Below, in pieces: positions 1 through 64,000 of a stretch of 64,000 bases of DNA. The translations under genes and the position numbers were made by a program. The number at the start of each line of letters is the position of its first letter. Positions within the stretch are counted from its first letter, which is position 1. The notes under the pieces were generated by a model, which saw only the letters and a program-made list of their open reading frames with translations, ran no database searches and was not told the origin of the DNA. Origin of the DNA: Trujillonella endophytica (GTDB lineage: Bacteria; Actinomycetota; Actinomycetes; Mycobacteriales; Geodermatophilaceae). Location: assembly GCF_900110555.1 (NCBI RefSeq), contig NZ_FOEE01000005.1:124001-188000 (forward strand), read 5' to 3'.

Positions 1-1115
1 TTCCCGTCGGCCGCGATCCGCCCGGTCGAGCAGAGGGCCGCGGTCCGGGCGAGCACCCGGGCGGCCGCGACGGCCCCGGCCGGGCCCTCGACCGCGGCCA
101 CGGGCTCGTAGCCCTCGCCGCGGACCGCGAGCGTGCCGGCCGGCGTCCAGACGTCGAGGACCGCCATCCGGTTCTCGGTCAGCGTGCCGGTCTTGTCGGT
201 GCAGATGACGCTCGTCGCGCCGAGCGTCTCCACCGACTCCAGCCGGCGCACGAGGGCGTGCCGGCCGGCGAGCAGCTGGGCGCTCTGGGCCAGGGAGAGC
301 GTGACGGTGGGCAGCAGCCCCTCCGGTACCAGCGCGACGGTGACCCCGACGGCGAAGAGGAAGCCGTCGTCCAGCGGCAGCCCGAGGACCAGCCCGCCGG
401 CGAAGCAGACGGTGCCGATGCCGAGCGCGAGGACGGTGATGGTCCGGACCAGCCGGTCCAGTTCCCGCGCCAGCGGGGTCCGGGCGCGCTCCACCGACCG
501 GGTCATCGTGGCGATCGACGCGAGCCGGGTGTCGCCCGCGATCGCGGCGACGACCGCGGTGCCCTCGCCCTCCACCACGAAGCAGCCGGCCGCGACCGGA
601 TCGCCCGGGGCCTTGCCGACCGGCTCGCTCTCGCCGGTCAGCATCGCCTCGTCCACCCGCAGGCCGTGCACGTCGAGCAGCCGCAGGTCCGCCGCCACCC
701 GGTCGCCGGCCTCGGGCAGCACCAGGTCGCCGACGACGAGGTCGGCGGCGTCGATCTCCTGCCGGTGCCCGTCGCGCACGACCGTCGCGCGGTGCGGCAC
801 CAGGTCGCGCAGGGCCTGCGCGGCGCGGTCGGCACGGTGTTCCTGGACGAAGGCGAAGACGCCGTTGAGGACGACGACCACGGCGATCGCGACGGCCAGT
901 TGCGGGAGGCCCCCGAGCAGCGCGAGCACCGACGCCGCCCAGAGCAGCAGCGCGAAGAAGTGGCTCAGCTGGGCGAGGAACAGGCGCAGCGGGGACGGCG
1001 GCCGCTCGACCGGCAGCCGGTTGCCGCCCGGTGGTCGGCGGGCCGCGGCCTCGGCGCTCGTCAACCCGGCGAGGGCTGCTCCGGACTGCGGAGGGGCCCC
1101 CGTGCCGGCGCTCAC
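1..1115 (-). CDS. Cation-translocating P-type ATPase, N-terminal part (3' end beyond window)
   Basis: Membrane cation pump that couples ATP hydrolysis to transport. About 371 N-terminal residues are visible. In order they show a Pro-rich cation-ATPase N-terminal region, two membrane helices, the actuator loop with LTGES, two more helices with the PEGLLP motif of Ca/Na-K-type pumps, and the phosphorylation motif DKTGT. PEGLLP rather than a CPC/CPx motif argues against a heavy-metal (P1B) pump. The GTG start overlaps the TGA of the upstream 2TM gene in a GTGA arrangement, so the pair is probably translationally coupled. The ATP-binding domain and last helices lie off the left edge, so the transported ion cannot be decided. 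Confidence 0.9.
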   Translation of the reverse strand, partial: MSAGTGAPPQSGAALAGLTSAEAAARRPPGGNRLPVERPPSPLRLFLAQLSHFFALLLWAASVLALLGGLPQLAVAIAVVVVLNGVFAFVQEHRADRAAQALRDLVPHRATVVRDGHRQEIDAADLVVGDLVLPEAGDRVAADLRLLDVHGLRVDEAMLTGESEPVGKAPGDPVAAGCFVVEGEGTAVVAAIAGDTRLASIATMTRSVERARTPLARELDRLVRTITVLALGIGTVCFAGGLVLGLPLDDGFLFAVGVTVALVPEGLLPTVTLSLAQSAQLLAGRHALVRRLESVETLGATSVICTDKTGTLTENRMAVLDVWTPAGTLAVRGEGYEPVAAVEGPAGAVAAARVLARTAALCSTGRIAADG

Positions 1116-1453
1116 CGAGAGCTGAGCCGCTGCATCTCGCGGTCGATCGCCCGCTCGCTGATCGGCCGGCTCGGCGGGCCGAAGGTCGCCCACGCGTGGA
1201 ACGCCAGGCCGATGCCCCACCCGGCCATCGGGAAGAGCGGCCAGGGGAACCAGGCGTCGGCGGTGAGCCCGACGACCAGCCAGACGGTCCAGAGCAGCCC
1301 GTTGACCCCGACGTAGGCGATCAGGTGCTCGGCGAACTCCCGCTTGGCGCGCAACCGCCGCACGGCGGCCGTCCTCAGGTCCGCGGGCGGCTCGGACGGC
1401 GGGCGGTCCGGGACCGGGCGGTCGTCAGGAGTCGAGGGATCGTGGACGGACAT
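1112..1453 (-). CDS. 2TM domain-containing membrane protein
   Basis: A 113-residue protein of the small 2TM family. A Pro/Asp-rich N-terminus (about 1-25) is followed by a basic helix, two hydrophobic segments (about 45-65 and 70-90) and an Arg/Glu-rich tail. The ATG at 1453 gives the family's usual size; longer readings are low-complexity. It is the first gene of a two-gene unit with the P-type ATPase and overlaps its start by 4 nt. It could be a small accessory subunit of the pump, but that is inference from coupling only. Confidence 0.75.
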   Translation of the reverse strand: MSVHDPSTPDDRPVPDRPPSEPPADLRTAAVRRLRAKREFAEHLIAYVGVNGLLWTVWLVVGLTADAWFPWPLFPMAGWGIGLAFHAWATFGPPSRPISERAIDREMQRLSSR

Positions 1454-1703
1454 GGCCTCTCCCGTGCTGCCGTCGCCGACCCGGTGGCCGGCTCGTCCCA
1501 GGATCGGGTCGGACGCGCACCCCGCGCGGCGGCCGGAGGTCACGCCCGCACGGGCCAGCGGCCCTCCCGGCCAGAGACCTCCGGCCCTCCCCGGCCCGGG
1601 CTCCGGCGGGAAGCGTTCGCCCGACCGTTGTGGCCGGCCGACCCGTCGCCGGCCCGCGGCACGGACACCCGTCCGGCAGCGCACGGACTCCCTGGAGGTC
1701 CCG

Positions 1704-2003
1704 ATGAGTGCAGATCGCCCCATCCGCATCCGCCGTCCCGTCGCGGTCGGGCCCGTCGTGGGCGGACCGGTCGCGCTGCGCGCGCTCGCGGTCGGCGCCC
1801 TCGCCGTGGGCGCCTTCGCGGTCGGGTCGCTCGTGGTCGGCTCGGTGGCGGTGGGCCGTCTCGCCGTCGGCCGGGCGGACCTCAAGCGGGTCCGGATCGC
1901 CCGCCTGGAGGTCGACGAGCTCGTCGTCCACTCGGTCACGGGCCTGCCGGTGGGCGGCCCGCCGGCCTCGACGCCGCCCGGGCCTGAGGGCCTCGCGAGG
2001 TAG
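1704..2003 (+). CDS. Small pentad-repeat protein (AVG-type repeats)
   Basis: A 99-residue protein of unknown function. After a short basic N-terminus it consists of about 13 consecutive five-residue units of the type ALAVG, AFAVG, SLVVG, RLAVG, ending in RADLK-RVRIA-RLEVD-ELVVH. Such strict spacing fits a beta-solenoid related to pentapeptide-repeat folds; the fold is inferred. The tail is Pro/Gly-rich. The ATG at 1704 has TGGAGG about 7 nt upstream. It is divergent from the 2TM gene across a 250-nt gap. A second tandem-repeat protein of different period is at 12217. Confidence 0.65.
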   Translation: MSADRPIRIRRPVAVGPVVGGPVALRALAVGALAVGAFAVGSLVVGSVAVGRLAVGRADLKRVRIARLEVDELVVHSVTGLPVGGPPASTPPGPEGLAR

Positions 2004-2093
2004 AGCCCTTCGCCCGCTCCCCGCGGCGGACCGGGGGCAGCAGGGTCGCAGGGCGAGCCCCGGCGCACCGCCGGGCCGGCCGGGGGAGGACCC

Positions 2094-3674
2094 GTGAACG
2101 CTCCCAGCACGTCAGCCGCCGTCCCTCCCACCGGCGTCGGCGCCGGCTCGGGACACCCCGTCGTGCGGACCCGGTCGGGCCGGGTGCGCGGCACGACGAC
2201 CGCCGGCGTGCACGCCTTCCTGGGCATCTCGTACGCGGCCCCGCCGGTGGGTGAGCTCCGCCTCCGTCCCCCGCGGCCGGTGCAGCCGTGGGAGGGGGTG
2301 CGGGACGCGACCGCGCTCGGGCCGGAGCCCCCGCAGCCGCAGTTCGGCGAGGACCCCACCGGACTGCTCTTCGACCCGGCCGTCCCGGGGGACGACTGCC
2401 TCAACCTCAACGTCTGGACGCCCGACCCCGGGGCCGGCGGCCTGCCGGTGCTGGTCTGGACCCCCGGCGGCTCCTTCCACTTCTCCTCCGGGGGCAGCTA
2501 CGACGGCAGCCGCTTCGCCCGGGACGGGGTCGTGTGCGTGACGATCAACTGGCGGACCGGCGCGGACGGCTTCCTGTACCTGGGCGAGGGGGACGACGGG
2601 GCCGACCTGGGCCTGCTCGACCACGTCGCCGCGCTCACCTGGGTGCGGGACAACATCGCGGCCTTCGGCGGCGACCCCTCCCGGGTCACCCTGTGCGGCG
2701 AGTCCGCCGGCGCCATGTGCATCGGCGCGCTGCTGTCCATGCCCCGCGCCGCGGGGCTGTTCCGGCGCGCGATCCTGCAGAGCGGCGCCGCGCACCACGT
2801 CCTGCCCGCGCCCGAGGCCGCGCGGATGGGCGCCCACCTGGCCGACGCCCTCGGCGTGCCGCCCCTGCGGGCGGCGCTGGCACGGGTGCCGGTCGACCGA
2901 CTGCTCGAGGCACAGGCGCAGATCGACGCCGAGGTCCTGGCCCATCCGGACCCGGCGCGCTGGGGCGCGGAGGTGGTGGCGAGCACGATGCCGTTCCACT
3001 CCGTGGTCGACGGCGACGTCCTGCCGGGACCGCCGATCGACCGGATCGCCGCCGGCGACGCCGCGGGGATCGACCTGCTGGTGGGCACCAATTCCGACGA
3101 CTGGCGGATGTTCCCCGTGCTCGGCGGCTTCATCGACGCGGTGACCGAGGAGGCGCTGGCCGGACCGGTGGACCGGTACGGGTCCTGGAGCCTCGCCGCC
3201 TTCGGGCTGGCGCCGGGGACCGCGCTGCCGGCGTACCGGTCCGCCCGTCCCGGCGCCGCTCCCGGGGACCTGCTGGCGGCGGTGCTGACCGACTGGTGGG
3301 TGCGTGTCCCCGCGCTCCGGCTCACCGACGCGCACGCCCCCGCCCCGGCCGGGACCTACGCCTACGAGTTCGCCTGGCCGTCCCCGGCCTTCGGCGGGCG
3401 GCTGGGGGCCTGTCACGCCCTGGAGATCCCGTTCGTGTTCGACACCCTGGACCTCGGGCGCCGGCAGATGCTCGGCGGTGCGCTCGGCGACGACCCGCCC
3501 CAGGAGCTGGCGGACACGGTGCACCGCGCCTGGGTCGACTTCGTGACCACGGGTGACCCCGGGTGGCCCCGCTACGACCTGCTCCGGCGCCGGGTCCAGC
3601 GGTTGGACGTCCGTTCCCGCGTCGTGGAGGACCCGTACGCAGCCGAGCGCGCGCTGTGGGAGGGGATCCGCTGA
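2094..3674 (+). CDS. Type-B carboxylesterase/lipase family protein
   Basis: Alpha/beta-hydrolase of the carboxylesterase type-B family (PnbA-like, 526 residues, normal length). It hydrolyses carboxylic esters; the substrate is unknown. The nucleophile elbow GESAGA places the catalytic Ser at about residue 204. The downstream CHALEIPFVF segment supplies the catalytic His near residue 441. The N-terminal GxxxAFLGISYAAPP segment is typical of the family. No signal peptide is evident, so it is probably cytoplasmic. The GTG start at 2094 follows GGGGGAGGA. It stands alone between the repeat protein and a lipoprotein. Confidence 0.9.
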   Translation: MNAPSTSAAVPPTGVGAGSGHPVVRTRSGRVRGTTTAGVHAFLGISYAAPPVGELRLRPPRPVQPWEGVRDATALGPEPPQPQFGEDPTGLLFDPAVPGDDCLNLNVWTPDPGAGGLPVLVWTPGGSFHFSSGGSYDGSRFARDGVVCVTINWRTGADGFLYLGEGDDGADLGLLDHVAALTWVRDNIAAFGGDPSRVTLCGESAGAMCIGALLSMPRAAGLFRRAILQSGAAHHVLPAPEAARMGAHLADALGVPPLRAALARVPVDRLLEAQAQIDAEVLAHPDPARWGAEVVASTMPFHSVVDGDVLPGPPIDRIAAGDAAGIDLLVGTNSDDWRMFPVLGGFIDAVTEEALAGPVDRYGSWSLAAFGLAPGTALPAYRSARPGAAPGDLLAAVLTDWWVRVPALRLTDAHAPAPAGTYAYEFAWPSPAFGGRLGACHALEIPFVFDTLDLGRRQMLGGALGDDPPQELADTVHRAWVDFVTTGDPGWPRYDLLRRRVQRLDVRSRVVEDPYAAERALWEGIR

Positions 3675-3793
3675 CCGCTCCGGCCGGGCGCTGGTCGGGA
3701 CCGACGGCCCGGGCCTTCGGGCCCTCCGGCAGCAGCCGGGCGGCCCCGCGGTCGGCCACGGTGGCGCGAACGAACCCGCGACGAGGAGGCCCC

Positions 3794-4486
3794 ATGGTCC
3801 GCGCGCTGCCCGACGGCCGGACCCGGAACCGGGCTCGTGGAGTGCTCGTCGTCGTCCTGCTGCTCGGCGGCCTGGTGGCGTGCGGCGGCGACGACGACGG
3901 CGACGGCGACGACTCGGGAGCCGACGCAACGCCGTCCTCGTCCGCGGCCGCGCCGTCCCCGACCGACGCCGACGGCGACGACGGCACCGGCGACGACGGC
4001 GGCTCGGACGGCGGCGACGGCACCGGCTCCCCGCAGCCGCCGTTCCCGGCCGACACCCGGCCCGACACCCAGGACGCGTCGGGCGACGCGCTGGGGAACG
4101 TGACCGACATCCGCATCGGCCGGCACGAGGGCTACGACCGGGTGGTGCTCGAGTTCGAGGGCACCGGGACCCCCGGCTGGGACGTCCGGTACACCGACCA
4201 GCCGGCCCGGCAGGGCAGCGGCGAGCCGGTCGACCTGGCGGGGGAGGCGGCGCTCCAGGTCACGGTGACCGGGGTGGGCTACCCGCCGGACACCGGCATC
4301 GTGGAGTACTCGGGGCCGCCACGGCTGTCCGCCGCGGACACCGAGGTCGTCACCGAGGTGTTCTTCGACGGGACCTTCGAGGGGGTCACCGCGGTGCTGG
4401 CCGGCACGCGGGCGGAGGTGCCGTTCCGGGTGTACCTGCTGGAGGCGCCGGCGCGGATCGTGATCGAGGTGGCCGATCCCGCCTGA
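3794..4486 (+). CDS. AMIN-like domain lipoprotein
   Basis: A 230-residue probable cell-surface lipoprotein. A basic N-terminus and hydrophobic stretch end in the lipobox LVAC (Cys near residue 26). A Gly/Asp/Ser-rich linker follows (about 27-90), then an AMIN-like domain beginning near DIRIGRHEGYDRVVLEF and ending RIVIEVADP. AMIN-type domains in other proteins bind the envelope; here the role is inferred as cell-wall associated. GAGGAGG lies 6 nt before the ATG at 3794. Confidence 0.8.
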   Translation: MVRALPDGRTRNRARGVLVVVLLLGGLVACGGDDDGDGDDSGADATPSSSAAAPSPTDADGDDGTGDDGGSDGGDGTGSPQPPFPADTRPDTQDASGDALGNVTDIRIGRHEGYDRVVLEFEGTGTPGWDVRYTDQPARQGSGEPVDLAGEAALQVTVTGVGYPPDTGIVEYSGPPRLSAADTEVVTEVFFDGTFEGVTAVLAGTRAEVPFRVYLLEAPARIVIEVADPA

Positions 4487-4596
4487 GCGGTGCCGCCCGG
4501 CCCCGGTGGAGGGGACCTTGGGCCGTGCCCGGGCCGGCGCCCGCCCCCCGAGCATGGACGCCGGACCGCTCCGCCGGGGGCGGGAGGAGAGCCGAG

Positions 4597-6530
<1,934 letters not shown>

Positions 6531-6534
<4 letters not shown>

Positions 6535-7208
6535 CCACGACCGGGCTCCGCAGCACCGGCGTCGACGTGCCACGGGCGTCGCGCGACCGCAGCCTGGCGG
6601 GCCTGCTCCTGCTCGTGGCCGGCTCGGCGGTCGTGCTCGGCATCATGACCGCGGAGGTCCTCTACCCGACCGACTACGACGTCCACCGGAACACGGTGAG
6701 CGACCTCGCGGCCATGCGTCCCGACGACGTCGTGCGGCAACCGTCGGCGGCGGTCTTCAACACCACGATGATCGTCTGCGGCGTGCTCATCGCGATCGCC
6801 GCCCTGCTGCTGCACCGCTCGCGCGCCGGCCTGCGCGCCGTCGTGCCGATCGCCGGGCTCGGCCTCGGGATGGTCGGCGTCGGGCTGTTCCCGGGCAACA
6901 CCGTGATGGCGGTCCACCAGCTGGTCTCGATCGCGACCTTCCTGTCCGGCGGCCTCGCGGCGATCCTGACCGCCCGGCTGACCGCCCGGGCGCTGCGCCC
7001 GGTGCACCTGGTCCTCGGCGGGACCGCCCTGGCGTTCCTGATCGGCTACACGTTCCTGGAGGACCTGGCGGTCTTCGACCGGCTCGGGGAGGGCGGGGTG
7101 GAGCGGTGGATCGTCTATCCGGTCGTCCTGTGGATGGTGGCGTTCGGCGCCGCGCTCGCCGCGGCCCGGCCGGACGACGCGGCCGCGCGGCCGGAGGCCG
7201 CCCGATGA
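6531..7208 (+). CDS. DUF998 family membrane protein
   Basis: A 225-residue integral membrane protein with six hydrophobic helices, matching the DUF998 family (function unknown). The conserved look of the family is visible in the Asp/Tyr-rich loop after helix 1 and the GLFPGNT loop after helix 3. It overlaps the acyl-CoA synthetase stop and the following VOC start by 4 nt each, so its stoichiometric co-expression with both is likely. No enzymatic motif is seen. Confidence 0.85.
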
Positions 7209-7981
7209 CCGCCGCCGGTCCCCAGGTCGGCTCGCTCGCCTGGATCGACCTCACGACCCCGGACGTCGACGCCGCCGGGAGCTTCTACTCCCGGCTGCTC
7301 GGCTGGGAGCTGGAGTCCGCGGACACCCCGATGGGCCGGTACGTCACCGGCTCGGTCGGGGCCGGACCCGTCGGCGGGATGATGGCGCCGGCGCCCGGGG
7401 AGGACGCCGCGCCACCGGCCTGGGCGCTGTTCTTCGGCGTGGCCGACGCCGACCGGGCCGTCGACGCCGCCCGCCGCCTCGGCGCCACGGTGCTGCAGCC
7501 GCCGATGGAGATCCCCGGCGGCGGGCGGATCGCCGTGGTCACCGACCCGGCCGGTGCCGTGGCCGGCCTCCTGGAGCCCGGCGACGGCGGCTCGACGGTC
7601 CGCGGCGAACCTGGGGCGGTGGCGTGGGTGGAGTGCCAGAGCCGCGACGTGCCGGCCAGCGAGGCGTTCTACGCCGAGCTCCTGGGCTGGCACGCCCGCC
7701 CTCCGTCCGACGGCTACCGGGTCCTCGAGCTCGGCGGCGAGCAGGTCGCCGGGCTGATGGCCATGCCCGACGAGGTGCCGTCCGCGGTGCCCGGCTACTG
7801 GCTGCCCTACTTCGCCGTGGACGACGTCGACTCGGCGTGCGGCCGGGTGGAGGAACTCGGCGGCGGCGTCCTGGTGCCGCCGAGAACCGTCCAGGACCTG
7901 CGCTTCGCCGTCGCGCAGGACCCCGCCGGAGCCGTGTTCGGCCTGCTCCGGACCCCGGGTCAGCGGGCGGCGTTCCAGTAG
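7205..7981 (+). CDS. VOC family protein with two glyoxalase-like domains
   Basis: A 258-residue cytoplasmic protein made of two vicinal-oxygen-chelate repeats (about 8-125 and 135-250). Each starts with a beta strand such as LAWIDLTTPDV or VAWVECQSRDV and ends DPAGAV. Metal-binding side chains are only partly obvious, so either a metalloenzyme or a binding protein is possible. It starts at the ATGA overlap with the DUF998 gene. Its last 22 nt overlap tail-to-tail with the siderophore-interacting protein gene on the other strand. Confidence 0.85.
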   Translation: MTAAGPQVGSLAWIDLTTPDVDAAGSFYSRLLGWELESADTPMGRYVTGSVGAGPVGGMMAPAPGEDAAPPAWALFFGVADADRAVDAARRLGATVLQPPMEIPGGGRIAVVTDPAGAVAGLLEPGDGGSTVRGEPGAVAWVECQSRDVPASEAFYAELLGWHARPPSDGYRVLELGGEQVAGLMAMPDEVPSAVPGYWLPYFAVDDVDSACGRVEELGGGVLVPPRTVQDLRFAVAQDPAGAVFGLLRTPGQRAAFQ

Positions 7982-9090
7982 CCGGTCAGCCGCACGCGGT
8001 CCCGGGCCAGGCCCGTCTCCTGGCGCAGGGAGGTGCGCAGCTCCCGCATGCGGGCGGCCTCCCCGGCGCCGAAGACGAACACCCCGTCGCGGTCGGCGAG
8101 GAGCGGGCTCTCGGCGAGGGCGGCCCGCACGCCGTCGAGGAGCGCGGGCGTCGTGCCCGGCGCCGCCCCGGACCGATCGACCCAGCGCACCTCGACGCCG
8201 GGCCGCACGGGGAGGTCCGGCCGGCCGCCCGCGTCGGCCGTCTCCGCCACCACGACCGCCCGGGCGTCGGGGGCCAGCCCGTCCAGGACGGCGGCCACGG
8301 CACCCAGCGCCGTCTCGTCGCACACCAGCAGGTGGGTGCGCACGCCGGCCGGCGGGTCGTAGCTGCGGCGGGTGCCCCACACCGCGATCGGAGTTCCCGG
8401 CCCGGCCGCGGCGAGGCGGCTGCTGACCGCGCCCTCGTCGCCGTGCAGCACGAGCCACACGTCGCCCTCGCCGGAGGCGGGGCGCCGCGCCCGCATCGTG
8501 TACGCGGCCCGCGGCGCTGCCTCGAGGGGGATCCCGGCCAGGTCCTGGACGCTGAACCCGGGCCGGAGCACCTCGGCCGGCGGATCGGGCATGAGGACGA
8601 CGTACTCGTCGCCGCCGCGCAGCGGCAGGGGAGCGAGCCCCGCCAGGGTGATCTCGAGCAGGTTCGGTGCGAGCAGGCGGCAGGCGGACACGGTCGCCGC
8701 CACGGTCGTCATCGTCTGGTCCTCGAGGAACTCGGCCTCGATCGAGGTGAGCGGCTCGCCCGTGCCGACCACCCCGCGGGCGGCGGCGACCAGCCCCATG
8801 AGCGCCCCGTAGATCTCCAGTGACGTGCGGACGGGCGTTCTGAAGGGGATCTGCACCGGCCGCTGCGAGCCGTCGGTCGTTCCGACGGCCAGGCGCAGCC
8901 CGTCGGGTCCCACGCCCAGGATGTCGACCGACCGGGCGTCGGGCTCGGCGCCGAGCGCCCGGGCGACCAGGAGCACCGTGTCGGGGTGCTCGTCACCGAT
9001 GTGGTCCAGACCCTCGGCGAGCTCGGCCGCCTCGTCCGCCGGGAGGTCGAAGTCGACCGCCGGGAGGACGGCTGCCGTGGTACCGGTCAC
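7960..9090 (-). CDS. DUF2470-siderophore-interacting (SIP) flavoprotein fusion
   Basis: Probable FAD-dependent ferric-siderophore reductase (376 residues). The N-terminal ~100 residues resemble DUF2470, a domain of heme-iron utilisation proteins. The FAD-binding SIP domain begins near residue 130 (ACRLLAPNLLEITL) and the C-terminal SIP domain ends with the family signature YWNAAR. Iron release from siderophore in the cytoplasm is the known family role. An IdeR/DtxR-like box lies upstream at 9229-9247. The GTG start has no Shine-Dalgarno of its own but overlaps the stop of a 15-codon leader ORF, suggesting coupled translation. It converges on and overlaps the VOC gene. Confidence 0.88.
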   Translation of the reverse strand: MTGTTAAVLPAVDFDLPADEAAELAEGLDHIGDEHPDTVLLVARALGAEPDARSVDILGVGPDGLRLAVGTTDGSQRPVQIPFRTPVRTSLEIYGALMGLVAAARGVVGTGEPLTSIEAEFLEDQTMTTVAATVSACRLLAPNLLEITLAGLAPLPLRGGDEYVVLMPDPPAEVLRPGFSVQDLAGIPLEAAPRAAYTMRARRPASGEGDVWLVLHGDEGAVSSRLAAAGPGTPIAVWGTRRSYDPPAGVRTHLLVCDETALGAVAAVLDGLAPDARAVVVAETADAGGRPDLPVRPGVEVRWVDRSGAAPGTTPALLDGVRAALAESPLLADRDGVFVFGAGEAARMRELRTSLRQETGLARDRVRLTGYWNAAR

Positions 9091-9134
9091 CGGGTGCCGC
9101 CGGTGGAGGCGGGGGGCGTCGTGCTCGCGGGCAT
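9087..9134 (-). CDS. Putative 15-residue leader ORF of the SIP gene
   Basis: A short reading frame with ATG at 9134, GGAAGG placed 5 nt before it, and a TGA at 9087-9089 that overlaps the SIP gene's GTG in a GTGA arrangement. The encoded 15 residues are Thr/Pro/Ser-rich with no known motif. It lies between the iron box and the SIP coding region. What is seen is the frame, ribosome site and overlap; that it is translated and couples or regulates SIP translation is inference. Confidence 0.4.
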   Translation of the reverse strand: MPASTTPPASTGGTR

Positions 9135-9228
9135 GGGGGCCTTCCGGTCGGTCGGGAACGAGGGCGGACCTGGCCGGGACGGACCGCCCCCCGACCGTCG
9201 TCGACGGGGCGCGCTCACCCGGCCGGGC

Positions 9229-9247
9229 TTAGGCTAGCCTCACCTCT
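9229..9247 (-). promoter_or_regulatory. IdeR/DtxR-type iron box upstream of SIP gene
   Basis: On the minus strand the site reads AGAGGTGAGGCTAGCCTAA, matching 15 of 19 positions of the classical iron box TTAGGTTAGGCTAACCTAA. It lies about 95 nt upstream of the leader ORF that precedes the siderophore-interacting protein. Repression by an Fe(II)-loaded DtxR-family regulator is the established use of such sites; action here is inferred. Confidence 0.6.
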
Positions 9248-9367
9248 GCCTTCAGGGCAGGGGTGTCCGCCGGCGACGGCCCGCACCCCCGCCTCGAGCC
9301 CCACCCGGCCACGCCGTCCGGGGCGTCGCACCGGCCCGCGATTCGCTGCCGGTGCGACGTCGGTGGC

Positions 9368-10570
9368 TCACGGGGTCGAGTGCAGGGCCTCCGGCTTCAG
9401 CTGGACCTTGACGCAGCCGTCCGACTTCTCCTGGAACATGCGGTAGGCGTCCGGCGCCTCGGCCAGGGAGAGCCGGTGCGTGGCGAACGTGTCCACGCCC
9501 AGCGGGTCGTCGTCGGTGAGCAGCGGCATGATCTCGGGGATCCAGCGCTTCACGTTGCACTGACCCATGTGCAGGGCGATCTGCTTGTCGAACAGCGTGA
9601 GCATCGGCATCGGGTCGGCGGTGCCGCCGTACACGCCCGACAGCGAGATGGTGCCGCCCCGGCGCACGATGTCGATCGCGGAGTAGAGGGCGTTGAGCCG
9701 GTCCACCCCGGCGGTCTCCATGATCGGTGCCGCGACCGCTCTGGGCAGCAGACCCACGGCCTTCTGGACGAACGTCGTCGCCGGGGAGCCGTGGGCCTCC
9801 ATGCCGACGGCGTCGAGCACCGAATCCGGGCCGCGGCCGCCGGTCATCCCGCGGATGACGTCGCCCAGGTCGTCCCCGTGCTCGCCGAGGTCGACGACCT
9901 CGATGCCGCGGTCCCGCACGCGCGCGAGCCGCTCGGGCACCCGGTCGACGCCGATGACGCGGTAGCCCTTGTGGGCGCCGATCCGGCAGGCGAAGTCGCC
10001 GATCGGGCCGAGCCCGAGGACGACGAGGGTGCCGCCGTCGGGCACGTTCGCGTACTCCACGCCCTGCCACGCCGTCGGGAGGATGTCGGAGAGGTAGGCG
10101 AACCGGTCGTCGGGCGGACCCTCGGGGACCACGATGTGCGTGAACTGCGCCTGCGGGACCCGGAGGTACTCGGCCTGCCCACCGGGCACCTCGCCGTAGA
10201 GCTTGGAGAAGCCGAACAGCGACGCGCCCATGCCCTGGTCGCGGACCTGGGTCGTCTCGCACTGCGTGTACAGGTGCTGCCGGCACATCCAGCAGTGCCC
10301 GCAGGAGATCTGGAACGGGATGACGACCCGGTCGCCCACCCGCAGGTCACCGCACTCCGTGCCCACCTCGACGACCTGACCCATGGCCTCGTGGCCGAGC
10401 ACGTTCCCGACCCCCATGAAGGGGGCCAGCGGCTCGTAGAGGTGCAGGTCGGAGCCGCAGATGTTCGTGGTCGTGACGCGGATGACCGCATCCGTCGGGT
10501 TCTGGACGAAGGGATCGGGCACGTCCTCCACCCGCACGTCACGCTTGCCGTGCCAGGTCACTGCCTTCAC
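9368..10570 (-). CDS. Zinc-dependent alcohol/formaldehyde dehydrogenase (FdhA-like)
   Basis: Medium-chain dehydrogenase of 400 residues resembling glutathione-independent formaldehyde dehydrogenases. The catalytic zinc motif is seen as NICGSDLH and GHEAMG. The structural-zinc loop CGHCWMCRQHLYTQC carries four cysteines. The Rossmann motif is GLGPIG. A long insertion around residues 225-290 is typical of the FdhA-like branch. NAD-linked oxidation of formaldehyde or other small alcohols/aldehydes is the family role; the physiological substrate is not decided. It is monocistronic, downstream of (but divergent in promoter from) the SIP gene. Confidence 0.85.
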   Translation of the reverse strand: MKAVTWHGKRDVRVEDVPDPFVQNPTDAVIRVTTTNICGSDLHLYEPLAPFMGVGNVLGHEAMGQVVEVGTECGDLRVGDRVVIPFQISCGHCWMCRQHLYTQCETTQVRDQGMGASLFGFSKLYGEVPGGQAEYLRVPQAQFTHIVVPEGPPDDRFAYLSDILPTAWQGVEYANVPDGGTLVVLGLGPIGDFACRIGAHKGYRVIGVDRVPERLARVRDRGIEVVDLGEHGDDLGDVIRGMTGGRGPDSVLDAVGMEAHGSPATTFVQKAVGLLPRAVAAPIMETAGVDRLNALYSAIDIVRRGGTISLSGVYGGTADPMPMLTLFDKQIALHMGQCNVKRWIPEIMPLLTDDDPLGVDTFATHRLSLAEAPDAYRMFQEKSDGCVKVQLKPEALHSTP

Positions 10571-10813
10571 GAAGGGCCACCATTTTCGTCTCGGAGCTCG
10601 GACTCCTGAGGTCCCCGCACCCGTGTCCGCCGAAACGGCGCGGCCGGCCCGCCGCGCGGGGACCTGGTGCCGGCCGGCCGTGCGCTCCTCGCCCCCGTGG
10701 GGGTCATCTCTGCTGGGTGATGCGCTCCTCGCCGACGCTTCCTACCGTCGCGTGCGGCGCGGGCGACGGCCCGCCCCGGAGCCCGCACCGGTCGGAGGGG
10801 ACACGGGAGCGCG

Positions 10814-11491
10814 ATGGACCACTCGGCGGGGGGAGACGAGCTCGCTCGACCCGAGAGCTACACCTGGCCGCTGCTCGTGGTGGTGGTGGCGGTGCTGCCG
10901 CAGGCGGTGGTCCCCGCGCAGTACCGGGTGGGTCCGCCGCTGGTGGTCCCGGTCACCGAGACCGTCGCGCTGCTGGTGCTGCTGGCCATCGCGGCTCGCC
11001 CCGGCCCCGTTCCGCGCAGCGCCCGCTCCGCCCTGCTCGTCCTGTTCGGCCTGCTGGCCGCGGCCAACACCTTCGCCGCCGCCCGGCTGGTGACGCTGGT
11101 GCTGGGCGACGGGGAGTTCGAGGGCGTCGAGCTCACGGCCGGGCGGCTCCTGGTCGCGGGCCTCCTGGTCCTGGTGATCAACGTGGTGACCTTCGCGCTG
11201 CTCTACTGGGAGCTGGACGGCGGGGGGCCGGCCGGACGCGTCGCCGAGCGGGCGCCGTACCCGGACTTCCAATTCCCGCAGACGGGCACCCAGGGCCTGG
11301 CGGAGCCGGGCTGGCAACCGCGCTTCGGGGACCACCTGTACGTCGCGTTCACCAACCTGGTCGCGTTCGGCCCCACCGACGCCATGCCGCTGACCCGTCG
11401 GGTCAAGGGCCTCATGGCGCTGCAGTCGACGATCTCCCTCGGCGTCCTCGTGGTGGTGCTCGCCCGGGTGATCAACATCCTGCCCGGCTGA
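10814..11491 (+). CDS. Hypothetical multi-pass membrane protein (DUF1345-like C-terminus)
   Basis: A 225-residue membrane protein. Four hydrophobic helices are followed by a loop and a conserved-looking end: FGDHLYVAFTNLVAFGPTDAM, then a last helix ending ARVINILPG. The Phe/Thr-rich hairpin before the last helix looks like a re-entrant pore loop, as in DUF1345 and small channel-like proteins; transport activity is inference. The ATG at 10814 follows GGAGGGG by about 10 nt. A TACCGT box at 10743-10748 could be the -10. Confidence 0.6.
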   Translation: MDHSAGGDELARPESYTWPLLVVVVAVLPQAVVPAQYRVGPPLVVPVTETVALLVLLAIAARPGPVPRSARSALLVLFGLLAAANTFAAARLVTLVLGDGEFEGVELTAGRLLVAGLLVLVINVVTFALLYWELDGGGPAGRVAERAPYPDFQFPQTGTQGLAEPGWQPRFGDHLYVAFTNLVAFGPTDAMPLTRRVKGLMALQSTISLGVLVVVLARVINILPG

Positions 11492-11495
11492 GCGG

Positions 11496-12038
11496 TCAGA
11501 CCGGCCCGGGGCCGCCCTCCGGGGTGATCACGTACCACCACCCGCCGTTGAGGAACACGTCGTGGCAGAGCACCTCGCCGGGCCCCTCGTTCGCGTAGGT
11601 GTAGAGCGGATGGCCGGCATAGGTGACCTGCACCGTGCCGTCCCTGCGCTGCGTGGTGCCCAGGAGTGCGGAGTCGGCGGCCCCGTCGGCCTGCGGGGTG
11701 CCGTCGGTGAGCACGGGCGGCCAGGCGGCGGCGCACTCGTCGTAGCAGTCCGGGGAGTTCGGCCGCTCCCGGTCGAACAGGTAGATCGCCTGACCGTTGC
11801 CGTCGAAGAGCATCACCCCGAACTCGCTGTCGCCGGTGACGATCGTCGTCCCGGGGGCGGGACCGGGGGAGGGGGGCGGGGACGGCGTCGTCGGCGGCGG
11901 CGGCTCGGACGTGCCCGGGGTCGCGGATGTCGGGGTGCCCGTCGCCGACGCCCCGGTCGGCTCGTCGTCGCCGCACCCGGCCACCAGCAGACCGGCGGCG
12001 AGGGCGAGCGCGGACAGGGCGGTGCGGGCAGCGGGCAC
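11496..12038 (-). CDS. Lipoprotein with secreted repeats (COG4315/Lipoprotein_15 type)
   Basis: A 180-residue predicted lipoprotein. The N-terminus carries a hydrophobic stretch ending in the lipobox LVAGC (Cys near residue 19). A Pro/Thr/Ser linker follows (about 22-65). The C-terminal half has two copies of the small repeat typical of this family, one containing GQAIYLFDRE and CYDECAAAWPP, the other VTYAGHPLYTYANE. The family has no proven function. The GTG start at 12038 has GAGGAGG 6 nt upstream. It is convergent with the membrane-protein gene, 4 nt away. Confidence 0.8.
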   Translation of the reverse strand: MPAARTALSALALAAGLLVAGCGDDEPTGASATGTPTSATPGTSEPPPPTTPSPPPSPGPAPGTTIVTGDSEFGVMLFDGNGQAIYLFDRERPNSPDCYDECAAAWPPVLTDGTPQADGAADSALLGTTQRRDGTVQVTYAGHPLYTYANEGPGEVLCHDVFLNGGWWYVITPEGGPGPV

Positions 12039-12216
12039 GTCGGCCTCCTCGACAGCGGTGCGGCGGAGCCACTCTCCCAGGGCCGGGTCGGCGGGGGACC
12101 GGGTGCGCGAGCGGCTGTCGGGGGGGCACGGCACTCTCCGGGGCCCGTTGACGCGCACCGGCGCGAACCCCGATCGTGGGCCTCCCGTCCCGGTGGACCG
12201 ACCCGGAGGCACCGCC

Positions 12217-12684
12217 ATGTCCGAGCAGGCCGGAACTCGCCGCACCTCCGGGCGCCCGCCGGGCAGCGCCGTGCCGGACGGGAGCGCCGTGCCGGACGGG
12301 AGTGCCGTGCCGGACGGCAGCGCCGCGACCGTCGGCAGCAGCGCCGTCGTCGGGAGCGCCGCCACCGCGGGGAGCGTGGCCGTCGTCGGCAGCGCCGCCA
12401 CCGCGGGGAGCGCCGCCGTCGTCGGCAGCGCGGCCACCCTTGCGAGCGCCGCCGTGTCGCTGAGCACGGGGGTCGCCGGCAGCGCCGGGGTGATCGGCAG
12501 TGCCGGGGTCGCCCTCAGCGCGGGCGTCGTCGGCAGCGCCGGCATCGTCGCCGGCCTGGCCAACGTCGGCTGCACCGCGTGCGTGGCATGCATCGCGTGC
12601 GTCGACTGCGTGGGCTGCGTCGGCTGCGTGGGGTGTGTCGGGCTCCGCGGCGCCGTGGGCGCGGTCGGCGTGCGCCGCCGGTAG
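12217..12684 (+). CDS. Hexad-repeat protein with Cys-rich ladder
   Basis: A 155-residue protein of unknown function. After about 15 residues the rest divides without gaps into 23 six-residue units. Early units are GSAVPD (three times), then GSAATV, GSSAVV, GSAGVI and similar. Units 18-21 are GCTACV, ACIACV, DCVGCV and GCVGCV, giving eight cysteines at exact 3-residue spacing. The tail is basic (VRRR). Strict hexad periodicity is the hallmark of left-handed beta-helices, in which the cysteines would stack in columns; fold, metal binding or disulfides are inference. No signal peptide is seen. CGGAGG lies 7 nt before the ATG at 12217. Confidence 0.7.
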   Translation: MSEQAGTRRTSGRPPGSAVPDGSAVPDGSAVPDGSAATVGSSAVVGSAATAGSVAVVGSAATAGSAAVVGSAATLASAAVSLSTGVAGSAGVIGSAGVALSAGVVGSAGIVAGLANVGCTACVACIACVDCVGCVGCVGCVGLRGAVGAVGVRRR

Positions 12685-12722
12685 GGCACCGGCGGGAACC
12701 GGGCCCGGGGATCCCGGCGCGG

Positions 12723-13436
12723 CTACGGCGTGGTGGCCAGGTAGACCGTGTTCGTGGCCGAACCACCCTGCAGCGGGTTGGCGAAGCCGACCACCGCCGC
12801 ATCGACGTCGACGAAGACCTCCGACAGCGCCGCCAGGTACTCCCCGTCCGGCGGATCGTTCGACCACAGCGAGAAGACGCCGCCGGGCCGCAGCGACGCG
12901 GCCAGCCGCCGGATGCCGGCCGGGCCGTAGAACGGGGCGGAGGCCTCGTGAAGCAGGTGCCCGGGGGAGTGGTCGATGTCGACGACGACGGCGTCGAAGA
13001 GCCGCCCCGGGGCGTCCGGATCCACCCTGCCCTCCTCGACCATCGCGAAGAAGTCGCCGTGCACCAGCCGGCACCGCGGGTCCGCGGCGACGGCCCGCCC
13101 CACCGGCAGCAGCCCCTGCTGGTGCCACGCGATGACCGGCTCGAGCAGGTCGACGACCAGGACCTCGTGGACCCGGGGGTCGGCGAGGACCGCCTGCGCG
13201 GTGTAGCCGAGACCCAGCCCCCCGACCGCGACGTCGAGCCGGTCGCCCTCGAGCCGCTCCAGGGCGAGCCGGGCGACCTCGACCTCGGCGACCGTGAACA
13301 GGGAGGACATCAGGTACTCGTCGCCCAGCTTGACCTCGAACACGTCGGCCCCGGTCACCGGTTCCCGCCGCCGGCGGAGGGTGAGCTCACCGATCGGGGT
13401 CGAGCACCAGGCGAGCTCCTCGAAGCGTGTGCCCAC
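12723..13436 (-). CDS. Spermidine synthase-like methyltransferase-fold protein
   Basis: About 237 residues with the Rossmann fold of polyamine aminopropyltransferases. Motif I is seen as VAVGGLGLGYTAQ, the acidic end of strand 2 as VLVVDLLEPV, and a DAVVVDIDHSPG segment. Aminopropyltransferases normally carry an Asp-rich catalytic DDG/E motif that is not clear here, so it may be a homologue with another role. The GTG at 13436 was chosen because the upstream codons are low-complexity; GAAGGGG lies just before it. Confidence 0.7.
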   Translation of the reverse strand: MGTRFEELAWCSTPIGELTLRRRREPVTGADVFEVKLGDEYLMSSLFTVAEVEVARLALERLEGDRLDVAVGGLGLGYTAQAVLADPRVHEVLVVDLLEPVIAWHQQGLLPVGRAVAADPRCRLVHGDFFAMVEEGRVDPDAPGRLFDAVVVDIDHSPGHLLHEASAPFYGPAGIRRLAASLRPGGVFSLWSNDPPDGEYLAALSEVFVDVDAAVVGFANPLQGGSATNTVYLATTP

Positions 13437-13515
13437 GCGGCCCCTTCCCCTCGTCGATCGACCGGCGCGGCCCGGCTCCCGTGGCACTGTCCCTCCCCGG
13501 GCCCCGTGGCGCACC

Positions 13516-13881
13516 TCAGTGCGCCGCGCCGGCCCTGAGCGCGGCCTCGACGAGCCAGCCGGCGACCTCGTCGTCGATGTCCCGGAGGTCGTGCACCTCC
13601 AGATGGTGCATCCAGTGCGCCGGGGTCGGGTGCGCCACCTCCTTCCAGCGGGGCGAGGGATCGTGCCGGCCGAGCACGATCGACAGGACGACGTCGGCCG
13701 CCGGGCGGTGCAGGTACTGCCCCGGGCGCCAGAGGTGGGCGAAGCTTCGGTGGCGCCGGAAGGCGACCTGGCTGGTCGTCGCCCGCACCCGGACGTCGCC
13801 GACGTCCCGGAGCAGGTCCGAGACGCGAGCGAGCACGGCCGACCCGAGCGGCGAGTCGGCGAAGAACTCCTCCGGCGTCAT
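13516..13881 (-). CDS. DUF5655-like / luciferase-family domain protein
   Basis: A 121-residue soluble protein. Recognisable features are the VRATTSQVAFRRHRSFAHLWRPGQYL segment and the HHLEVHDLRDIDDEVAGWL end, which resemble DUF5655 domain proteins; no function is established. Its ATG overlaps the stop of the CPBP protease gene (ATGA), so it is the second gene of a coupled pair. Confidence 0.65.
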   Translation of the reverse strand: MTPEEFFADSPLGSAVLARVSDLLRDVGDVRVRATTSQVAFRRHRSFAHLWRPGQYLHRPAADVVLSIVLGRHDPSPRWKEVAHPTPAHWMHHLEVHDLRDIDDEVAGWLVEAALRAGAAH

Positions 13882-14690
13882 GTGCTGCGCGCGTCGTGCC
13901 GGGCGGTCGTCGCCGCCGCGCGCCGGTCGGCGGCCAGCACGGCCATCGCCGCGGCGATCACACCGACGGAGACCACCGCTGCCACCGCGCCCTCGCCGCC
14001 GCGCGTCCCGCTGACGACGTTCACCGCCGTGTGCGCCAGGGCGACCACCAGGAGGCTGCCGCTGCGCTCGTACAGCCGGCCCAGGACGACGGCGCCGCTG
14101 GCCAGGCCGATCAGCCAGCCGGGCACGACGACGGGGGAGAGACCGGCGAGGCCGCTGTCGATCCAGAACAGCGGGAGGTGCCACAGCGCCCACGGGACGG
14201 TGAGGATCAGGGCGGCGTCGCGCAGCCCGAGCCGCCGGCGCAGGCGCGTCCACGCCAGTCCGCGCCAGCCGACCTCCTCGCCCAGTCCGCCCACGACCAG
14301 GAGCAGGAGGAACACCACCGGCCACGGCCAGGCCGGCACCCCGGGCATCTCCGCGAAGTCGCCCGCCGAGGGCCCGTCGCCGACCACGGTCACGACGGCG
14401 GCCGCGACCGCGCCGAGGAGCAGCGGGGTGAGCGCCAGGACCCACCAGCGGATCGCGCCCGGCCGGCCCCGCAGCCGGCGCAGCCCCGCCCGTCCGCCCG
14501 TCGCCGCGGTCACGAGCAGCGCAGCCAGCATCGGACCGACCAGACCCGGGACGTGGCTCGCCGTCCCGCCGGCGAGCGCGACCGGCACCCACCACGCCCA
14601 GGAGAGGGCGACGGCCAGGACGACGTAGGCGACCAGTGGCCGGTCGCGGACCACCTCGCGCAGCACCTCGCCGAGGTCGGCACGGCTCAC
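13878..14690 (-). CDS. CPBP family intramembrane metalloprotease (CAAX protease-like)
   Basis: A 270-residue membrane protein with about eight hydrophobic helices. The Abi/CPBP signature is present: EEVGWRG (EExxxR) around residue 150, then WALWHLPLF with the His of motif 2, and a late HTAVNV motif. Family members are Rce1-like intramembrane peptidases, some linked to bacteriocin immunity. The GTG at 14690 has GGAGGAGG about 8 nt upstream. It is followed by an overlapping DUF5655-like gene. Confidence 0.88.
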   Translation of the reverse strand: MSRADLGEVLREVVRDRPLVAYVVLAVALSWAWWVPVALAGGTASHVPGLVGPMLAALLVTAATGGRAGLRRLRGRPGAIRWWVLALTPLLLGAVAAAVVTVVGDGPSAGDFAEMPGVPAWPWPVVFLLLLVVGGLGEEVGWRGLAWTRLRRRLGLRDAALILTVPWALWHLPLFWIDSGLAGLSPVVVPGWLIGLASGAVVLGRLYERSGSLLVVALAHTAVNVVSGTRGGEGAVAAVVSVGVIAAAMAVLAADRRAAATTARHDARST

Positions 14691-14871
14691 GTCCGCGTCC
14701 TCCTCCTGGCACCTGCTGTCCCGGGCGACGCTAGCCCGGGGGGCGCCCCGGAGGGGACGGACCAAGGACCTGCGCGGGAGGGCCGGACGGCCACGGGTGG
14801 CTGGTCGGAACGGCGTCGGGCGTCGTCCGACGGCAGGGAGGAGCGTTCTCGGCGTGCAGGCGGGTGGTTCC

Positions 14872-15678
14872 CTACCGCAGGCCCCAGGCGAGCGCCATCG
14901 GCTGCTCGACGGGCATGCGACCGTTCACGACGCCGGGCGCCCAGCCGCCCAGGACCTGGCGCTCCATCGCAGCCCTGGCCTCCTCGGGGGCCTCGGCGAC
15001 GAGCGTGCCCATCGGCGTGAGATCGATGTAGTTCCAGAGGAATTCGACCGGTCCGGGTAGGTCGAGGACGGCGAAGTACTCCGTGCACGTGACGTCACGG
15101 AAGCCGGCCCCGGTCAGCAGATCCGCGAGCACCGACGGGTCGTGGAGGGAGAACACCGCGCTCACGAAGGCTCCGAGGTGCGGATCCAGGTTGTCGGCGA
15201 TGGCCCGTTCCATCACCTCGAACAGGGGCTGGATCCGACCGGGGGTGTTGACGACGACCCGGCCACCCGGTGCCAGCACCCGGTGCAGTTCGCCCAAGGC
15301 GCCCGCCCGGTCCTCCATGAACATGAGCCCCATCTGGCAGAGCGCCACGTCGTAGGACTCGTCGGGCAGGGGGAGCGACGCCGCGTCGGCCACCTGCCAG
15401 GCGATGGGTGCGCCGCCGGACGGGACCGACTCGGCGATCTCGATCATGTCCGGAGCGAGATCGATGCCGGTCACCGACCCGGTCGGACCGACCTGCTCGG
15501 CGGCTGCCCTGGTGATGACTCCCGTTCCGCAGGCGACGTCGAGCACCCGCGCGCCGGGCTGCAGCGCGGCCGTGCGCAGGAACTCGGCGGACACGGGCGT
15601 GGCGATCGAGGGCACGAAGAAGCGCTGGTAGAGCTCGGCTGCGGTACCCGAGTAGTGGCGGTAGGTCGCGGTGGTCAT
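14872..15678 (-). CDS. Class I SAM-dependent methyltransferase (UbiE/Methyltransf_11 type)
   Basis: A 268-residue soluble methyltransferase. SAM-binding motif I is VLDVACGTGVITR (about residue 46), followed by VTGIDLAPDMI (motif II) and a VALCQMGLMFM strand, with LAPGGRVVVNTPG after it. The substrate is unknown. The ATG at 15678 has GAGGAG upstream; a longer frame from 15780 lacks a ribosome site. It lies 125 nt downstream of a LuxR regulator gene on the same strand, which may control it. Confidence 0.88.
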   Translation of the reverse strand: MTTATYRHYSGTAAELYQRFFVPSIATPVSAEFLRTAALQPGARVLDVACGTGVITRAAAEQVGPTGSVTGIDLAPDMIEIAESVPSGGAPIAWQVADAASLPLPDESYDVALCQMGLMFMEDRAGALGELHRVLAPGGRVVVNTPGRIQPLFEVMERAIADNLDPHLGAFVSAVFSLHDPSVLADLLTGAGFRDVTCTEYFAVLDLPGPVEFLWNYIDLTPMGTLVAEAPEEARAAMERQVLGGWAPGVVNGRMPVEQPMALAWGLR

Positions 15679-15803
15679 CGCGGTCTCCTCGCAGGGCAGG
15701 AGATGGGGACGAGGGGACCCTAGGAAGCGCCGCTCGGTCCCCGCATCGCACGATCGACACATCCGGTCGGTGGTGCGCATGGGTCATGCGCACCACCGCC
15801 GGT

Positions 15804-17414
15804 CTACAGCAGGTCGTGCTCGTAGGCGTAGGCGACGGCTGCTGCTCGGCTCCTGACGCCGAGCTTGGCGAAGGTGTTCTCGAGATGCCGGCGCACGGTG
15901 TGCTGGCTGATCCCCAGCCGGGAGGCGATCTGGCGGCTGGTGCTGCCTCCGGCCACCAACACCAGCACCTCCCGCTCGCGCTCGGACAGCGGGCCTCGTC
16001 CCACCTGCCCGCCGGCGAGCCGGCACACCCGCCTCAGGTCCGGCCCTGCTCCCAGCGACGTGAAGATCGCCCGGGCGGTGCCGAACTCGAGCGCCGCCGA
16101 TGCGCTGTCGCCCGATGCGGCGCAGCCGAGACCCATGAGCACTGCGCTCCGGGCGGCGTCGTACGGCATGCCGAGTCGCTGCCACGTCGTGCGGGCTTCG
16201 CGCAGGTGCACCATCGCGTCGGTGGTCCGGCCGGACGCGAGCAGGGCGGCACCCGTCGCCTGACCTGCCATGGCCTTCAGCACGGGGGAGCTCGTCTGGT
16301 CCGCGATCGAGGTCAACTCGGCCGCGGCCTCGGTCGCGCCCGTGACGTCGTCCACGGCGACCCGGATCTCCACCGCGGCGGCCAGGAGGCCCGGCCGCCG
16401 GAACGGCTGGCGCGCCTCCCGCAGGGCCCGCCCGATGCCGGCCGCCGCCGACGGTGCGTCTCCGCGCACCAGCTCCAGCAGCGCCAACCCCGGCATCGGC
16501 TCGTAGCCGGCCCGGCCGGCCCTCCGATACGCAGCGGCCGCTGCCGGGAGGTCACCGCGCACGCGGCACAGCTCGCCCTCCTGGTAGCGCGCCAGGCCGA
16601 GTGCCGGATGGGGCGGATCGCTCAGCCGATCACGGGCCTCCGCCACCGTCGCGAGCGCGCCCGCCCAGTCCCCGGCCGCCTGGCGCAGCTGGGACTGGTG
16701 CACCAGGCACTGGCCGCGATAGGGGACCAGATCCGGCTGCGCCCGGCACCACCCGTCGAGTGCTGCCGTCCATTCCGCCGCCCGGGCCAGATCGAAGAGC
16801 TGCAGGCACTCGAGGATCACCGCGCAGTACGCGATCCCCGACACGATCGGCCCCACCTCGCCGGAGCAGACCGCGAGCATCACCTCGTCCAGCCGCGCCA
16901 GCCCGCCCGCCTCGTCTCCCGATGCCACCAGCGCCTGGCCGTGCCCGAGGGTCGACAGCGCCGCCAGATCGGCGTCCTGGAAGCGCGAGGCGATGTCTCC
17001 GGCCTGCACGGCGAGCCCTCGCGCGCCGGCGGCGTCGTCGGCGTCGAGAGCGGCCAGCACGCCGGGGATCAGCAGGTAGCCGCGTGCCGGGCAGTCGAGG
17101 TCGGGGCCGAGCACGGACCGGCCACGGCTCAGCCAACCCCCGGCGTGCGCCATCTGTCCGCGCATCATCGAGCAGAAGGCAGCCCAGAACGCGCACCGGG
17201 CCGCGTCCGCCGGTTCCCCCACGTCGGCGTGGCGGTTGTACGCGTGCTCCCAGGTGGCAGCCGCCTCGCCGTCCTCGCCGAGCAGGTAGGCGGCTACGGC
17301 GCGCCGCTCGAGGTCGGCGGGGGAGAGGTCTGCGAGCGGGACCCGGGACAGGAGGCGGTACGCGACTGCCCAGGTGCGCTCCGCGAACGGGTCAGCGGCC
17401 GCTGCTCCGGCCAT
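15804..17414 (-). CDS. LuxR family transcriptional regulator with TPR-like N-terminus
   Basis: A 536-residue regulator. The C-terminal ~65 residues form the GerE/LuxR helix-turn-helix (LSEREREVLVLVAGG, then SRQIASRLGISQHTVRRHLENTF). The preceding ~450 residues are Ala/Leu-rich helical repeats of TPR type. There is no AAA/P-loop domain as in full-length LAL/MalT regulators. The start is ambiguous: ATG at 17414 or GTG at 17420. The start region abuts a frameshifted relE remnant. Its ligand is unknown; the downstream methyltransferase gene is a candidate target. Confidence 0.85.
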   Translation of the reverse strand: MAGAAAADPFAERTWAVAYRLLSRVPLADLSPADLERRAVAAYLLGEDGEAAATWEHAYNRHADVGEPADAARCAFWAAFCSMMRGQMAHAGGWLSRGRSVLGPDLDCPARGYLLIPGVLAALDADDAAGARGLAVQAGDIASRFQDADLAALSTLGHGQALVASGDEAGGLARLDEVMLAVCSGEVGPIVSGIAYCAVILECLQLFDLARAAEWTAALDGWCRAQPDLVPYRGQCLVHQSQLRQAAGDWAGALATVAEARDRLSDPPHPALGLARYQEGELCRVRGDLPAAAAAYRRAGRAGYEPMPGLALLELVRGDAPSAAAGIGRALREARQPFRRPGLLAAAVEIRVAVDDVTGATEAAAELTSIADQTSSPVLKAMAGQATGAALLASGRTTDAMVHLREARTTWQRLGMPYDAARSAVLMGLGCAASGDSASAALEFGTARAIFTSLGAGPDLRRVCRLAGGQVGRGPLSEREREVLVLVAGGSTSRQIASRLGISQHTVRRHLENTFAKLGVRSRAAAVAYAYEHDLL

Positions 17415-17650
17415 GCGGACCAGCGTGGCACACAGACGAGCCGATGTGCCGTGGACTCCTCGTCGTGGACGGAGTGATGACCCGGTACCGGCCACGGCGT
17501 GCGGACCGGTAGCCGTCCAGCTCGGAGCGCAGCCGCTTGCCGACGCGGGAGGGGTCAGCTGCCAGGGGGCCGTACGGGAAGCCGACCACTTGCACGGCAA
17601 CGGGCTCGGGGAGGTCGTGCTCGATGGCCCGCGTGGCGGCCGCGGACAGC
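17410..17650 (-). pseudogene. relE-like toxin remnant, 5'-truncated and frameshifted
   Basis: The minus strand encodes LSAAATRAIEHDLPEPVAV followed by GPLAADPSRVGKRLR and SARRGRYRVI, clearly homologous to the intact toxin at 26282-26557. The first ten residues are missing (replaced by unrelated sequence) and reading is lost after YRVI. Comparing the DNA with the intact gene, one T is missing near 17475. Restoring it gives HSVHDEES, matching YSIHDDHV. No antitoxin gene remains beside it. This is a dead paralogue. Confidence 0.7.
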
Positions 17651-17965
17651 AGGCAGCGCGGCGACAGGCTGGTTCTCAGCACCCTGGCCGCGGGCGTGCT
17701 GCCGGCGCTGACGGCAAGACCCGTAGTCACCGCGGAGCTCGCTCTCGTGGTCGCGGTGAGCACGATCCCGGGCGAGCTGGAGCGGCTACCCGCCGCCGTG
17801 CTCGTGAACGTCGTCCTGCTCGCCGCGGCGATCTACCTTCACCCGGTGCAGGGTCTGCTGGGCACCGAGGCGGTCGGTCCGGTGGAGCTGGCCGCCGACG
17901 TGGTCCGGGCCCTGCCGGCGGCGTCGGCCGTGTTCGTCTGCCGGCGTGTCGGAGCGGGTCGGTGA
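17624..17965 (+). pseudogene. 5'-truncated membrane protein ORF coupled to K+ channel gene
   Basis: The frame ends in a plausible membrane protein C-terminus (two hydrophobic segments around RLVLSTLAAGVLPALTA and RLPAAVLVNVVLLAAAIYL). Its first codons are simply antisense to the relE remnant, so the original 5' end appears to be lost. The stop overlaps the GTG of the K+ channel gene (GTGA), which implies that an intact version was once co-translated with the channel. The family was not recognised. It may still be expressed as a short protein. Confidence 0.4.
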
Positions 17966-18867
17966 CCGGCGACGTCGGCGCCTGGCTCTCGACGGCCGCG
18001 GGTGCGGCGCTGGTCCTCTTGGTGCTCCGGGATGTCTTCGACCGGCTTTGGCACCCCAGCGCGCGGGGTGGCCTGAGCCAGTGGCTGCTCGCGGGCGTGT
18101 GGGGGCTGACCGCGCCGGTCCGCCGCCGGCCCGGCCGCAGCCCGCGCGGGATCGAGCTCACCGGATCCGCGGCGATGGCGGCCGTCGTCGGCAGCTGGGT
18201 CGTCCTCGTCGTCGTCGGCTGGACCCTCGTGTACCTGCCGCGCATGCCGGAGGGCTTCCTCTTCGGCGGCGGGGAGCAGGGCGCTGCCCCGGGCGGCGCC
18301 CTGCTCGACGCGCTCTACCTGTCGCTGGTGACCCTGAGCACCCTGGGCTTCGGGGACGTGGTCCCGGACGCGGGGTGGCTGCGGGTCGTCGTCCCGCTGG
18401 AGGCGCTCGCCGGCTTCGCGCTGCTCACCGCGGGGGTCACCTGGGTGCTGCAGATCTACCCGGTGCTCAGCCGTCGCCGGGTGCTGGCGGCGCGCCTGGC
18501 GCTGCTGCGGGAGTCGGTGGAGGGCGCTGGCGTGCAGCCGGACGTCCGGCTGCTCGAGGACCTGGCCGTCGAGCTGGTGCGCGTCCGGGTCGACCTGGTG
18601 CAACACGCCGAGACGTACTACGTCGCCGACGGCCAACCGGAGGTCTCGCTGGCTGCCGGACTGGAGGTGGCGGCCGCGCTGGCCGACCAGGGGCGGCGCT
18701 CGCCGGATCCGGAGGTCCGCGGGGCCGCGGCACTGCTGGGGAGCGCGCTCGCCTCCCTGGCCCGCCTGCTGGACCACGACTTCCTGCGCACCGGCGGGCC
18801 GGTCGAGCAGATCGTGCGCGCGTACGCGGCCGACCACGGCCATCCGTTCGGCGAGCGGTCGGCCTGA
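17962..18867 (+). CDS. Two-pore-type potassium channel family protein
   Basis: A 301-residue membrane protein. Two N-terminal hydrophobic helices precede a pore helix and the selectivity filter TLGFGD (about residue 130), then a third helix ending VLQIYPVLSRRR. The C-terminal ~140 residues are a soluble helical domain. TxGFGD is the K+ channel signature; gating ligand is unknown. The GTG start at 17962 overlaps the stop of a truncated membrane ORF. A 7-bp hairpin follows the stop. Confidence 0.85.
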   Translation: MTGDVGAWLSTAAGAALVLLVLRDVFDRLWHPSARGGLSQWLLAGVWGLTAPVRRRPGRSPRGIELTGSAAMAAVVGSWVVLVVVGWTLVYLPRMPEGFLFGGGEQGAAPGGALLDALYLSLVTLSTLGFGDVVPDAGWLRVVVPLEALAGFALLTAGVTWVLQIYPVLSRRRVLAARLALLRESVEGAGVQPDVRLLEDLAVELVRVRVDLVQHAETYYVADGQPEVSLAAGLEVAAALADQGRRSPDPEVRGAAALLGSALASLARLLDHDFLRTGGPVEQIVRAYAADHGHPFGERSA

Positions 18868-18872
18868 CGACG

Positions 18873-18891
18873 GACCACCCGTCAGGTGGTC
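18873..18891 (+). terminator. Short hairpin after K+ channel gene
   Basis: Perfect 7-bp inverted repeat GACCACC / GGTGGTC with a 5-nt loop, 6 nt after the channel stop codon. No T-run follows, as is usual in this GC-rich lineage. Confidence 0.4.
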
Positions 18892-19066
18892 AGCGACAGG
18901 GCGGCTCGACGGAGTCGATGGTCTCGTCCACCGGGCGCCGCCCTGTCGGCGGAACCGGAGGGGCGCTGATCGGCGCCCACCCCAGGCGCAGCACGACCTG
19001 GGGGGAGCGCCCCTCGGCGAGGAACGCGGCGCTGCTCGATTCGATGTACCAGGCCTCGACAGCTGG
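18890..19066 (-). pseudogene. C-terminal remnant of an Acg-type nitroreductase
   Basis: The minus strand encodes AWYIESSSAAFLAEGRSP followed by QVVLRLGWAP and PPTGRRPVDETIDS. This resembles the C-terminal end of Acg-family nitroreductase-like proteins (dormancy-associated flavoproteins). Only about 55 residues remain and there is no start. Its 5' side joins directly to a hydrolase fragment in a different frame. Confidence 0.5.
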
Positions 19067-19240
19067 TGCGCGATCAGCGCCGTGAGCATTCCCGGGAGGT
19101 GCCGCATCGGGCCCAGGTGCCCCTCGCCGGGGTAAAGGACCAACTGCGCGTCGGGTACGTGATCGGCCGGCCGGCGGCCGTGGGCGATGGGGATCGTCGT
19201 GTCGCATGCGCCGTACCGGAGGTTGGACCGGCGCCGTCGC
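19067..19240 (-). pseudogene. C-terminal remnant of an alpha/beta hydrolase
   Basis: The frame reads RYGACDTTIPIAHGRR, then ADHVPDAQLVLYPGEGHLGP and ends MLTALIAHQL. It contains the late Asp and the catalytic His (GEGHL) of alpha/beta hydrolases, but the N-terminal sheet and nucleophile Ser are absent. It runs into the nitroreductase remnant without a stop-start junction, indicating that a deletion fused two genes. Confidence 0.5.
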
Positions 19241-19434
19241 AGGAGTGGCAGAAGTCCTCGGCCGCCGGGGCGGAGGGACCTGCCCCCACCGGTCCGTGAG
19301 GGCCGGGACCCGTGACCCGAAGAGCCCCGTGCTGCACGAACTGCCATGGGCCCTCCCGGCGGGGCCCTTCGCCCCCTCTCCCGGACGAGGCGGCAACCGA
19401 CGATGGTGATGCACCCGCTCGCAGGGAGGGGCTC

Positions 19435-19830
19435 ATGCAGTGGGACCTGGGACTGCAGGGACTGGCGGTGCTTGCCGCCATGTCGCTCGGCTTCGGTGTG
19501 ATCGCCGGACTGATCGCCGGCAGGGACGTGGCCCACCGCCTGCTGGCAGCGGGGATCACGACCGTGGCGTGCTTCGGAGCCGGTTTGGTCACCAGCGAGG
19601 TGCTGTTCGGCTGGGCCACCGAGGAGGATCTGCAGCCGAACGTCGACGGCCTGTCACGGGACGAGGTGCTCCTGTCCAGCGTGCTCACGACCGCCGTGGT
19701 CGTGCTGGTGATGAGGCATGTCGCGCGCCGGGCACGAGACGGCGCAGCGCGCGGCGACCACGCGGGCAGCCACCGCCACGAGGACATCGGGAGCGCACCC
19801 GGCACGGGTGAGCGGTTCGACCGGAGGTGA
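19435..19830 (+). CDS. Small hypothetical membrane protein
   Basis: A 131-residue protein with three hydrophobic helices (about 6-28, 34-56 and 80-98). The C-terminus is hydrophilic, His/Arg/Asp-rich. GGGAGGG lies 5 nt upstream of the ATG at 19435, the best ribosome site in this decayed stretch, so the gene is probably intact. No family was recognised. Its neighbours are gene remnants on one side and a featureless gap on the other. Confidence 0.5.
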   Translation: MQWDLGLQGLAVLAAMSLGFGVIAGLIAGRDVAHRLLAAGITTVACFGAGLVTSEVLFGWATEEDLQPNVDGLSRDEVLLSSVLTTAVVVLVMRHVARRARDGAARGDHAGSHRHEDIGSAPGTGERFDRR

Positions 19831-20152
19831 CCGCCGGTCGGTGACTGCCCTCCCTGGGCCGGATGGTCGTCCGGCGGTGCTCCCGCGCCGACGGCCGGAG
19901 GACGACGGCGGATCGTCCGCCGAGGACGGGGTGTGGACCGATCCCGCCCTGCCCCACCCGGGTGCGGTCGCGGAGCGGTGTGCCGGTTCGGGGAGGCTCG
20001 TGGCAGGCGTTCCCCGATCCGCGCTTCGAGAGGGCCGGCCCGCGCTGCTGCGCCGGCGGCCAGCCCGTCCTGCTCTGCTCGCCCCGTTGCCGGGCCGGCT
20101 GCGACCACCGGCGCCGTCGCCCGCCGGCTCGGGCTCGTCGAGGGAGTGCTCG
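19831..20152. other. Gap without recognisable gene
   Basis: 322 bases between the small membrane protein and the end of the FtsX-type permease. Frames present are low-complexity Arg/Pro/Ala translations without a ribosome site. No RNA, repeat or strong terminator was seen. Confidence 0.5.
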
Positions 20153-23140
20153 TCACTGGTAGCGCAGCGCCTCCGCTGGATACGTGCTCGCGGCCCGCCG
20201 TGCCGGCCCGTAGGTGGCCAGCATCGCGGCGGCGTAGACGGCCACGAAGACGCCCGCGAACTCGCCCCACGGCACGACGAACTCGATCCCCGAGTACGTG
20301 GGCTGCGTCGCCGCGTCGGCGATCACGTTGTGGGCGCAGACCAACCCCAGGACGGAGCCGACGACGATCGCGACGAGCGAGATGAACGACGCCTCGATGA
20401 GGAAGCTGCTCTGCACCATCCGGCGCTGGAAGCCGATCGCGCGCATCACGCCGATGTGCGCCCGTCGCTCGACGACGGAGCGGGCGCTGATGACGCCCAG
20501 TGCCGCGATGCCGACGATGAGCCCGAGGGCCATGAAGCCGAGCACGATCCGCTGCATCGTGCGGTTCGCGGAGATCGTGTCGGAGAGCAGGTCGCGGAAC
20601 GCGTCGGCCTGCATGCCGTTGGCGAGGAACGACGACTCCAACATCCGCGCGGCGGCTGCCGGATCGACCCCGTCGGCGAGCGTGAGGTCGAAGATGGTGG
20701 GCACGGCGCGCTCGCCGAAGGCCGCGGAGACCGACTGCTGCGAGGCGGAGATGCCCAGCATGCCGAGCGAGGCGGTGTCCTTGAGGACGCCGATCACGGT
20801 GTAGTCGACGGTGGCCCCCGTCTGCGGGTCGCGCAGCCCGAGGTGCACCGGAGTGAACGAGTCGTCCTCGATGTGGAAGCCGCTCAGCTTCAGGTCCACG
20901 ATGCTGCCGAACGACCAGTTGTCCCGGCGCGGCACGACCATCGCGTCGACGACGGCGAGGTGCGGGTCGTCCGCGAGCGCCTGCCACACCTGCTCGGCGG
21001 AGTCGTACCCGGTCGCCATGGTCGCGAAGCCGTACGTCGTGTGCGCGAGGAAGGAGTCGTCCAGGCCACGGACGACGTAGGGAACCGGGTCCTGCCCGGT
21101 ACCCACCTGCGCGGCGTCGACCGGCACCACCGACTGCGCACCCACGTCCCGCACCGCATCCGCCGGCAACCCGGGAACGTCCCGCACGGCCGACTCCATG
21201 TCGGGCACCGGGCTGAACGGGGACGTCGACGCCTGCACGTCGAAGCCGCCGCCGTAGGACTCCACATCGTCGAAGGCCCCGGTGAACGCGTTCGTCGTGG
21301 TCGAGCCGACGACCAGCGTGAAGACGACGAGGGTGAACATCGCGAGGGTGATCCCCGTCCGGAAGCGGCTGCGCAGCGGATAGGCGATCGAGGTCTTCAG
21401 CACCGGTGCGACCGATCGGATCCGCCCGAACAGCGCCATGACCCCGGCCAGCAGCAGATCGGCGTTGTAGACGATCAGCCAGGACATGCCGAGCACGACC
21501 ATCAGGCCGGCGACCACCCACATGGAGAAGTCCATCGAGGCGTCCGGCACGAGCGACCGGATGAGCCCGAACGGCAGGGACCACCAGACGACGAGGAACG
21601 CCCCCGCGATCGTGTAGGCGGGGCGGGGCGGGGCGCCCGCGGCGCGGGCGAGGGAGGCGACGCTGATCGCCACCAAGGAGACGCCCAGCATGAACGTCGT
21701 CACCTGCCCGCTCGACCGGCCGCTGACGGCCAGCAGCAGCCCCGCGAGCAGACCGAGGGCGACGCGCAGCCAGGTCAGCCTGCGCGCCCGCCGGCCCGGC
21801 TCGGTGAGGTTGCGGATGGCGGCGACGATGTCGAGCCGGCTCACCCGCCACGCGGAGGCGGCGACGACCACGAGGGTGAGCAGAAGGCCGATGCACCCGC
21901 CGACGACGATGCTGGACGTCTGCGCCGACCGTTCGATGGACAGGCCGCTGCTGCTGTCCAGCGCGCTGGACATGATCGAGACCATGGCGAAGGCGACGCC
22001 GACCCCGAGGATCACGCCCGCGATCGCGGCCGCGACGTCGTAGATCAGGCCCTCGAACAGGAAGGTCTGCACGAGGTGGCGCCGCTGCATCCCGACGGCA
22101 CGGGCGATGCCCATCTCGCCCCGCCGCTCCGCCGCGAGCATCACGAAGATCAGGAAGATCAGGAGCAGCCCGGCGGAGATGGAGAACGTGCCGAACGTCG
22201 TGAACAGCTGCATGAAGGTGTTGCCGATCTCGTCGGCATCGTCGATCGCGTCGCTCTTCACCGGCACCGCCTCGAGCCCGTACGGGGCCACGATCGGGGT
22301 CGCCGCACTCACCACCGAGGACGAGTACCGCTCGCCCCCGAAGGCGCCGCCGTCGTTGGACACGAGGACGCGGTTGACCTGACCCGGCCGGTCGAGCATC
22401 GCCTGGGTGGTGCCCAGCGGCGCGAGCATCCCCGCCTCCGTCGTCCCGCCGCCGTCGAACGTCACGACGGCGCGCACGGTCGCCGGGCTCTGCGCCGACC
22501 CCGCGAGCACCAGCAGCGGGTCCCCGGGCCGGGCGTCCAGGGCGTCCGCGGCCTCCACGTCCAGGTAGACCTCACCGGGCCCGAGGTCGCTCAGGCTCAC
22601 CCGGCGCCCGTCGCTGGTGATGGGGCCGAGGCCGCGCATGTCGGCGGGGGAGAAGACGGTGACCTGCGGCTCGTTCTGCCGGCTCCTGCCGTCCTGCACG
22701 GCGACCTGCTCGATGACGGCGGGGGTGGTGGCATCGACGTGCGGGACGTCCGCGAGCTGCGCGGCGACCTGGTCGGCCGTCGCCTGCGGGAAGTAGCCGA
22801 TCGGAACGGGTGCGCCCAGCATGTCGGCGGTGGAGGACTGTGCCCCCTCGACGGCGATCATCTCGTCGGTGTTGCCGAGCGACGAGGTGACCGACGACCG
22901 GATCGTGTGCGTGATCGTGTCACCGGTGACGAGCGCCGAGGTGATGATCGCGGTGGCGAGCATGAGGCCGAGGACGATGAGCGCGCTGCGGCCCTTGCGC
23001 CGCCATGCGTTCCGCCAGCCCAGCGTGAGCAGGATCGGCTGGCGCAGCACGAGCACGCCGACCACCACGAAGGCGACGGCCAGCACCGAGCCCAGGACGA
23101 CGGCGAGGCTGCGGGTCGGGACACCGAAGAGGTCCTGCAT
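20153..23140 (-). CDS. ABC transporter permease, FtsX/MacB type
   Basis: A 995-residue membrane protein, the permease half of a MacB/LolC-like exporter. It has one N-terminal helix, a large extracytoplasmic domain (about 65-330) and a first FtsX core (ERRGEMGIARAVGMQRRHL). A second central set of helices and second extracytoplasmic domain follow, and a second FtsX core (ERRAHIGVMRAIGFQRRMV) lies near the end. The duplicated FtsX architecture is typical of actinobacterial members, which work with a separate ATPase. AGGAGG lies 4 nt upstream of the ATG. The last gene of a three-gene unit with an ABM-like protein and the ATPase. Confidence 0.92.
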   Translation of the reverse strand: MQDLFGVPTRSLAVVLGSVLAVAFVVVGVLVLRQPILLTLGWRNAWRRKGRSALIVLGLMLATAIITSALVTGDTITHTIRSSVTSSLGNTDEMIAVEGAQSSTADMLGAPVPIGYFPQATADQVAAQLADVPHVDATTPAVIEQVAVQDGRSRQNEPQVTVFSPADMRGLGPITSDGRRVSLSDLGPGEVYLDVEAADALDARPGDPLLVLAGSAQSPATVRAVVTFDGGGTTEAGMLAPLGTTQAMLDRPGQVNRVLVSNDGGAFGGERYSSSVVSAATPIVAPYGLEAVPVKSDAIDDADEIGNTFMQLFTTFGTFSISAGLLLIFLIFVMLAAERRGEMGIARAVGMQRRHLVQTFLFEGLIYDVAAAIAGVILGVGVAFAMVSIMSSALDSSSGLSIERSAQTSSIVVGGCIGLLLTLVVVAASAWRVSRLDIVAAIRNLTEPGRRARRLTWLRVALGLLAGLLLAVSGRSSGQVTTFMLGVSLVAISVASLARAAGAPPRPAYTIAGAFLVVWWSLPFGLIRSLVPDASMDFSMWVVAGLMVVLGMSWLIVYNADLLLAGVMALFGRIRSVAPVLKTSIAYPLRSRFRTGITLAMFTLVVFTLVVGSTTTNAFTGAFDDVESYGGGFDVQASTSPFSPVPDMESAVRDVPGLPADAVRDVGAQSVVPVDAAQVGTGQDPVPYVVRGLDDSFLAHTTYGFATMATGYDSAEQVWQALADDPHLAVVDAMVVPRRDNWSFGSIVDLKLSGFHIEDDSFTPVHLGLRDPQTGATVDYTVIGVLKDTASLGMLGISASQQSVSAAFGERAVPTIFDLTLADGVDPAAAARMLESSFLANGMQADAFRDLLSDTISANRTMQRIVLGFMALGLIVGIAALGVISARSVVERRAHIGVMRAIGFQRRMVQSSFLIEASFISLVAIVVGSVLGLVCAHNVIADAATQPTYSGIEFVVPWGEFAGVFVAVYAAAMLATYGPARRAASTYPAEALRYQ

Positions 23141-23176
23141 CGACTCCTCCTGGACGAGGCGATCCTCAGCGTCGGA

Positions 23177-23494
23177 TCAGGCGCCCGTGGGGGCCGGGAC
23201 GTCCGCGAAGCGGACCTGGTAGCACTCCCGCCCCGGCGGCGCCTTGAAGACGGTGACGAACTCCGACAGGACGTCGGCGTAGAACCCGACCGGTGAGGAC
23301 ACGTCGGCCGCCTCCGCCGTCGACCACAGCGTCATGACCAGGCCACGGCCCTCAGGGGTGCTGAGCATGTAGATGCCCTCGTAGCCGTTCTGCTTCCGCA
23401 GCTCGGGCAGGGCCTTCTCGAGGTAGGTCTCGAGCGCCGCGTCGACGCTGACCCGGGTGGTGTCGATCTCCAGAACAGTGACCCTCGCGTACAC
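23177..23494 (-). CDS. ABM-like (antibiotic biosynthesis monooxygenase fold) small protein
   Basis: A 105-residue soluble protein. The start RVTVLEIDTTRV, the central YEGIYMLSTPEG and the strand LVMTLWST follow the dimeric alpha/beta-barrel (ABM) pattern. Such domains act as small monooxygenases, heme-degrading enzymes or quality sensors; catalytic residues cannot be assigned. The GTG at 23494 is 3 nt after the ATPase stop, and the permease starts 36 nt downstream, so the gene sits inside an ABC-exporter operon. Confidence 0.6.
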   Translation of the reverse strand: MYARVTVLEIDTTRVSVDAALETYLEKALPELRKQNGYEGIYMLSTPEGRGLVMTLWSTAEAADVSSPVGFYADVLSEFVTVFKAPPGRECYQVRFADVPAPTGA

Positions 23495-23497
23495 GGC

Positions 23498-24247
23498 TCA
23501 TCCCCCCAGGTACTGCTCTTCGACGATGCGGCCGTCGAGCATGCGCAGCAGCCGGTGGGCCCGGCGTCCGACGGAGATGTCGTGCGTCACGATGACGAAG
23601 GTCAGCCCGCGCTCCTCGTTGAGCCGGCACATCAGCTCGCTGATCTCGGCGGCGTTGTCGCTGTCGAGGTCGCCGGTCGGCTCGTCCGCCCAGACGATGG
23701 CCGGATCGTTGACCAGCGATCGGGCGATGGTCACCCGCTGGCGCTCTCCGCCGGACATCTCGTCCGGCACGTGCTGCGCGCGGTCGGCCAGGCCGACCAG
23801 GTCCAGCGCGTCCATCGCCCGGCGGCGTGCCTCGCCCAGAGGACGGTGCGCCAGCAGCAGGGGGAGCTCCACGTTCTCGACCGCGGTCAGCACCGGCATC
23901 AGGTTGTAGAACTGGAAGACGAAGCCCATGTGCAGGGCGCGGTAGGTCGTGCGCTGCCGGTCGGTCATGGAGGCCAGCGACACGTTCTCGACGAGGACGT
24001 CGCCGGCGTCGATGGAGTCGAGCCCGGACAGGCAGTTGAGCAGCGTCGTCTTGCCGCAGCCGCTCGGACCCATCACCGAGACGATCTCGCCCCGGCCGAC
24101 GGTGAGGTCGATGCCGTTGAGCGCCAGCACCTGGACCTTGCCCGTGTCGTAGACCCGGCGGACTCCGCGAGCCTCGACTATGGGGGTCCGCGCCACCGGT
24201 CCGGAGCCCGGGCGCACCTCGGACGGGGTCACCAACGACGACGCCAT
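23498..24247 (-). CDS. ABC transporter ATP-binding protein, MacB/LolD type
   Basis: A 249-residue ATPase. Walker A is GPSGCGKTT (about residue 60), the Q-loop lies in [11 protein letters not shown], the signature is MSGGERQRV, Walker B is [13 protein letters not shown], and the H-loop is VIVTHD. The [15 protein letters not shown] segment is typical of the LolD/MacB/FtsE group. The ATG at 24247 has GAGGAGG just upstream; an upstream ATG at 24286 lacks one. First gene of the exporter unit. Confidence 0.93.
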
Positions 24248-24999
24248 GGCCGCCTCCTCATCGGAGAGCCGGAGAACGTGCGTCATCGTGGGTCGGCGCG
24301 CAGGGCCCCGGAGAGAGGCGAAGGTCGGCTCCGACCCGTGATTCCGTGCGACGTTGGGCCCAGGTACTTCGACCGCGTCCGCGCCCGCCGGCGCGCTGGG
24401 GAACCCGGACCGCGGACCGGCGCGCCGTCAGCGCCTGCCGGCGCCGGGGCCGGACGGCGACCGCCGGTGCCGGCCGCGCTCCTGCAGCGTCCGGCTCCCA
24501 TGGTGTTGCAGGGCTTCGATCGTGGCTGCCCGGCCGGCGACCATGAACGCCGGCCAGTCCGACGGGTCGATGAACTGCCTGTAGAAGCCGGTTCCCCGCA
24601 CCCTCTCCGGCCGGCCGGGCCACATCTGCTCGTTCCCGGGGTGGCCCGCGAGGAGGCCGCGCGGAGGGGGCGTCGGCGTAGGTGGGCTGAACTCTCCCCA
24701 GCGGCCGGCTGGTGACGCGGAGGCTCGAACGTCGCTCCAGGGGCCCGCGGGCCGCTACCTTGCCGCTGCGAGCGTCTGTGTCTCTCGTGGGAGGTCTCCG
24801 GACGGCACACGTCGGTGTCGACCGGAGACGGGACCCAGGTGGAGGTGTCCGGTGTCCGTGTCGCCGCCGTGGTCCCCCTCTCCGCACCGCTGGGGTGGGC
24901 AGCCCGGCCCAGCCCAGCACGGTCGCTCGGCGTCGGTTCGATCGGACGGCGGCCGCACCGCCCGGGTGGCCGCGGGACCTCTCAGTCCAGGAGGAAGAC
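24248..24999. other. Long gap with one doubtful gene fragment
   Basis: About 750 bases between the ABC ATPase start and the alcohol dehydrogenase. On the minus strand around 24625-24470 a frame reads RGTGFYRQFIDPSDWPAF followed by MVAGRAATIEALQ, which looks protein-like (aromatic and helical) but is short, lacks a ribosome site and was not recognised. It may be the end of a lost gene. A TACCTT box near 24757 could promote the dehydrogenase. Nothing else was seen. Confidence 0.3.
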
Positions 25000-26121
25000 G
25001 TGAAGACCCGCAGCGCAGTGCTCCACACGCAGCCCGGCCGGTACGAGGTCACCGAGGTCGACCTCGACGGACCTCGGCAGGGCGAGTTGCTGGTCAAGAT
25101 GTCCGCCGTCGGGTTGTGTCACACCGATGACCACGACGTCCCACCCGGGTCCTCTCCGCCGCTGCGCCTGCCGCTCGCCGGCGGCCACGAGGGCGCCGGC
25201 GTCGTCGTCGGCGTCGGTCCGCACACCCCGGGGTGGGCGGAGGGCGACCACGTGGTGCTCAGCTTCATCGCGGTCTGCGGGCGCTGCCGAATGTGCTCGA
25301 GCGGCCGGCAGAACCTCTGCGACCTCGGCGCACGGAACTTCATGGGCGCTCGGCTGGACGACCCCACCAGCTTCCGGATGTCCTATCAGGGCGAGCCCGT
25401 GGGCCAGGCCTTCGGCCTCGCGGCGCTCAGCGAGCACACCGTCGTCGACGCTCGGGCGGCGGTGAAGATCGACCCCGACCTGCCGCTCGACAAGGCCGCG
25501 CTCGTCGCTTGTGGCGTCCCCACAGGATGGGGATCGGTCACCAACATGTCCGACGCCCGCTCCGGCGACGTGGTCATCGTCATGGGCATCGGCGGGATCG
25601 GGATCAACAGCGTGCAGGCCGCCCGTGCCATCGGCGCCCGCGCGGTGATCGCCGTCGACCCCGTCGAGTTCAAGCGGGAGACCGCCAAGCAACTCGGCGC
25701 GACGCACGCCACCGACGGCATGGCGGAGGCCACCGAGGTCGCCCGGTCCCTGACCAATGGGCAGGGCGCCGACGCGACCGTCGTGGCCGTCGGCGTGGTC
25801 ACCGGCGACCACATCGCCGAGGCAGTGACCTCCATCCGGAAGGGCGGCACCGTCGTCGTCTCGGGTACCGGGACCATGCGCCAGTCGGGCATCCCGATCA
25901 GCAACACCCTGCTGACGGTGTTCCAGAAGCGGCTCCAGGGCGCGCTCTTCGGCGGCTGCAACCCCCAGTGGGACGTCCCGAGCCTGCTGAGCCAGTACGT
26001 GGCCGGGACCCTCAACCTCGACGAACTCATCACCCGGACCTATTCGCTGGAGCAGGTGGCCGAGGGCTTCGACGACATGAAGGCGGGCCGGAACATCCGC
26101 GGCGTCGTCCTGCTCGACTGA
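25000..26121 (+). CDS. NDMA-type zinc-dependent alcohol dehydrogenase
   Basis: A 373-residue medium-chain dehydrogenase. Catalytic-zinc ligands are in GLCHTDDH and GGHEGAG; the four-Cys structural-zinc loop is CGRCRMCSSGRQNLC. The nucleotide motif is MGIGGIGINSVQ followed by IAVDPVEFK. The sequence resembles mycothiol-era actinobacterial NDMA-dependent alcohol dehydrogenases (bound NADH), which oxidise primary alcohols. The GTG at 25000 has AGGAGGA 5 nt upstream. A nested hairpin downstream separates it from the toxin gene on the opposite strand. Confidence 0.85.
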   Translation: MKTRSAVLHTQPGRYEVTEVDLDGPRQGELLVKMSAVGLCHTDDHDVPPGSSPPLRLPLAGGHEGAGVVVGVGPHTPGWAEGDHVVLSFIAVCGRCRMCSSGRQNLCDLGARNFMGARLDDPTSFRMSYQGEPVGQAFGLAALSEHTVVDARAAVKIDPDLPLDKAALVACGVPTGWGSVTNMSDARSGDVVIVMGIGGIGINSVQAARAIGARAVIAVDPVEFKRETAKQLGATHATDGMAEATEVARSLTNGQGADATVVAVGVVTGDHIAEAVTSIRKGGTVVVSGTGTMRQSGIPISNTLLTVFQKRLQGALFGGCNPQWDVPSLLSQYVAGTLNLDELITRTYSLEQVAEGFDDMKAGRNIRGVVLLD

Positions 26122-26163
26122 GGGCGGATCCGCCCCTGTGGGATAGGCGCGGGGGCCGTCCGA

Positions 26164-26223
26164 CCTCGGACATGGAAGCGCCCCGAGTCCTCACGGGGAC
26201 CCGGGGCGATTCTGTGTCCGAGG
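26164..26223 (+). terminator. Nested hairpin between alcohol dehydrogenase and toxin gene
   Basis: Outer arms CCTCGGACA / TGTCCGAGG enclose an inner stem CGCCCCG-A-GTCC / GGAC-C-CGGGGCG with a 6-nt loop. It lies between convergent genes and probably terminates transcription from both. Its right outer arm overlaps a 12-nt match to the tRNA-Leu 3' end at 26980. Confidence 0.6.
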
Positions 26224-26225
26224 GG
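26214..26225 (+). repeat. 12-nt copy of tRNA-Leu 3'-end sequence
   Basis: GTGTCCGAGGGG is identical to 26980-26991, the 3'-terminal region of the tRNA-Leu gene, and the match resumes after one mismatch (GAC). The two copies are direct repeats bracketing the toxin-antitoxin pair. Attachment-site origin is inference. Confidence 0.3.
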
Positions 26226-26281
26226 CGACACGCTACATGCGCACACGGCTGTCGACTCTCGCCTCTTTCCGATGGCGGTTG

Positions 26282-26557
26282 TCAGCCGTAGACGTCGGCG
26301 CGGTGCGAGATGCGGATGACCCGTACGAGAACGTGATCATCGTGGATCGAGTAGATCACTCGGTACTGGCCCCTGCGGGCGGACCAGTAGCCCTCCAGAT
26401 CGAACCGCAGGGGCTTGCCGACTCGGTGAGGATCGGCGGCGAGCGGTCCGAACAAGAAGTCGACGACCGCGACGGCGACCGCTTCGGGGAGGTCACCTTC
26501 GATGGCGCGCTTGGCCGCCGCGGACAGGACGACGGTGTAGGTCTGCGGTTCGCTCAC
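26282..26557 (-). CDS. RelE/ParE-family toxin of type II TA system
   Basis: A 91-residue RelE-fold protein. Typical features are the N-terminal helix LSAAAKRAIEGDLPEAV, the GPLAADPHRVGKPLR turn, and SARRGQYRVIYSIHDD with the conserved Arg/Tyr residues of ribosome-dependent mRNA interferases. Its GTG start overlaps the antitoxin stop (GTGA). Toxin activity on mRNA is known for the family. A frameshifted paralogue lies at 17410-17650. Confidence 0.88.
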   Translation of the reverse strand: MSEPQTYTVVLSAAAKRAIEGDLPEAVAVAVVDFLFGPLAADPHRVGKPLRFDLEGYWSARRGQYRVIYSIHDDHVLVRVIRISHRADVYG

Positions 26558-26829
26558 CGCCGGCGTGCCGCCAGTGCGGCACGCACGTCGGCTTCGTCGT
26601 AGACCTCGCCGCCGTTCATCTGCGACTCGGCTTCTCGGATCTCGACCGCGGCCTTCGGGTCGGACAGGATCTCGAGCGTCTCAACCAGCGATTCGTAGTC
26701 CTCGACGGCGAGGATGACGGCGACCGGGCTGCCGTTCCTGGTCACGGTCACTCGTTCGTGCGTCCCAGCGACCTCGTCGATGACGCGACTGAAGTGTGCT
26801 TTCACGGAAGCCAGCGACTGGGTCGACAT
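26554..26829 (-). CDS. Phd/YefM-type antitoxin (RelB partner)
   Basis: A 91-residue antitoxin. The N-terminal Phd/YefM fold is seen as SLASVKAHFSRVIDEV, VTVTRNGSPVAVILAVEDYESLVETLE; the acidic C-terminal tail would wrap the toxin. It precedes and overlaps the toxin gene. Its ATG follows a consensus promoter so closely that the mRNA is probably leaderless, and an inverted repeat over the -10 suggests autorepression by the antitoxin or complex. Confidence 0.88.
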   Translation of the reverse strand: MSTQSLASVKAHFSRVIDEVAGTHERVTVTRNGSPVAVILAVEDYESLVETLEILSDPKAAVEIREAESQMNGGEVYDEADVRAALAARRR

Positions 26830-26865
26830 GACCAGGATTATGGTCAATCGGCTACCTGTGGTCAA
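26829..26865 (-). promoter_or_regulatory. TA promoter with overlapping palindromic operator
   Basis: On the minus strand, -35 TTGACC (26865-26860) and -10 CATAAT (26842-26837) are 17 nt apart, and the ATG begins 7 nt after the -10. A perfect inverted repeat TGACCA-N6-TGGTCA (26829-26846) covers the -10 and the start codon; a further GGTCAA overlaps the -35. This fits an autoregulated leaderless toxin-antitoxin operon. Confidence 0.65.
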
Positions 26866-26908
26866 CGAGCACCGCGCGGAGGGGGCGTGGGCATCTCCAG
26901 CGGCGGCT

Positions 26909-26955
26909 GAACGACAGGAGCCCGGAACCTGAATGGTTCCGGGCCCCTGTCGTTC
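26909..26955 (+). terminator. Long near-perfect hairpin between TA genes and tRNA-Leu
   Basis: Arms GAACGACAGG-A-GCCCGGAACC and GGTTCCGGGC-C-CCTGTCGTTC enclose a 5-nt loop (20 paired bases around one mismatch). It lies downstream of tRNA-Leu (minus strand), whose transcript it probably terminates. Confidence 0.65.
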
Positions 26956-26980
26956 GACAGTCTTGGTGTGCGTCGACCGG

Positions 26981-27065
26981 TGTCCGAGGGGGGACTTGAA
27001 CCCCCACGCCCGATAAAGGGCACTAGCACCTCAAGCTAGCGCGTCTGCCATTCCGCCACCCGGAC
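26981..27065 (-). tRNA. tRNA-Leu (anticodon GAG)
   Basis: The minus strand folds as an 85-nt class II tRNA. Acceptor GTCCGGG pairs with CTCGGAC, with discriminator A. The anticodon arm is CTAGC-TTGAGGT-GCTAG (anticodon GAG, reading CUC/CUU), followed by a long variable arm and a T arm GGGGG-TTCAAGT-CCCCC. CCA is not encoded; ACC follows the stem. Confidence 0.95.
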
Positions 27066-27180
27066 GAGTGCCAGCCCAGACTACAAGACGCCTCCGGCCG
27101 ATCGACGCACCCCCGAGGGCTTCCCCCGGCACGGGTGTCGGCCCTAGCCTCCGCAGCGGTCTCCAGCCCCGGAGGTGGTC

Positions 27181-27891
27181 GTGACCGCGACGCAGCCGCG
27201 TCCCCTCGCCGTCCGCGTGCGCGCCGTCGTCCTGCTCGGTCTCGGGGTGGCGGCCGGCGCGGGCGCGATCACGGTGCTGTCGCTGATCATGCGGTCGGTC
27301 AGCGCGGTCGGGGGGTCGTGCGCCGACGGCGGCCCGTACGTCTCCGCCCAGCCGTGCCCGGACGGCACCGGTGCGGCGATGCTGCAGGTGCTCGGCCTGG
27401 CGCTGCTCTGCTTCGTCGGCGTCCTCTACGGGACCTCGGTCCTGAAGGCCCCGAACCCGCTCTGGCTCGGCTGGCCGGCGCTCTTCCTCACCCTCGGCTG
27501 GAACTTCCTCGAGGACGGGTTCGACCCGCCCGACGGCTCCGGCGGGGTCATCGGCGGCTTCGTCTTCTGCGGCGTCCTGTTCGTCCTGATGGGTGCCGCG
27601 CCGCTGCTCCTCGGCATCGGGATGCTGCGCACGAGCGGCCGGGACCGGAAGCGGCAGGCCGGGCCACCGCCGGCCGTCGTCTCCCATCCGCACCTGGAGC
27701 GGCCCGGCCCGATCGCCCCGCGTCCCCCGGAGGAGCCCGACCTCCCCGGCGGCGACGACCCGCGCGCGTCGGCCCTGTCGGTCGCCGGGCGGCTGGAGCG
27801 CCTGGCCGCCCTGCACGCCTCCGGCGAGCTCACCGCCGAGGAGTACCGGCTGGCCAAGGCGGCCACCCTGCGGGAGGAGGCGCCCCGATGA
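27181..27891 (+). CDS. Membrane protein with C-terminal SHOCT domain
   Basis: A 236-residue protein. Hydrophobic helices lie at about 15-40, 60-82, 92-108 and 122-145. A Pro-rich linker leads to a C-terminal SHOCT motif (RLERLAALHASGELTAEEYRLAK). SHOCT modules are short oligomerisation or tethering domains. GGAGG at 27171 places the start at the GTG 27181 rather than 27175. Its stop overlaps the ATG of a 35-residue micro-ORF. Confidence 0.75.
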   Translation: MTATQPRPLAVRVRAVVLLGLGVAAGAGAITVLSLIMRSVSAVGGSCADGGPYVSAQPCPDGTGAAMLQVLGLALLCFVGVLYGTSVLKAPNPLWLGWPALFLTLGWNFLEDGFDPPDGSGGVIGGFVFCGVLFVLMGAAPLLLGIGMLRTSGRDRKRQAGPPPAVVSHPHLERPGPIAPRPPEEPDLPGGDDPRASALSVAGRLERLAALHASGELTAEEYRLAKAATLREEAPR

Positions 27892-27995
27892 CGGAGCCGA
27901 CGGCGAGCACCTGGCGGTGGTGGCTGTTCTACCTGGCCGCCGTCGTGGCGGGGGTCCTGGGCGGGAACGCGCTCTTCACCTGGGTGAGCACCTGA
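27888..27995 (+). CDS. 35-residue single-TM microprotein
   Basis: The ATG at 27888 overlaps the SHOCT protein stop (ATGA), with GGGAGGAGG 8 nt upstream inside that gene. The product has a short polar N-terminus (TEPTASTWRWW), then one hydrophobic helix LFYLAAVVAGVLGGNALF and ends WVST. Size, coupling and a single helix suggest a small subunit or regulator of the SHOCT membrane protein; this is inference. Confidence 0.55.
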   Translation: MTEPTASTWRWWLFYLAAVVAGVLGGNALFTWVST

Positions 27996-28024
27996 GCGCC
28001 GGCGGGCCCGCATAGGCTCGCCGG

Positions 28025-29368
28025 ATGGACGGCGCGCCGACGAACCCGCTGCAGGCCCAGCCCCTGGCCCGTGCCCAGGCCGAGGTCGCCGAACTGCTCA
28101 GCGACCTGATCCGGATCGACACCACCAACACCGGTGACACCGCCACCGGCCAGGGCGAACGCATCGCCGCGGAGTGGGTCGCCGGCAAGCTCGACGAGGT
28201 CGGCATCGGCTCGCAGATCTTCGAGTCCGAGCGGGGGCGGGCGAGCCTCGTCGCCCGGATCCCCGGCACCGACAGCAGCCGCCCGCCGCTGCTGGTGCAC
28301 GGCCACCTCGACGTCGTCCCCGCCGACCCGGCCGAGTGGAGCGTGCACCCGTTCTCCGGCGAGGAGCGCGACGGCTACGTCTGGGGTCGCGGCGCGGTCG
28401 ACATGAAGGACATGGACGCGATGGTGCTCGCGCTGGTCCGCGACTGGCAGCGCACCGGGGTCCGGCCGCCGCGGGACATCGTGCTGGCCTATCTCGCCGA
28501 CGAGGAGGCCGGCGGCACGCTCGGCGCCCGCTGGATGGTCGACACCCACCCGGACCTGTTCGCCGACTGCACCGAGGCGATCAGCGAGGTGGGCGGCTTC
28601 AGCATCACCGTCCGCGACGACCTGCGGCTGTACCTCGTGCAGACGGCGGAGAAGGGGCTGGCCTGGATGCGGCTGACCGCCTCCGGCCGCCCCGGGCACG
28701 GCTCGTTCGTGCACGACGACAACGCCGTCACCCGCCTGTGCCAGGCCGTCGCCCGCATCGGCGCCACCCGGCTGCCCACCGTGCTCACCCCGCCGATGCG
28801 TGCCTTCCTCGACGCGGTCAGCGACGCCTACGGCGTCGAGATCGACCCCGACGAGCCCGAGGAGGCCCTCGCCCGGCTCGGCTCCATCAGCCGGATGATC
28901 GGCGCGGCCCTGCGCAACACCGCCAACCCCACGATGCTCGACGCCGGCTACAAGACCAACGTCATCCCGGGGACGGCGAGCGCCACCGTCGACGGGCGCT
29001 TCCTGCACGGCCAGGCCGAGGAGTTCGAGCGGCAGCTGGCGGGGCTGATCGGCGAGGGCATCCAGCGCGAGTGGATCGTCCACGACCAGGCGGTGGAGAC
29101 GACGTTCGACGGCCCGCTGGTGGACTCGATGGTCGCCGCGCTGAAGAGCGAGGACGACGGCGCCCGCCCGGTCCCGTTCACGATGAGCGGCGGCACCGAC
29201 GCCAAGAGCTTCGAGCGCCTGGGCATCCGCTGCTTCGGGTTCTCCCCGCTGCGGTTGCCCCCGGACCTGGACTTCGCCGCGCTGTTCCACGGCATCGACG
29301 AGCGCGTGCCGGTCGAGGCGCTGCAGTTCGGCATCCGGGTGCTGGACCGGTTCCTGCGGTCGGCGTGA
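28025..29368 (+). CDS. M20/M25/M40 family metallopeptidase
   Basis: A 447-residue cytoplasmic metallohydrolase of the M20 group (peptidase/deacylase). Metal-binding motifs are HGHLDVVPAD (about residue 95), GRGAVDMKDMDA, DEEAGG (general base Glu) and a late SGGTDAKSF with His in the LFHGIDERV segment. A dimerisation domain lies at about 205-330. No Shine-Dalgarno is seen; TAGGCT at 28013-28018 ends 6 nt before the ATG, so the mRNA is probably leaderless. Confidence 0.92.
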   Translation: MDGAPTNPLQAQPLARAQAEVAELLSDLIRIDTTNTGDTATGQGERIAAEWVAGKLDEVGIGSQIFESERGRASLVARIPGTDSSRPPLLVHGHLDVVPADPAEWSVHPFSGEERDGYVWGRGAVDMKDMDAMVLALVRDWQRTGVRPPRDIVLAYLADEEAGGTLGARWMVDTHPDLFADCTEAISEVGGFSITVRDDLRLYLVQTAEKGLAWMRLTASGRPGHGSFVHDDNAVTRLCQAVARIGATRLPTVLTPPMRAFLDAVSDAYGVEIDPDEPEEALARLGSISRMIGAALRNTANPTMLDAGYKTNVIPGTASATVDGRFLHGQAEEFERQLAGLIGEGIQREWIVHDQAVETTFDGPLVDSMVAALKSEDDGARPVPFTMSGGTDAKSFERLGIRCFGFSPLRLPPDLDFAALFHGIDERVPVEALQFGIRVLDRFLRSA

Positions 29369-29380
29369 TCTGATCTCGCT

Positions 29381-30184
29381 GTGACCTCTCGCACACCCGG
29401 CCCCGGTTCCGTCGCGCTCATCACCGGGGGCACCGGCGGCTTCGGCCGCGCCCTCGCCGCCACCCTGCGCGAGCGCGACGTGACCGCCGTCCTCGCCGAC
29501 CTCGACGGCGAGCGCAACCGGCAGGTCGCCGCCGACCTCGGCTGCCCCTTCGTGGTCCTCGACGTCACCGACCGCGCCGCCAACGCGGCCGTCGTCGCGC
29601 AGGTCGAGGCCGAGCACGGCCGCCTGGACGCCGCCTACCTCAACGCCGGCATCTCCGCGGCCAAGAGCGACGACGCCCTCGACGTCGACGAGTTCATGCG
29701 GGTCGTGCAGATCGACCTGTTCGGCGTCGTCTACGGCGTGGAGGCCGCGCGCCCGGCGATCAAGCGGGCCGGTGGGGGAGCGATCGTGGTCACGGCGTCG
29801 CTGGCCGGCCTCTCGCCGATGGCCACCGACCCCGGCTACAGCGTGGCCAAGGGCGGGGCGATCGCGTTCGTCCGCTCGATGGCGCCGCGACTGGCCGCCG
29901 AGGGGACGACGATCTCCGCCGTCTGCCCGGGCTTCGCCGACACCGCGATCATCGACCGCATCCGGCACGAGTTCACCGCCGCCGGCTTCCCGGTGCTGAC
30001 CGCGCAGGAGGTCGCCGACGCCCTGGTCATGGCCTGGGCCGAGGGCGAGCCGGGCGCGGCCTACGTCGTCCAGCCCGGCGTCGGCACGGTGAACTACCGG
30101 TTCAAGGGCGTGCCGGCGGCGCGGACGGCGGCCGGCGAGCCCGCCGCCGTCCCGGAGGCGCTGCGCCCGCCGGAGATGCGCTAG
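29381..30184 (+). CDS. SDR family oxidoreductase
   Basis: A 267-residue classical short-chain dehydrogenase. The cofactor motif is TGGTGGFGRA, the NAG motif is LNAGIS, and the catalytic Ser and YSVAK (Tyr-x-x-x-Lys, about residue 155) are present. VLADLDGE after strand 2 (acidic) favours NAD(H). It starts with GTG 12 nt after the peptidase stop. Confidence 0.9.
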   Translation: MTSRTPGPGSVALITGGTGGFGRALAATLRERDVTAVLADLDGERNRQVAADLGCPFVVLDVTDRAANAAVVAQVEAEHGRLDAAYLNAGISAAKSDDALDVDEFMRVVQIDLFGVVYGVEAARPAIKRAGGGAIVVTASLAGLSPMATDPGYSVAKGGAIAFVRSMAPRLAAEGTTISAVCPGFADTAIIDRIRHEFTAAGFPVLTAQEVADALVMAWAEGEPGAAYVVQPGVGTVNYRFKGVPAARTAAGEPAAVPEALRPPEMR

Positions 30185-30185
30185 C

Positions 30186-30758
30186 TCACTCCTCGCGCGG
30201 CTTGCGGCACGCGAAGAGCACCGCCGGGGGCACGTTCCACGGCGACATCCGCACGCGGACGTCGGCGAACCGACGGCGCAGCTCCTTGAGGATCAGCGGC
30301 GAGTACTGGATGACCAGCACGGCGCCGCCGGGCGCCACGATCCGCGGCAGCACGTCGAGGATCCGCTGCCGCAGCGCCGGCGCGAACGAGGTGTAGGGCA
30401 GCGCGGAGACCACGATGTCGGCCTGCCGCCCGTCGAGGTGCTCGTCGAGGTTCTCGGCCGAGTCGCAGACCACGTGCAGTCGCGGGTCGCGGTACCGGCC
30501 GGCCAGCAGCTCCGCGAGGCCGGGATCGATCTCGACCGCCACCAGTTCCGCCTCGGGGCCGAGCCGGGCGAGCAGCTCGCCGGTCTGCACGCCGGTGCCG
30601 GCGCCGAGCTCCACGACCAGCTTGGCGTTCGGCACGTCGCCGAGGTCGAGCATGTCGCGGACGGCCCAGCGCGAGGTGGGCAGGATCGCGCCCACCTGGC
30701 GGGGATTGGCGAGGAAGGCGCGGAGGAACTTCAGGCGGTCGTCGAGGTGCTGGTTCAC
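30186..30758 (-). CDS. PmtA-like SAM-dependent methyltransferase
   Basis: A 190-residue methyltransferase. The N-terminal FLRAFLANPRQVGAILPTS resembles bacterial phospholipid N-methyltransferases and KsgA relatives; motif I is VVELGAGTGVQTGELL, then VAVEIDPGLA, and a catalytic-region SALPYTSFAP. It probably methylates a phospholipid headgroup or similar amine, but an rRNA-methylase relative is possible. The GTG at 30758 has GGAGG upstream. Convergent with the SDR gene. Confidence 0.8.
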   Translation of the reverse strand: MNQHLDDRLKFLRAFLANPRQVGAILPTSRWAVRDMLDLGDVPNAKLVVELGAGTGVQTGELLARLGPEAELVAVEIDPGLAELLAGRYRDPRLHVVCDSAENLDEHLDGRQADIVVSALPYTSFAPALRQRILDVLPRIVAPGGAVLVIQYSPLILKELRRRFADVRVRMSPWNVPPAVLFACRKPREE

Positions 30759-30904
30759 GGGGGTCCTCCCGGGCCGGGGTCCGGGCGCGGGCTCGCCCGC
30801 CGGGCACCTTGACATGCCGGAGGCATCGGATGCCAGCGGAGGGGATCGACGTGAGCGCGTGGCGGAGTCGCGGAGTGACGTTTCCCATCACCCGGGGACT
30901 CCGC

Positions 30905-31144
30905 TCAGAGGTGCGGGCCGGGCAGGTAGGACAGCCGGGAACGGCGGCGGAGGATCACCTTGCGGGTGCCGTCGGCGTGCAGTTGCAGCCGGGCGAGCTC
31001 CCAGCCGCCGGTGTCGGCCTGGAGGCTCAACATGGTCGCCGCTGCGGTCCGGGACGTGCCCGGCGGGATCCGCAGCGGCGCGAACTCGTAGTCCCCGGCC
31101 GCCTCCACCCAGCCGATCGTGCCACGCAGCTCGCGGCGCGTCAC
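30905..31144 (-). CDS. DUF5703 family protein
   Basis: A 79-residue basic protein. YEFAPLRIPPGTSR, GGWELARLQLHADG and RKVILRRR follow the DUF5703 pattern found across Actinobacteria; function is unknown. The GTG at 31144 has GCGAGGGG upstream. It is divergent from the acidic 86-residue protein. Confidence 0.75.
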   Translation of the reverse strand: MTRRELRGTIGWVEAAGDYEFAPLRIPPGTSRTAAATMLSLQADTGGWELARLQLHADGTRKVILRRRSRLSYLPGPHL

Positions 31145-31221
31145 CAGGCGAGCCCCTCGCCCCGCTCCGGCGGCAGGATGGGACGGGACCCGATCGCCGC
31201 CGACCCAGCGAGGAGGACGCC

Positions 31222-31482
31222 GTGACCGAGCCCGGTACCGCGCCCGACGCCGACCGCGCCGAGCAGGAGGCGCTGCTGACCCCGCCCGCCCCCGGCACGG
31301 CCGGTGAGGCCGCCCCGGTGGCCGACGGCGTGCCGGAGGCGGACGCGCTGGACCAGCAGCTGGCCACCCGGCCGGGGGAGGCCGCCCCGCCCACCTCCGT
31401 CGGCTACCGGGAGGCCGACGACGCCGACGTCCTGGAGCAGGCCGAGGTCGTCCCGGTCGACGAGGACGACGTCCCCGGCTGA
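31222..31482 (+). CDS. Small acidic hypothetical protein
   Basis: An 86-residue, strongly acidic, Pro/Ala-rich, probably disordered protein. It contains two related motifs, EADALDQQ and EADDADVLEQ, and ends EVVPVDEDDVPG. Similar short acidic proteins are common in actinobacteria. AGGAGG lies 6 nt before the GTG at 31222. Confidence 0.6.
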   Translation: MTEPGTAPDADRAEQEALLTPPAPGTAGEAAPVADGVPEADALDQQLATRPGEAAPPTSVGYREADDADVLEQAEVVPVDEDDVPG

Positions 31483-31548
31483 CCTCTCGTCGCGCGTCCG
31501 GGTGACGCGCACCCGGCTGGGCCGGATCAACCGGCATGCTCGGCAACC

Positions 31549-32025
31549 GTGGCCCTCTGGATCGTGATCTCGCTCGCCGTCGCCGTGCTCGCCCCGCTGA
31601 CGGCGTTCTTCGTCGGCGGACGCCGCTTCTGGGCCACCGTCGGCGAGCGCGCGCCGGACGGGTTGCTGGAGCGGCACGGGCTCGAGGCCGGGGACACCCT
31701 CGCGGTGCAGCGCGCCATGGCGCGCGGCCGTCGCGCCGAGGAGCCCCGGATCCGCCCGGCGGTCGTGGAGTGGGCCGGCAGCACCCTGGCCGCGGTGGAG
31801 GAGTCGGAGCGGCTGCACGCCCGGCGCCGGGCGGTGGCGGCCGCGCTGACCGCGCTCGGGGCCGTGGCGCTGGTGCTCGCCGTCGTCCTCGGGCTGACCG
31901 ACGGCGGCGCCGGTGGGGGCTTCTGGCTGGTCGTCGTCCTCTCCCTCGGGCTGCTGCTCAACCTGGTCGTGCTGCCACGCGTGCTGCGGCGCAACCTGCG
32001 CCGGGCGGTCAGCAGCAACGCCTGA
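31549..32025 (+). CDS. Hypothetical membrane protein, three TM helices
   Basis: A 158-residue protein with an N-terminal helix (3-24), a soluble Arg/Glu-rich middle and two C-terminal helices (about 95-117, 124-145), then a basic tail. No family recognised. The GTG start has no ribosome site; CATGCT ends 8 nt upstream, suggesting leaderless expression. Confidence 0.6.
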   Translation: MALWIVISLAVAVLAPLTAFFVGGRRFWATVGERAPDGLLERHGLEAGDTLAVQRAMARGRRAEEPRIRPAVVEWAGSTLAAVEESERLHARRRAVAAALTALGAVALVLAVVLGLTDGGAGGGFWLVVVLSLGLLLNLVVLPRVLRRNLRRAVSSNA

Positions 32026-32047
32026 CGACTTCCCCTCCGGGCCTCGC

Positions 32048-32066
32048 TTTGGTTAGGCTGCCCTAA
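32048..32066 (+). promoter_or_regulatory. IdeR/DtxR-type iron box upstream of DUF2470 gene
   Basis: TTTGGTTAGGCTGCCCTAA matches 16 of 19 positions of the classical iron box. It contains a TAGGCT -10-like element and lies 23 nt before the ATG of the DUF2470 protein, an ideal place to block transcription under iron repletion. Confidence 0.65.
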
Positions 32067-32088
32067 CTCAATCGCCCGGAGGCTCCGC

Positions 32089-32853
32089 ATGACCGCATTC
32101 CCCGGCCGCGGCCCCGCCGCCCTGGACCACTCCGCCGCTCCCGCCGAGCGCGCCCGCACGGTGGCCGCCCGCGCCGGCGCTGCCCTGTGCATCGCCGGCC
32201 GGGAGCCGGCTCGGCCCCTGGCGCACGCGACCACCGTGGCGGGGCAGGTGCTGCTGCTGGTGCCCGCCGGCGGGGAGGCCGTCGCAACGGTCGAGGCCAG
32301 CCCCGGCGCCGACGTGAGCGCGCTGCTCATGGTGAGCGACCGTGCCCCGGTGCCGCTGCGCGACCCGGTCCGCGGGCAGGTCTGGCTGTCGGGCTGGCTG
32401 ACCCCGGTGGCCGACCGCGACCTGCGCGCGGCCGCGCTGGAGTTCGCCGACGTCCGCCCCGCGGGGGACCTGCTCGACGTCGGCGGCGCCACGACCCTGC
32501 TGCGGCTCGACCTGGCCGAGATCGTGCTGCGCGAGGGGGAGCGCTGCACCGAGGTGGGGCCCGCCGACTACGTCGCGGCCCGGCCCGACCCGCTCCTCGA
32601 GGTCGAGACGCGGATGCTCACCCACGTCGACCGCTGCCACCCCGAGGTGCTCGAGGGCCTGGCCCGCCTCCTCCCCGCGGACACCGTCGGCGCGGACGAC
32701 GTCGTCCGGCCCCTGGCGCTGGACCGATTCGGCTACCGGCTGCGCATCGAGCGGCCCGGCGGGCACACCGACGCGCGGGTGGCCTTCCCCCGGCCGCTCA
32801 CCTGCGCCGGGCAGCTGCACGCGGCCACCCAGCACCTGCTCGCCCGCGCCTGA
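32089..32853 (+). CDS. DUF2470 domain protein, probable heme/iron utilisation
   Basis: A 254-residue soluble protein. The N-terminal ~150 residues resemble the split-barrel region of HugZ-like heme-utilisation proteins. The C-terminal ~80 residues carry the DUF2470 pattern (MLTHVDRCHPEVLEGLARLL, then LDRFGYRLRIE). Heme-iron handling is the known association. CGGAGG precedes the ATG, and an iron box lies immediately upstream, supporting iron-dependent control together with the SIP gene at 7960. Confidence 0.78.
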   Translation: MTAFPGRGPAALDHSAAPAERARTVAARAGAALCIAGREPARPLAHATTVAGQVLLLVPAGGEAVATVEASPGADVSALLMVSDRAPVPLRDPVRGQVWLSGWLTPVADRDLRAAALEFADVRPAGDLLDVGGATTLLRLDLAEIVLREGERCTEVGPADYVAARPDPLLEVETRMLTHVDRCHPEVLEGLARLLPADTVGADDVVRPLALDRFGYRLRIERPGGHTDARVAFPRPLTCAGQLHAATQHLLARA

Positions 32854-32911
32854 GGGGACTGACGCGCGCGACATGCTCCGGGGCCCGGGGGGACTGTCGC
32901 GCGCGACGTGC

Positions 32912-34870
32912 TCAGGCGTCGGCGAGGGTCTCGGCGAGCAGCCCGGCCAGCCGGGTGCGCCGGGGGCGGACGTCGACCTCCCGCACGGCCCGGGCCAGTG
33001 CGGCCCCGGACGCGTGCACGATCGACAGGTGCGACTGCGCCCGGGTCAGCGCGGTGTAGACCAGCGGCCGCGACAGCATGCCGCCGGCCTCCGGGGGCAG
33101 CACGACGACGACGCCCGGCCACTCCGACCCCTGCGCGCGGTGCACGGTGATCGCCCAGCCGTGCCGCAGGTCCGAGAGCGCGTTGGTGGGCACGGTGACC
33201 GGGCCCGAGGCGAAGGCGACGTCCAGCGACCCGTCGCCGGTGCCGGTGACCACGCCGGTCTCGCCGTTGGCGAAGCCGATGGGCTCCAGGTCCAGGTGGT
33301 TGGCGGTGGCCACCACCCGGTCGCCGACGTCGAAGCCCCACACCGTGCCGTCCCCGGGGTTCAGCTTCGCCTTCAGCGCCTTGTTCAGCTCGATGGTGCC
33401 GGCAGGCCCGCGGTGCACCGGCGTCACCACCTGCACGGTGCCCGGGTCGATGCCCAGCGCCCGCGGGATCGAGTCGGTGACCAGCTGCACCACCCGCCGG
33501 GCCGCCTCCGCGCTGCCGGTCGCCGGGACGACGACGACCTCCCGGTCGGGGGAGTCCACCGGCGGCAGCTCGCCGGCGCGGACGGCGTTGGCCAGCCGCG
33601 CGATCGCACCGCCCTCGGCCTGCCGGTACAGCGTGGTCAGCTCGGTCACCGGGACGGTCGTGGAGTCGATGAGGTCGCCGAGCACGTGGCCGGGGCCGAT
33701 GGAGGGCAGCTGCGCCGGGTCGCCCACGAGCACCAGGTGGGTGCCGTCGGGACAGGCCTCCAGCAGCGCGGCGGTCAGCTCGACGTCGAGCATCGACGCC
33801 TCGTCGACCACGACGACGTCGGCGTCCAGCGGCCATTCCTCGTTGCGGGCGAAGCCGCCGGTCGTGCCCTGCGCGCCGAGCAGCCGGTGCACCGTCACCG
33901 CGGGGTGGTCGGTCAGCTCCTCCAGCCGCTTGGCCGCGCGGCCGGTGGGAGCGGCCAGGGCCACCTCGCTGCCCTTGGCCATGAGGAGCTTGACGACGGC
34001 GGCCACGGTGCGGCTCTTGCCGGTGCCCGGACCGCCGGTGAGCAGCGACACCCCGGCCCCCAGGACCGCGGCGACGGCGGCCTTCTGGGACTCGTCCAGC
34101 CCCTTGGCCACCGAGCGGACGGCGGCCGGGTCCGCGATCCGCTCCGCGGTGGCCATCAGCCGGGCGATGTTCTCGGCCACGGCCTCCTCGGCCATGCCGT
34201 AGCGCGCCAGCGACAGCATGCGCAGCGCCGGGTCCGGCTCGGGCGGCTCGGTGTCGGACTCCTCGTCCCACTCCGGCTCCGGCGGCTCGTGGTCGAGCAC
34301 CTCGCCGGAGTCCACCGCCGCCGCGATCGCCGCGGCCGGATCGGCGATCCCCTCCGCGCGCAGCGCCGCCACCACGAGGTCGACCGGCAGCACGGTGTGC
34401 CCGTCCCGGGTCGCCGTCCGCAGCGTGAGCGCGACGACCGCCCGGCCGCGGCGGGTGTCCTGGCGGTCGGCGCCCGGGAGCAGCGCGATCGCCAGCCGGT
34501 CGGCGTCGGCGAGGCTCACGCCGGTCAGCCCCAGCAGGGCCCACGGGTCGTCGCGCAGTCGGCGGGCCGCATCGGGACCCAGGGCGTCGGCGGTGCCGGC
34601 GGCCAGCTTGGCCTCCAGGCCGGCGCTGACCAGCAGCGTCACCACCTCGTAGGTCGGGGCGGCCGCCAGGAAGCTGGAGAACAGCCGCTCGGCGCGCTGC
34701 TTGCCCACCCGCGGCAGCTTCAGCAGCTTCGCGGCGGTCACGTCGTCGGGCGAGGTGATGCCGATGCCGGGCAGCTCGGCCGCCGTCCGCTTGCCCAGCC
34801 CGGGCCACAGCCCGGCGGCGCAGAAGGCGGCGAAGACCCGGTCGGCCGCGACGGGGGCCGGCGTGGTCAC
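32912..34870 (-). CDS. RecD2-like ATP-dependent DNA helicase
   Basis: A 652-residue superfamily 1B helicase. An N-terminal region with helix-hairpin-helix segments (LPGIGITSPDDV, LLKLPRVGKQRAERL) precedes the motor. Walker A is TGGPGTGKSRT, motif II is VVVVDEASML, motif III is LVGDPAQLPS, motif V/VI include VTVHRAQGSEWP and TALTRAQ. It unwinds DNA 5' to 3' in repair or recombination. Somewhat shorter than RecD2 of Firmicutes/Deinococcus. The GTG start overlaps the aldo/keto reductase stop by 4 nt. Confidence 0.9.
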   Translation of the reverse strand: MTTPAPVAADRVFAAFCAAGLWPGLGKRTAAELPGIGITSPDDVTAAKLLKLPRVGKQRAERLFSSFLAAAPTYEVVTLLVSAGLEAKLAAGTADALGPDAARRLRDDPWALLGLTGVSLADADRLAIALLPGADRQDTRRGRAVVALTLRTATRDGHTVLPVDLVVAALRAEGIADPAAAIAAAVDSGEVLDHEPPEPEWDEESDTEPPEPDPALRMLSLARYGMAEEAVAENIARLMATAERIADPAAVRSVAKGLDESQKAAVAAVLGAGVSLLTGGPGTGKSRTVAAVVKLLMAKGSEVALAAPTGRAAKRLEELTDHPAVTVHRLLGAQGTTGGFARNEEWPLDADVVVVDEASMLDVELTAALLEACPDGTHLVLVGDPAQLPSIGPGHVLGDLIDSTTVPVTELTTLYRQAEGGAIARLANAVRAGELPPVDSPDREVVVVPATGSAEAARRVVQLVTDSIPRALGIDPGTVQVVTPVHRGPAGTIELNKALKAKLNPGDGTVWGFDVGDRVVATANHLDLEPIGFANGETGVVTGTGDGSLDVAFASGPVTVPTNALSDLRHGWAITVHRAQGSEWPGVVVVLPPEAGGMLSRPLVYTALTRAQSHLSIVHASGAALARAVREVDVRPRRTRLAGLLAETLADA

Positions 34871-35838
34871 CGGCGCTCCGGATAGCCGAAGTCGGGCGCG
34901 GAGACGTCCTCCAGGGCCGTGCGGATCGCCGCCGGGAGCCGGACGACGTCGGCGTCCAGGGAGGCCTGCAGCTGCGCGGCCGTGCGCGCGCCCACCACCG
35001 GCGCGACGACGCCCGGCCGGTCGCGCACCCACGCCAGCGCCACGCCCAGCGGGGTGGTGCCCAGCCCCTCGGCGGCGGTGATGACCGCCTCGACGATGCG
35101 GTCGGAGGTGGCCGAGCGCAGCCCGTCGATGAAGCCCTGCCACTGCGGGGAGGCGCCCCGGGACTCGCTCGGGGTGCTGTGCCGGTACTTGCCGGTGAGC
35201 AGCCCGCGGCCCAGCGGCGACCACGCGAGCACGCCCAGCCCGAGCGCCTCCGCGGCCGGCACGACCTCGCGCTCGACGCCGCGCTGCAGGAGCGAGTACT
35301 CGACCTGGGTGCTCACCAGCGGCACCCGGCCGGGCCACGCGCGCTGCCAGGTGGCGGCCTGCGCGGTCTGCCACCCCGTGAAGTTGCTGACCCCGACGTA
35401 GCGGGTGCGGCCGGAGGTGACCGCCGTGTCGCACGCGGCCAGCGTCTCCTCGATCGGGGTGTGCTCGTCCCAGGCGTGCAGCTGCCAGAGGTCCACGTGG
35501 TCCACGCCCAGCCGGTCCAGGGAGGCGTCGAGGGCGCCCAGCAGGTGCCCGCGGGAGGCGCCCCGGCCCATCGGCCCCGGCCGGGTGCGGCCCACGGCCT
35601 TCGTGGCGACGAGGACGTCCGACCGCGGGACGACGTCGGACAGCAGCCGGCCCAGGGTGCGCTCGCTCTCGCCGTCGCAGTAGACGTCGGCGGTGTCGAC
35701 CAGCGTGCCCCCGGCGTCGACGAAGGCGGTGAGCTGCATCGCGGCCTCGTCCTCGTCGGTGTCCCGGCCCCAGGTCATGGTGCCGAGCGCGAGCCGGGAG
35801 ACGACCAGGCCGCTGCGCCCGAGAGCCCGTTGTTCCAC
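34867..35838 (-). CDS. Aldo/keto reductase
   Basis: A 323-residue NADPH-dependent oxidoreductase with the (beta/alpha)8 fold. Active-site residues are in DTADVYCDGESE (Asp, Tyr), VATKAVG (Lys) and WQLHAWD (His). YVGVSNF and LAWSPLGRGLLTGKY are typical of the AKR YajO/Tas group. The GTG at 35838 is preceded by TAGGTT ending 8 nt upstream and no ribosome site, indicating a leaderless start. First gene of a pair with the helicase. Confidence 0.92.
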   Translation of the reverse strand: MEQRALGRSGLVVSRLALGTMTWGRDTDEDEAAMQLTAFVDAGGTLVDTADVYCDGESERTLGRLLSDVVPRSDVLVATKAVGRTRPGPMGRGASRGHLLGALDASLDRLGVDHVDLWQLHAWDEHTPIEETLAACDTAVTSGRTRYVGVSNFTGWQTAQAATWQRAWPGRVPLVSTQVEYSLLQRGVEREVVPAAEALGLGVLAWSPLGRGLLTGKYRHSTPSESRGASPQWQGFIDGLRSATSDRIVEAVITAAEGLGTTPLGVALAWVRDRPGVVAPVVGARTAAQLQASLDADVVRLPAAIRTALEDVSAPDFGYPERR

Positions 35839-36022
35839 GAGGGGCCAACCTACCGGCGCGCGGGCGCCTCGGGCCGGGGCGCGCGGGGGTGCTGGGGACG
35901 GCGCGCCGGGCGGGCACCGTGTGACCGGCGCGGCGCCGCCTAGGGTGGTGCCCCGTGCCAGTGGAGTCGCGGGAGTGCAGGAACCGTCACCGAGCGACTC
36001 CGAAGGCGAGGGGCTGACCGCG

Positions 36023-36874
36023 ATGGGCTGGTTCGAGGCGGTCGTGCTGGGCCTGGTGCAGGGCCTGACCGAGTTCATCCCGGTGTCCTCCAGCGCGCAC
36101 CTGCGCGTGGTGGGGGAGGCCTTCGGCTGGGACGACCCCGGCGCCGCGTTCACCGCGATCATCCAGATCGGCACGGAGCTCGCCGTCCTGCTCTACTTCC
36201 GCAAGGACATCTGGCGGATCATCCGGCAGTGGGTCCGGTCGCTGGGCCGGCGGGAGCTGCGCGGCGACCCGGACGCCCGGATGGGCTGGCTGATCATCGT
36301 CGGCAGCATCCCGATCGTCGTCCTCGGCCTGCTGTTCCAGGACGACATCGAGACGACGCTGCGCGACCTGCGGATCGTGGCCATCTCGCTGGTGCTGTTC
36401 TCGCTGATCCTGTTCTGGGCCGACCGCGTGGGACGCAAGCAGCGCGAGCTGACCGACCTCACCGTGCGGTCGGGCCTCACGTTCGGGTTCGCGCAGGCCA
36501 TGGCGCTGGTGCCCGGCGTCTCCCGCTCCGGCGGCACGATCACCGCCGGGCTGTTCCTCGGCTTCACCCGCGCCGCCGCGGCCCGCTACTCGTTCCTGCT
36601 GGCCATTCCGGCGGTGCTCGGCTCCGGGGCCTTCCAGACCTACGAGGCGCTGGCCGGGGACACCGAGGGGGCGCCGATCTCCTGGGGCCCCACGATCCTG
36701 GCCACGGTCGTCGGGTTCGGCGTCGGGTTCGTCGTCATCGCCTGGCTGCTGCGCTACCTGGACCGCGGCAGCTTCACGCCGTTCGTCGTCTACCGGGTGG
36801 CGCTCGGGCTGCTGCTGCTCGCGCTGGTCGGGGCCGGCGTCCTGGACCCGCTGCCGCCGGAGACCACGCCCTAG
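36023..36874 (+). CDS. uppP: Undecaprenyl-diphosphatase
   Basis: Integral membrane phosphatase that recycles undecaprenyl pyrophosphate for peptidoglycan synthesis; it also gives low-level bacitracin resistance. 283 residues, normal for the family. The two active-site signatures are GLTEFIPVSSSAHL (near residue 15) and VPGVSRSGGTI. About eight helices follow. GCGAGGGG is upstream of the ATG at 36023; TAGGGT at 35941 probably is the -10, giving a leader of about 70 nt. A strong hairpin follows the stop. Confidence 0.95.
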   Translation: MGWFEAVVLGLVQGLTEFIPVSSSAHLRVVGEAFGWDDPGAAFTAIIQIGTELAVLLYFRKDIWRIIRQWVRSLGRRELRGDPDARMGWLIIVGSIPIVVLGLLFQDDIETTLRDLRIVAISLVLFSLILFWADRVGRKQRELTDLTVRSGLTFGFAQAMALVPGVSRSGGTITAGLFLGFTRAAAARYSFLLAIPAVLGSGAFQTYEALAGDTEGAPISWGPTILATVVGFGVGFVVIAWLLRYLDRGSFTPFVVYRVALGLLLLALVGAGVLDPLPPETTP

Positions 36875-36876
36875 TC

Positions 36877-36907
36877 GCTCGGGGATCAGGTCCCCTGATC
36901 CCCGAGC
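36877..36907 (+). terminator. Strong hairpin after uppP
   Basis: Perfect 14-bp inverted repeat GCTCGGGGATCAGG / CCTGATCCCCGAGC with a 3-nt loop, 3 nt after the uppP stop. No T-run follows. Confidence 0.75.
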
Positions 36908-37011
36908 GTCCTCCCGCACGGTGCGCGGCGGGGGAGGACGCCCCGGGGTGAGGGAGGACGTCGTCCGCGCGGGAGGACGGCGGGGCGGGGCCACTCACTA
37001 GTCTCGGGCCC

Positions 37012-37716
37012 GTGACCACCGTCATCCTGCTGCGGCACGGCCGGACGACGGCCAACACCGGCGGCATCCTCGCCGGCTGGACCCCCGGCATCGGCCTCGA
37101 CGAGACCGGGCAGGCGCAGGTGACCGCGGTCGCGCAGCGGCTGGCCCCCGTGCCGCTGGCCGCCGTCGTCAGCAGCCCGCTGGAGCGCTGTCGGGCGACC
37201 GCCGCCGCCGTCCTCGCCGGCCGCGACCTGGAGACCGCCACCGACGACCGCCTCGGCGAGGCCCGCTACGGCGACTGGACCGGCCGGCCGCTCAAGGAGC
37301 TGGTCAAGGAGCCGCTGTGGAAGGTCGTGCAGGCCCACCCCTCGGCGGCTGTCTTCCCCGGCCCGGAGGGGGAGGGCCTGGCGCAGACCCAGGCGCGGGC
37401 GGTGACCGCCGTCCGGGAGTGGAACGCGCGGTTGGGGCCCGACGCGGTCTGGCTGGCGTGCTCGCACGGCGACGTGATCAAGGCGGTCCTCGCCGACGCG
37501 CTGGGGCTGCACCTGGACCAGTTCCAGCGGATCGTCGTCGACCCGGCGTCGGTCTCGGTGGTCAGCTACACCGAGACGCGACCGTTCGTGCTGCGGATCA
37601 ACGACTCCGGCGGCGATGTCGCGTCGCTGGTCCCGCCGCCGAGGAAGAAGGGACGACGGCGCCGCGCCGCGGACTCCGACGCGGTGGTCGGCGGCGGGGC
37701 CGGGGCGACCGTGTGA
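37012..37716 (+). CDS. Histidine phosphatase family protein (MSMEG_4193 type)
   Basis: A 234-residue phosphoglycerate-mutase-like phosphatase. The catalytic His is in LLRHGRTTAN near residue 8; SPLERCRATA, the EARYGDWTG segment and the second His in ACSHGDVIKA complete the site. It belongs to a neighbourhood conserved in mycothiol producers: phosphatase, DUF3090, SCO1664, then mshC. Substrate unknown; dephosphorylation of the inositol-phosphate mycothiol precursor is an attractive guess only. TAGTCT ends 7 nt before the GTG, so leaderless. Confidence 0.88.
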   Translation: MTTVILLRHGRTTANTGGILAGWTPGIGLDETGQAQVTAVAQRLAPVPLAAVVSSPLERCRATAAAVLAGRDLETATDDRLGEARYGDWTGRPLKELVKEPLWKVVQAHPSAAVFPGPEGEGLAQTQARAVTAVREWNARLGPDAVWLACSHGDVIKAVLADALGLHLDQFQRIVVDPASVSVVSYTETRPFVLRINDSGGDVASLVPPPRKKGRRRRAADSDAVVGGGAGATV

Positions 37717-37764
37717 CCCCGGCGTCCTCCGCCGGACCGTCGTCCGCCCGCGTAACCTGAGCGC

Positions 37765-38313
37765 GTGCCGCGCCAGGTCCACCTCTTCGAACGCCCGTCC
37801 CGGTTCGTGGCGGGCACGGTCGGCCAGCCCGGTGACCGCACCTTCTACCTGCAGGCCGCCGACGACGGCCGGGTGGTGAGCGTCGCGCTGGAGAAGAGCC
37901 AGGTCCAGGTGCTGGCCGACCGGATGGCCGAGCTGCTCGACGAGGTCGCCACCCGCCCGGGCGCCGTCGTCCCGCCCGATGCCGACGTCGACGACCTGGA
38001 CCCCCTGACCGCGCCGGTCGACGAGGAGTTCCGGGTCGCCGCCATGGGGCTGGCCTGGGACGCGCAGACCCAGGCCGTCGTCGTCGAGGCCGTCGCCGCC
38101 GGGGAGGAGCCGATCGAGGAGGACGCGATCCTCTCCGACAGCGACGAGGGGCCCGACGCCCTTCGCGTCACCATCAGCCCCGGTGCGGCCCGGGCCTTCG
38201 TGGCCCGCGCCCGCCGGGTGATCGCCGCCGGGCGGCCCTCCTGCCCGCTGTGCTCGCTGCCGCTGGACCCGACCGGGCACGTCTGCCCGCGGCAGAACGG
38301 CTACCGCCGCTGA
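37765..38313 (+). CDS. DUF3090 family protein
   Basis: A 182-residue protein conserved next to mshC in Actinobacteria. It starts QVHLFERPSRFVAGTVG, as the family does, and ends with a CPLC...HVCPRQNG segment that looks like a zinc ribbon. Function is unknown. TAACCT ends 6 nt before the GTG at 37765 with no ribosome site. The SCO1664-type gene follows after 7 nt. Confidence 0.92.
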   Translation: MPRQVHLFERPSRFVAGTVGQPGDRTFYLQAADDGRVVSVALEKSQVQVLADRMAELLDEVATRPGAVVPPDADVDDLDPLTAPVDEEFRVAAMGLAWDAQTQAVVVEAVAAGEEPIEEDAILSDSDEGPDALRVTISPGAARAFVARARRVIAAGRPSCPLCSLPLDPTGHVCPRQNGYRR

Positions 38314-38320
38314 ACGCGCC

Positions 38321-39076
38321 ATGAGCGAGCAACCCGCCGGCGCCGACCCGGACCTGCGCGCGCCCCACGGCGCCGAGGAGGGCCGCCGGCTCCTGCTCGA
38401 CGGCGAGATCGACGTCGAGGGGCGGATGCTCGACGCCTCGAACGTCACCCTCTTCGGCACCATCCGGACCGACGCCCTGGCCGCCGAGTGCGTCTACAAG
38501 CCGGTGGCGGGGGAGCGGCCGCTGTGGGACTTCCCCGACGGGACGCTCGCCGGCCGCGAGGTGTCGGCGGCGCTGGTCTCCGAGGCCACGGGCTGGGACG
38601 TCGTCCCGCCCACGGTGCTGCGCGAGGGGCCCTTCGGCCCCGGCATGGTCCAGCTGTGGGTGGACGGCGACGAGACCGTCGACCTGGCCGCGTTCGTGCG
38701 CTCCGACCACCCCGGGCTGCGGGCGATGGCGGTGTTCGACGCGGTGGTGAACAACGCCGACCGCAAGGGCGGGCACATCATCCCGACCCCCGAGGGCCAC
38801 GTGTACGGCGTCGACCACGGCATCTGCTTCTCCGTCGAGCCCAAGCTCCGCACCCTGCTGTGGCGCTGGGCCGGCAGGCCCCTGCCCAAAGCCGCCCTGG
38901 AGGTGCTGGAGCGGCTCGGCGACGACCTGCGCGGTGACCTCGGCGAGCAGCTGCACGACCACCTGACCCGCCGCGAGGTGCGCGCCACCCAGCGGCGCGT
39001 CGCCGAGCTGCTGCGCACCGGACTGCACCCCGAGCCCAGCGGGGAGTGGCCCGCGCTGCCCTGGCCGCCCTTCTGA
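38321..39076 (+). CDS. SCO1664 family protein (PI3/4-kinase-like fold)
   Basis: A 251-residue protein. AECVYKPVAGERPLWDFPDG looks like a nucleotide-binding Lys motif, NNADRKGGH a catalytic loop and GVDHGICF a metal-binding loop, as in phosphatidylinositol-kinase-like proteins. The family is known by conservation only; its substrate is not established. It directly follows DUF3090. In many genomes mshC comes next; here a VOC/SRPBCC pair intervenes. Confidence 0.88.
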   Translation: MSEQPAGADPDLRAPHGAEEGRRLLLDGEIDVEGRMLDASNVTLFGTIRTDALAAECVYKPVAGERPLWDFPDGTLAGREVSAALVSEATGWDVVPPTVLREGPFGPGMVQLWVDGDETVDLAAFVRSDHPGLRAMAVFDAVVNNADRKGGHIIPTPEGHVYGVDHGICFSVEPKLRTLLWRWAGRPLPKAALEVLERLGDDLRGDLGEQLHDHLTRREVRATQRRVAELLRTGLHPEPSGEWPALPWPPF

Positions 39077-39164
39077 CCGCGGCCCCCCGGACCGCACCGC
39101 GGCCGGGTGCCGTCCCCCCGGGGCGCTGAGTCCGGCCGGCGGGCGGTGGCCCTAGGTTCGGGAC

Positions 39165-39551
39165 ATGGCACATCGGTCACGCCTGGCGATCCTGCTGCTG
39201 GACCTGCCGCCCCAGCAGCACGCGGCCGGGTCGGCTTTCTGGGCCGGGGCCACCGGCCGGACCGCGGCGCCGGACCCGCAGGACGCCGACTGGGCCTCGC
39301 TGGGCTCCTTCGCCGACGGGTTCCACCTCGAGGTGCAGCGCACCGGGGAGGGGACGCCGCCCCGCTGGCACGTCGACGTCGAGACCGACGACATCCCGGC
39401 CGAGGTCGCCCGCCTCGAGGCCCTCGGCGCCCGCCGGCACCGGGACATGGGCTCCTTCTGGCAGCTGACCGACCCCGCCGGGCTGGTGTTCTGCGTCGTC
39501 GCCGTCCAGACCGGCGAGGCGTTCGAGAAGTACGCGGCGACCTGGCCGTGA
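39165..39551 (+). CDS. VOC family protein
   Basis: A 128-residue single glyoxalase-like domain protein. A strand [10 protein letters not shown] starts the fold, [22 protein letters not shown] is the central helix region, and [10 protein letters not shown]-type ending is seen as [12 protein letters not shown]. Leaderless start: TAGGTT ends 6 nt before the ATG. Its stop overlaps the GTG of the SRPBCC gene. Confidence 0.82.
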
Positions 39552-39994
39552 GCACCACCCGCGTCACCGCGCACCTGGCCGCGCCCCGCGACGCCGTCTA
39601 CCGGGCGCTCACCGAGCCCGCGCTGATCGTCGGGTGGCGGTTCCCCGAGGGGATGACCAGCGCCGTGGACGACGCCGGCCACGGCACGTTCCGCGTGACG
39701 CTGACCTACGAGGAGCCCGGGCAGCAGGGCAAGACGACGGCGCACAGCGACACCTACCGCGCCCGCTTCGCCCGCCTCGTGCCCGGCGAGCTCGTCGTGG
39801 AGGTCGACGAGTTCGAGACCGACGACCCGGCGCTGCGCGGCGAGATGACGACGACCATCACCCTCCGCGAGGTCGCCGGCGGCACCGAGCTCACCGCCGT
39901 GCACGACGGGGTCCCCGAGGGCGTGTCGCCGGAGCAGAACGAGGAGGGCTGGCGCATGGCACTGGCCCGCCTCGCCCGGCTGCTCGAGGGCTGA
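39548..39994 (+). CDS. SRPBCC (START/AHSA1-like) family protein
   Basis: A 148-residue Bet v1-fold protein. [28 protein letters not shown] and the late [15 protein letters not shown] are typical of AHSA1/SRPBCC proteins, which bind hydrophobic ligands. It starts at a GTGA overlap with the VOC gene, giving a two-gene unit. Confidence 0.85.
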
Positions 39995-40065
39995 CCCGCC
40001 GCGGGGCGGGTGGGTTCCGGCCACGACCCGGCAGGACCGTCCGCCGCCGCCTCTACGCTCGTGCC

Positions 40066-41322
40066 GTGCTCTCCTGGCCCGCCCCCCTCCTGCCGACCCT
40101 GCCCGGTACCGGTCCCGCGCTGCGCCTGCACGACACCGCGCGCGACGAGGTGGTCGCCACCAGCCCCGACCGCGTGGCCCGCATGTACGTCTGCGGCATC
40201 ACCCCCTACGACGCCACGCACCTCGGCCACGCCGCCACCTACCTGGCCTTCGACCTGGTCAACCGCGTGTGGCGGGACGCCGGGCACGCGGTGCACTACG
40301 TGCAGAACGTGACCGACATCGACGACCCGCTGCTGGAGCGCGCCGCGCGCGACGGCGAGGACTGGGTCGTGCTGGCCATGCGGGAGACGGCCCTGTTCCG
40401 CGAGGACATGACGGCGCTGCGCGTGCTGCCGCCGGACGACTACGTGGGCGCCGTCGAGGCCATCCCGCGGATCGTCGCCCACATCGAGTCGCTGCTCGAC
40501 GAGGGCCTGGCCTACGCCCTGGACGACGGCACCGGTGACGTCTACCACGACGTCGCGCGGGCGCCCGGGTTCGGCGGCGAGTCCGGCTACGACGAGGCGA
40601 CGATGCTGCGCTTCTTCGCGGAGCGCGGCGGCGACCCCGACCGGGCCGGCAAGCGCAACCGGCTCGACCCGCTGCTGTGGCGCGGGCAGCGCCCCGGCGA
40701 GCCCTCGTGGGCCGGGCCCCGCGGGACGCAGGGCCGCCCCGGCTGGCACATCGAGTGCGCCACGATCGCCCTCGACACGATCGGGATGGGGTTCGACCTG
40801 CAGGGCGGCGGCAGCGACCTGGTGTTCCCGCACCACGAGTACTCCGCCGTCCACGCCGAGGCCCTGACCGCCACCAAGCCGTTCGCGAAGGCCTACGTGC
40901 ACGCGGCGATGATCGGCCTGGACGGCGAGAAGATGAGCAAGAGCCGCGGCAACCTGGTGTTCGTCTCCAAGCTCCGCGGCGAGGGCGTGGACCCCATGGC
41001 CATCCGGCTGGCGCTGCTGTCGGGCCACTACCGCACGGACCGGGCGTGGACGCCGCAGTTGCTCACCGAGGCCGAGCAGCGGCTGGCCACCTGGCGCCGG
41101 GCCGTGGCGCTGCCCGCGGGAGCGGCCGCCGCCCCCGTGCTGACCGGGCTGCGGGAGCGGCTCTCCGACGACCTGGACACCCCCGGCGCCATCGCCGTCG
41201 TCGACGGCTGGGCGGCCCGCACGCTGGCCGCCGGCGAGGGCCCCGCCCAGGACGAGGGCGCCCCCGGCATCGTCGGCGACGCGGTCGACGCGCTGCTCGG
41301 GATCTCGGTGCAGGACGCCTGA
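40066..41322 (+). CDS. mshC: Cysteine--1-D-myo-inosityl 2-amino-2-deoxy-alpha-D-glucopyranoside ligase
   Basis: Mycothiol biosynthesis ligase joining cysteine to GlcN-Ins with ATP. 418 residues, normal for MshC. It is CysS-like: zinc/HIGH region [16 protein letters not shown] (near residue 45), WHIECA, and KMSKSRGN. Unlike CysRS it ends soon after the helical domain, and the N-terminal SWPAP plus neighbourhood (phosphatase, DUF3090, SCO1664) identify MshC. TACGCT ends 6 nt before the GTG, so leaderless. Its stop overlaps the dgt start by one base. Confidence 0.95.
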
Positions 41323-42350
41323 TGTGCGACTTCCGGTTCACCGACCGCCCCGCCCGCGAGCGGGAGGAGGAGCGCCTGGCCCCCGCCGCCGCGCGCGCCT
41401 CCGCCTCTCGCGGCCGGGTGCGGTCCGAGCCGGAGGACACGCTGCGCACCGCGTTCGAGCGCGACCGCGACCGGATCCTGCACGCCAAGGCCTTCCGCCG
41501 GCTCAAGCACAAGACGCAGGTCTTCCTCAACCCCGACGGCGACCACTTCGTCACCCGCCTCACCCACACGCTGCAGGTGGACCAGGTGGCCCGCGCCCTC
41601 GCGCGCGCACTCGGTCTGAACGAGACCCTCGCCGAGGCGATCGCGCTGGGCCACGACCTCGGCCACTCGCCGTTCGGGCACCTCGGCGAGGACGCCCTGG
41701 AGCCCTACGTGCCCGGCGGGTGGCACCACGCCGCGCAGGGCGTGCGCATCGTCGAGGTGCTCGAGGACCTCAACCTGACGTGGGAGGTGCGCGACGGCAT
41801 CCGCGCGCACAGCTGGAAGATCAGCCCGCCGCCGGCCACCCGCGAGGCCGAGTGCGTGCGCTACGCCGACCGGATCGGCTACCTCTCCCACGACGCCCTG
41901 GACGCCGTCCGCGCCGGGGTGCTGCGCCCCGGGGACCTGCCGGCCCGGGCGCGCGCGGTGTTCGGGGAGCCGGGCAGCGCGATGGTCGGGGCGATGATCG
42001 ACGCCGTCGTCGCCGGGTCGCTGGCCGACGGCGACCGCGTGGTCATGGCCCCCGAACCGCTGGAGGCCATGCACGAGCTGCGCGCCTTCATGTTCGCGCG
42101 GGTCTACTCGTCGGAGATCGCCGCGGGGCAGAAGCAGCTCGCCGTCGACGTGATCCGCCGGCTGGTCGACCACCACCTGGCCCACCCCGAGCTCATCCCG
42201 GCCAGCTATCGCGACACCGCCGCCGACCTGACCACCCAGGTGGTCGACCACGTGTCGGGCATGACCGACCGCTTCGCGCTGACCACCCACGACCGGCTCT
42301 TCGACGCCGACGCCACCTCGCTGATGCGGCCCCTGCTGCCCGCCGCCTGA
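41322..42350 (+). CDS. dgt: Deoxyguanosinetriphosphate triphosphohydrolase-like protein
   Basis: An HD-domain dNTPase of 342 residues that splits dGTP into deoxyguanosine and triphosphate. The N-terminal RTAFERDRDRILHAKAFRRL and the HD motifs RLTHTLQVDQVAR and GHDLGHSPFGHLGE are present, plus a later ECVRYADRIGYL. Start ATG overlaps the mshC stop (TGATG), so the two are co-translated. Convergent with the TfoX-like gene, 4 nt away. Confidence 0.92.
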   Translation: MCDFRFTDRPAREREEERLAPAAARASASRGRVRSEPEDTLRTAFERDRDRILHAKAFRRLKHKTQVFLNPDGDHFVTRLTHTLQVDQVARALARALGLNETLAEAIALGHDLGHSPFGHLGEDALEPYVPGGWHHAAQGVRIVEVLEDLNLTWEVRDGIRAHSWKISPPPATREAECVRYADRIGYLSHDALDAVRAGVLRPGDLPARARAVFGEPGSAMVGAMIDAVVAGSLADGDRVVMAPEPLEAMHELRAFMFARVYSSEIAAGQKQLAVDVIRRLVDHHLAHPELIPASYRDTAADLTTQVVDHVSGMTDRFALTTHDRLFDADATSLMRPLLPAA

Positions 42351-42354
42351 CCGG

Positions 42355-42675
42355 TCACGGCCGGCCGGCCGCGGCCAGCCCGCGGTCCAGCCATCCCTGC
42401 AGGGCCGCCTCGTCCCCGCACCCCGCCGGGTCGACCAGCACGTAGGCCACCAGCGGCCTGCCGCCCATCGTCAGCGGGCCCACGTGCGGTTCGGTGGCGG
42501 CGGCCGCGACCGCGTTCCGGCCGACCCGGACCGCCAGCCCCGCCGACGTCACCCCGCAGGCGAGCCGGCCGCCGACGGTGAACGACACCCCGCCGACCAT
42601 CCGACCCTCGACGACGTCGGCCCGGTCGGCCAGCAGCAGCCGCACGCGTGCCAGCAGCTCGGGATGCGGGGGCAC
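42355..42675 (-). CDS. TfoX/Sxy N-terminal domain protein
   Basis: A 106-residue protein with the TfoX_N pattern: an N-terminal helix, RMVGGVSFTVGGRLACGV, then VGRNAVAAA and VLVDPAG. Only the N-terminal domain is present, as in many actinobacterial homologues without competence roles. The GTG start lies 1 nt after the stop of the upstream VOC gene. Confidence 0.8.
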   Translation of the reverse strand: MPPHPELLARVRLLLADRADVVEGRMVGGVSFTVGGRLACGVTSAGLAVRVGRNAVAAAATEPHVGPLTMGGRPLVAYVLVDPAGCGDEAALQGWLDRGLAAAGRP

Positions 42676-42676
42676 C

Positions 42677-43120
42677 TCAGCCCTCGATCACGCCGATGTG
42701 CACCGTGCCGTCGGCGTCGACCCGCAGGCCGGGATTGTGCGCGACCTCCCAGCGAATGCCGGCCGGATCGGCGACGTAGGCGTGGAAGCCGCCGAACGCC
42801 GCCGGCTGCGGCTCCTTGAGCACGCGGGCACCCGCTGCGACGGCGTCGGCGACCACCTGCCGCACCTGCTCGGGGCTGCCGACGTTGTGCGCCAGGGTGA
42901 AGCCGCCACCCGGGACGACGGCGTCGGCCGGCACCCCCATGTCGGCGGCCAGGTCGGCGGCGCCGAACAGGGCGAGCAGGAGGCCCGCGTTCACCTGCAC
43001 GAACAGGACCTCGCCCGGGACGTCGAGGGCCGGCGTCCAGCCCAGCCCGTCGACGTAGAAGCGGCGGGCCGCGTCCAGGTCCGGGACGGCGACGGTGAGC
43101 AGGTCCAGGCGGGCGTCCAT
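42677..43120 (-). CDS. VOC family (glyoxalase-like) protein
   Basis: A 147-residue protein. [24 protein letters not shown] opens the fold, with [13 protein letters not shown] and [19 protein letters not shown] closing it. The Glu in WEVAHNP is a possible metal ligand. It is the first gene of a two-gene unit with the TfoX-like gene. Confidence 0.85.
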
Positions 43121-43171
43121 GGGCCCACCCTGCCCGATCCCACCGACGGACGTCCTCGGGTCAGCTCATGT

Positions 43172-43303
43172 CGACGGGGCCGAGGTCAGCTCGTGCCGCC
43201 TCGGCGGCGCAGCGCAAGGACCCCGTCGCCCCCCACCGCTCGCGGGCTCGCGGCGGGCCCCTGCGACGGGGCCGACGTCAGCTCGTGCCGCCTCGGCGGC
43301 GCA
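43172..43303 (+). repeat. 40-nt near-identical direct repeat at the PAC2 3' end
   Basis: Copies 43172-43211 and 43264-43303 differ at one base and start 92 nt apart. Each contains GCCGCC-TC-GGCGGC, a small hairpin. The second copy includes the last codons and stop of the PAC2 gene (minus strand); the first lies in the intergenic gap downstream of that stop. The gap 43121-43277 holds nothing else recognisable. Confidence 0.7.
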
Positions 43304-44138
43304 AATACCTTTCGAACTCGCGGGCGATGGAGTCACCGTTGGCCTGGGACAGGTCGACCTCGGTGGCCCGCTCCTCGAGGGAGCGCACGTACTCGACGAC
43401 CTCGTCGTCCTCCTGGGCCATCTCGTCGACGGTCTTGACCCACTCCTCGGCCTGCTCCGGCAGGGCGCCGAGCGGCACCGCCAGCTCCAGCACCTCCTCG
43501 ACCCGCTGCAGCAGCGCCACCGTCGCCCGCGGCGACGGCGGCTGGGAGACGTAGTGCGGCACGGCCGCCCAGAAGCTGATCGCCGGCAGCCCGGCCTGCA
43601 CGCACGCGTCCTGGAAGACGCCGAGGATGCCGGTGGGCCCCTCGTAGCGGCTGGTCTCCAGGCCCCACCGCTCGGCCGACTCGGGGTCGTAGGCCGATCC
43701 GGTCACCGGCACCGGGCGGGTGTGCGGCGTGTCGGCCAGCAGGGCGCCGAGGGCCACGACCGTGCGCACCTCCAGCTCCTGGCACAGCTCGATGAGCTCG
43801 TCGCAGAAGCTGCGCCAGCGCATGTTGGGCTCGATGCCCCGGATGAGGACGACGTCGCGGTCGGCCCCCGGCGGGCGGGCTACCGAGATCCGCGTCGTCG
43901 GCCACTCGATGCGCCGGCTCACCCCGCCGACGAGGGAGACGGTGGGCCGGTTGACCTGGAAGTCGTAGTAGTCCTCGGGGTCCAGAGCGGCCAGCGGGGC
44001 GGCGTCCCAGATGAGCTCCAGGTGCTCCAGCGCCCCCGTCGCGGCGTCACCGGCGTCGTTCCAGCCCTCGAAGGCCACCACCACCACGGGGTCGGTGAGC
44101 TGGGGCAGGTCCTCCGACGGGGACTTCGGGTCGATCAC
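43278..44138 (-). CDS. PAC2 family protein
   Basis: A 286-residue protein of the proteasome-assembly-chaperone-2-like family (DUF75). It starts with [21 protein letters not shown] and has [24 protein letters not shown] and [17 protein letters not shown], all typical of actinobacterial members. A role in proteasome assembly is suggested by name only; bacterial function is unproven. It is divergent from metH across 135 nt. Confidence 0.92.
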
Positions 44139-44273
44139 CCCTGCAAGCCTACGTCGGTCGGCTCCGCCGCCGGGGCCGCGCGGGCCCCACGCGTGCCGCG
44201 GTCGCCGTCCGGGCGAGGCCCGTCCGGGGGCCCGGAGAAACGCAGTCGGACGACGGGCGCCGGGGATGCGACG

Positions 44274-48083
<3,810 letters not shown>

Positions 48084-48093
48084 CCGTCCGGCG

Positions 48094-48993
48094 TCACCGC
48101 AGGACGGCGTCCACCCGCGCCTTCAGCCGGGCGATGTGGTCGACGTGCTCGGCGACGGTCGTGAGGCCCTGGCGGGCGCTGGTCACGGTCACGTCGGTGG
48201 CTCCCGCGTCGCGCAGGCGGGGGAGGGCCTCGACGGTCCGGGTGGCCCAGTCGCCCCCTCGCTCGTCCGGCAGCAGGACGAAGACGCCCCGGAACCCCGC
48301 CGGGGAGCGGCCGGCGTCGCGCAGCAGCTCCTGGACGCGCTGCCACTGCCCGACCGCGGTGTCGCGGAAGGCGTAGCCGAAGACGAACCCGTCGGCGAGC
48401 TCGGCCGCGCGGCGGAACGCCGCCTCCGACGAGCCGCCGTACCAGATCGGGATGCTGCGGCCGGCCGGCGGCGGGTTCAGCGCGGCGCGGTCGATCTGGT
48501 CGAACTCGCCCGTGAAGGTCAGGGCCTCGCCGGTCCACAGCTGCCGCAGGTAGGGGATCTGCTCGGCGATCCGGCGGCCGCGGGCGCTCCAGTCCGCCCC
48601 CATGGCGTGGTACTCGACGGGGTTGTACCCGACCCCCACGCCGAGCCGCAGGCGTCCGCCGGACAGCAGGTCGACGTCGGCCGCCTGCCGCGCGAGCAGC
48701 ACCGTCTGCCGTTGCGGCAGCACCAGGACGCCGGTGACCAGCTCGATCCGCCGGGTGAGCGCCGCGAGGTGGGCGAATGCCGTCAGCGGGTCGTGGAACG
48801 GGTCCCGCTCGGTGTACATCCGTGGCGGCATGGGCAGGTCGCGGGGCGCGTGCACGGCGCCGACCACGTGGTCGAACATCAGCAGGTGGTCGTAGCCGAG
48901 CTCCTCGACCGCGACCCCGAACCGGCGCAGGGCGTCCGGGTCGCCGCCCAGCTCGTCCTGCGGATAGGCCACGCCCACGCGAACCGTCGTCAT
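48094..48993 (-). CDS. LLM class flavin/F420-dependent oxidoreductase
   Basis: A 299-residue luciferase-like TIM-barrel oxidoreductase. Features are GYDHLLMFDHVVG, the RIELVTGVLVLPQRQTVLLARQAADVD segment, LRLGVGVGYNPVEY and IPIWYGGSSEAAFRRAA. F420 as cofactor is likely in this lineage but not provable. The ATG at 48993 has GGGAGGA 7 nt upstream. It follows a thioesterase and TetR gene on the same strand. Confidence 0.9.
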   Translation of the reverse strand: MTTVRVGVAYPQDELGGDPDALRRFGVAVEELGYDHLLMFDHVVGAVHAPRDLPMPPRMYTERDPFHDPLTAFAHLAALTRRIELVTGVLVLPQRQTVLLARQAADVDLLSGGRLRLGVGVGYNPVEYHAMGADWSARGRRIAEQIPYLRQLWTGEALTFTGEFDQIDRAALNPPPAGRSIPIWYGGSSEAAFRRAAELADGFVFGYAFRDTAVGQWQRVQELLRDAGRSPAGFRGVFVLLPDERGGDWATRTVEALPRLRDAGATDVTVTSARQGLTTVAEHVDHIARLKARVDAVLR

Positions 48994-49027
48994 CGTCCGT
49001 CCTCCCTGCGCCGACACCCCTGACCGC

Positions 49028-49831
49028 TCAGCGCGGCAGGGGCTGGACCAACTGGCCGATGGTGACCTCGGCGAACACGCCGTCGCCGTCGTGCAGCGCG
49101 GCCCGCACGACTCCACGCCCCAGCGTCGGGGTGAACCGGGTCAGGCCGGTGATGGCGACCCACTCGCCGGTCTGCTGCCGCAGCACATGGGCGCTGACGT
49201 CGGGGTTGATCGTGCTCGCCGTGGCAGCGCCGAAGTCGACGCCCATGTTGTTCGCGTAGTCGAAGCTCACGGCCAGGCGCGCCGACGGACGGACCGGCTC
49301 CCCGGCGACCACCGGGACCTCGAGCCGGATCCACAGCCCCGTCGTCGACCCCTCCCTGCTCGGGGCGTACCGCATGTCGACCCCCCGGAGGAAGCCGCGC
49401 GCCGGGGACGCCGACTCGCGCAGGCTCGGCACCTCCTCCGGCGGGACCAGCGGGCTGCCGCCGTCGGCCGGGGCTCCGGTCGGCAGCCCGTCGAGCGCCG
49501 ACAGGTCCGCATCGCGCAGCCGCAGCGCGGAGGCGCGGGCGTGCAGCTCGCCGTCCACGAGCAGGTGCAGGTCGACCAGCTGGATCTTCTTGCCCTCGCG
49601 GACGACGGTGGGCTCGACCGTGAGCCGCCGGCCCACCGGGAGGGGGCGGACGAGGTCCGCCGTCATGCGACTCACAGTCATCGGGACCAGCGTGGGGACC
49701 GTGTCGAGGACCTGACCCAGGAGCGCGAGCGTGGATCCGCCGTTGGCGTGCCGGGGATCCCAGGCACCCTGCGTGCACTCGGTGGCGACGTAGCCGTCCC
49801 CGTCGCGGACGAAGAGGGCGCCGGCGTCCAT
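49028..49831 (-). CDS. Thioesterase family protein (double-hotdog, acyl-CoA), copy A
   Basis: A 267-residue acyl-CoA thioesterase-like protein with two hotdog units. QGAWDPRHANGGSTLALL opens the first; MRYAPSREGSTTGLWIRL and FDYANNMGVDF belong to the second. It is a clear paralogue of the gene at 56165 (shared VVREGKKIQLVDL, SALRLRDADL, INPDVSAH). Both have GGTGG(G/C)CGGC directly before the ATG, which supports this start over GTG 49840. Confidence 0.85.
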   Translation of the reverse strand: MDAGALFVRDGDGYVATECTQGAWDPRHANGGSTLALLGQVLDTVPTLVPMTVSRMTADLVRPLPVGRRLTVEPTVVREGKKIQLVDLHLLVDGELHARASALRLRDADLSALDGLPTGAPADGGSPLVPPEEVPSLRESASPARGFLRGVDMRYAPSREGSTTGLWIRLEVPVVAGEPVRPSARLAVSFDYANNMGVDFGAATASTINPDVSAHVLRQQTGEWVAITGLTRFTPTLGRGVVRAALHDGDGVFAEVTIGQLVQPLPR

Positions 49832-49873
49832 GCCGCCCACCGTCTCACGGCCGGTCGGCGGACCCGACGGGGG

Positions 49874-50494
49874 TCAGGTGCCGGCGGTGCGGGCGCCGGC
49901 GAGCAGCAGCCGGGCCACGCCCTCGACCCGGTCCACCGCCTCGGCCAGGCTGGCCCGCCCGGTCACCAGGGCGGTCACGGAGTTCATCAGCACGGCGTCC
50001 AGGCCGCGGCCCACGTACGGCACCGCCTCGGGCGGCAGCCCGACCAGCATCTGCTCCATGAGGGCCTTGCTGCGGGTGCCCATCTCCGCCACCGTCTCGA
50101 CGACGTCCGGATCGGCCGAGGTCTGCATGAGCACCATCAGCGCGCCCATGTTCGGGTTGCGGTGGAACGCCCGCACGGCCCGGCGCAGGTAGGCCGACAC
50201 CAGCTCGCCGGGGTCGGCGTCCCGCGTCCGGCTCACCGAGGCCATGCGGCCCATCAGCGGCTGCTGCCACTCGGCCAGCGCCGCGGCCAGCAGCTGTTCG
50301 CGTGAGCGGAAGTACTTGTAGGCCGTGCCGAGGGCGACGCCGGAGCGCTCGGCGACCTCCCGCATCTGCAGCGCCTGCGGACCCCGCTCGGTGACGATCT
50401 CGACCACCGTCTCCAGGAGCCGGGTCCGGCGCGCCAGCTGGCGGGGGGTCATGGCCTCGCGCGGCAGCGGCGCGGGGGCCTCGACGGCGGTCAC
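49874..50494 (-). CDS. TetR family transcriptional regulator A
   Basis: A 206-residue regulator. The helix-turn-helix is MREVAERSGVALGTAYKYFRSREQLLAAAL (about residues 42-70, two segments), as in TetR proteins of acyl-CoA or steroid metabolism. The GTG at 50494 follows TACCGT by 7 nt: leaderless. It is divergent from the amidohydrolase-like gene at 50613, whose promoter carries a palindrome; repression of that gene and its neighbour is inferred. Confidence 0.9.
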   Translation of the reverse strand: MTAVEAPAPLPREAMTPRQLARRTRLLETVVEIVTERGPQALQMREVAERSGVALGTAYKYFRSREQLLAAALAEWQQPLMGRMASVSRTRDADPGELVSAYLRRAVRAFHRNPNMGALMVLMQTSADPDVVETVAEMGTRSKALMEQMLVGLPPEAVPYVGRGLDAVLMNSVTALVTGRASLAEAVDRVEGVARLLLAGARTAGT

Positions 50495-50577
50495 GCCGAC
50501 GACGGTATCGGGCGCCGACCCGGCCGGGGAGGAGCGCTCCCGCCCGGACCCCCCGGCCGGGGGAGACGCGCCGCGCC

Positions 50578-50607
50578 TTGACACGAAATGGAACGATGTT
50601 CCAAAGT
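50578..50607 (+). promoter_or_regulatory. Promoter with palindromic operator before amidohydrolase A
   Basis: -35 TTGACA (50578-50583) and -10 CAAAGT (50602-50607) are separated by 18 nt. The spacer holds the perfect palindrome TGGAAC-GAT-GTTCCA (50589-50603). The GTG start is 5 nt after the -10, so transcripts are leaderless. A related site occurs at 51496-51509. Confidence 0.6.
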
Positions 50608-50612
50608 GCCCC

Positions 50613-51476
50613 GTGCCCGGACCCACAGACCTGCCCGTGATCGACACGCTGATCGGCTTCCCGACCGAGGGGTCCGGGCAGTACGACTTCATCCGCCGGC
50701 AGACCAAGGACGCGGCCTCCCGCGCGTCGGCCATGCCGGTCGAGTACATGTTCACCGACGTCCCCGACGTCGCGCCGACGTCGGACCCCGTGTCGATCAC
50801 GCTGCACGAGATGGACCGCTTCGGCATCGAGAAGGGCATGGTCCACGTGACCGGCGACGACGCCCGGCGCGCGGTCCGCGAGCACCCCGACCGGTTCGTC
50901 CCGGCGGGGGTCGTGACCGACCCGAACGACGTCATGGGCAGCGTGCGAACCCTCCGGCAGGCGCACGAGGAGTTCGGCGTCCGGGCGACGACGGTCTTCC
51001 CCGCGGGCACGTTCCCGCAGGTCGCCATCGACGCGCCGCAGATGTACCCGGTCTACGCGACCTGCGTCGAGCTCGGCATCCCGATCTTCGTGTGCGCCGG
51101 CATGCCGGGGCCCCGCGTGCCGTACGAGGTGCAGGAGGTCGGCCGCATCGACCGGGTGATGTTCGACTTCCCGGACCTGGTGTTCGTCACCCGCCACGGC
51201 TGCGAGCCGTGGGAGGAGCTGGCCGTGAAGCTCATGCTGAAGTGGCCGAACCTCTACTACTCCACGTCCGCGTTCGCCCCGAAGCACTACCCGAAGGCCA
51301 TCGTCGACTACGCCAACAGCCGCGGCGCCGACAAGGTCCTCTACGCCGGCTACTTCCCGGCCGGGCTGTCGCTGGAGCGGATCTTCCGGGACATGCCCGC
51401 GGTGCCCTTCCGCGACGAGGTGTGGCCGAAGTTCCTCTACGGCAACGCGGCCCGGGTCCTCGGCCTGGCCGGCTGA
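50613..51476 (+). CDS. Amidohydrolase-fold protein A, metal ligands degenerate
   Basis: A 287-residue protein of the amidohydrolase 2 (TIM-barrel) group. The usual N-terminal DxHxH or DNH motif is replaced by VIDTLIGFP, and the usual late GSDYP is replaced by LYAGYFPAG. Only the TRHGCEPWEE His region is kept. It may be a non-catalytic partner or use another mechanism. The GTG at 50613 is leaderless. The canonical paralogue lies 105 nt downstream under a look-alike promoter. Confidence 0.8.
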   Translation: MPGPTDLPVIDTLIGFPTEGSGQYDFIRRQTKDAASRASAMPVEYMFTDVPDVAPTSDPVSITLHEMDRFGIEKGMVHVTGDDARRAVREHPDRFVPAGVVTDPNDVMGSVRTLRQAHEEFGVRATTVFPAGTFPQVAIDAPQMYPVYATCVELGIPIFVCAGMPGPRVPYEVQEVGRIDRVMFDFPDLVFVTRHGCEPWEELAVKLMLKWPNLYYSTSAFAPKHYPKAIVDYANSRGADKVLYAGYFPAGLSLERIFRDMPAVPFRDEVWPKFLYGNAARVLGLAG

Positions 51477-51485
51477 CTTCGGGCG

Positions 51486-51514
51486 TTGCCCGAACAGAAA
51501 CATCGTTCTAAAGT
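51486..51514 (+). promoter_or_regulatory. Promoter with related operator before amidohydrolase B
   Basis: -35 TTGCCC (51486-51491) and -10 TAAAGT (51509-51514) are 17 nt apart. The spacer site AGAAACATCGTTCT (51496-51509) is, read on the other strand, AGAACGATGTTTCT, nearly the palindrome at 50589. Co-regulation is inferred. Confidence 0.55.
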
Positions 51515-51580
51515 CGTTCCCGTCGCGCGGCGGTTGCGCGGCATCGGCGGTCCCCGCCGACCAGGGAGAGAGGCAACCCC

Positions 51581-52768
51581 GTGACCGAGCTGCCGTTCCG
51601 GTTCTTCGACTGCGACAACCACTACTACGAGGCACTGGACGCGTTCACCCGGCACCTCGAGCCCCGGTACCGCAAGCGGGCCATGCAGTGGGTGCAGGTC
51701 GAGGGGAAGACGCGCCTGCTGGTCGGCGGCAAGGTCAACAAGTTCATCCCGAACCCGACCTTCGACCCGGTCGCCGCTCCCGGCGTGATGGACGAGTACT
51801 TCCGCGGCCGCAACCCCAAGAGCGCCGACCCGAGCAAGCTGTTCGGCGAGCTGGAGCCCATCCGGCCGGAGTACCGCGACCGCGACGCCCGCCTGGCGCT
51901 CATGGACGCCCAGGGCATGGAGGCGTGCATCATGCTGCCCACCCTCGGGGTCGGCATGGAGCACGCGCTGGACCACGACATCCCCGCGATGACCGCCGCG
52001 TTCCGCGCCTTCAACCGCTGGCTGGAGGAGGACTGGGGCTTCGCCTACCGCAACCGGATCTTCGCCGCGCCCTACATCACGCTGTCCGACCCGGAGAACG
52101 CCGTCCGCGAGCTGCAGTGGGCCCTGGACCACGACGCCCGGTTCGTCGTCATGGTGGGCGGGCCGGTGACCACCGTGTTCGGGCACCGGGCGCCCGGCGA
52201 CGCCATGTTCGACGCCTTCTGGCAGCTGGCCAACGACTCGGGGATCACGGTGATCTACCACGGCGGCGATACCCTCTACACGAAGTACCTGGGGGACTGG
52301 GGCGAGAACGACTTCGCCGAGGCCTTCCGCGCCAACGCGTTCCGGAGCCTGCACTCGGCCAGCTACATGCAGGACACCCTCGCCAGCCACCTCGCGCTGG
52401 GCCTGTTCTCCCGCTTCCCCAACCTGCGGATCGCCGCGATCGAGACCGGGTCGTCGTGGGTCTTCCACCTGTTCGAGAAGCTCACGAAGGCCTGGGGTCA
52501 GGTGCCGCACCTGTTCCCGGAGGACCCCCGCGAGACGTTCGCCCGGCACGTCTGGGTCGCGCCGTTCTACGAGGACGACCTCAAGAGCCTGCTCGGGCTC
52601 CTGGGCGCCGACCACATCCTCATGGGGTCGGACTATCCGCACGTCGAGGGCCTGGCCGAGCCGGCGAGCTACCTGAAGGACCTGCAGAACGTCGACTACA
52701 CGATGGCCGACGCCGAGAAGGTCATGAAGGACAACGGCTGGGCCCTGGCGACCCGCCGCCCGGCCTGA
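51581..52768 (+). CDS. Amidohydrolase 2 family metal-dependent hydrolase B
   Basis: A 395-residue TIM-barrel hydrolase. Metal ligands are plausible: FDCDNHYYEA at the N-terminus, VIYHGGDTLY (His), the AAIETGSSW Glu, and HILMGSDYPHVEG with the conserved Asp. Family members are decarboxylases, hydratases or hydrolases of ring-cleavage and lipid-like acids; the substrate is unknown. The GTG has AGGGAGAGAGG upstream. Confidence 0.88.
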   Translation: MTELPFRFFDCDNHYYEALDAFTRHLEPRYRKRAMQWVQVEGKTRLLVGGKVNKFIPNPTFDPVAAPGVMDEYFRGRNPKSADPSKLFGELEPIRPEYRDRDARLALMDAQGMEACIMLPTLGVGMEHALDHDIPAMTAAFRAFNRWLEEDWGFAYRNRIFAAPYITLSDPENAVRELQWALDHDARFVVMVGGPVTTVFGHRAPGDAMFDAFWQLANDSGITVIYHGGDTLYTKYLGDWGENDFAEAFRANAFRSLHSASYMQDTLASHLALGLFSRFPNLRIAAIETGSSWVFHLFEKLTKAWGQVPHLFPEDPRETFARHVWVAPFYEDDLKSLLGLLGADHILMGSDYPHVEGLAEPASYLKDLQNVDYTMADAEKVMKDNGWALATRRPA

Positions 52769-52817
52769 CGCGGCCGGATCGGCGGCGGCCGCGGCCCCGG
52801 GGCATCGCGTCGGAGTT

Positions 52818-52855
52818 GCTCGTGCTCTGCCCACGGGGCGGGGCAGAGCACGAGC
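52818..52855 (+). terminator. Bidirectional hairpin between amidohydrolase B and acyl-CoA ligase
   Basis: Perfect 15-bp inverted repeat GCTCGTGCTCTGCCC / GGGCAGAGCACGAGC with an 8-nt loop between convergent genes. Confidence 0.75.
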
Positions 52856-52888
52856 CCGACCGGGGGACCCGCAGGCCGGGCCCCGGGC

Positions 52889-54601
52889 TCAGCGCCCGGC
52901 CTGCTCCTCCTCCAGCCGCACCTTCAGCAGCTTGCCGGTGTCGCTGTACGGGAGGGCGGTCCGGAACTCCACCGTGGCCGGCACCTTGAACGCCGCGAGC
53001 GCCTGCCCGCACCACGCGCGCACGGCCGCCTCGGTCAGCCCCGACCCCGCCCGGGGGACGACGAACGCCTTCGGCTCCTGGCCCAGGTCGGGATGGTCGA
53101 CGCCGATGACCGCGGCGTCGTCGACGTCCGGGTGCTCGATCAGCCGGTTCTCGATCTCGATCGGGTAGACGTTCTCGCCGCCGCGGATGATCAGGTCGCG
53201 CCGGCGGCTCTCCAGGAACAGCAGCCCGCCGGAGATCCGCCCGAAGTCGCCGGTGCGGTACCAGCGGTTCTCGTGGAGGGCGGCGGCGGTGGCGGCCTCG
53301 TCGCCCCAGTAGCCGAGGAACACCGAGGGGCTACGCAGGAAGACCTCGCCGACCTCGTGCTCGACGGCCACCGAGCCGTCGTCGCGCCGCACCTCGATCT
53401 CGACCGTCGCCTGCGCCGGCCCCACGGACTCCGGCACGTCGAGGAACTCGTCGTTGCCGATGCGGGCGCCGAGCCCGACGGTCTCGGTCATCCCGTAGCC
53501 GTTGCCGAGCCGGACGCGCGGGAAGCGCTCGTGCAGCGCGCGGACGAGCTCCGGGGGGAAGGCCGACCCGCCGGTGGACGTCGACGTGACCGTCGACAGG
53601 TCGTAGCGCGCGACGTCCGGGTGCCGCAGTAGCCGCCAGAACTGCGTGGGGACGCCGGCCAGGTAGGTGGCCCGGTGCGCCTGCACGAGCTCCATGAGCA
53701 CCACCGGGTCCCACCGGCCCGGAGTCGGGAAGACGAGCTTGGTGGGGGAGGCGGCGGCGGTCACCAGCACCGGCGCGATCCCGGAGACGTGGAACAGCGG
53801 CCCCGTGACCACCGAGCACGCCTGGGGCGGGGTCCAGCCGGCGGGCGGCGGGGGCGCAGTGGCCATCGCCATGGCGCCGGACAGCCGCCCGACCAGGGCG
53901 AAGTTGACGATGTTGCGGTGCGTCAGGACCGCGCCTTTGGGGCGGCCGGTCGTGCCGCTGGTGAACAGCAGCACGGCCGGGTCGTCCTCGGCGATGTCGA
54001 CAGGCTCGGGGGAGCGGCCGAGGAACTGCTGCGCATCGGCGTGCAGCTCGTCGAGGCGGACGACCGGGACACCGGCCGGCACCGAACTCGACTCGATCCG
54101 CTCCAGCCGGCGTGCGTCACCGACGACGAGGACGGGCGAGCTCAGGGCGATGCCGAACCGCAGCTCCGGACCGGTCCACCATCCGTTCAGGCCCGTGACG
54201 ACCGCGCCGATGGTCACGACGGCCCACATCAGAAGGGCGTACTCCGCGTGGTTGGCGGCGACGATCGCGATGCGGTCGCCGGGGCGCACCCCGTAGCGCT
54301 GCTGGAGCAGGAGCGCGATCGCGTCCATGTCGGCCATGGCATCGCGGTAGGTCCAGGTCCGCCCCGTCGGCACCGAGACGAGGAACGGCAGGTCCAGCTG
54401 TGCCGGGGTCTTGTCCTCCAGCAGCGCCCGCAGCGTCCGGGGCCGGCGGACGAAGACGGTGTGCGGCCGGCCGAGGACGTCCTCGACGCCCAGCTCGAAG
54501 GGGGCGCCGGGGCCGAGAAGGGCCTCCCGCGCGGCCGGGGGCAGCGCCGCCGCCCCCTCCCAGTGCAGGCGGGCCGGCGGGGTCTGGGTCGCCTCGACCA
54601 C
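52889..54601 (-). CDS. AMP-dependent acyl-CoA synthetase/ligase
   Basis: About 570 residues; activates an acid as acyl-AMP and transfers it to CoA. Motifs in order: LLFTSGTTGRPKGAVLTH, GNGYGMTETVG, WYRTGDFG, RDLIIRGGENVYPIEIEN and the catalytic Lys in SDTGKLLK. The GTG at 54601 is chosen because GCGAGAG precedes it; starts at 54673 or 54670 inside a palindromic promoter are possible. It diverges from the enoyl-CoA hydratase gene, suggesting a shared catabolic pathway. Confidence 0.9.
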   Translation of the reverse strand: MVEATQTPPARLHWEGAAALPPAAREALLGPGAPFELGVEDVLGRPHTVFVRRPRTLRALLEDKTPAQLDLPFLVSVPTGRTWTYRDAMADMDAIALLLQQRYGVRPGDRIAIVAANHAEYALLMWAVVTIGAVVTGLNGWWTGPELRFGIALSSPVLVVGDARRLERIESSSVPAGVPVVRLDELHADAQQFLGRSPEPVDIAEDDPAVLLFTSGTTGRPKGAVLTHRNIVNFALVGRLSGAMAMATAPPPPAGWTPPQACSVVTGPLFHVSGIAPVLVTAAASPTKLVFPTPGRWDPVVLMELVQAHRATYLAGVPTQFWRLLRHPDVARYDLSTVTSTSTGGSAFPPELVRALHERFPRVRLGNGYGMTETVGLGARIGNDEFLDVPESVGPAQATVEIEVRRDDGSVAVEHEVGEVFLRSPSVFLGYWGDEAATAAALHENRWYRTGDFGRISGGLLFLESRRRDLIIRGGENVYPIEIENRLIEHPDVDDAAVIGVDHPDLGQEPKAFVVPRAGSGLTEAAVRAWCGQALAAFKVPATVEFRTALPYSDTGKLLKVRLEEEQAGR

Positions 54602-54668
54602 GGGGACTCTCGCTTCCTGTCGCCGGCTGCGCCGGTGCGGTCCGCGTCCGGCATCCCCGGCCGCGCCC

Positions 54669-54682
54669 ATCATTGTTATGAT
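54669..54682. promoter_or_regulatory. AT-rich palindrome in divergent promoter
   Basis: ATCAT-TGTT-ATGAT stands out in GC-rich surroundings. Its right half is a consensus -10 (TATGAT, 54677-54682) for the enoyl-CoA hydratase gene. The symmetry suggests an operator or paired -10 elements for both divergent genes. Confidence 0.5.
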
Positions 54683-54711
54683 TGCATCCGTGTTCGCGGG
54701 GTGGAGGAGCC

Positions 54712-55479
54712 GTGTCGGCTGAGGTGCGCACCGCGGTGCGCGTGCGTGTCCGCGACCGGGTGGCCGAGGTGACGCTCGTCGACGTCGGCCGACGCAACAG
54801 CTGCAACCCGGTGCTGGTCGAACAGCTCGTGCGGGTCTGCGACGAGCTGCGGCACGACCGCTCGGTGCACGTCGTCGTCCTGCGGGCCGAGGGGCCGGTC
54901 TTCTCCGCCGGTGGGGACGTCGACTCGCTGCTCGAACCCGCCGGCGACCCGACGGCCGTCTACGCCGGGTTCGCCGCCCTCGCCGCGCTGCCGGTGCCGG
55001 TGCTCGCTGCGGTGCACGCGCCGGTCATCGGGGCCGGGGTGAACTTCCTGCTCGCCTGCGACGCCGTCGTCGCCGCCCGCAGCGCCACCTTCGACATCCG
55101 TTTCCTCGACGTCGGCATCCACCCCGGCGGCGGCTATCTCACGCGGATGCAGGAGCGGATCGGCAGGCAGGGCACCGCGGCGCTGATCCTCTTCGGTGAC
55201 GTCGTCACCGCGGAGGAGGCACAGGGCTGCGGGCTGGTCTGGCGGTGCGTGGCCGACGAGGAGCTCGGCACCGTCGTCGGCGGGCTGGCCGCGAGGGTGG
55301 CCGGCCGCGACCGCGAGCTCCTGCGCCGGACGAAGGCGACGCTGGCGCTCGGGCCCGCGATGACCGTCGGCCGGACGGCCGCGGAGGTCGAGCAGATCGC
55401 CCAAGGCTGGTCGCAGCGGCAGCCGGCCTATCTGGCCGGTGTCGAGCGCCTACGGGCTCGCGTTCACCGCTCCCCCTGA
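54712..55479 (+). CDS. Enoyl-CoA hydratase/isomerase family protein
   Basis: A 255-residue crotonase-fold protein. The oxyanion-hole segments are FSAGGDVDSLL and APVIGAGVNFLLACD; the following FLDVGIHPGGGYL holds the region where hydratases carry their second Glu (here not Glu). This favours an isomerase or another crotonase activity. The GTG at 54712 has GGAGGAG 3-5 nt upstream. Divergent from the acyl-CoA ligase, convergent with TetR B. Confidence 0.88.
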   Translation: MSAEVRTAVRVRVRDRVAEVTLVDVGRRNSCNPVLVEQLVRVCDELRHDRSVHVVVLRAEGPVFSAGGDVDSLLEPAGDPTAVYAGFAALAALPVPVLAAVHAPVIGAGVNFLLACDAVVAARSATFDIRFLDVGIHPGGGYLTRMQERIGRQGTAALILFGDVVTAEEAQGCGLVWRCVADEELGTVVGGLAARVAGRDRELLRRTKATLALGPAMTVGRTAAEVEQIAQGWSQRQPAYLAGVERLRARVHRSP

Positions 55480-56124
55480 GCAGGTGGGCTCCGGGGCCTC
55501 GGCATGCCGGAGCGCCTCGGGCGGCCGCGCCGCTGCCGGGGTGGCGGCCAGGCCGCGGACCAGGGCGTCGACCAGCCCGGCGGCGCGCGCCGCCGGATCC
55601 GGCCGACCGACGAGGGCGCGGAACAGCACCGTGCCCAGCAGCATGTCCACGACGCCGTCCAGGTCCGCGTCCGCGCGCAGCTGACCGGCCTGCACCCCGG
55701 CCCGCAGGCGGTCGAGGAGCTGCTGCCGGGACGGGCCGGTCAGGTGCTCGTAGAGGCGGGCGGCGTGCGCGTCGCTGTCCGCCGCGGCCGCGGCCAGGCC
55801 GCGCACGAGCGCGGCCTGGATCGGGTCCTCCAGCTGCGCGAGCAGGGCATGGAACCACTCCTGCAGGTCGGCGTCGATGTCACCGGTGTCCGCCGGCGGC
55901 GCCGTCGCCGGGGCCAGGTGGCCGGCCAGCGCGGCCTCGGCGACGACCGCCGACTTCGACGGCCACCACCGGTAGACCGTCTGCTTGGCCACCCCGGCAC
56001 GGGCGGCGATCGCCTCCATCGTGAGCTTGTCGTAACCGCCGGCGCCGAGCAGGTCGCGGGCTGCCTCCAGCACCGCCCGGTGGGCGCGGGCGCTCCGCGG
56101 CCGCCCGCGCTCCCTGCCCGTCAT
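55450..56124 (-). CDS. TetR family transcriptional regulator B
   Basis: A 224-residue regulator. The N-terminal helix-turn-helix reads LTMEAIAARAGVAKQTVYRWW followed by SKSAVVAEA, with a TetR_C-type ligand domain. TAGGGT ends 7 nt before the ATG at 56124 (leaderless). It lies 40 nt downstream of thioesterase B on the same strand. Its last codons overlap the convergent enoyl-CoA hydratase gene. Confidence 0.9.
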   Translation of the reverse strand: MTGRERGRPRSARAHRAVLEAARDLLGAGGYDKLTMEAIAARAGVAKQTVYRWWPSKSAVVAEAALAGHLAPATAPPADTGDIDADLQEWFHALLAQLEDPIQAALVRGLAAAAADSDAHAARLYEHLTGPSRQQLLDRLRAGVQAGQLRADADLDGVVDMLLGTVLFRALVGRPDPAARAAGLVDALVRGLAATPAAARPPEALRHAEAPEPTCSGGAVNASP

Positions 56125-56164
56125 GCCGCCGACCCTAGCCAGCGACGGCGTCCCGGCCGGCCGG

Positions 56165-56965
56165 TCAGCGGGCCCGGGGCTGGACCAGCTGGCAGACGGT
56201 GACCTCGGCGAAGACGCCGTCCAGATCGCTCAGACTCGCCGTCGACACCCCGCGCCCGAGGGACGGCGAGAATCGGGTGCCCCCCGTGAGCGCCACCCAC
56301 TCGCCGGTCATCGGCCGCAGCAGGTGCGCGCTGACGTCGGGGTTGATCGTCGTGGCGGTGCCCGGCGGCATGGCCACGTTGATGTTGTTGGCGAAGTCGA
56401 ACGCCAGCGCCGCGCGGGCCGAGGTGCGCACCGCCTCGCCGTCGACGACCGGCACCTCCAGGCGGACCCACACGCCCGTGGTCGTGCCGTCCCGGCTGGG
56501 GGCGTAGCGCATGTCGACGCCCCAGAGGAAGCCGGCCTGCGACACCGAGGACTCCCGCAGGCTCTCCGCGGCCTCCGGCGGCACGAGCTGCGGCACGGTC
56601 CCGGCCGAGCCCGCCGGCAGGTCGTCGCGACCGGTGAGGTCCGCGTCGCGCAGCCGCAGCGCCGACGCCCGGGCGTGCAGCACGCCGTCGACGTGCAGGC
56701 TCAGGTCGACGAGCTGGATCTTCTTGCCCTCGCGCACGACCGAGGTGGTCACCGTCAGCGGGCGGTGCAGCGGCACCGGGCGCATGAGGTCCGCCGTCAT
56801 CCGCGCCGGCGTCATCGGGACCAGCGACGGCACGTCCTCGAGGCAGTGCCCGAGCAGCGCGAGCACCGAGCCGCCGTTGGCGTCCCCCGGGTCCCACGCC
56901 CCCTGCGCCAGTTCCGTCGCCACGTACGTGTCGTTCTCGCGGAGGAAGAGTGCGCGCGCGGCCAT
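56165..56965 (-). CDS. Thioesterase family protein (double-hotdog, acyl-CoA), copy B
   Basis: A 266-residue paralogue of the thioesterase at 49028. It shares the opening QGAWDPGDANGGSVLALLG, VVREGKKIQLVDLSL, RYAPSRDGTTTGVWVRL and TINPDVSAHLLRPMTGEW. Both copies sit next to a TetR gene, though of different TetR types and order. It probably hydrolyses acyl-CoA. Divergent from the HAD hydrolase. Confidence 0.85.
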   Translation of the reverse strand: MAARALFLRENDTYVATELAQGAWDPGDANGGSVLALLGHCLEDVPSLVPMTPARMTADLMRPVPLHRPLTVTTSVVREGKKIQLVDLSLHVDGVLHARASALRLRDADLTGRDDLPAGSAGTVPQLVPPEAAESLRESSVSQAGFLWGVDMRYAPSRDGTTTGVWVRLEVPVVDGEAVRTSARAALAFDFANNINVAMPPGTATTINPDVSAHLLRPMTGEWVALTGGTRFSPSLGRGVSTASLSDLDGVFAEVTVCQLVQPRAR

Positions 56966-57017
56966 GCCGGCCACCGTGTCACAGGCCGCCGGGAGATCCC
57001 CGTACCGTGGCCGGGAT

Positions 57018-57761
57018 GTGCGCGTGGGCTCCCCGGTGACGGCGTCGACCCGGGAGCGGGTGACCGCGCCGTGCGCCGTCCTGTTCGACATGGACGGCAC
57101 GCTCGTGGAGACCGAGGAGTACTGGGGCGAGGCCCTGCACGACCTCGCCCGCCGGCGCGGCGGCGAGCTGAGCGCGGCGGCGCGAGGGGCGACCGTCGGC
57201 ACCAGCATGCGGACGGCGATGGGGGTGCTGTACGCCGACCTCGGCCTGCCGCCGGCCGAGTCCGCCCTGGAGGCGGACGCCCGCTGGGTGGAGGACCGCG
57301 TCGCCGGCCTGATGGCCGCCGGGGTGCGCTGGCGCCCGGGTGCCCGCGAGCTGCTCGCCGCGGTGCGGACGGCGGGGGTGCCCACCGCCCTGGTGACGAC
57401 GACGAACCGGCGGCTGACCGACCTGGTGCTGGCCTCCGTGGCCCGCTCCTTCGGCGGGCGCCTCCCGTTCGACGTCACCGTCTGCGGCGACGAGGTGCCC
57501 GCGCGCAAGCCCGACCCCGCTCCCTACCGGCAGGCGGCGGGCGCCCTGGGCGTCGACGTGCGGTGCTGCGTGGTCGTCGAGGACTCGGCGGTCGGGGTGG
57601 CGGCGGGTCTCGCCTCGGGCGCCGCGGTGCTCGGCGTGCCGGCGATGCAGACGCTCGACCCGGCGCCCGGCCTGGTGCTGCGGGAGACCCTCGCCGGGCT
57701 GGGGTTGGCCGAGCTCGCGGCGATGCTGGCGCCGGCCGGCCTCGCCTGCCGGTGCGGCTGA
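57018..57761 (+). CDS. HAD family hydrolase (beta-phosphoglucomutase-like)
   Basis: A 247-residue phosphatase. The nucleophile motif is LFDMDGTLVETEEYW; motif II is ALVTTTNRR, the Lys motif is RKPDPAPYRQAA, and motif IV is VVVEDSAVGVAAG. Substrate unknown. The start is uncertain: GTG 57018 or 57024, with TACCGT shortly upstream suggesting a leaderless message. It is convergent with the HtaA-domain gene, 4 nt away. Confidence 0.88.
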   Translation: MRVGSPVTASTRERVTAPCAVLFDMDGTLVETEEYWGEALHDLARRRGGELSAAARGATVGTSMRTAMGVLYADLGLPPAESALEADARWVEDRVAGLMAAGVRWRPGARELLAAVRTAGVPTALVTTTNRRLTDLVLASVARSFGGRLPFDVTVCGDEVPARKPDPAPYRQAAGALGVDVRCCVVVEDSAVGVAAGLASGAAVLGVPAMQTLDPAPGLVLRETLAGLGLAELAAMLAPAGLACRCG

Positions 57762-57765
57762 CGGC

Positions 57766-58290
57766 TCAACCGCGCAGGGGCAGGACCACGCTGAGCTGCT
57801 CGAACGGCTCGCCCGGCTGGTAGACGTCGTTGAACAGCACCGAGCCGGCCTCGGTGAGCCGGACGTCGGACCCCAGCCACACCTGCGCCCCCTCGGGGGC
57901 CGGCCCCGGCTGCAGGCGCAGCGTGACCAGCGGGACGCGGGCGGCGTCGGCCCGGGCGTAGGGGTCCTCGATGGAGAGGTCGGCCTCCTCGCCACGCACG
58001 GTGATCAGCGGGGCCGCGACGCGCACGAACAGCATCCCGCCGTGCCCCTTGAACCGGATGTCGCCGCGGAAGGCCCACACGTGGTCGACGTCGGGCGCGG
58101 CGGCGGCGCTCGCGGTGGCATCGTCGGCGGGGAACAGGAGCGTGTCGTCGCCGAGCGGCACCGCGCCGTCGTGGATGGACCCCTGCCCGTCGGGCATCCG
58201 GCGCACGTAGGCGATGAAGGACCGCTTGATGCCCCACAACAGCCCGAACGGGATCTCGCCCGTGGACCCGTCCGCCGGCTGCTCGCTCAT
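57766..58290 (-). CDS. HtaA domain protein, soluble
   Basis: A 174-residue protein with an HtaA-type heme-binding domain: FGLLWGIKRSFIAYVRRM near the start, VWAFRGDIRFKGHGGML and LVTLRLQPG later. HtaA proteins of Corynebacterium bind hemin at the cell surface. Here there is no signal peptide or membrane anchor, so it is probably cytosolic. The ATG at 58290 is preferred over 58308. No iron box was seen in the short upstream gap. Confidence 0.75.
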   Translation of the reverse strand: MSEQPADGSTGEIPFGLLWGIKRSFIAYVRRMPDGQGSIHDGAVPLGDDTLLFPADDATASAAAAPDVDHVWAFRGDIRFKGHGGMLFVRVAAPLITVRGEEADLSIEDPYARADAARVPLVTLRLQPGPAPEGAQVWLGSDVRLTEAGSVLFNDVYQPGEPFEQLSVVLPLRG

Positions 58291-58326
58291 GGTCGGCGAT
58301 CCTGCCATCCGCGGCCGGGCCGGCGC

Positions 58327-59115
58327 TCAGCCGAAGGTGCTGGCCGCGAGCCACCCGTCCAGCAGCGCACGGTCCCCGAACACCTCGGCGCCGGCGTCGT
58401 CGATCCGCTGCCGGCCGCAGACCACGAGCAGGAGCCCCGCCACCGGCCCGCGGACCGCGACCGCGGACTTCTCGTGCGCGCGCCGCCACGAGGGCACGGC
58501 GCCGGTCAGGTCGACCACCCACTCGGCGTCGAGGGAGGCGGGGGTGTCCGTGGCGTGCAGGTGGACGGTCCGCCCCGGGCCCAGCAGGGCGCGGCGCTCG
58601 GGGAAGAGCTCGAGCATCTGCGGCACCGAGGCGAGCTCGAGCCACTCGTCGAGCCCGTCGACCGCGAGTTCGGGGTCGACGGTCCAGGGCCGGCCGGCAG
58701 CCAGGGCGGCGTCGGCGCCGTGCACGACCGTCTCGTGGGTGAAGCGCCGGGTGAAGAAGCTTGCGGCGCCGGGGCCGAACGGTGTCCACACCGGGGCGTC
58801 GGGACCGGCCTCCCGGAGGGCCCGGGCCAGTGCGGCGGAGCTCTCGGCCAGGGCCCGGTCCAGCTCTGCCGGGGGCTGCTCGGCCGGTCGGGTGACGTTC
58901 CGGAAGAACGCGTCGTCCGGTGGGGCGTCCGCCCGGGCGGCGACGAGGTCGGCCGCCCAGCGCTGCCCGCCGGACAGGTGCCGGACCAGCGCGCCGACGG
59001 TCCAGCCCGGGCAGGTGGGAACGGGAGTGGCCGGATCGGCGGACCGCACCACGTCGCGGAGCAGCTCGGTCCGGTCGAGGAGGGCGGCGATCAGCCGCTC
59101 GTGGCTCAGGGGCAC
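58327..59115 (-). CDS. Maleylpyruvate isomerase family mycothiol-dependent enzyme
   Basis: A 262-residue DinB-like protein with the MDMPI N-terminal domain. Recognisable are CPGWTVGALVRHLSGGQRWA, HETVVHGADAALAAG (metal-binding His residues) and a C-terminal sterol-carrier-like domain. Family members use mycothiol as cofactor, in line with mshC in this window. Substrate unknown. Confidence 0.87.
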   Translation of the reverse strand: MPLSHERLIAALLDRTELLRDVVRSADPATPVPTCPGWTVGALVRHLSGGQRWAADLVAARADAPPDDAFFRNVTRPAEQPPAELDRALAESSAALARALREAGPDAPVWTPFGPGAASFFTRRFTHETVVHGADAALAAGRPWTVDPELAVDGLDEWLELASVPQMLELFPERRALLGPGRTVHLHATDTPASLDAEWVVDLTGAVPSWRRAHEKSAVAVRGPVAGLLLVVCGRQRIDDAGAEVFGDRALLDGWLAASTFG

Positions 59116-59194
59116 GGGCAGGGAGCCTGTCAGACGGCCCCGGTGCAGGGGGCCGCACCGAGCGTGCGAGCGGTGGGGAGCACCGGGGCCCTCA

Positions 59195-61202
<2,008 letters not shown>

Positions 61203-61361
61203 GCACCCGCCCCGCCCGTCCTCGCGGGCCCGGTCGGCGCCCCGCGGCGGGGCCACGGGGGTTCGGTATCAGCTCGGCAGACGTAGCGCGAGCCACCGGC
61301 GGCGTCCCCTCCTGCGTGTATAGATTTGCGTCCTGGCTCCCCCGATGTGCGGAGGTGCGCG

Positions 61362-63143
61362 ATGGGCCCAGGTGTTGGCAGTGGTCCCGACGAGTTCCGG
61401 GCGCGGCGCGAACGTGATGTGACCGCGCTCCTCAGCCAGATCTCCTACCTCGAGGAGGAGATCGGTCTCCTGCGCCGCAAGGTGGCCGAGAGCCCACGGA
61501 CGGTGCGCGCCCTCGAGGAGCGGATCGCCGAGGCGGAGGGGCGCGCGGCGTTCCTCTCCGAACGCAACGACAAGCTGGCCGGCACGCTGCGCGAGGCGCG
61601 CGAGCAGCTGGTGGCGCTCAAGGAAGAGGTCGAGCGGCTCGGGCAGCCGCCGTCCGGCTACGGCGTCTTCCTGACCCGGCACACCGACGGCACCGTCGAC
61701 GTCTTCACCGGCGGGCGCAAGCTGCGGGTCACGGTGTCCCCGTCGGTCGAGGTCGACGGGCTGCAGCACGGCCAGGAGCTGATGCTCAACGAGGCCATGA
61801 ACGTCGTCGAGGCGCGCGGCTTCGAGCGCGGCGGCGACATCGTCATGCTCAAGGAGCTGCTCGAGCCGGTCGAGGGCGAGGTGCGGCGGGCCCTGGTGAT
61901 CGGGCACACCGACGAGGAGCGCGTCGTCTTCCTCGCCGACTCCCTCACCGGCCAGCCGCTGCGCAGCGGCGACTCGCTGCTGCTGGAGTCCCGGTCGGGC
62001 TACGCCTACGAGAAGATCCCCAAGAGCGAGGTCGAGGAGCTCGTCCTCGAAGAGGTCCCCGACATCGACTACACCGACATCGGCGGGCTGGCCCGGCAGA
62101 TCGAGCAGATCCGCGACGCCGTGGAGCTGCCGTTCCTGCACGCCGACCTGTTCCGCGAGTTCGAGCTGCGCCCGCCCAAGGGCATCCTGCTGTACGGGCC
62201 GCCCGGCTGCGGCAAGACGCTGATCGCCAAGGCCGTGGCCAACTCGCTGGCCAAGAAGGTCTCGGCGCTCAAGGGCGAGGGGCAGGGCAAGTCGTTCTTC
62301 CTGAACATCAAGGGCCCGGAGCTGCTCAACAAGTACGTCGGCGAGACCGAGCGGCACATCCGGCTGGTGTTCCAGCGGGCGCGGGAGAAGGCGAGCGAGG
62401 GCACGCCGGTCATCGTGTTCTTCGACGAGATGGACTCGATCTTCCGCACTCGCGGGTCCGGGGTGTCCTCGGACGTGGAGAGCACCATCGTCCCGCAGTT
62501 GCTCAGCGAGATCGACGGCGTCGAGGGCCTGGAGAACGTCATCGTCATCGGCGCCTCCAACCGCGAGGACATGATCGACCCGGCGATCCTGCGGCCGGGC
62601 CGGCTCGACGTGAAGATCAAGATCGAGCGGCCGGACGCCGAGGCGGCCCGCGACATCTTCACGAAGTACCTGACGACGACGCTGCCGCTGCACTCCGACG
62701 ACCTCGCCGAGCACGGCGGCAGCCGCGAGGCGACGATCGCCGGGATGATCCAGCGCACCGTCGAGCGGATGTACACCGAGAGCGAGGAGAACCGGTTCCT
62801 CGAGGTCACCTACGCCAACGGTGACAAGGAGGTCCTGTACTTCAAGGACTTCAACTCCGGAGCGATGCTCCAGAACATCGTCGACCGCGCCAAGAAGATG
62901 GCGATCAAGGAGCGGCTGGAGACCGGGGCGGGCGGGCTGCGGGTCGGTCACCTCATGCAGGCCTGCCTGGACGAGTTCAAGGAGAACGAGGACCTGCCGA
63001 ACACGACCAACCCGGACGACTGGGCACGGATCTCGGGCAAGAAGGGCGAGCGGATCGTGTACATCCGCACGCTCATCAGCGGCAAGGGCAGCGAGTCCGG
63101 CCGGGCCATCGACACCGCCACGAACACCGGCCAGTACCTGTAA
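61362..63143 (+). CDS. arc: Proteasome-associated ATPase Arc (Mpa)
   Basis: Hexameric AAA ATPase that unfolds pupylated proteins and feeds the 20S proteasome. 593 residues. Order: N-terminal coiled coil (about 20-90), two OB domains (about 95-235), AAA domain with Walker A GPPGCGKT (near 280) and Walker [11 protein letters not shown] (near 350), and the C-terminal QYL that docks into the 20S ring. The ATG at 61362 has GGAGG 6 nt upstream; TATAGA at 61318 is a probable -10. Confidence 0.96.
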
Positions 63144-63152
63144 CGCCGCCGA

Positions 63153-63190
63153 CCGCGGCACCGACCCCCTCACCGGGGCCGGTGCCGCGG
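63153..63190 (+). terminator. Hairpin after arc
   Basis: Arms CCGCGGCACCG / CGGTGCCGCGG (11 bp) with an inner CCCC/GGGG pairing, 10 nt after the arc stop and before the next ribosome site. Confidence 0.55.
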
Positions 63191-63223
63191 AAGGTCCACC
63201 GCCGGGGAGGGGGCCCGCACGTC

Positions 63224-64000
63224 ATGGGTGCCACCCGTTCGCACCGTCGCGCCCGGTGGGCCGTCGCGGCGCTGATGGCTGCGGCGCTGCTCGCCGGCTG
63301 CAGCAGCACGGTCGCCGGCGACGCGCTGCCCGCCGACCCCGGTCCGGCCAAGCCCACCGTGCCCGCGGCCGGCCCGGGCGGCGCAGATCCGGCGGCCCTG
63401 CCGATCGTGGGCACCTGCTACGACCTGGACGCGGGGCAGGAGAGCACGCCGCTCGACCCGCCCGGGTCGGTGTCGTGCGGCGACCCGCACGACGCGGAGA
63501 CCGCGGTCGTGGGCGACACCGGTCTCGGCCCGGACGACGAGCGGCCGGTCGAGGACGACCTGTACGACGACACCCCGCTGGGCCGGGCGTTCGGCGAGCT
63601 GTGCTCCCTCGACGACGTCGTCGCCTACCTGGGCGGCGAGGACCCCGAGGACCCCTACGCCTACTACGCGTCGTTCCTGCCGTCGGAGGACCAGTGGGAG
63701 GCGGGCGCCCGCTGGATGCGCTGCGACGTCTTCTACGGCTACACAGACCCCGAGACAGCACCCGGCGTGATGGCGGGCGGGCTGGCCGGCCCGGACTCGG
63801 CGGCCTACCGGGTCTGCTTCAGCGGGTCGGCGACGAGCTACGGCGTCGTCCCCTGCTCGGAGCCGCACGAGGCCGAGCCGACCGGCTTCGCGCTCGCCGA
63901 CGTCCCCGAGGGCGCGCCGTATCCCGACGAGCCCACCCGGCAGGCCCTCGCCGCCAGCTGTGCCGACGAGGTGCAGGAGTACGTCGGCGGGCCGGCGCCG
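63224..64000 (+). CDS. Septum-formation-type lipoprotein, 3' end beyond window
   Basis: At least 259 residues. A basic N-terminus, hydrophobic segment and lipobox LLAGC (Cys near residue 26) mark an envelope lipoprotein. Two repeats follow, each with spaced cysteines and an acidic patch: GTCYDLD...VSCGDPHDAET and RVCFSGS...VPCSEPHEAEPTG. The C-x-P-H-x-A-E pattern is that of actinobacterial septum-formation-family domains. GGGGAGGGGG lies 10 nt before the ATG. Confidence 0.8.
   Translation, partial: MGATRSHRRARWAVAALMAAALLAGCSSTVAGDALPADPGPAKPTVPAAGPGGADPAALPIVGTCYDLDAGQESTPLDPPGSVSCGDPHDAETAVVGDTGLGPDDERPVEDDLYDDTPLGRAFGELCSLDDVVAYLGGEDPEDPYAYYASFLPSEDQWEAGARWMRCDVFYGYTDPETAPGVMAGGLAGPDSAAYRVCFSGSATSYGVVPCSEPHEAEPTGFALADVPEGAPYPDEPTRQALAASCADEVQEYVGGPAP

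Follow-up and report, generated by a model that had tools for sequence, protein, structure and literature searches.

The gene and its product

The gene analyzed here occupies positions 12217-12684 on the forward strand of the window (the whole stretch of 64,000 nucleotides that was analyzed) and encodes a 155-residue repeat protein with a ladder of cysteines. A Shine-Dalgarno sequence, GGAGG (12205-12209, +), precedes the ATG at 12217 with a spacing of 7 nt. The 155 codons, which are followed by the stop, parse into 15 residues, 23 gap-free hexads (residues 16-153) and two arginines. An earlier note on this DNA, made from the sequence alone, was right about the coordinates, the frame and the 15 residues followed by 23 hexads without insertion (z-scores of 18.7 for period 6 and 17.4 for period 3 against composition shuffles of the window protein); its statement that the hexads account for the whole protein after residue 15 overlooks only the two terminal arginines.

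The GC3 value in this frame is 0.955, but the codon-aligned antisense frame is just as GC3-rich as the sense frame, so that GC3 alone cannot settle the strand. Comparison with four Geodermatophilaceae homologs yields 17-25 synonymous and 10-14 non-synonymous codon differences, with third positions dominating. In the same comparison, non-synonymous differences outnumber synonymous ones in the other forward frames and in two antisense frames, and the codon-aligned antisense frame is at about parity. The frame, the parse and this coding signal between homologs indicate that 12217-12684 (+) is a genuine small coding gene. It is present in a single copy in its own 4.87 Mb genome according to a search of that genome, with which a DNA pattern search agrees; the source genome is close to Blastococcus and Geodermatophilus.

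The protein, all parts of which are encoded on the forward strand, starts with a variable segment of 15 residues, M1-P15 (MSEQAGTRRTSGRPP, 12217-12261), in which, as in the N-termini of its homologs inspected by eye, no signal peptide is apparent. Hexads 1-3 (12262-12315) are three copies of GSAVPD, encoded by a near-identical 18-nt DNA repeat that is specific to this gene. Hexads 4-17 (12316-12567) alternate between V-type and T-type and then become G-rich, with a 12-residue, 36-nt unit in hexads 4-10. Hexads 18-21 (12568-12639) carry the ladder of eight cysteines, at residues 119, 122, 125, 128, 131, 134, 137 and 140, that is, three residues apart at positions 2 and 5 of each hexad, precisely as previously described. 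Even a four-Cys triad ladder appears in just 0.04% of the shuffles of the window protein, and the observed ladder has eight. The C-terminal cap, GLRGAVGAVGVRRR, with the stop codon (12640-12684), carries on the Cys column with L, A, A and V.

The TRF program finds the exact 18-nt repeat at 12260-12325 (91%), which corresponds approximately to hexads 1-3 only, whereas the array at 12315-12459 is best fit by a 36-nt unit (score 185 vs 117 for 18 nt). The proposal that the early units derive from an 18-nt repeat thus holds for approximately the first three hexads and gives way to the 36-nt unit in the array that follows.

Two further repeats in the window are of note. A perfect 18-nt direct repeat of 2.8 copies, encoding PVPDAL hexads, is located at 60272-60321, near the N-terminal end of the ORF 59913-61202 (+), which is tRNA methyltransferase-like; it resembles the GSAVPD repeat in length and PD content. 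The ORF 1344-2003 (+) encodes a pentapeptide-type array (ALAVGALAVGAFAVGSLVVGSVAVG) followed by DLKRVRIARLEVDELVV; it has no Pfam match and appears to be a second small solenoid-like protein in the window.

An apparently undescribed family and its distribution

No Pfam or NCBIfam model matches the window protein or the family members above the cut-off, in line with the earlier note, in which no characterized family was recognized. A literature search retrieved no description of the family, and the plasmid and phage collections contained no match to the window protein. Thus, as far as the literature and the Pfam and NCBIfam searches show, the GS-hexad/Cys-ladder proteins appear to constitute a new, undescribed family. 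Weak profile matches of the Gly-rich part to Collagen and to the collagen-like adhesins SclA and SclB were rejected: they fall below the curated cut-offs, and Gly does not occupy every third position.

The first search identified homologs in Blastococcus sp. URHD0036 and two Geodermatophilus sabuli assemblies (74-79% identity) and in Pseudonocardia eucalypti (51%). Of 115 Geodermatophilaceae genomes, 5 had a clear match to a profile built from these sequences; the remaining, weaker hits in this group are other Gly/Ser-rich sequences. Profiles of the C-terminal part detected the gene in 20 of the 299 genomes searched for the order; within a single genus of that order, 112 of 248 genomes carry it, nearly always in one copy. 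Across the phylum, 12 of 396 genomes gave matches, including some weak ones due to chance. From its order, family and gene content (an Sdh1-type operon and a dipeptide transporter), we take this genus to be Mycobacterium. The family is widespread in actinobacteria and probably present in nearly half of the Mycobacterium species.

Two other Geodermatophilaceae loci (L014:1354-1881 and L018:1390-1887) encode proteins without a Pfam match that contain a Ser ladder with the same three-residue spacing (GSVLSIGSVGSVLSIGS), possibly a Ser counterpart of the Cys-ladder architecture.

Genomic context

The immediate neighbors of the solitary gene in the window are a divergently oriented lipoprotein gene (Pfam Lipoprotein_15) and, on the other side, a convergent gene that has no Pfam match and, by eye, reads as a spermidine-synthase-type methyltransferase. 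Both flanking genes, 11496-12038 (-) and 12723-13436 (-), are absent from four other genomes of the same genus, so that the region is an accessory stretch of the chromosome; in other Geodermatophilaceae, the gene is found at a different chromosomal location.

The 54 mycobacterial loci compared are mostly the best-scoring ones, so that the following fractions are biased. A same-strand SDR dehydrogenase gene adjoins the Cys-ladder gene in 27 of the 54 loci (17 after and 10 before it), and these loci are mostly located downstream of a dipeptide-type ABC transporter operon. When the SDR gene comes after, its start often overlaps the stop of the Cys-ladder gene by 4 nt or 1 nt. In another 8 of the 54 loci, the Cys-ladder gene directly follows sdhB of an Sdh operon. 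The context tracks the subfamily in a tree of these short sequences, with the SDR gene on either side. The SDR ortholog is far more common than the Cys-ladder gene (191 vs 112 of the 248 genomes), and hence does not need the Cys-ladder protein. These data make the association with dehydrogenase genes no more than suggestive.

Conservation and the 12-residue repeat

The anatomy of the family was compared in 60 members (59 fetched loci and the window protein), which share a 12-residue GS array, at least eight triad cysteines in register and a G-[LV]-R-x-A-x-G cap (in the distant member L090, the cap deviates to GEKGAVG). The last eight triad cysteines (positions 0 to -21 from the last Cys) are present in all 60, so that the Cys block of the window protein is the invariant core of the family ladder. 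Four further inner cysteines are common (49-57 of the 60 members) and absent from the window lineage; altogether, the ladder contains 8 to 15 cysteines, and the number is odd (11, 13 or 15) in 23 of 59 members. The last Cys is followed by S/T-G-L-R-N/G-A-V/K-G-L/A-R-D/N-V-H, where G+2 and G+8 are invariant and R+4 is found in 59 of 60 members.

The consensus of the N-terminal array spans 12 residues, G-S-A/V-A-V-A-G-S-x-A-T-A (S2, V5, S8, T11), with alternating V-type and T-type hexads. Thr-Thr coincidence at lag 12 reaches 0.73 (maximum of 0.38 among hexad shuffles) and falls to 0.016 at lag 18 (hexad-shuffle minimum of 0.256); overall identity is 0.58 at lag 12, compared to 0.39 at lag 6 and 0.38 at lag 18, and the non-triad columns of the ladder likewise favor lag 12 over lag 18 (0.26 vs 0.15). 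The array also varies in length by 12-residue steps, with the farthest Thr 54, 66, 78, 90, 102, 114 or 126 residues away from the last Cys. Despite this variation, 51 of 59 members keep Thr at a distance of 6 mod 12 from the last Cys, with shifts of 6 residues in one clade and of 3 in the most distant members (L089 and L090). In the Geodermatophilaceae members, the T/V alternation covers only part of the array. The phase is inherited along the tree, with clade shifts by 6 and 3, so that it provides no independent proof of the coil length.

These comparisons show that the actual repeat of the family is 12 residues, of which the hexad is one half, and that the family grows by a 36-nt unit, the 18-nt repeat being local to the window gene. 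Other expectations of the earlier note are borne out: the homologs keep the hexad phase (the Ser and Cys registers run in phase in nearly all members) and the Cys block, the copy number varies around eight invariant cysteines, and growth of the array by tandem duplication is supported.

A candidate fold with 12-residue coils

AlphaFold2 fails on the window family (pLDDT 36, pTM 0.12, no strands and no beta-helix, with only five sequences in the alignment), so the fold is one that we infer. Three features have to be explained jointly, namely the 12-residue unit, the three-residue spacing of the core-type residues (Cys, Ser and small ones) in both the array consensus and the ladder, with outward-type positions occupied by Gly, Ala and Val, and the tolerance of shifts by 3, 6 and 12 residues. 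Most likely, these features reflect a narrow beta-solenoid with two hexads per 12-residue turn, which fits better than a helix of three hexads per turn.

A known fold of this kind is that of the hyperactive beetle antifreeze protein TmAFP (PDB 1EZG), a right-handed beta-helix that likewise consists of 12-residue repeats and varies by whole repeats. In TmAFP, small or Cys residues at every third position, 2-5-8-11, point inward (PMC8038014), and core-type residues show this spacing in both cases. In contrast to TmAFP, the proteins of the new family lack the TxT ice-binding face and an apparent signal peptide, and their cysteines are confined to the C-terminal coils, where they take all four positions. 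Neither the window protein nor the family profile matches TmAFP in sequence.

The best overall explanation of the data, which we advance tentatively as the likeliest reading but at somewhat less than even odds, is a cytosolic beta-solenoid of 12-residue coils, some of them thiol-lined, that might serve as a soft metal site or thiol store. Every third residue would face inward. These residues would be Ser, Val, Ser and Thr in the N-terminal coils, followed by two or more C-terminal coils with Cys at all four inward positions and by a final capping coil with Leu, Ala, Leu/Ala and Val. In the window protein, the Ser/Val/Ser/Thr coils would be followed by two all-Cys coils, whose 24 residues hold the eight cysteines, and then by one Leu/Ala/Ala/Val cap coil. 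Tandem duplication would lengthen or shorten the N-terminal part by whole 12-residue coils. The lack of an apparent signal peptide suggests that the protein is cytosolic, and the common odd Cys numbers suggest that its thiols are mainly reduced. Our guess is that the stacked invariant thiols, apparently located in a reducing compartment, the cytosol, bind a soft metal ion or serve as a clustered reserve of thiol groups, and that the Gly/Ala/Val outer faces mediate self-assembly or docking, possibly to a dehydrogenase. Such faces are unusual for a soluble solenoid and count against this explanation. The earlier note envisaged the Cys columns as a possible metal or redox wire; with 12-residue coils, the eight cysteines would span just two coils, a length that suits a small cluster site more than a wire.

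Uninterrupted Cys at every third residue is also found in the CxxCxx-ladder proteins of phages (e.g., L060-L065 and Flavobacterium phage FL-1), which often also end, beyond the last Cys, in a tail of the C-x-x-[LV]-x-x-[AG] type. These proteins differ from the actinobacterial family in having 11 to 38 cysteines, no Gly-Ser array, an N-terminal beta-beta-alpha cap and tandem paralogs, and they look unrelated to it. On the viral contigs L060, L061, L062, L063/L065 and L064 (at approximately 1.9-5.4 kb in each locus), the ladder genes form tandem groups of two to five paralogs; the encoded proteins consist almost entirely of CxxCxx triads (12-38 Cys), with a small, confidently predicted N-terminal beta-beta-alpha cap (D-x-x-GN...), and belong to no Pfam family. 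In FL-1 (L046:3650-4366), a 36-Cys ladder ends in CSGLTNARP, a tail similar to the actinobacterial cap; this protein belongs to PHROG 15341, for which no function is described. In an AlphaFold2 model of a phage comparator, only the N-terminal cap is confident and the ladder forms single beta-bridges at every third residue with low confidence (pLDDT 45-60); searches with this model by Foldseek and VIA-align returned weak viral matches but nothing from the PDB. Matches of the phage ladders to 1EZG were rejected as evidence of homology (composition bias of 41.7 bits), and the spacing is used here as an analogy only. The phage ladders show no 12-residue or other preferred period and so are uninformative on coil length.

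Alternative explanations

The protein might lack a monomeric fold altogether and be a silk-like or amyloid-like low-complexity assembler or a membrane-inserting segment, with the Cys block cross-linking the assembly or binding metal. We regard this as unlikely, while acknowledging that the Gly/Ala/Ser/Val composition, the failed structure prediction and a hydrophobic stretch N-terminal to the ladder in mycobacterial members all point in this direction. Against it, the strict conservation of the phase, the eight cysteines and the cap across genera suggests a defined fold, at least in the C-terminal part, and neither a period of 6 nor one of 12 matches that of a transmembrane helix.

The TmAFP analogy itself suggests another function for the ladder, that of a mechanical rivet of the C-terminal end that binds no ligand, given that inward cysteines in the 12-residue coils of the beetle antifreeze fold are disulfide-bonded (Cys2-Cys8). 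Such stapling is distinctly unlikely here: the cytosol is reducing, and the odd ladders argue against obligatory complete pairing. With no signal peptide apparent and Cys counts often odd, a cytosolic thiol or metal role seems likelier than pure disulfide stapling.

Left-handed beta-helices have 18 residues per turn, with inward residues alternately 4 and 2 apart. In the earlier note, this fold was proposed for the hexads, three per turn, so that the cysteines at positions 2 and 5 would form columns on its faces. The six-residue phase and the resemblance of the hexad (V-G-S-A-A-V, or V-G-x-x-A-x) to the hexapeptide pattern of LpxA-type and LpxD-type enzymes speak for this assignment, and the best, albeit weak, PDB sequence match is to one of them, LpxD (E-value of 0.012). 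That match is lost when the family profile is used, and the Pfam hexapeptide model does not match the window protein, for which Pfam gave only Collagen, below the cut-off. The Thr periodicity at lag 12 rather than 18, the 12-residue steps in array length and the triad spacing of the core-type residues all conflict with an 18-residue turn; the family also has neither the loops nor the acyltransferase domain of those enzymes. AlphaFold2, which as a rule recognizes left-handed beta-helices readily, does not form one here, with five sequences aligned. This assignment is accordingly one that we consider quite improbable.

The CxxCxxC motif occurs in ferredoxins, and together with the eight invariant cysteines, enough for two [4Fe-4S] clusters, and the SDR or SdhA/SdhB neighbors in 35 of the 54 mycobacterial loci, it brings to mind an iron-sulfur protein that passes electrons to or from the neighboring dehydrogenases. 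This is very improbable: the CxxCxxCxxxCP motif of 2[4Fe-4S] ferredoxins is absent, there is no CxxxCP, no ferredoxin family (Fer4) match was obtained beyond a single hit to Fer4_3 among 13 members (E-value of 0.43), and the neighbors vary between clades and are not adjacent in Geodermatophilaceae. Finally, a RiPP precursor with the Cys block as the core peptide, suggested by a weak profile match to a lantibiotic chain (E-value of 0.1), is hardly credible, considering that no modification enzyme is encoded among the immediate neighbor genes and that the most conserved part includes the tail C-terminal of the Cys block.

Implications

In its most far-reaching form, which we consider rather unlikely, the preferred 12-residue-coil reading would imply a new structural class, a cytosolic beta-solenoid with an all-thiol core in its last coils. 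Such a protein would be a genetically adjustable rod that carries a built-in site for soft metals or redox chemistry, and perhaps half of the Mycobacterium species would use it, with either an SDR or the succinate dehydrogenase Sdh1 as its companion. The family also provides a structural interpretation of the CxxCxx-ladder proteins of phages, for which no function has been described either. Whatever its role, a strictly regular, Cys-cored repeat family is present in 112 of 248 genomes of the genus taken as Mycobacterium and has so far been without a Pfam or NCBIfam model. Thanks to its regularity (an exact 12-residue phase, eight invariant triad cysteines and an invariant cap), the family lends itself to studying, in a simple setting, tight solenoid folds that current structure prediction misses and the ways in which stacked thiols might be maintained within a cytosolic protein.

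Follow-up and report, generated by a model that had tools for sequence, protein, structure and literature searches.

A metal-ligand-free PF04909 protein and a neighboring predicted dinuclear oxygenase in Trujillonella endophytica

The locus

The window, that is, the whole stretch of DNA analyzed here, comprises 64,000 nucleotides from Trujillonella endophytica. The genes and elements discussed below, with the two PF04909 proteins designated A and B, are as follows.

49874 to 50494, minus strand: TetR-family regulator, 206 amino acids, divergent from A; KstR-like (TetR_N, 1.5e-11)
50578 to 50583, plus strand: -35-like hexamer TTGACA upstream of A, read in the sequence; putative promoter
50591 to 50602, plus strand: operator-like palindrome GAACGATGTTCC upstream of A
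50613 to 51476, plus strand: protein A, 287 amino acids; metal-ligand-free PF04909 protein of the clade with IDTxIGFP, RHGCEPW, and YAGYFP motifs
51497 to 51508, minus strand: second operator copy GAACGATGTTTC between A and B, 84 bases ahead of B
51581 to 52768, plus strand: protein B, 395 amino acids; predicted amidohydrolase-related dinuclear oxygenase (ARO) with D12, H14, H227, E288, D351, H354, and E356
52892 to 54673, minus strand: acyl-CoA/AMP ligase (AMP-binding, 1e-70); probable pathway neighbor, with members of its gene cluster in 13 loci, that of the window among them
54682 to 55479, plus strand: enoyl-CoA hydratase/isomerase family protein (ECH_1, 1.6e-32); possible pathway neighbor, assigned to gene cluster 19, which occurs in 3 loci with the window counted

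The genes for A and B run in the same direction with 104 bases between them. A first-pass annotation had described an amidohydrolase pair at this position, one member of which had lost its metal ligands. Both genes and all of the motifs named for their products are indeed present, namely VIDTLIGFP (residues 9-17) and LYAGYFP (residues 243-249) in A and DNHYYE (12-17), HGGD (227-230), and GSDYP (349-353) in B. Against PF04909 (Amidohydro_2), A scores 87.9 bits and B 58.1 bits, both above the curated cut-off of 26.4 bits; neither has an NCBIfam match at E <= 0.1. The two were also taken to be paralogues. There is, however, no BLASTP similarity between them (best E of 2.6), and thus they are not recent paralogues; the profile match is likewise weak, with a probability of 6.8%. 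A and B represent separate branches within a single superfamily. The region that holds them is bordered by a pair of similar genes of the acyl-CoA thioesterase-like (4HBT_3) type, both on the minus strand, at 49028-49840 and 56165-57508.

An operator-like palindrome precedes each of the two genes. The window contains two matches to GAACGATGTTYC, with 0.00 expected, and the 4.87 Mb genome contains three copies of GAACGNTGTTYC, one before A, one before B, and one inside an unrelated open frame. Within the 1.37 Mb formed by the A loci and the window, the palindrome GAACNNTGTTYC occurs 13 times. Twelve of these sites precede A or B by no more than 260 bases, and the thirteenth is positioned just ahead of a Nocardia operon encoding A and x, the latter being a second oxygenase family described below. 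The reversed control pattern occurs once in the same DNA. With an operator ahead of each gene, A and B are predicted to be under common control, each transcribed from a promoter of its own. The TTGACA hexamer would serve as a promoter element. The best of 12 NCBIfam matches for the TetR gene is KstR, but the score of 79.9 bits is well below the cut-off of 280, and the protein is thus referred to as KstR-like rather than KstR. KstR operators, with the pattern AAC-two bases-GTT, presumably resemble the palindrome observed here. TetR genes of one similarity cluster are found in 12 compared loci, for which the gene calls represent a greedy choice that misses some genes.

In the window, the operator is positioned 22 bases before the start codon of A, a GTG for which a ribosome-binding site is not apparent. 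The corresponding distance in three loci from sister Blastococcus genomes is 68-78 bases, and the start codon there is an ATG that follows a purine-rich stretch. The gene for A in the window may be leaderless, or its start may be located elsewhere.

Protein A

The set of A proteins used for alignment consists of A from the window and those from 80 loci (the best 80 of 122 relatives), with identities of 51-90%. The closest relatives in the named genome collection are those of Blastococcus (L031-L033), with 88-90% identity. The AlphaFold2 model of A is a confident one, with a pLDDT of 89 and a pTM of 0.89. As can be seen from the alignment, the metal ligands of a mononuclear PF04909 enzyme on strands 1, 5, and 8 are not in place. 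The first strand is without the DxH motif in 76 of the 81 proteins, where it reads D-x-x, and DTH is found in only five (L044, L045, L047, L048, and L050). None of the 81 has the strand 5 histidine, 67 of them having a cysteine instead, and on strand 8 every one has a tyrosine where the family has an aspartate. The strand 6 histidine, contained within RHGxEPW, is retained in all. The missing canonical metal site of A is thus not sequencing noise, and as judged from these residues the absence of metal ligands is a trait of the clade and no accident. The notion that A recently lost its ligands did not hold, however, for the clade is old and widespread, and the would-be active-site face is strictly conserved.

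Fifty-three positions of A are invariant in at least 80 of the 81 proteins, with 26 of these located in the β-α loops that form the active-site face. When the long first β-α loop is set aside, 22 of 59 loop positions are invariant as compared to 27 of 181 elsewhere (p = 0.0006); when it is included, the number is 26 of 106 and the enrichment weakens to p = 0.058. The strictly conserved pocket is formed by Tyr45, Arg168, Gln174, His195, Glu198, Trp200, Tyr226, and Tyr247, and Asp11 is found in 78 of the 81. Those residues that are invariant in A proteins with a partner are equally invariant in those that stand alone. Such residues would not be expected to persist in a decaying pseudo-enzyme. 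That A is a recent pseudogene was ruled out by its open frame and by the pocket residues, which all 81 proteins retain. Note that the invariant residues could serve in binding rather than catalysis. The age of the clade, its conserved pocket, and the occurrence of A without B (see below) all speak against a pair composed of an active enzyme and an inactivated paralogue. Positions 27, 44, 152, 183, 213, and 255 are kept only in partnered A proteins; they were considered as a possible interface and are too few and too conservative to name one.

Cys161, Cys197, His195, Asp11, and Glu198 might be thought to provide A with a different set of metal ligands, given that His195 is present in all 81 proteins, Cys197 in 68, and Cys161 in 67. 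The two cysteines occur together in only 59 of the 81, however, and their usual replacements (Thr, Asn, Ala, and Gly) are non-ligands. A metalloenzyme of this type is very improbable.

Protein B

According to PMC7782822, the dinuclear ligands of AibH2 are Asp25, His27, His211, Glu265, Asp337, and His340, and an additional acidic residue, D342 in AibH2 or Glu313 in PtmU3, is described as kept only in the binuclear members. All of the AibH2 ligand positions are found in B together with the acidic residue, E356, and D12, H14, H227, E288, D351, H354, and E356 are invariant in 22 aligned relatives. The name of the class, amidohydrolase-related dinuclear oxygenases (AROs), is taken from PMC10811679.

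A predicted model of B (pLDDT of 83) is closest in fold to an uncharacterized protein, 4dzi, with a Z-score of 49.0 and an identity of 43%. Ranks 2-13 are occupied by PtmU3 (Z of 31.7), DitZ, SfbO, three TruffO entries, and the AibH1H2 chains, down to a Z-score of 27.6. The mononuclear enzymes, including ACMSD and LigW, rank below the AROs at 27.2 and less, with ties near the boundary and the last steps falling within one Z unit. B had first been taken for an ordinary amidohydrolase; its ligand set and modeled fold indicate that it is probably a dinuclear oxygenase and not a hydrolase. A pattern scan for a small Rieske partner revealed no CxH-n-CxxH open reading frame within 10 kb of B in the window. 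Such an adjacent protein is reported beside 90% of AibH2-like genes in PMC10401708, and is thus a usual companion, not a requirement. Given no adjacent Rieske gene, B is classified here only as a predicted ARO.

Occurrence of A and its partners

A survey of 397 genomes of the order revealed A in 16 (E <= 1e-80). A close B, defined by at least 69% identity, is present in 11 of the 397, the very 11 genomes in which A is full-length and at least 71% identical; the identities required for calling A, B, or x close were set after the lists were seen. The Fisher p value for co-occurrence is 5e-18, which overstates independence because the genomes, a sample of the order, are related. In all 11, the two genes are within 2.3 kb of each other. 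They are direct neighbors in six, the window included, and in the other five they are separated by ∼2.25 kb, an interval that contains a fused double acyl-CoA dehydrogenase. Unlike the sister Blastococcus genomes, the window contains no such dehydrogenase between A and B (51474-51580), and the best match in its genome lies on another contig (C28:34320-36455, 55%). The possibility that the module is centered on the dehydrogenase was considered and rejected, since it intervenes in only five of the 11 genomes and the best match in the window genome is elsewhere. The adjacency of A and B in six of the 11 and the location of this match on another contig suggest that A and B are the more stable unit.

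The genome of T. endophytica has 31 PF04909 matches, 30 of them above the cut-off, and a tandem pair of B paralogues occurs on contig C16 (331802-334500). Adjacency in one genome is therefore weak evidence, and A and B might simply be an ordinary tandem of unrelated amidohydrolase-family genes without functional meaning. Co-occurrence in 11 of 11 genomes, changes in gene order with linkage kept, and the shared operator all counter such an explanation, which is improbable in the extreme.

In other lineages the place of B beside A is taken by x, the second ARO family belonging to PF04909. The x proteins constitute a single family, with identities of 43-80% to one of its members and of ∼20% to B, and they carry the same dinuclear ligand positions as B, with three rows not fully readable in this count: L042 (first strand misaligned), L061 (undetermined bases), and L103 (contig end). 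Three genomes of the order with an A of 66-70% identity have x rather than B upstream of A, with gaps of 41, 44, and 895 bases. The close A and B are found together in three genera (11 genomes), and A with x in a fourth (three genomes). The remaining carriers of A, G051 (55%) and G139 (68% over part of its length, with stops), lack a nearby partner of this kind.

Of the 81 A loci, the window included, 19 have a close B, 28 have an adjacent x, and 34 have neither. This last number is an upper bound, for several of the loci are on short contigs (for example, L053, L073, L086, L091, L099, and L105). The x gene lies on the strand of A and within about 100 bases of it in 28 of 28 x-A loci. On the tree of A, the partner label (B, x, or neither) switches 13 times or more. 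Thirty-three genomes underlie the 34 loci with neither; in 10 of these, including two Rhodococcus records in which A is 66-69% identical, neither B nor x is present in the genome at E <= 1e-100. The first-pass annotation had asked whether other genomes always keep the pair together, and had named wide occurrence of A without B as a refutation. The close A and B are kept together and share an operator; wide occurrence of A without B is observed in part, as demonstrated by the 34 loci. This weakens the suggestion of an obligate heteromer and leaves that of a metal-free activity. A is tightly tied to an ARO in its nearest lineages and is not dependent on one everywhere.

A proposed acyl-CoA module

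In relatives, an acyl-CoA dehydrogenase is encoded near A, and other oxygenases, KshA-type Rieske and luciferase-like, are found close to lone A genes. A P450 is present in some of the x loci. In L093 (10848-11972) and L110 (10909-12015), a Rieske oxygenase gene directly follows the lone A, and that of L093 has a 3-ketosteroid 9α-hydroxylase C-terminal domain, a hint of steroid-like substrates for this branch. A conserved gene order is present in four marine or MAG records (L063, L069, L077, and L061), where x and A come after the genes for a further, third member of PF04909 (DGHxLEPP), an acetyl-CoA hydrolase/transferase-like protein, and a P450. PtmU3 acts on CoA-linked diterpenoids, as stated in PMC10127204, and this activity, together with the acyl-CoA neighbors, points to an acyl-CoA oxidation module.

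We lean slightly toward a model in which A and B catalyze two steps of one acyl-CoA module. The KstR-like TetR repressor would control an acyl-CoA catabolic module that holds both genes. B would be a dinuclear (Fe2 or Mn/Fe) monooxygenase of the PtmU3/AibH2 type acting on a CoA-linked substrate. A would most likely carry out acid-base chemistry of its own that needs no metal, such as the reaction of a lyase, a hydratase, or a decarboxylase, with either the substrate or the product of B as its target. An independent enzymatic role for A is placed first because its pocket is equally conserved when A stands alone and because two poorly similar oxygenase families occur beside the same A. Likewise, the low identity of B and x and the presence of still other oxygenases near lone A genes fit metabolic coupling better than structural coupling.

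The main rival to this model holds that A is, as AibH1 is for AibH2, a non-catalytic subunit of a two-barrel oxygenase; A would form a heteromer with B or x, in which it would shape the active-site loop or dock the reductase. There is a precedent in AibH1H2, an α2α'2 complex of two PF04909 proteins, only one catalytic and both needed according to PMC7782822 and the review PMC12141560. Fifteen genomes of the order have an A of at least 66% identity, and it is accompanied by a close B or x in 14 of them, the exception (G139) being the partial copy with stops. The partner proteins that are readable carry the dinuclear ligand set. The tight co-inheritance and the closely spaced, same-strand x-A genes, while compatible with two enzymes, also fit a heteromer. 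On the other hand, A is not AibH1-like, as discussed below, and 10 of 33 genomes have A with neither partner at E <= 1e-100. A single interface would need to suit both B and x despite an identity of only ∼20%, and none of the four long open reading frames checked (L078, L087, L096, and L102) is an A-B fusion. We regard a subunit role for A as rather unlikely.

It is tentatively possible, although doubtful, that the IGFP/RHGCEPW/YAGYFP clade represents an uncharacterized type of metal-free PF04909 TIM-barrel enzyme with interchangeable dinuclear oxygenases (B or x). These might form a channeled or heteromeric two-barrel system for the catabolism of polycyclic or isoprenoid acyl-CoAs in Actinobacteria and Proteobacteria. 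Two-barrel oxygenase pairs such as AibH1H2 and metal-free members of the superfamily are each already known, cofactor-free PF04909 enzymes being described in PMC10811679. A search of the open-access literature revealed no paper on the clade of A, or on a ligand-free clade with interchangeable oxygenase partners. Many genes annotated as amidohydrolases may encode oxygenases or metal-free enzymes, and with A and B both possibilities can be examined in one small locus. A catalytic A would offer a further metal-free route to chemistry in this barrel; if A is a subunit, the two-barrel AibH1H2 type of oxygenase would be extended to a large, partner-swapping group. The shared operator makes the substrate findable through induction.

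Comparison with known systems

Like A and B, the proteins of 2-aminoisobutyrate hydroxylase, AibH1H2 (PDB 6m1w, 6m2i, and 8ful-8fuo), are two linked members of PF04909, one of which has the full dinuclear ligand set. AibH1 keeps a five-ligand mononuclear site, given in PMC7782822 as Asp24, His26, His201, Glu255, and Asp328, whereas A, a protein of 287 amino acids, is without the histidines of strands 1 and 5 and the aspartate of strand 8: DxH is absent from 76 of the 81 A proteins, and the strand 5 histidine and strand 8 aspartate from all of them. No AibH1 chain appears among the PDB matches of A by phmmer (E <= 1) or by profile search (E <= 0.001), which in itself is weak evidence. AibG-type Rieske genes are not seen beside A and B, in contrast to AibH1H2.

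B resembles the diterpenoid-CoA hydroxylase PtmU3 (PDB 6omp) in its ligand positions, including the glutamate at E313, in its second-best fold match, and in its CoA-enzyme surroundings. The two are ∼25% identical over the aligned part, and the oxygenase role of B is a predicted one. PtmU3 is described, in the available text, without a partner like A. The closest structure to B, 4dzi, is that of MAP2389c from Mycobacterium avium subsp. paratuberculosis, an entry whose title assigns no function.

The mononuclear PF04909 enzymes ACMSD, LigW, LigJ, and γ-resorcylate decarboxylase share with A the fold (Z-scores of 18-21) and the strand 6 histidine. Their metal-ligand positions, which we take to be on strands 1, 5, and 8, are those at which A is without ligands. 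The closest solved relative of A is BB4693 from Bordetella bronchiseptica (PDB 3irs and 3k4w), an uncharacterized protein with a Z-score of 26.5 and an identity of 25%. Like A, BB4693 lacks both the strand 5 histidine and the strand 8 aspartate and has HGxxPW at strand 6. Its strand 8 reads Ala-Tyr-Pro, and that of A reads Tyr-Phe-Pro.
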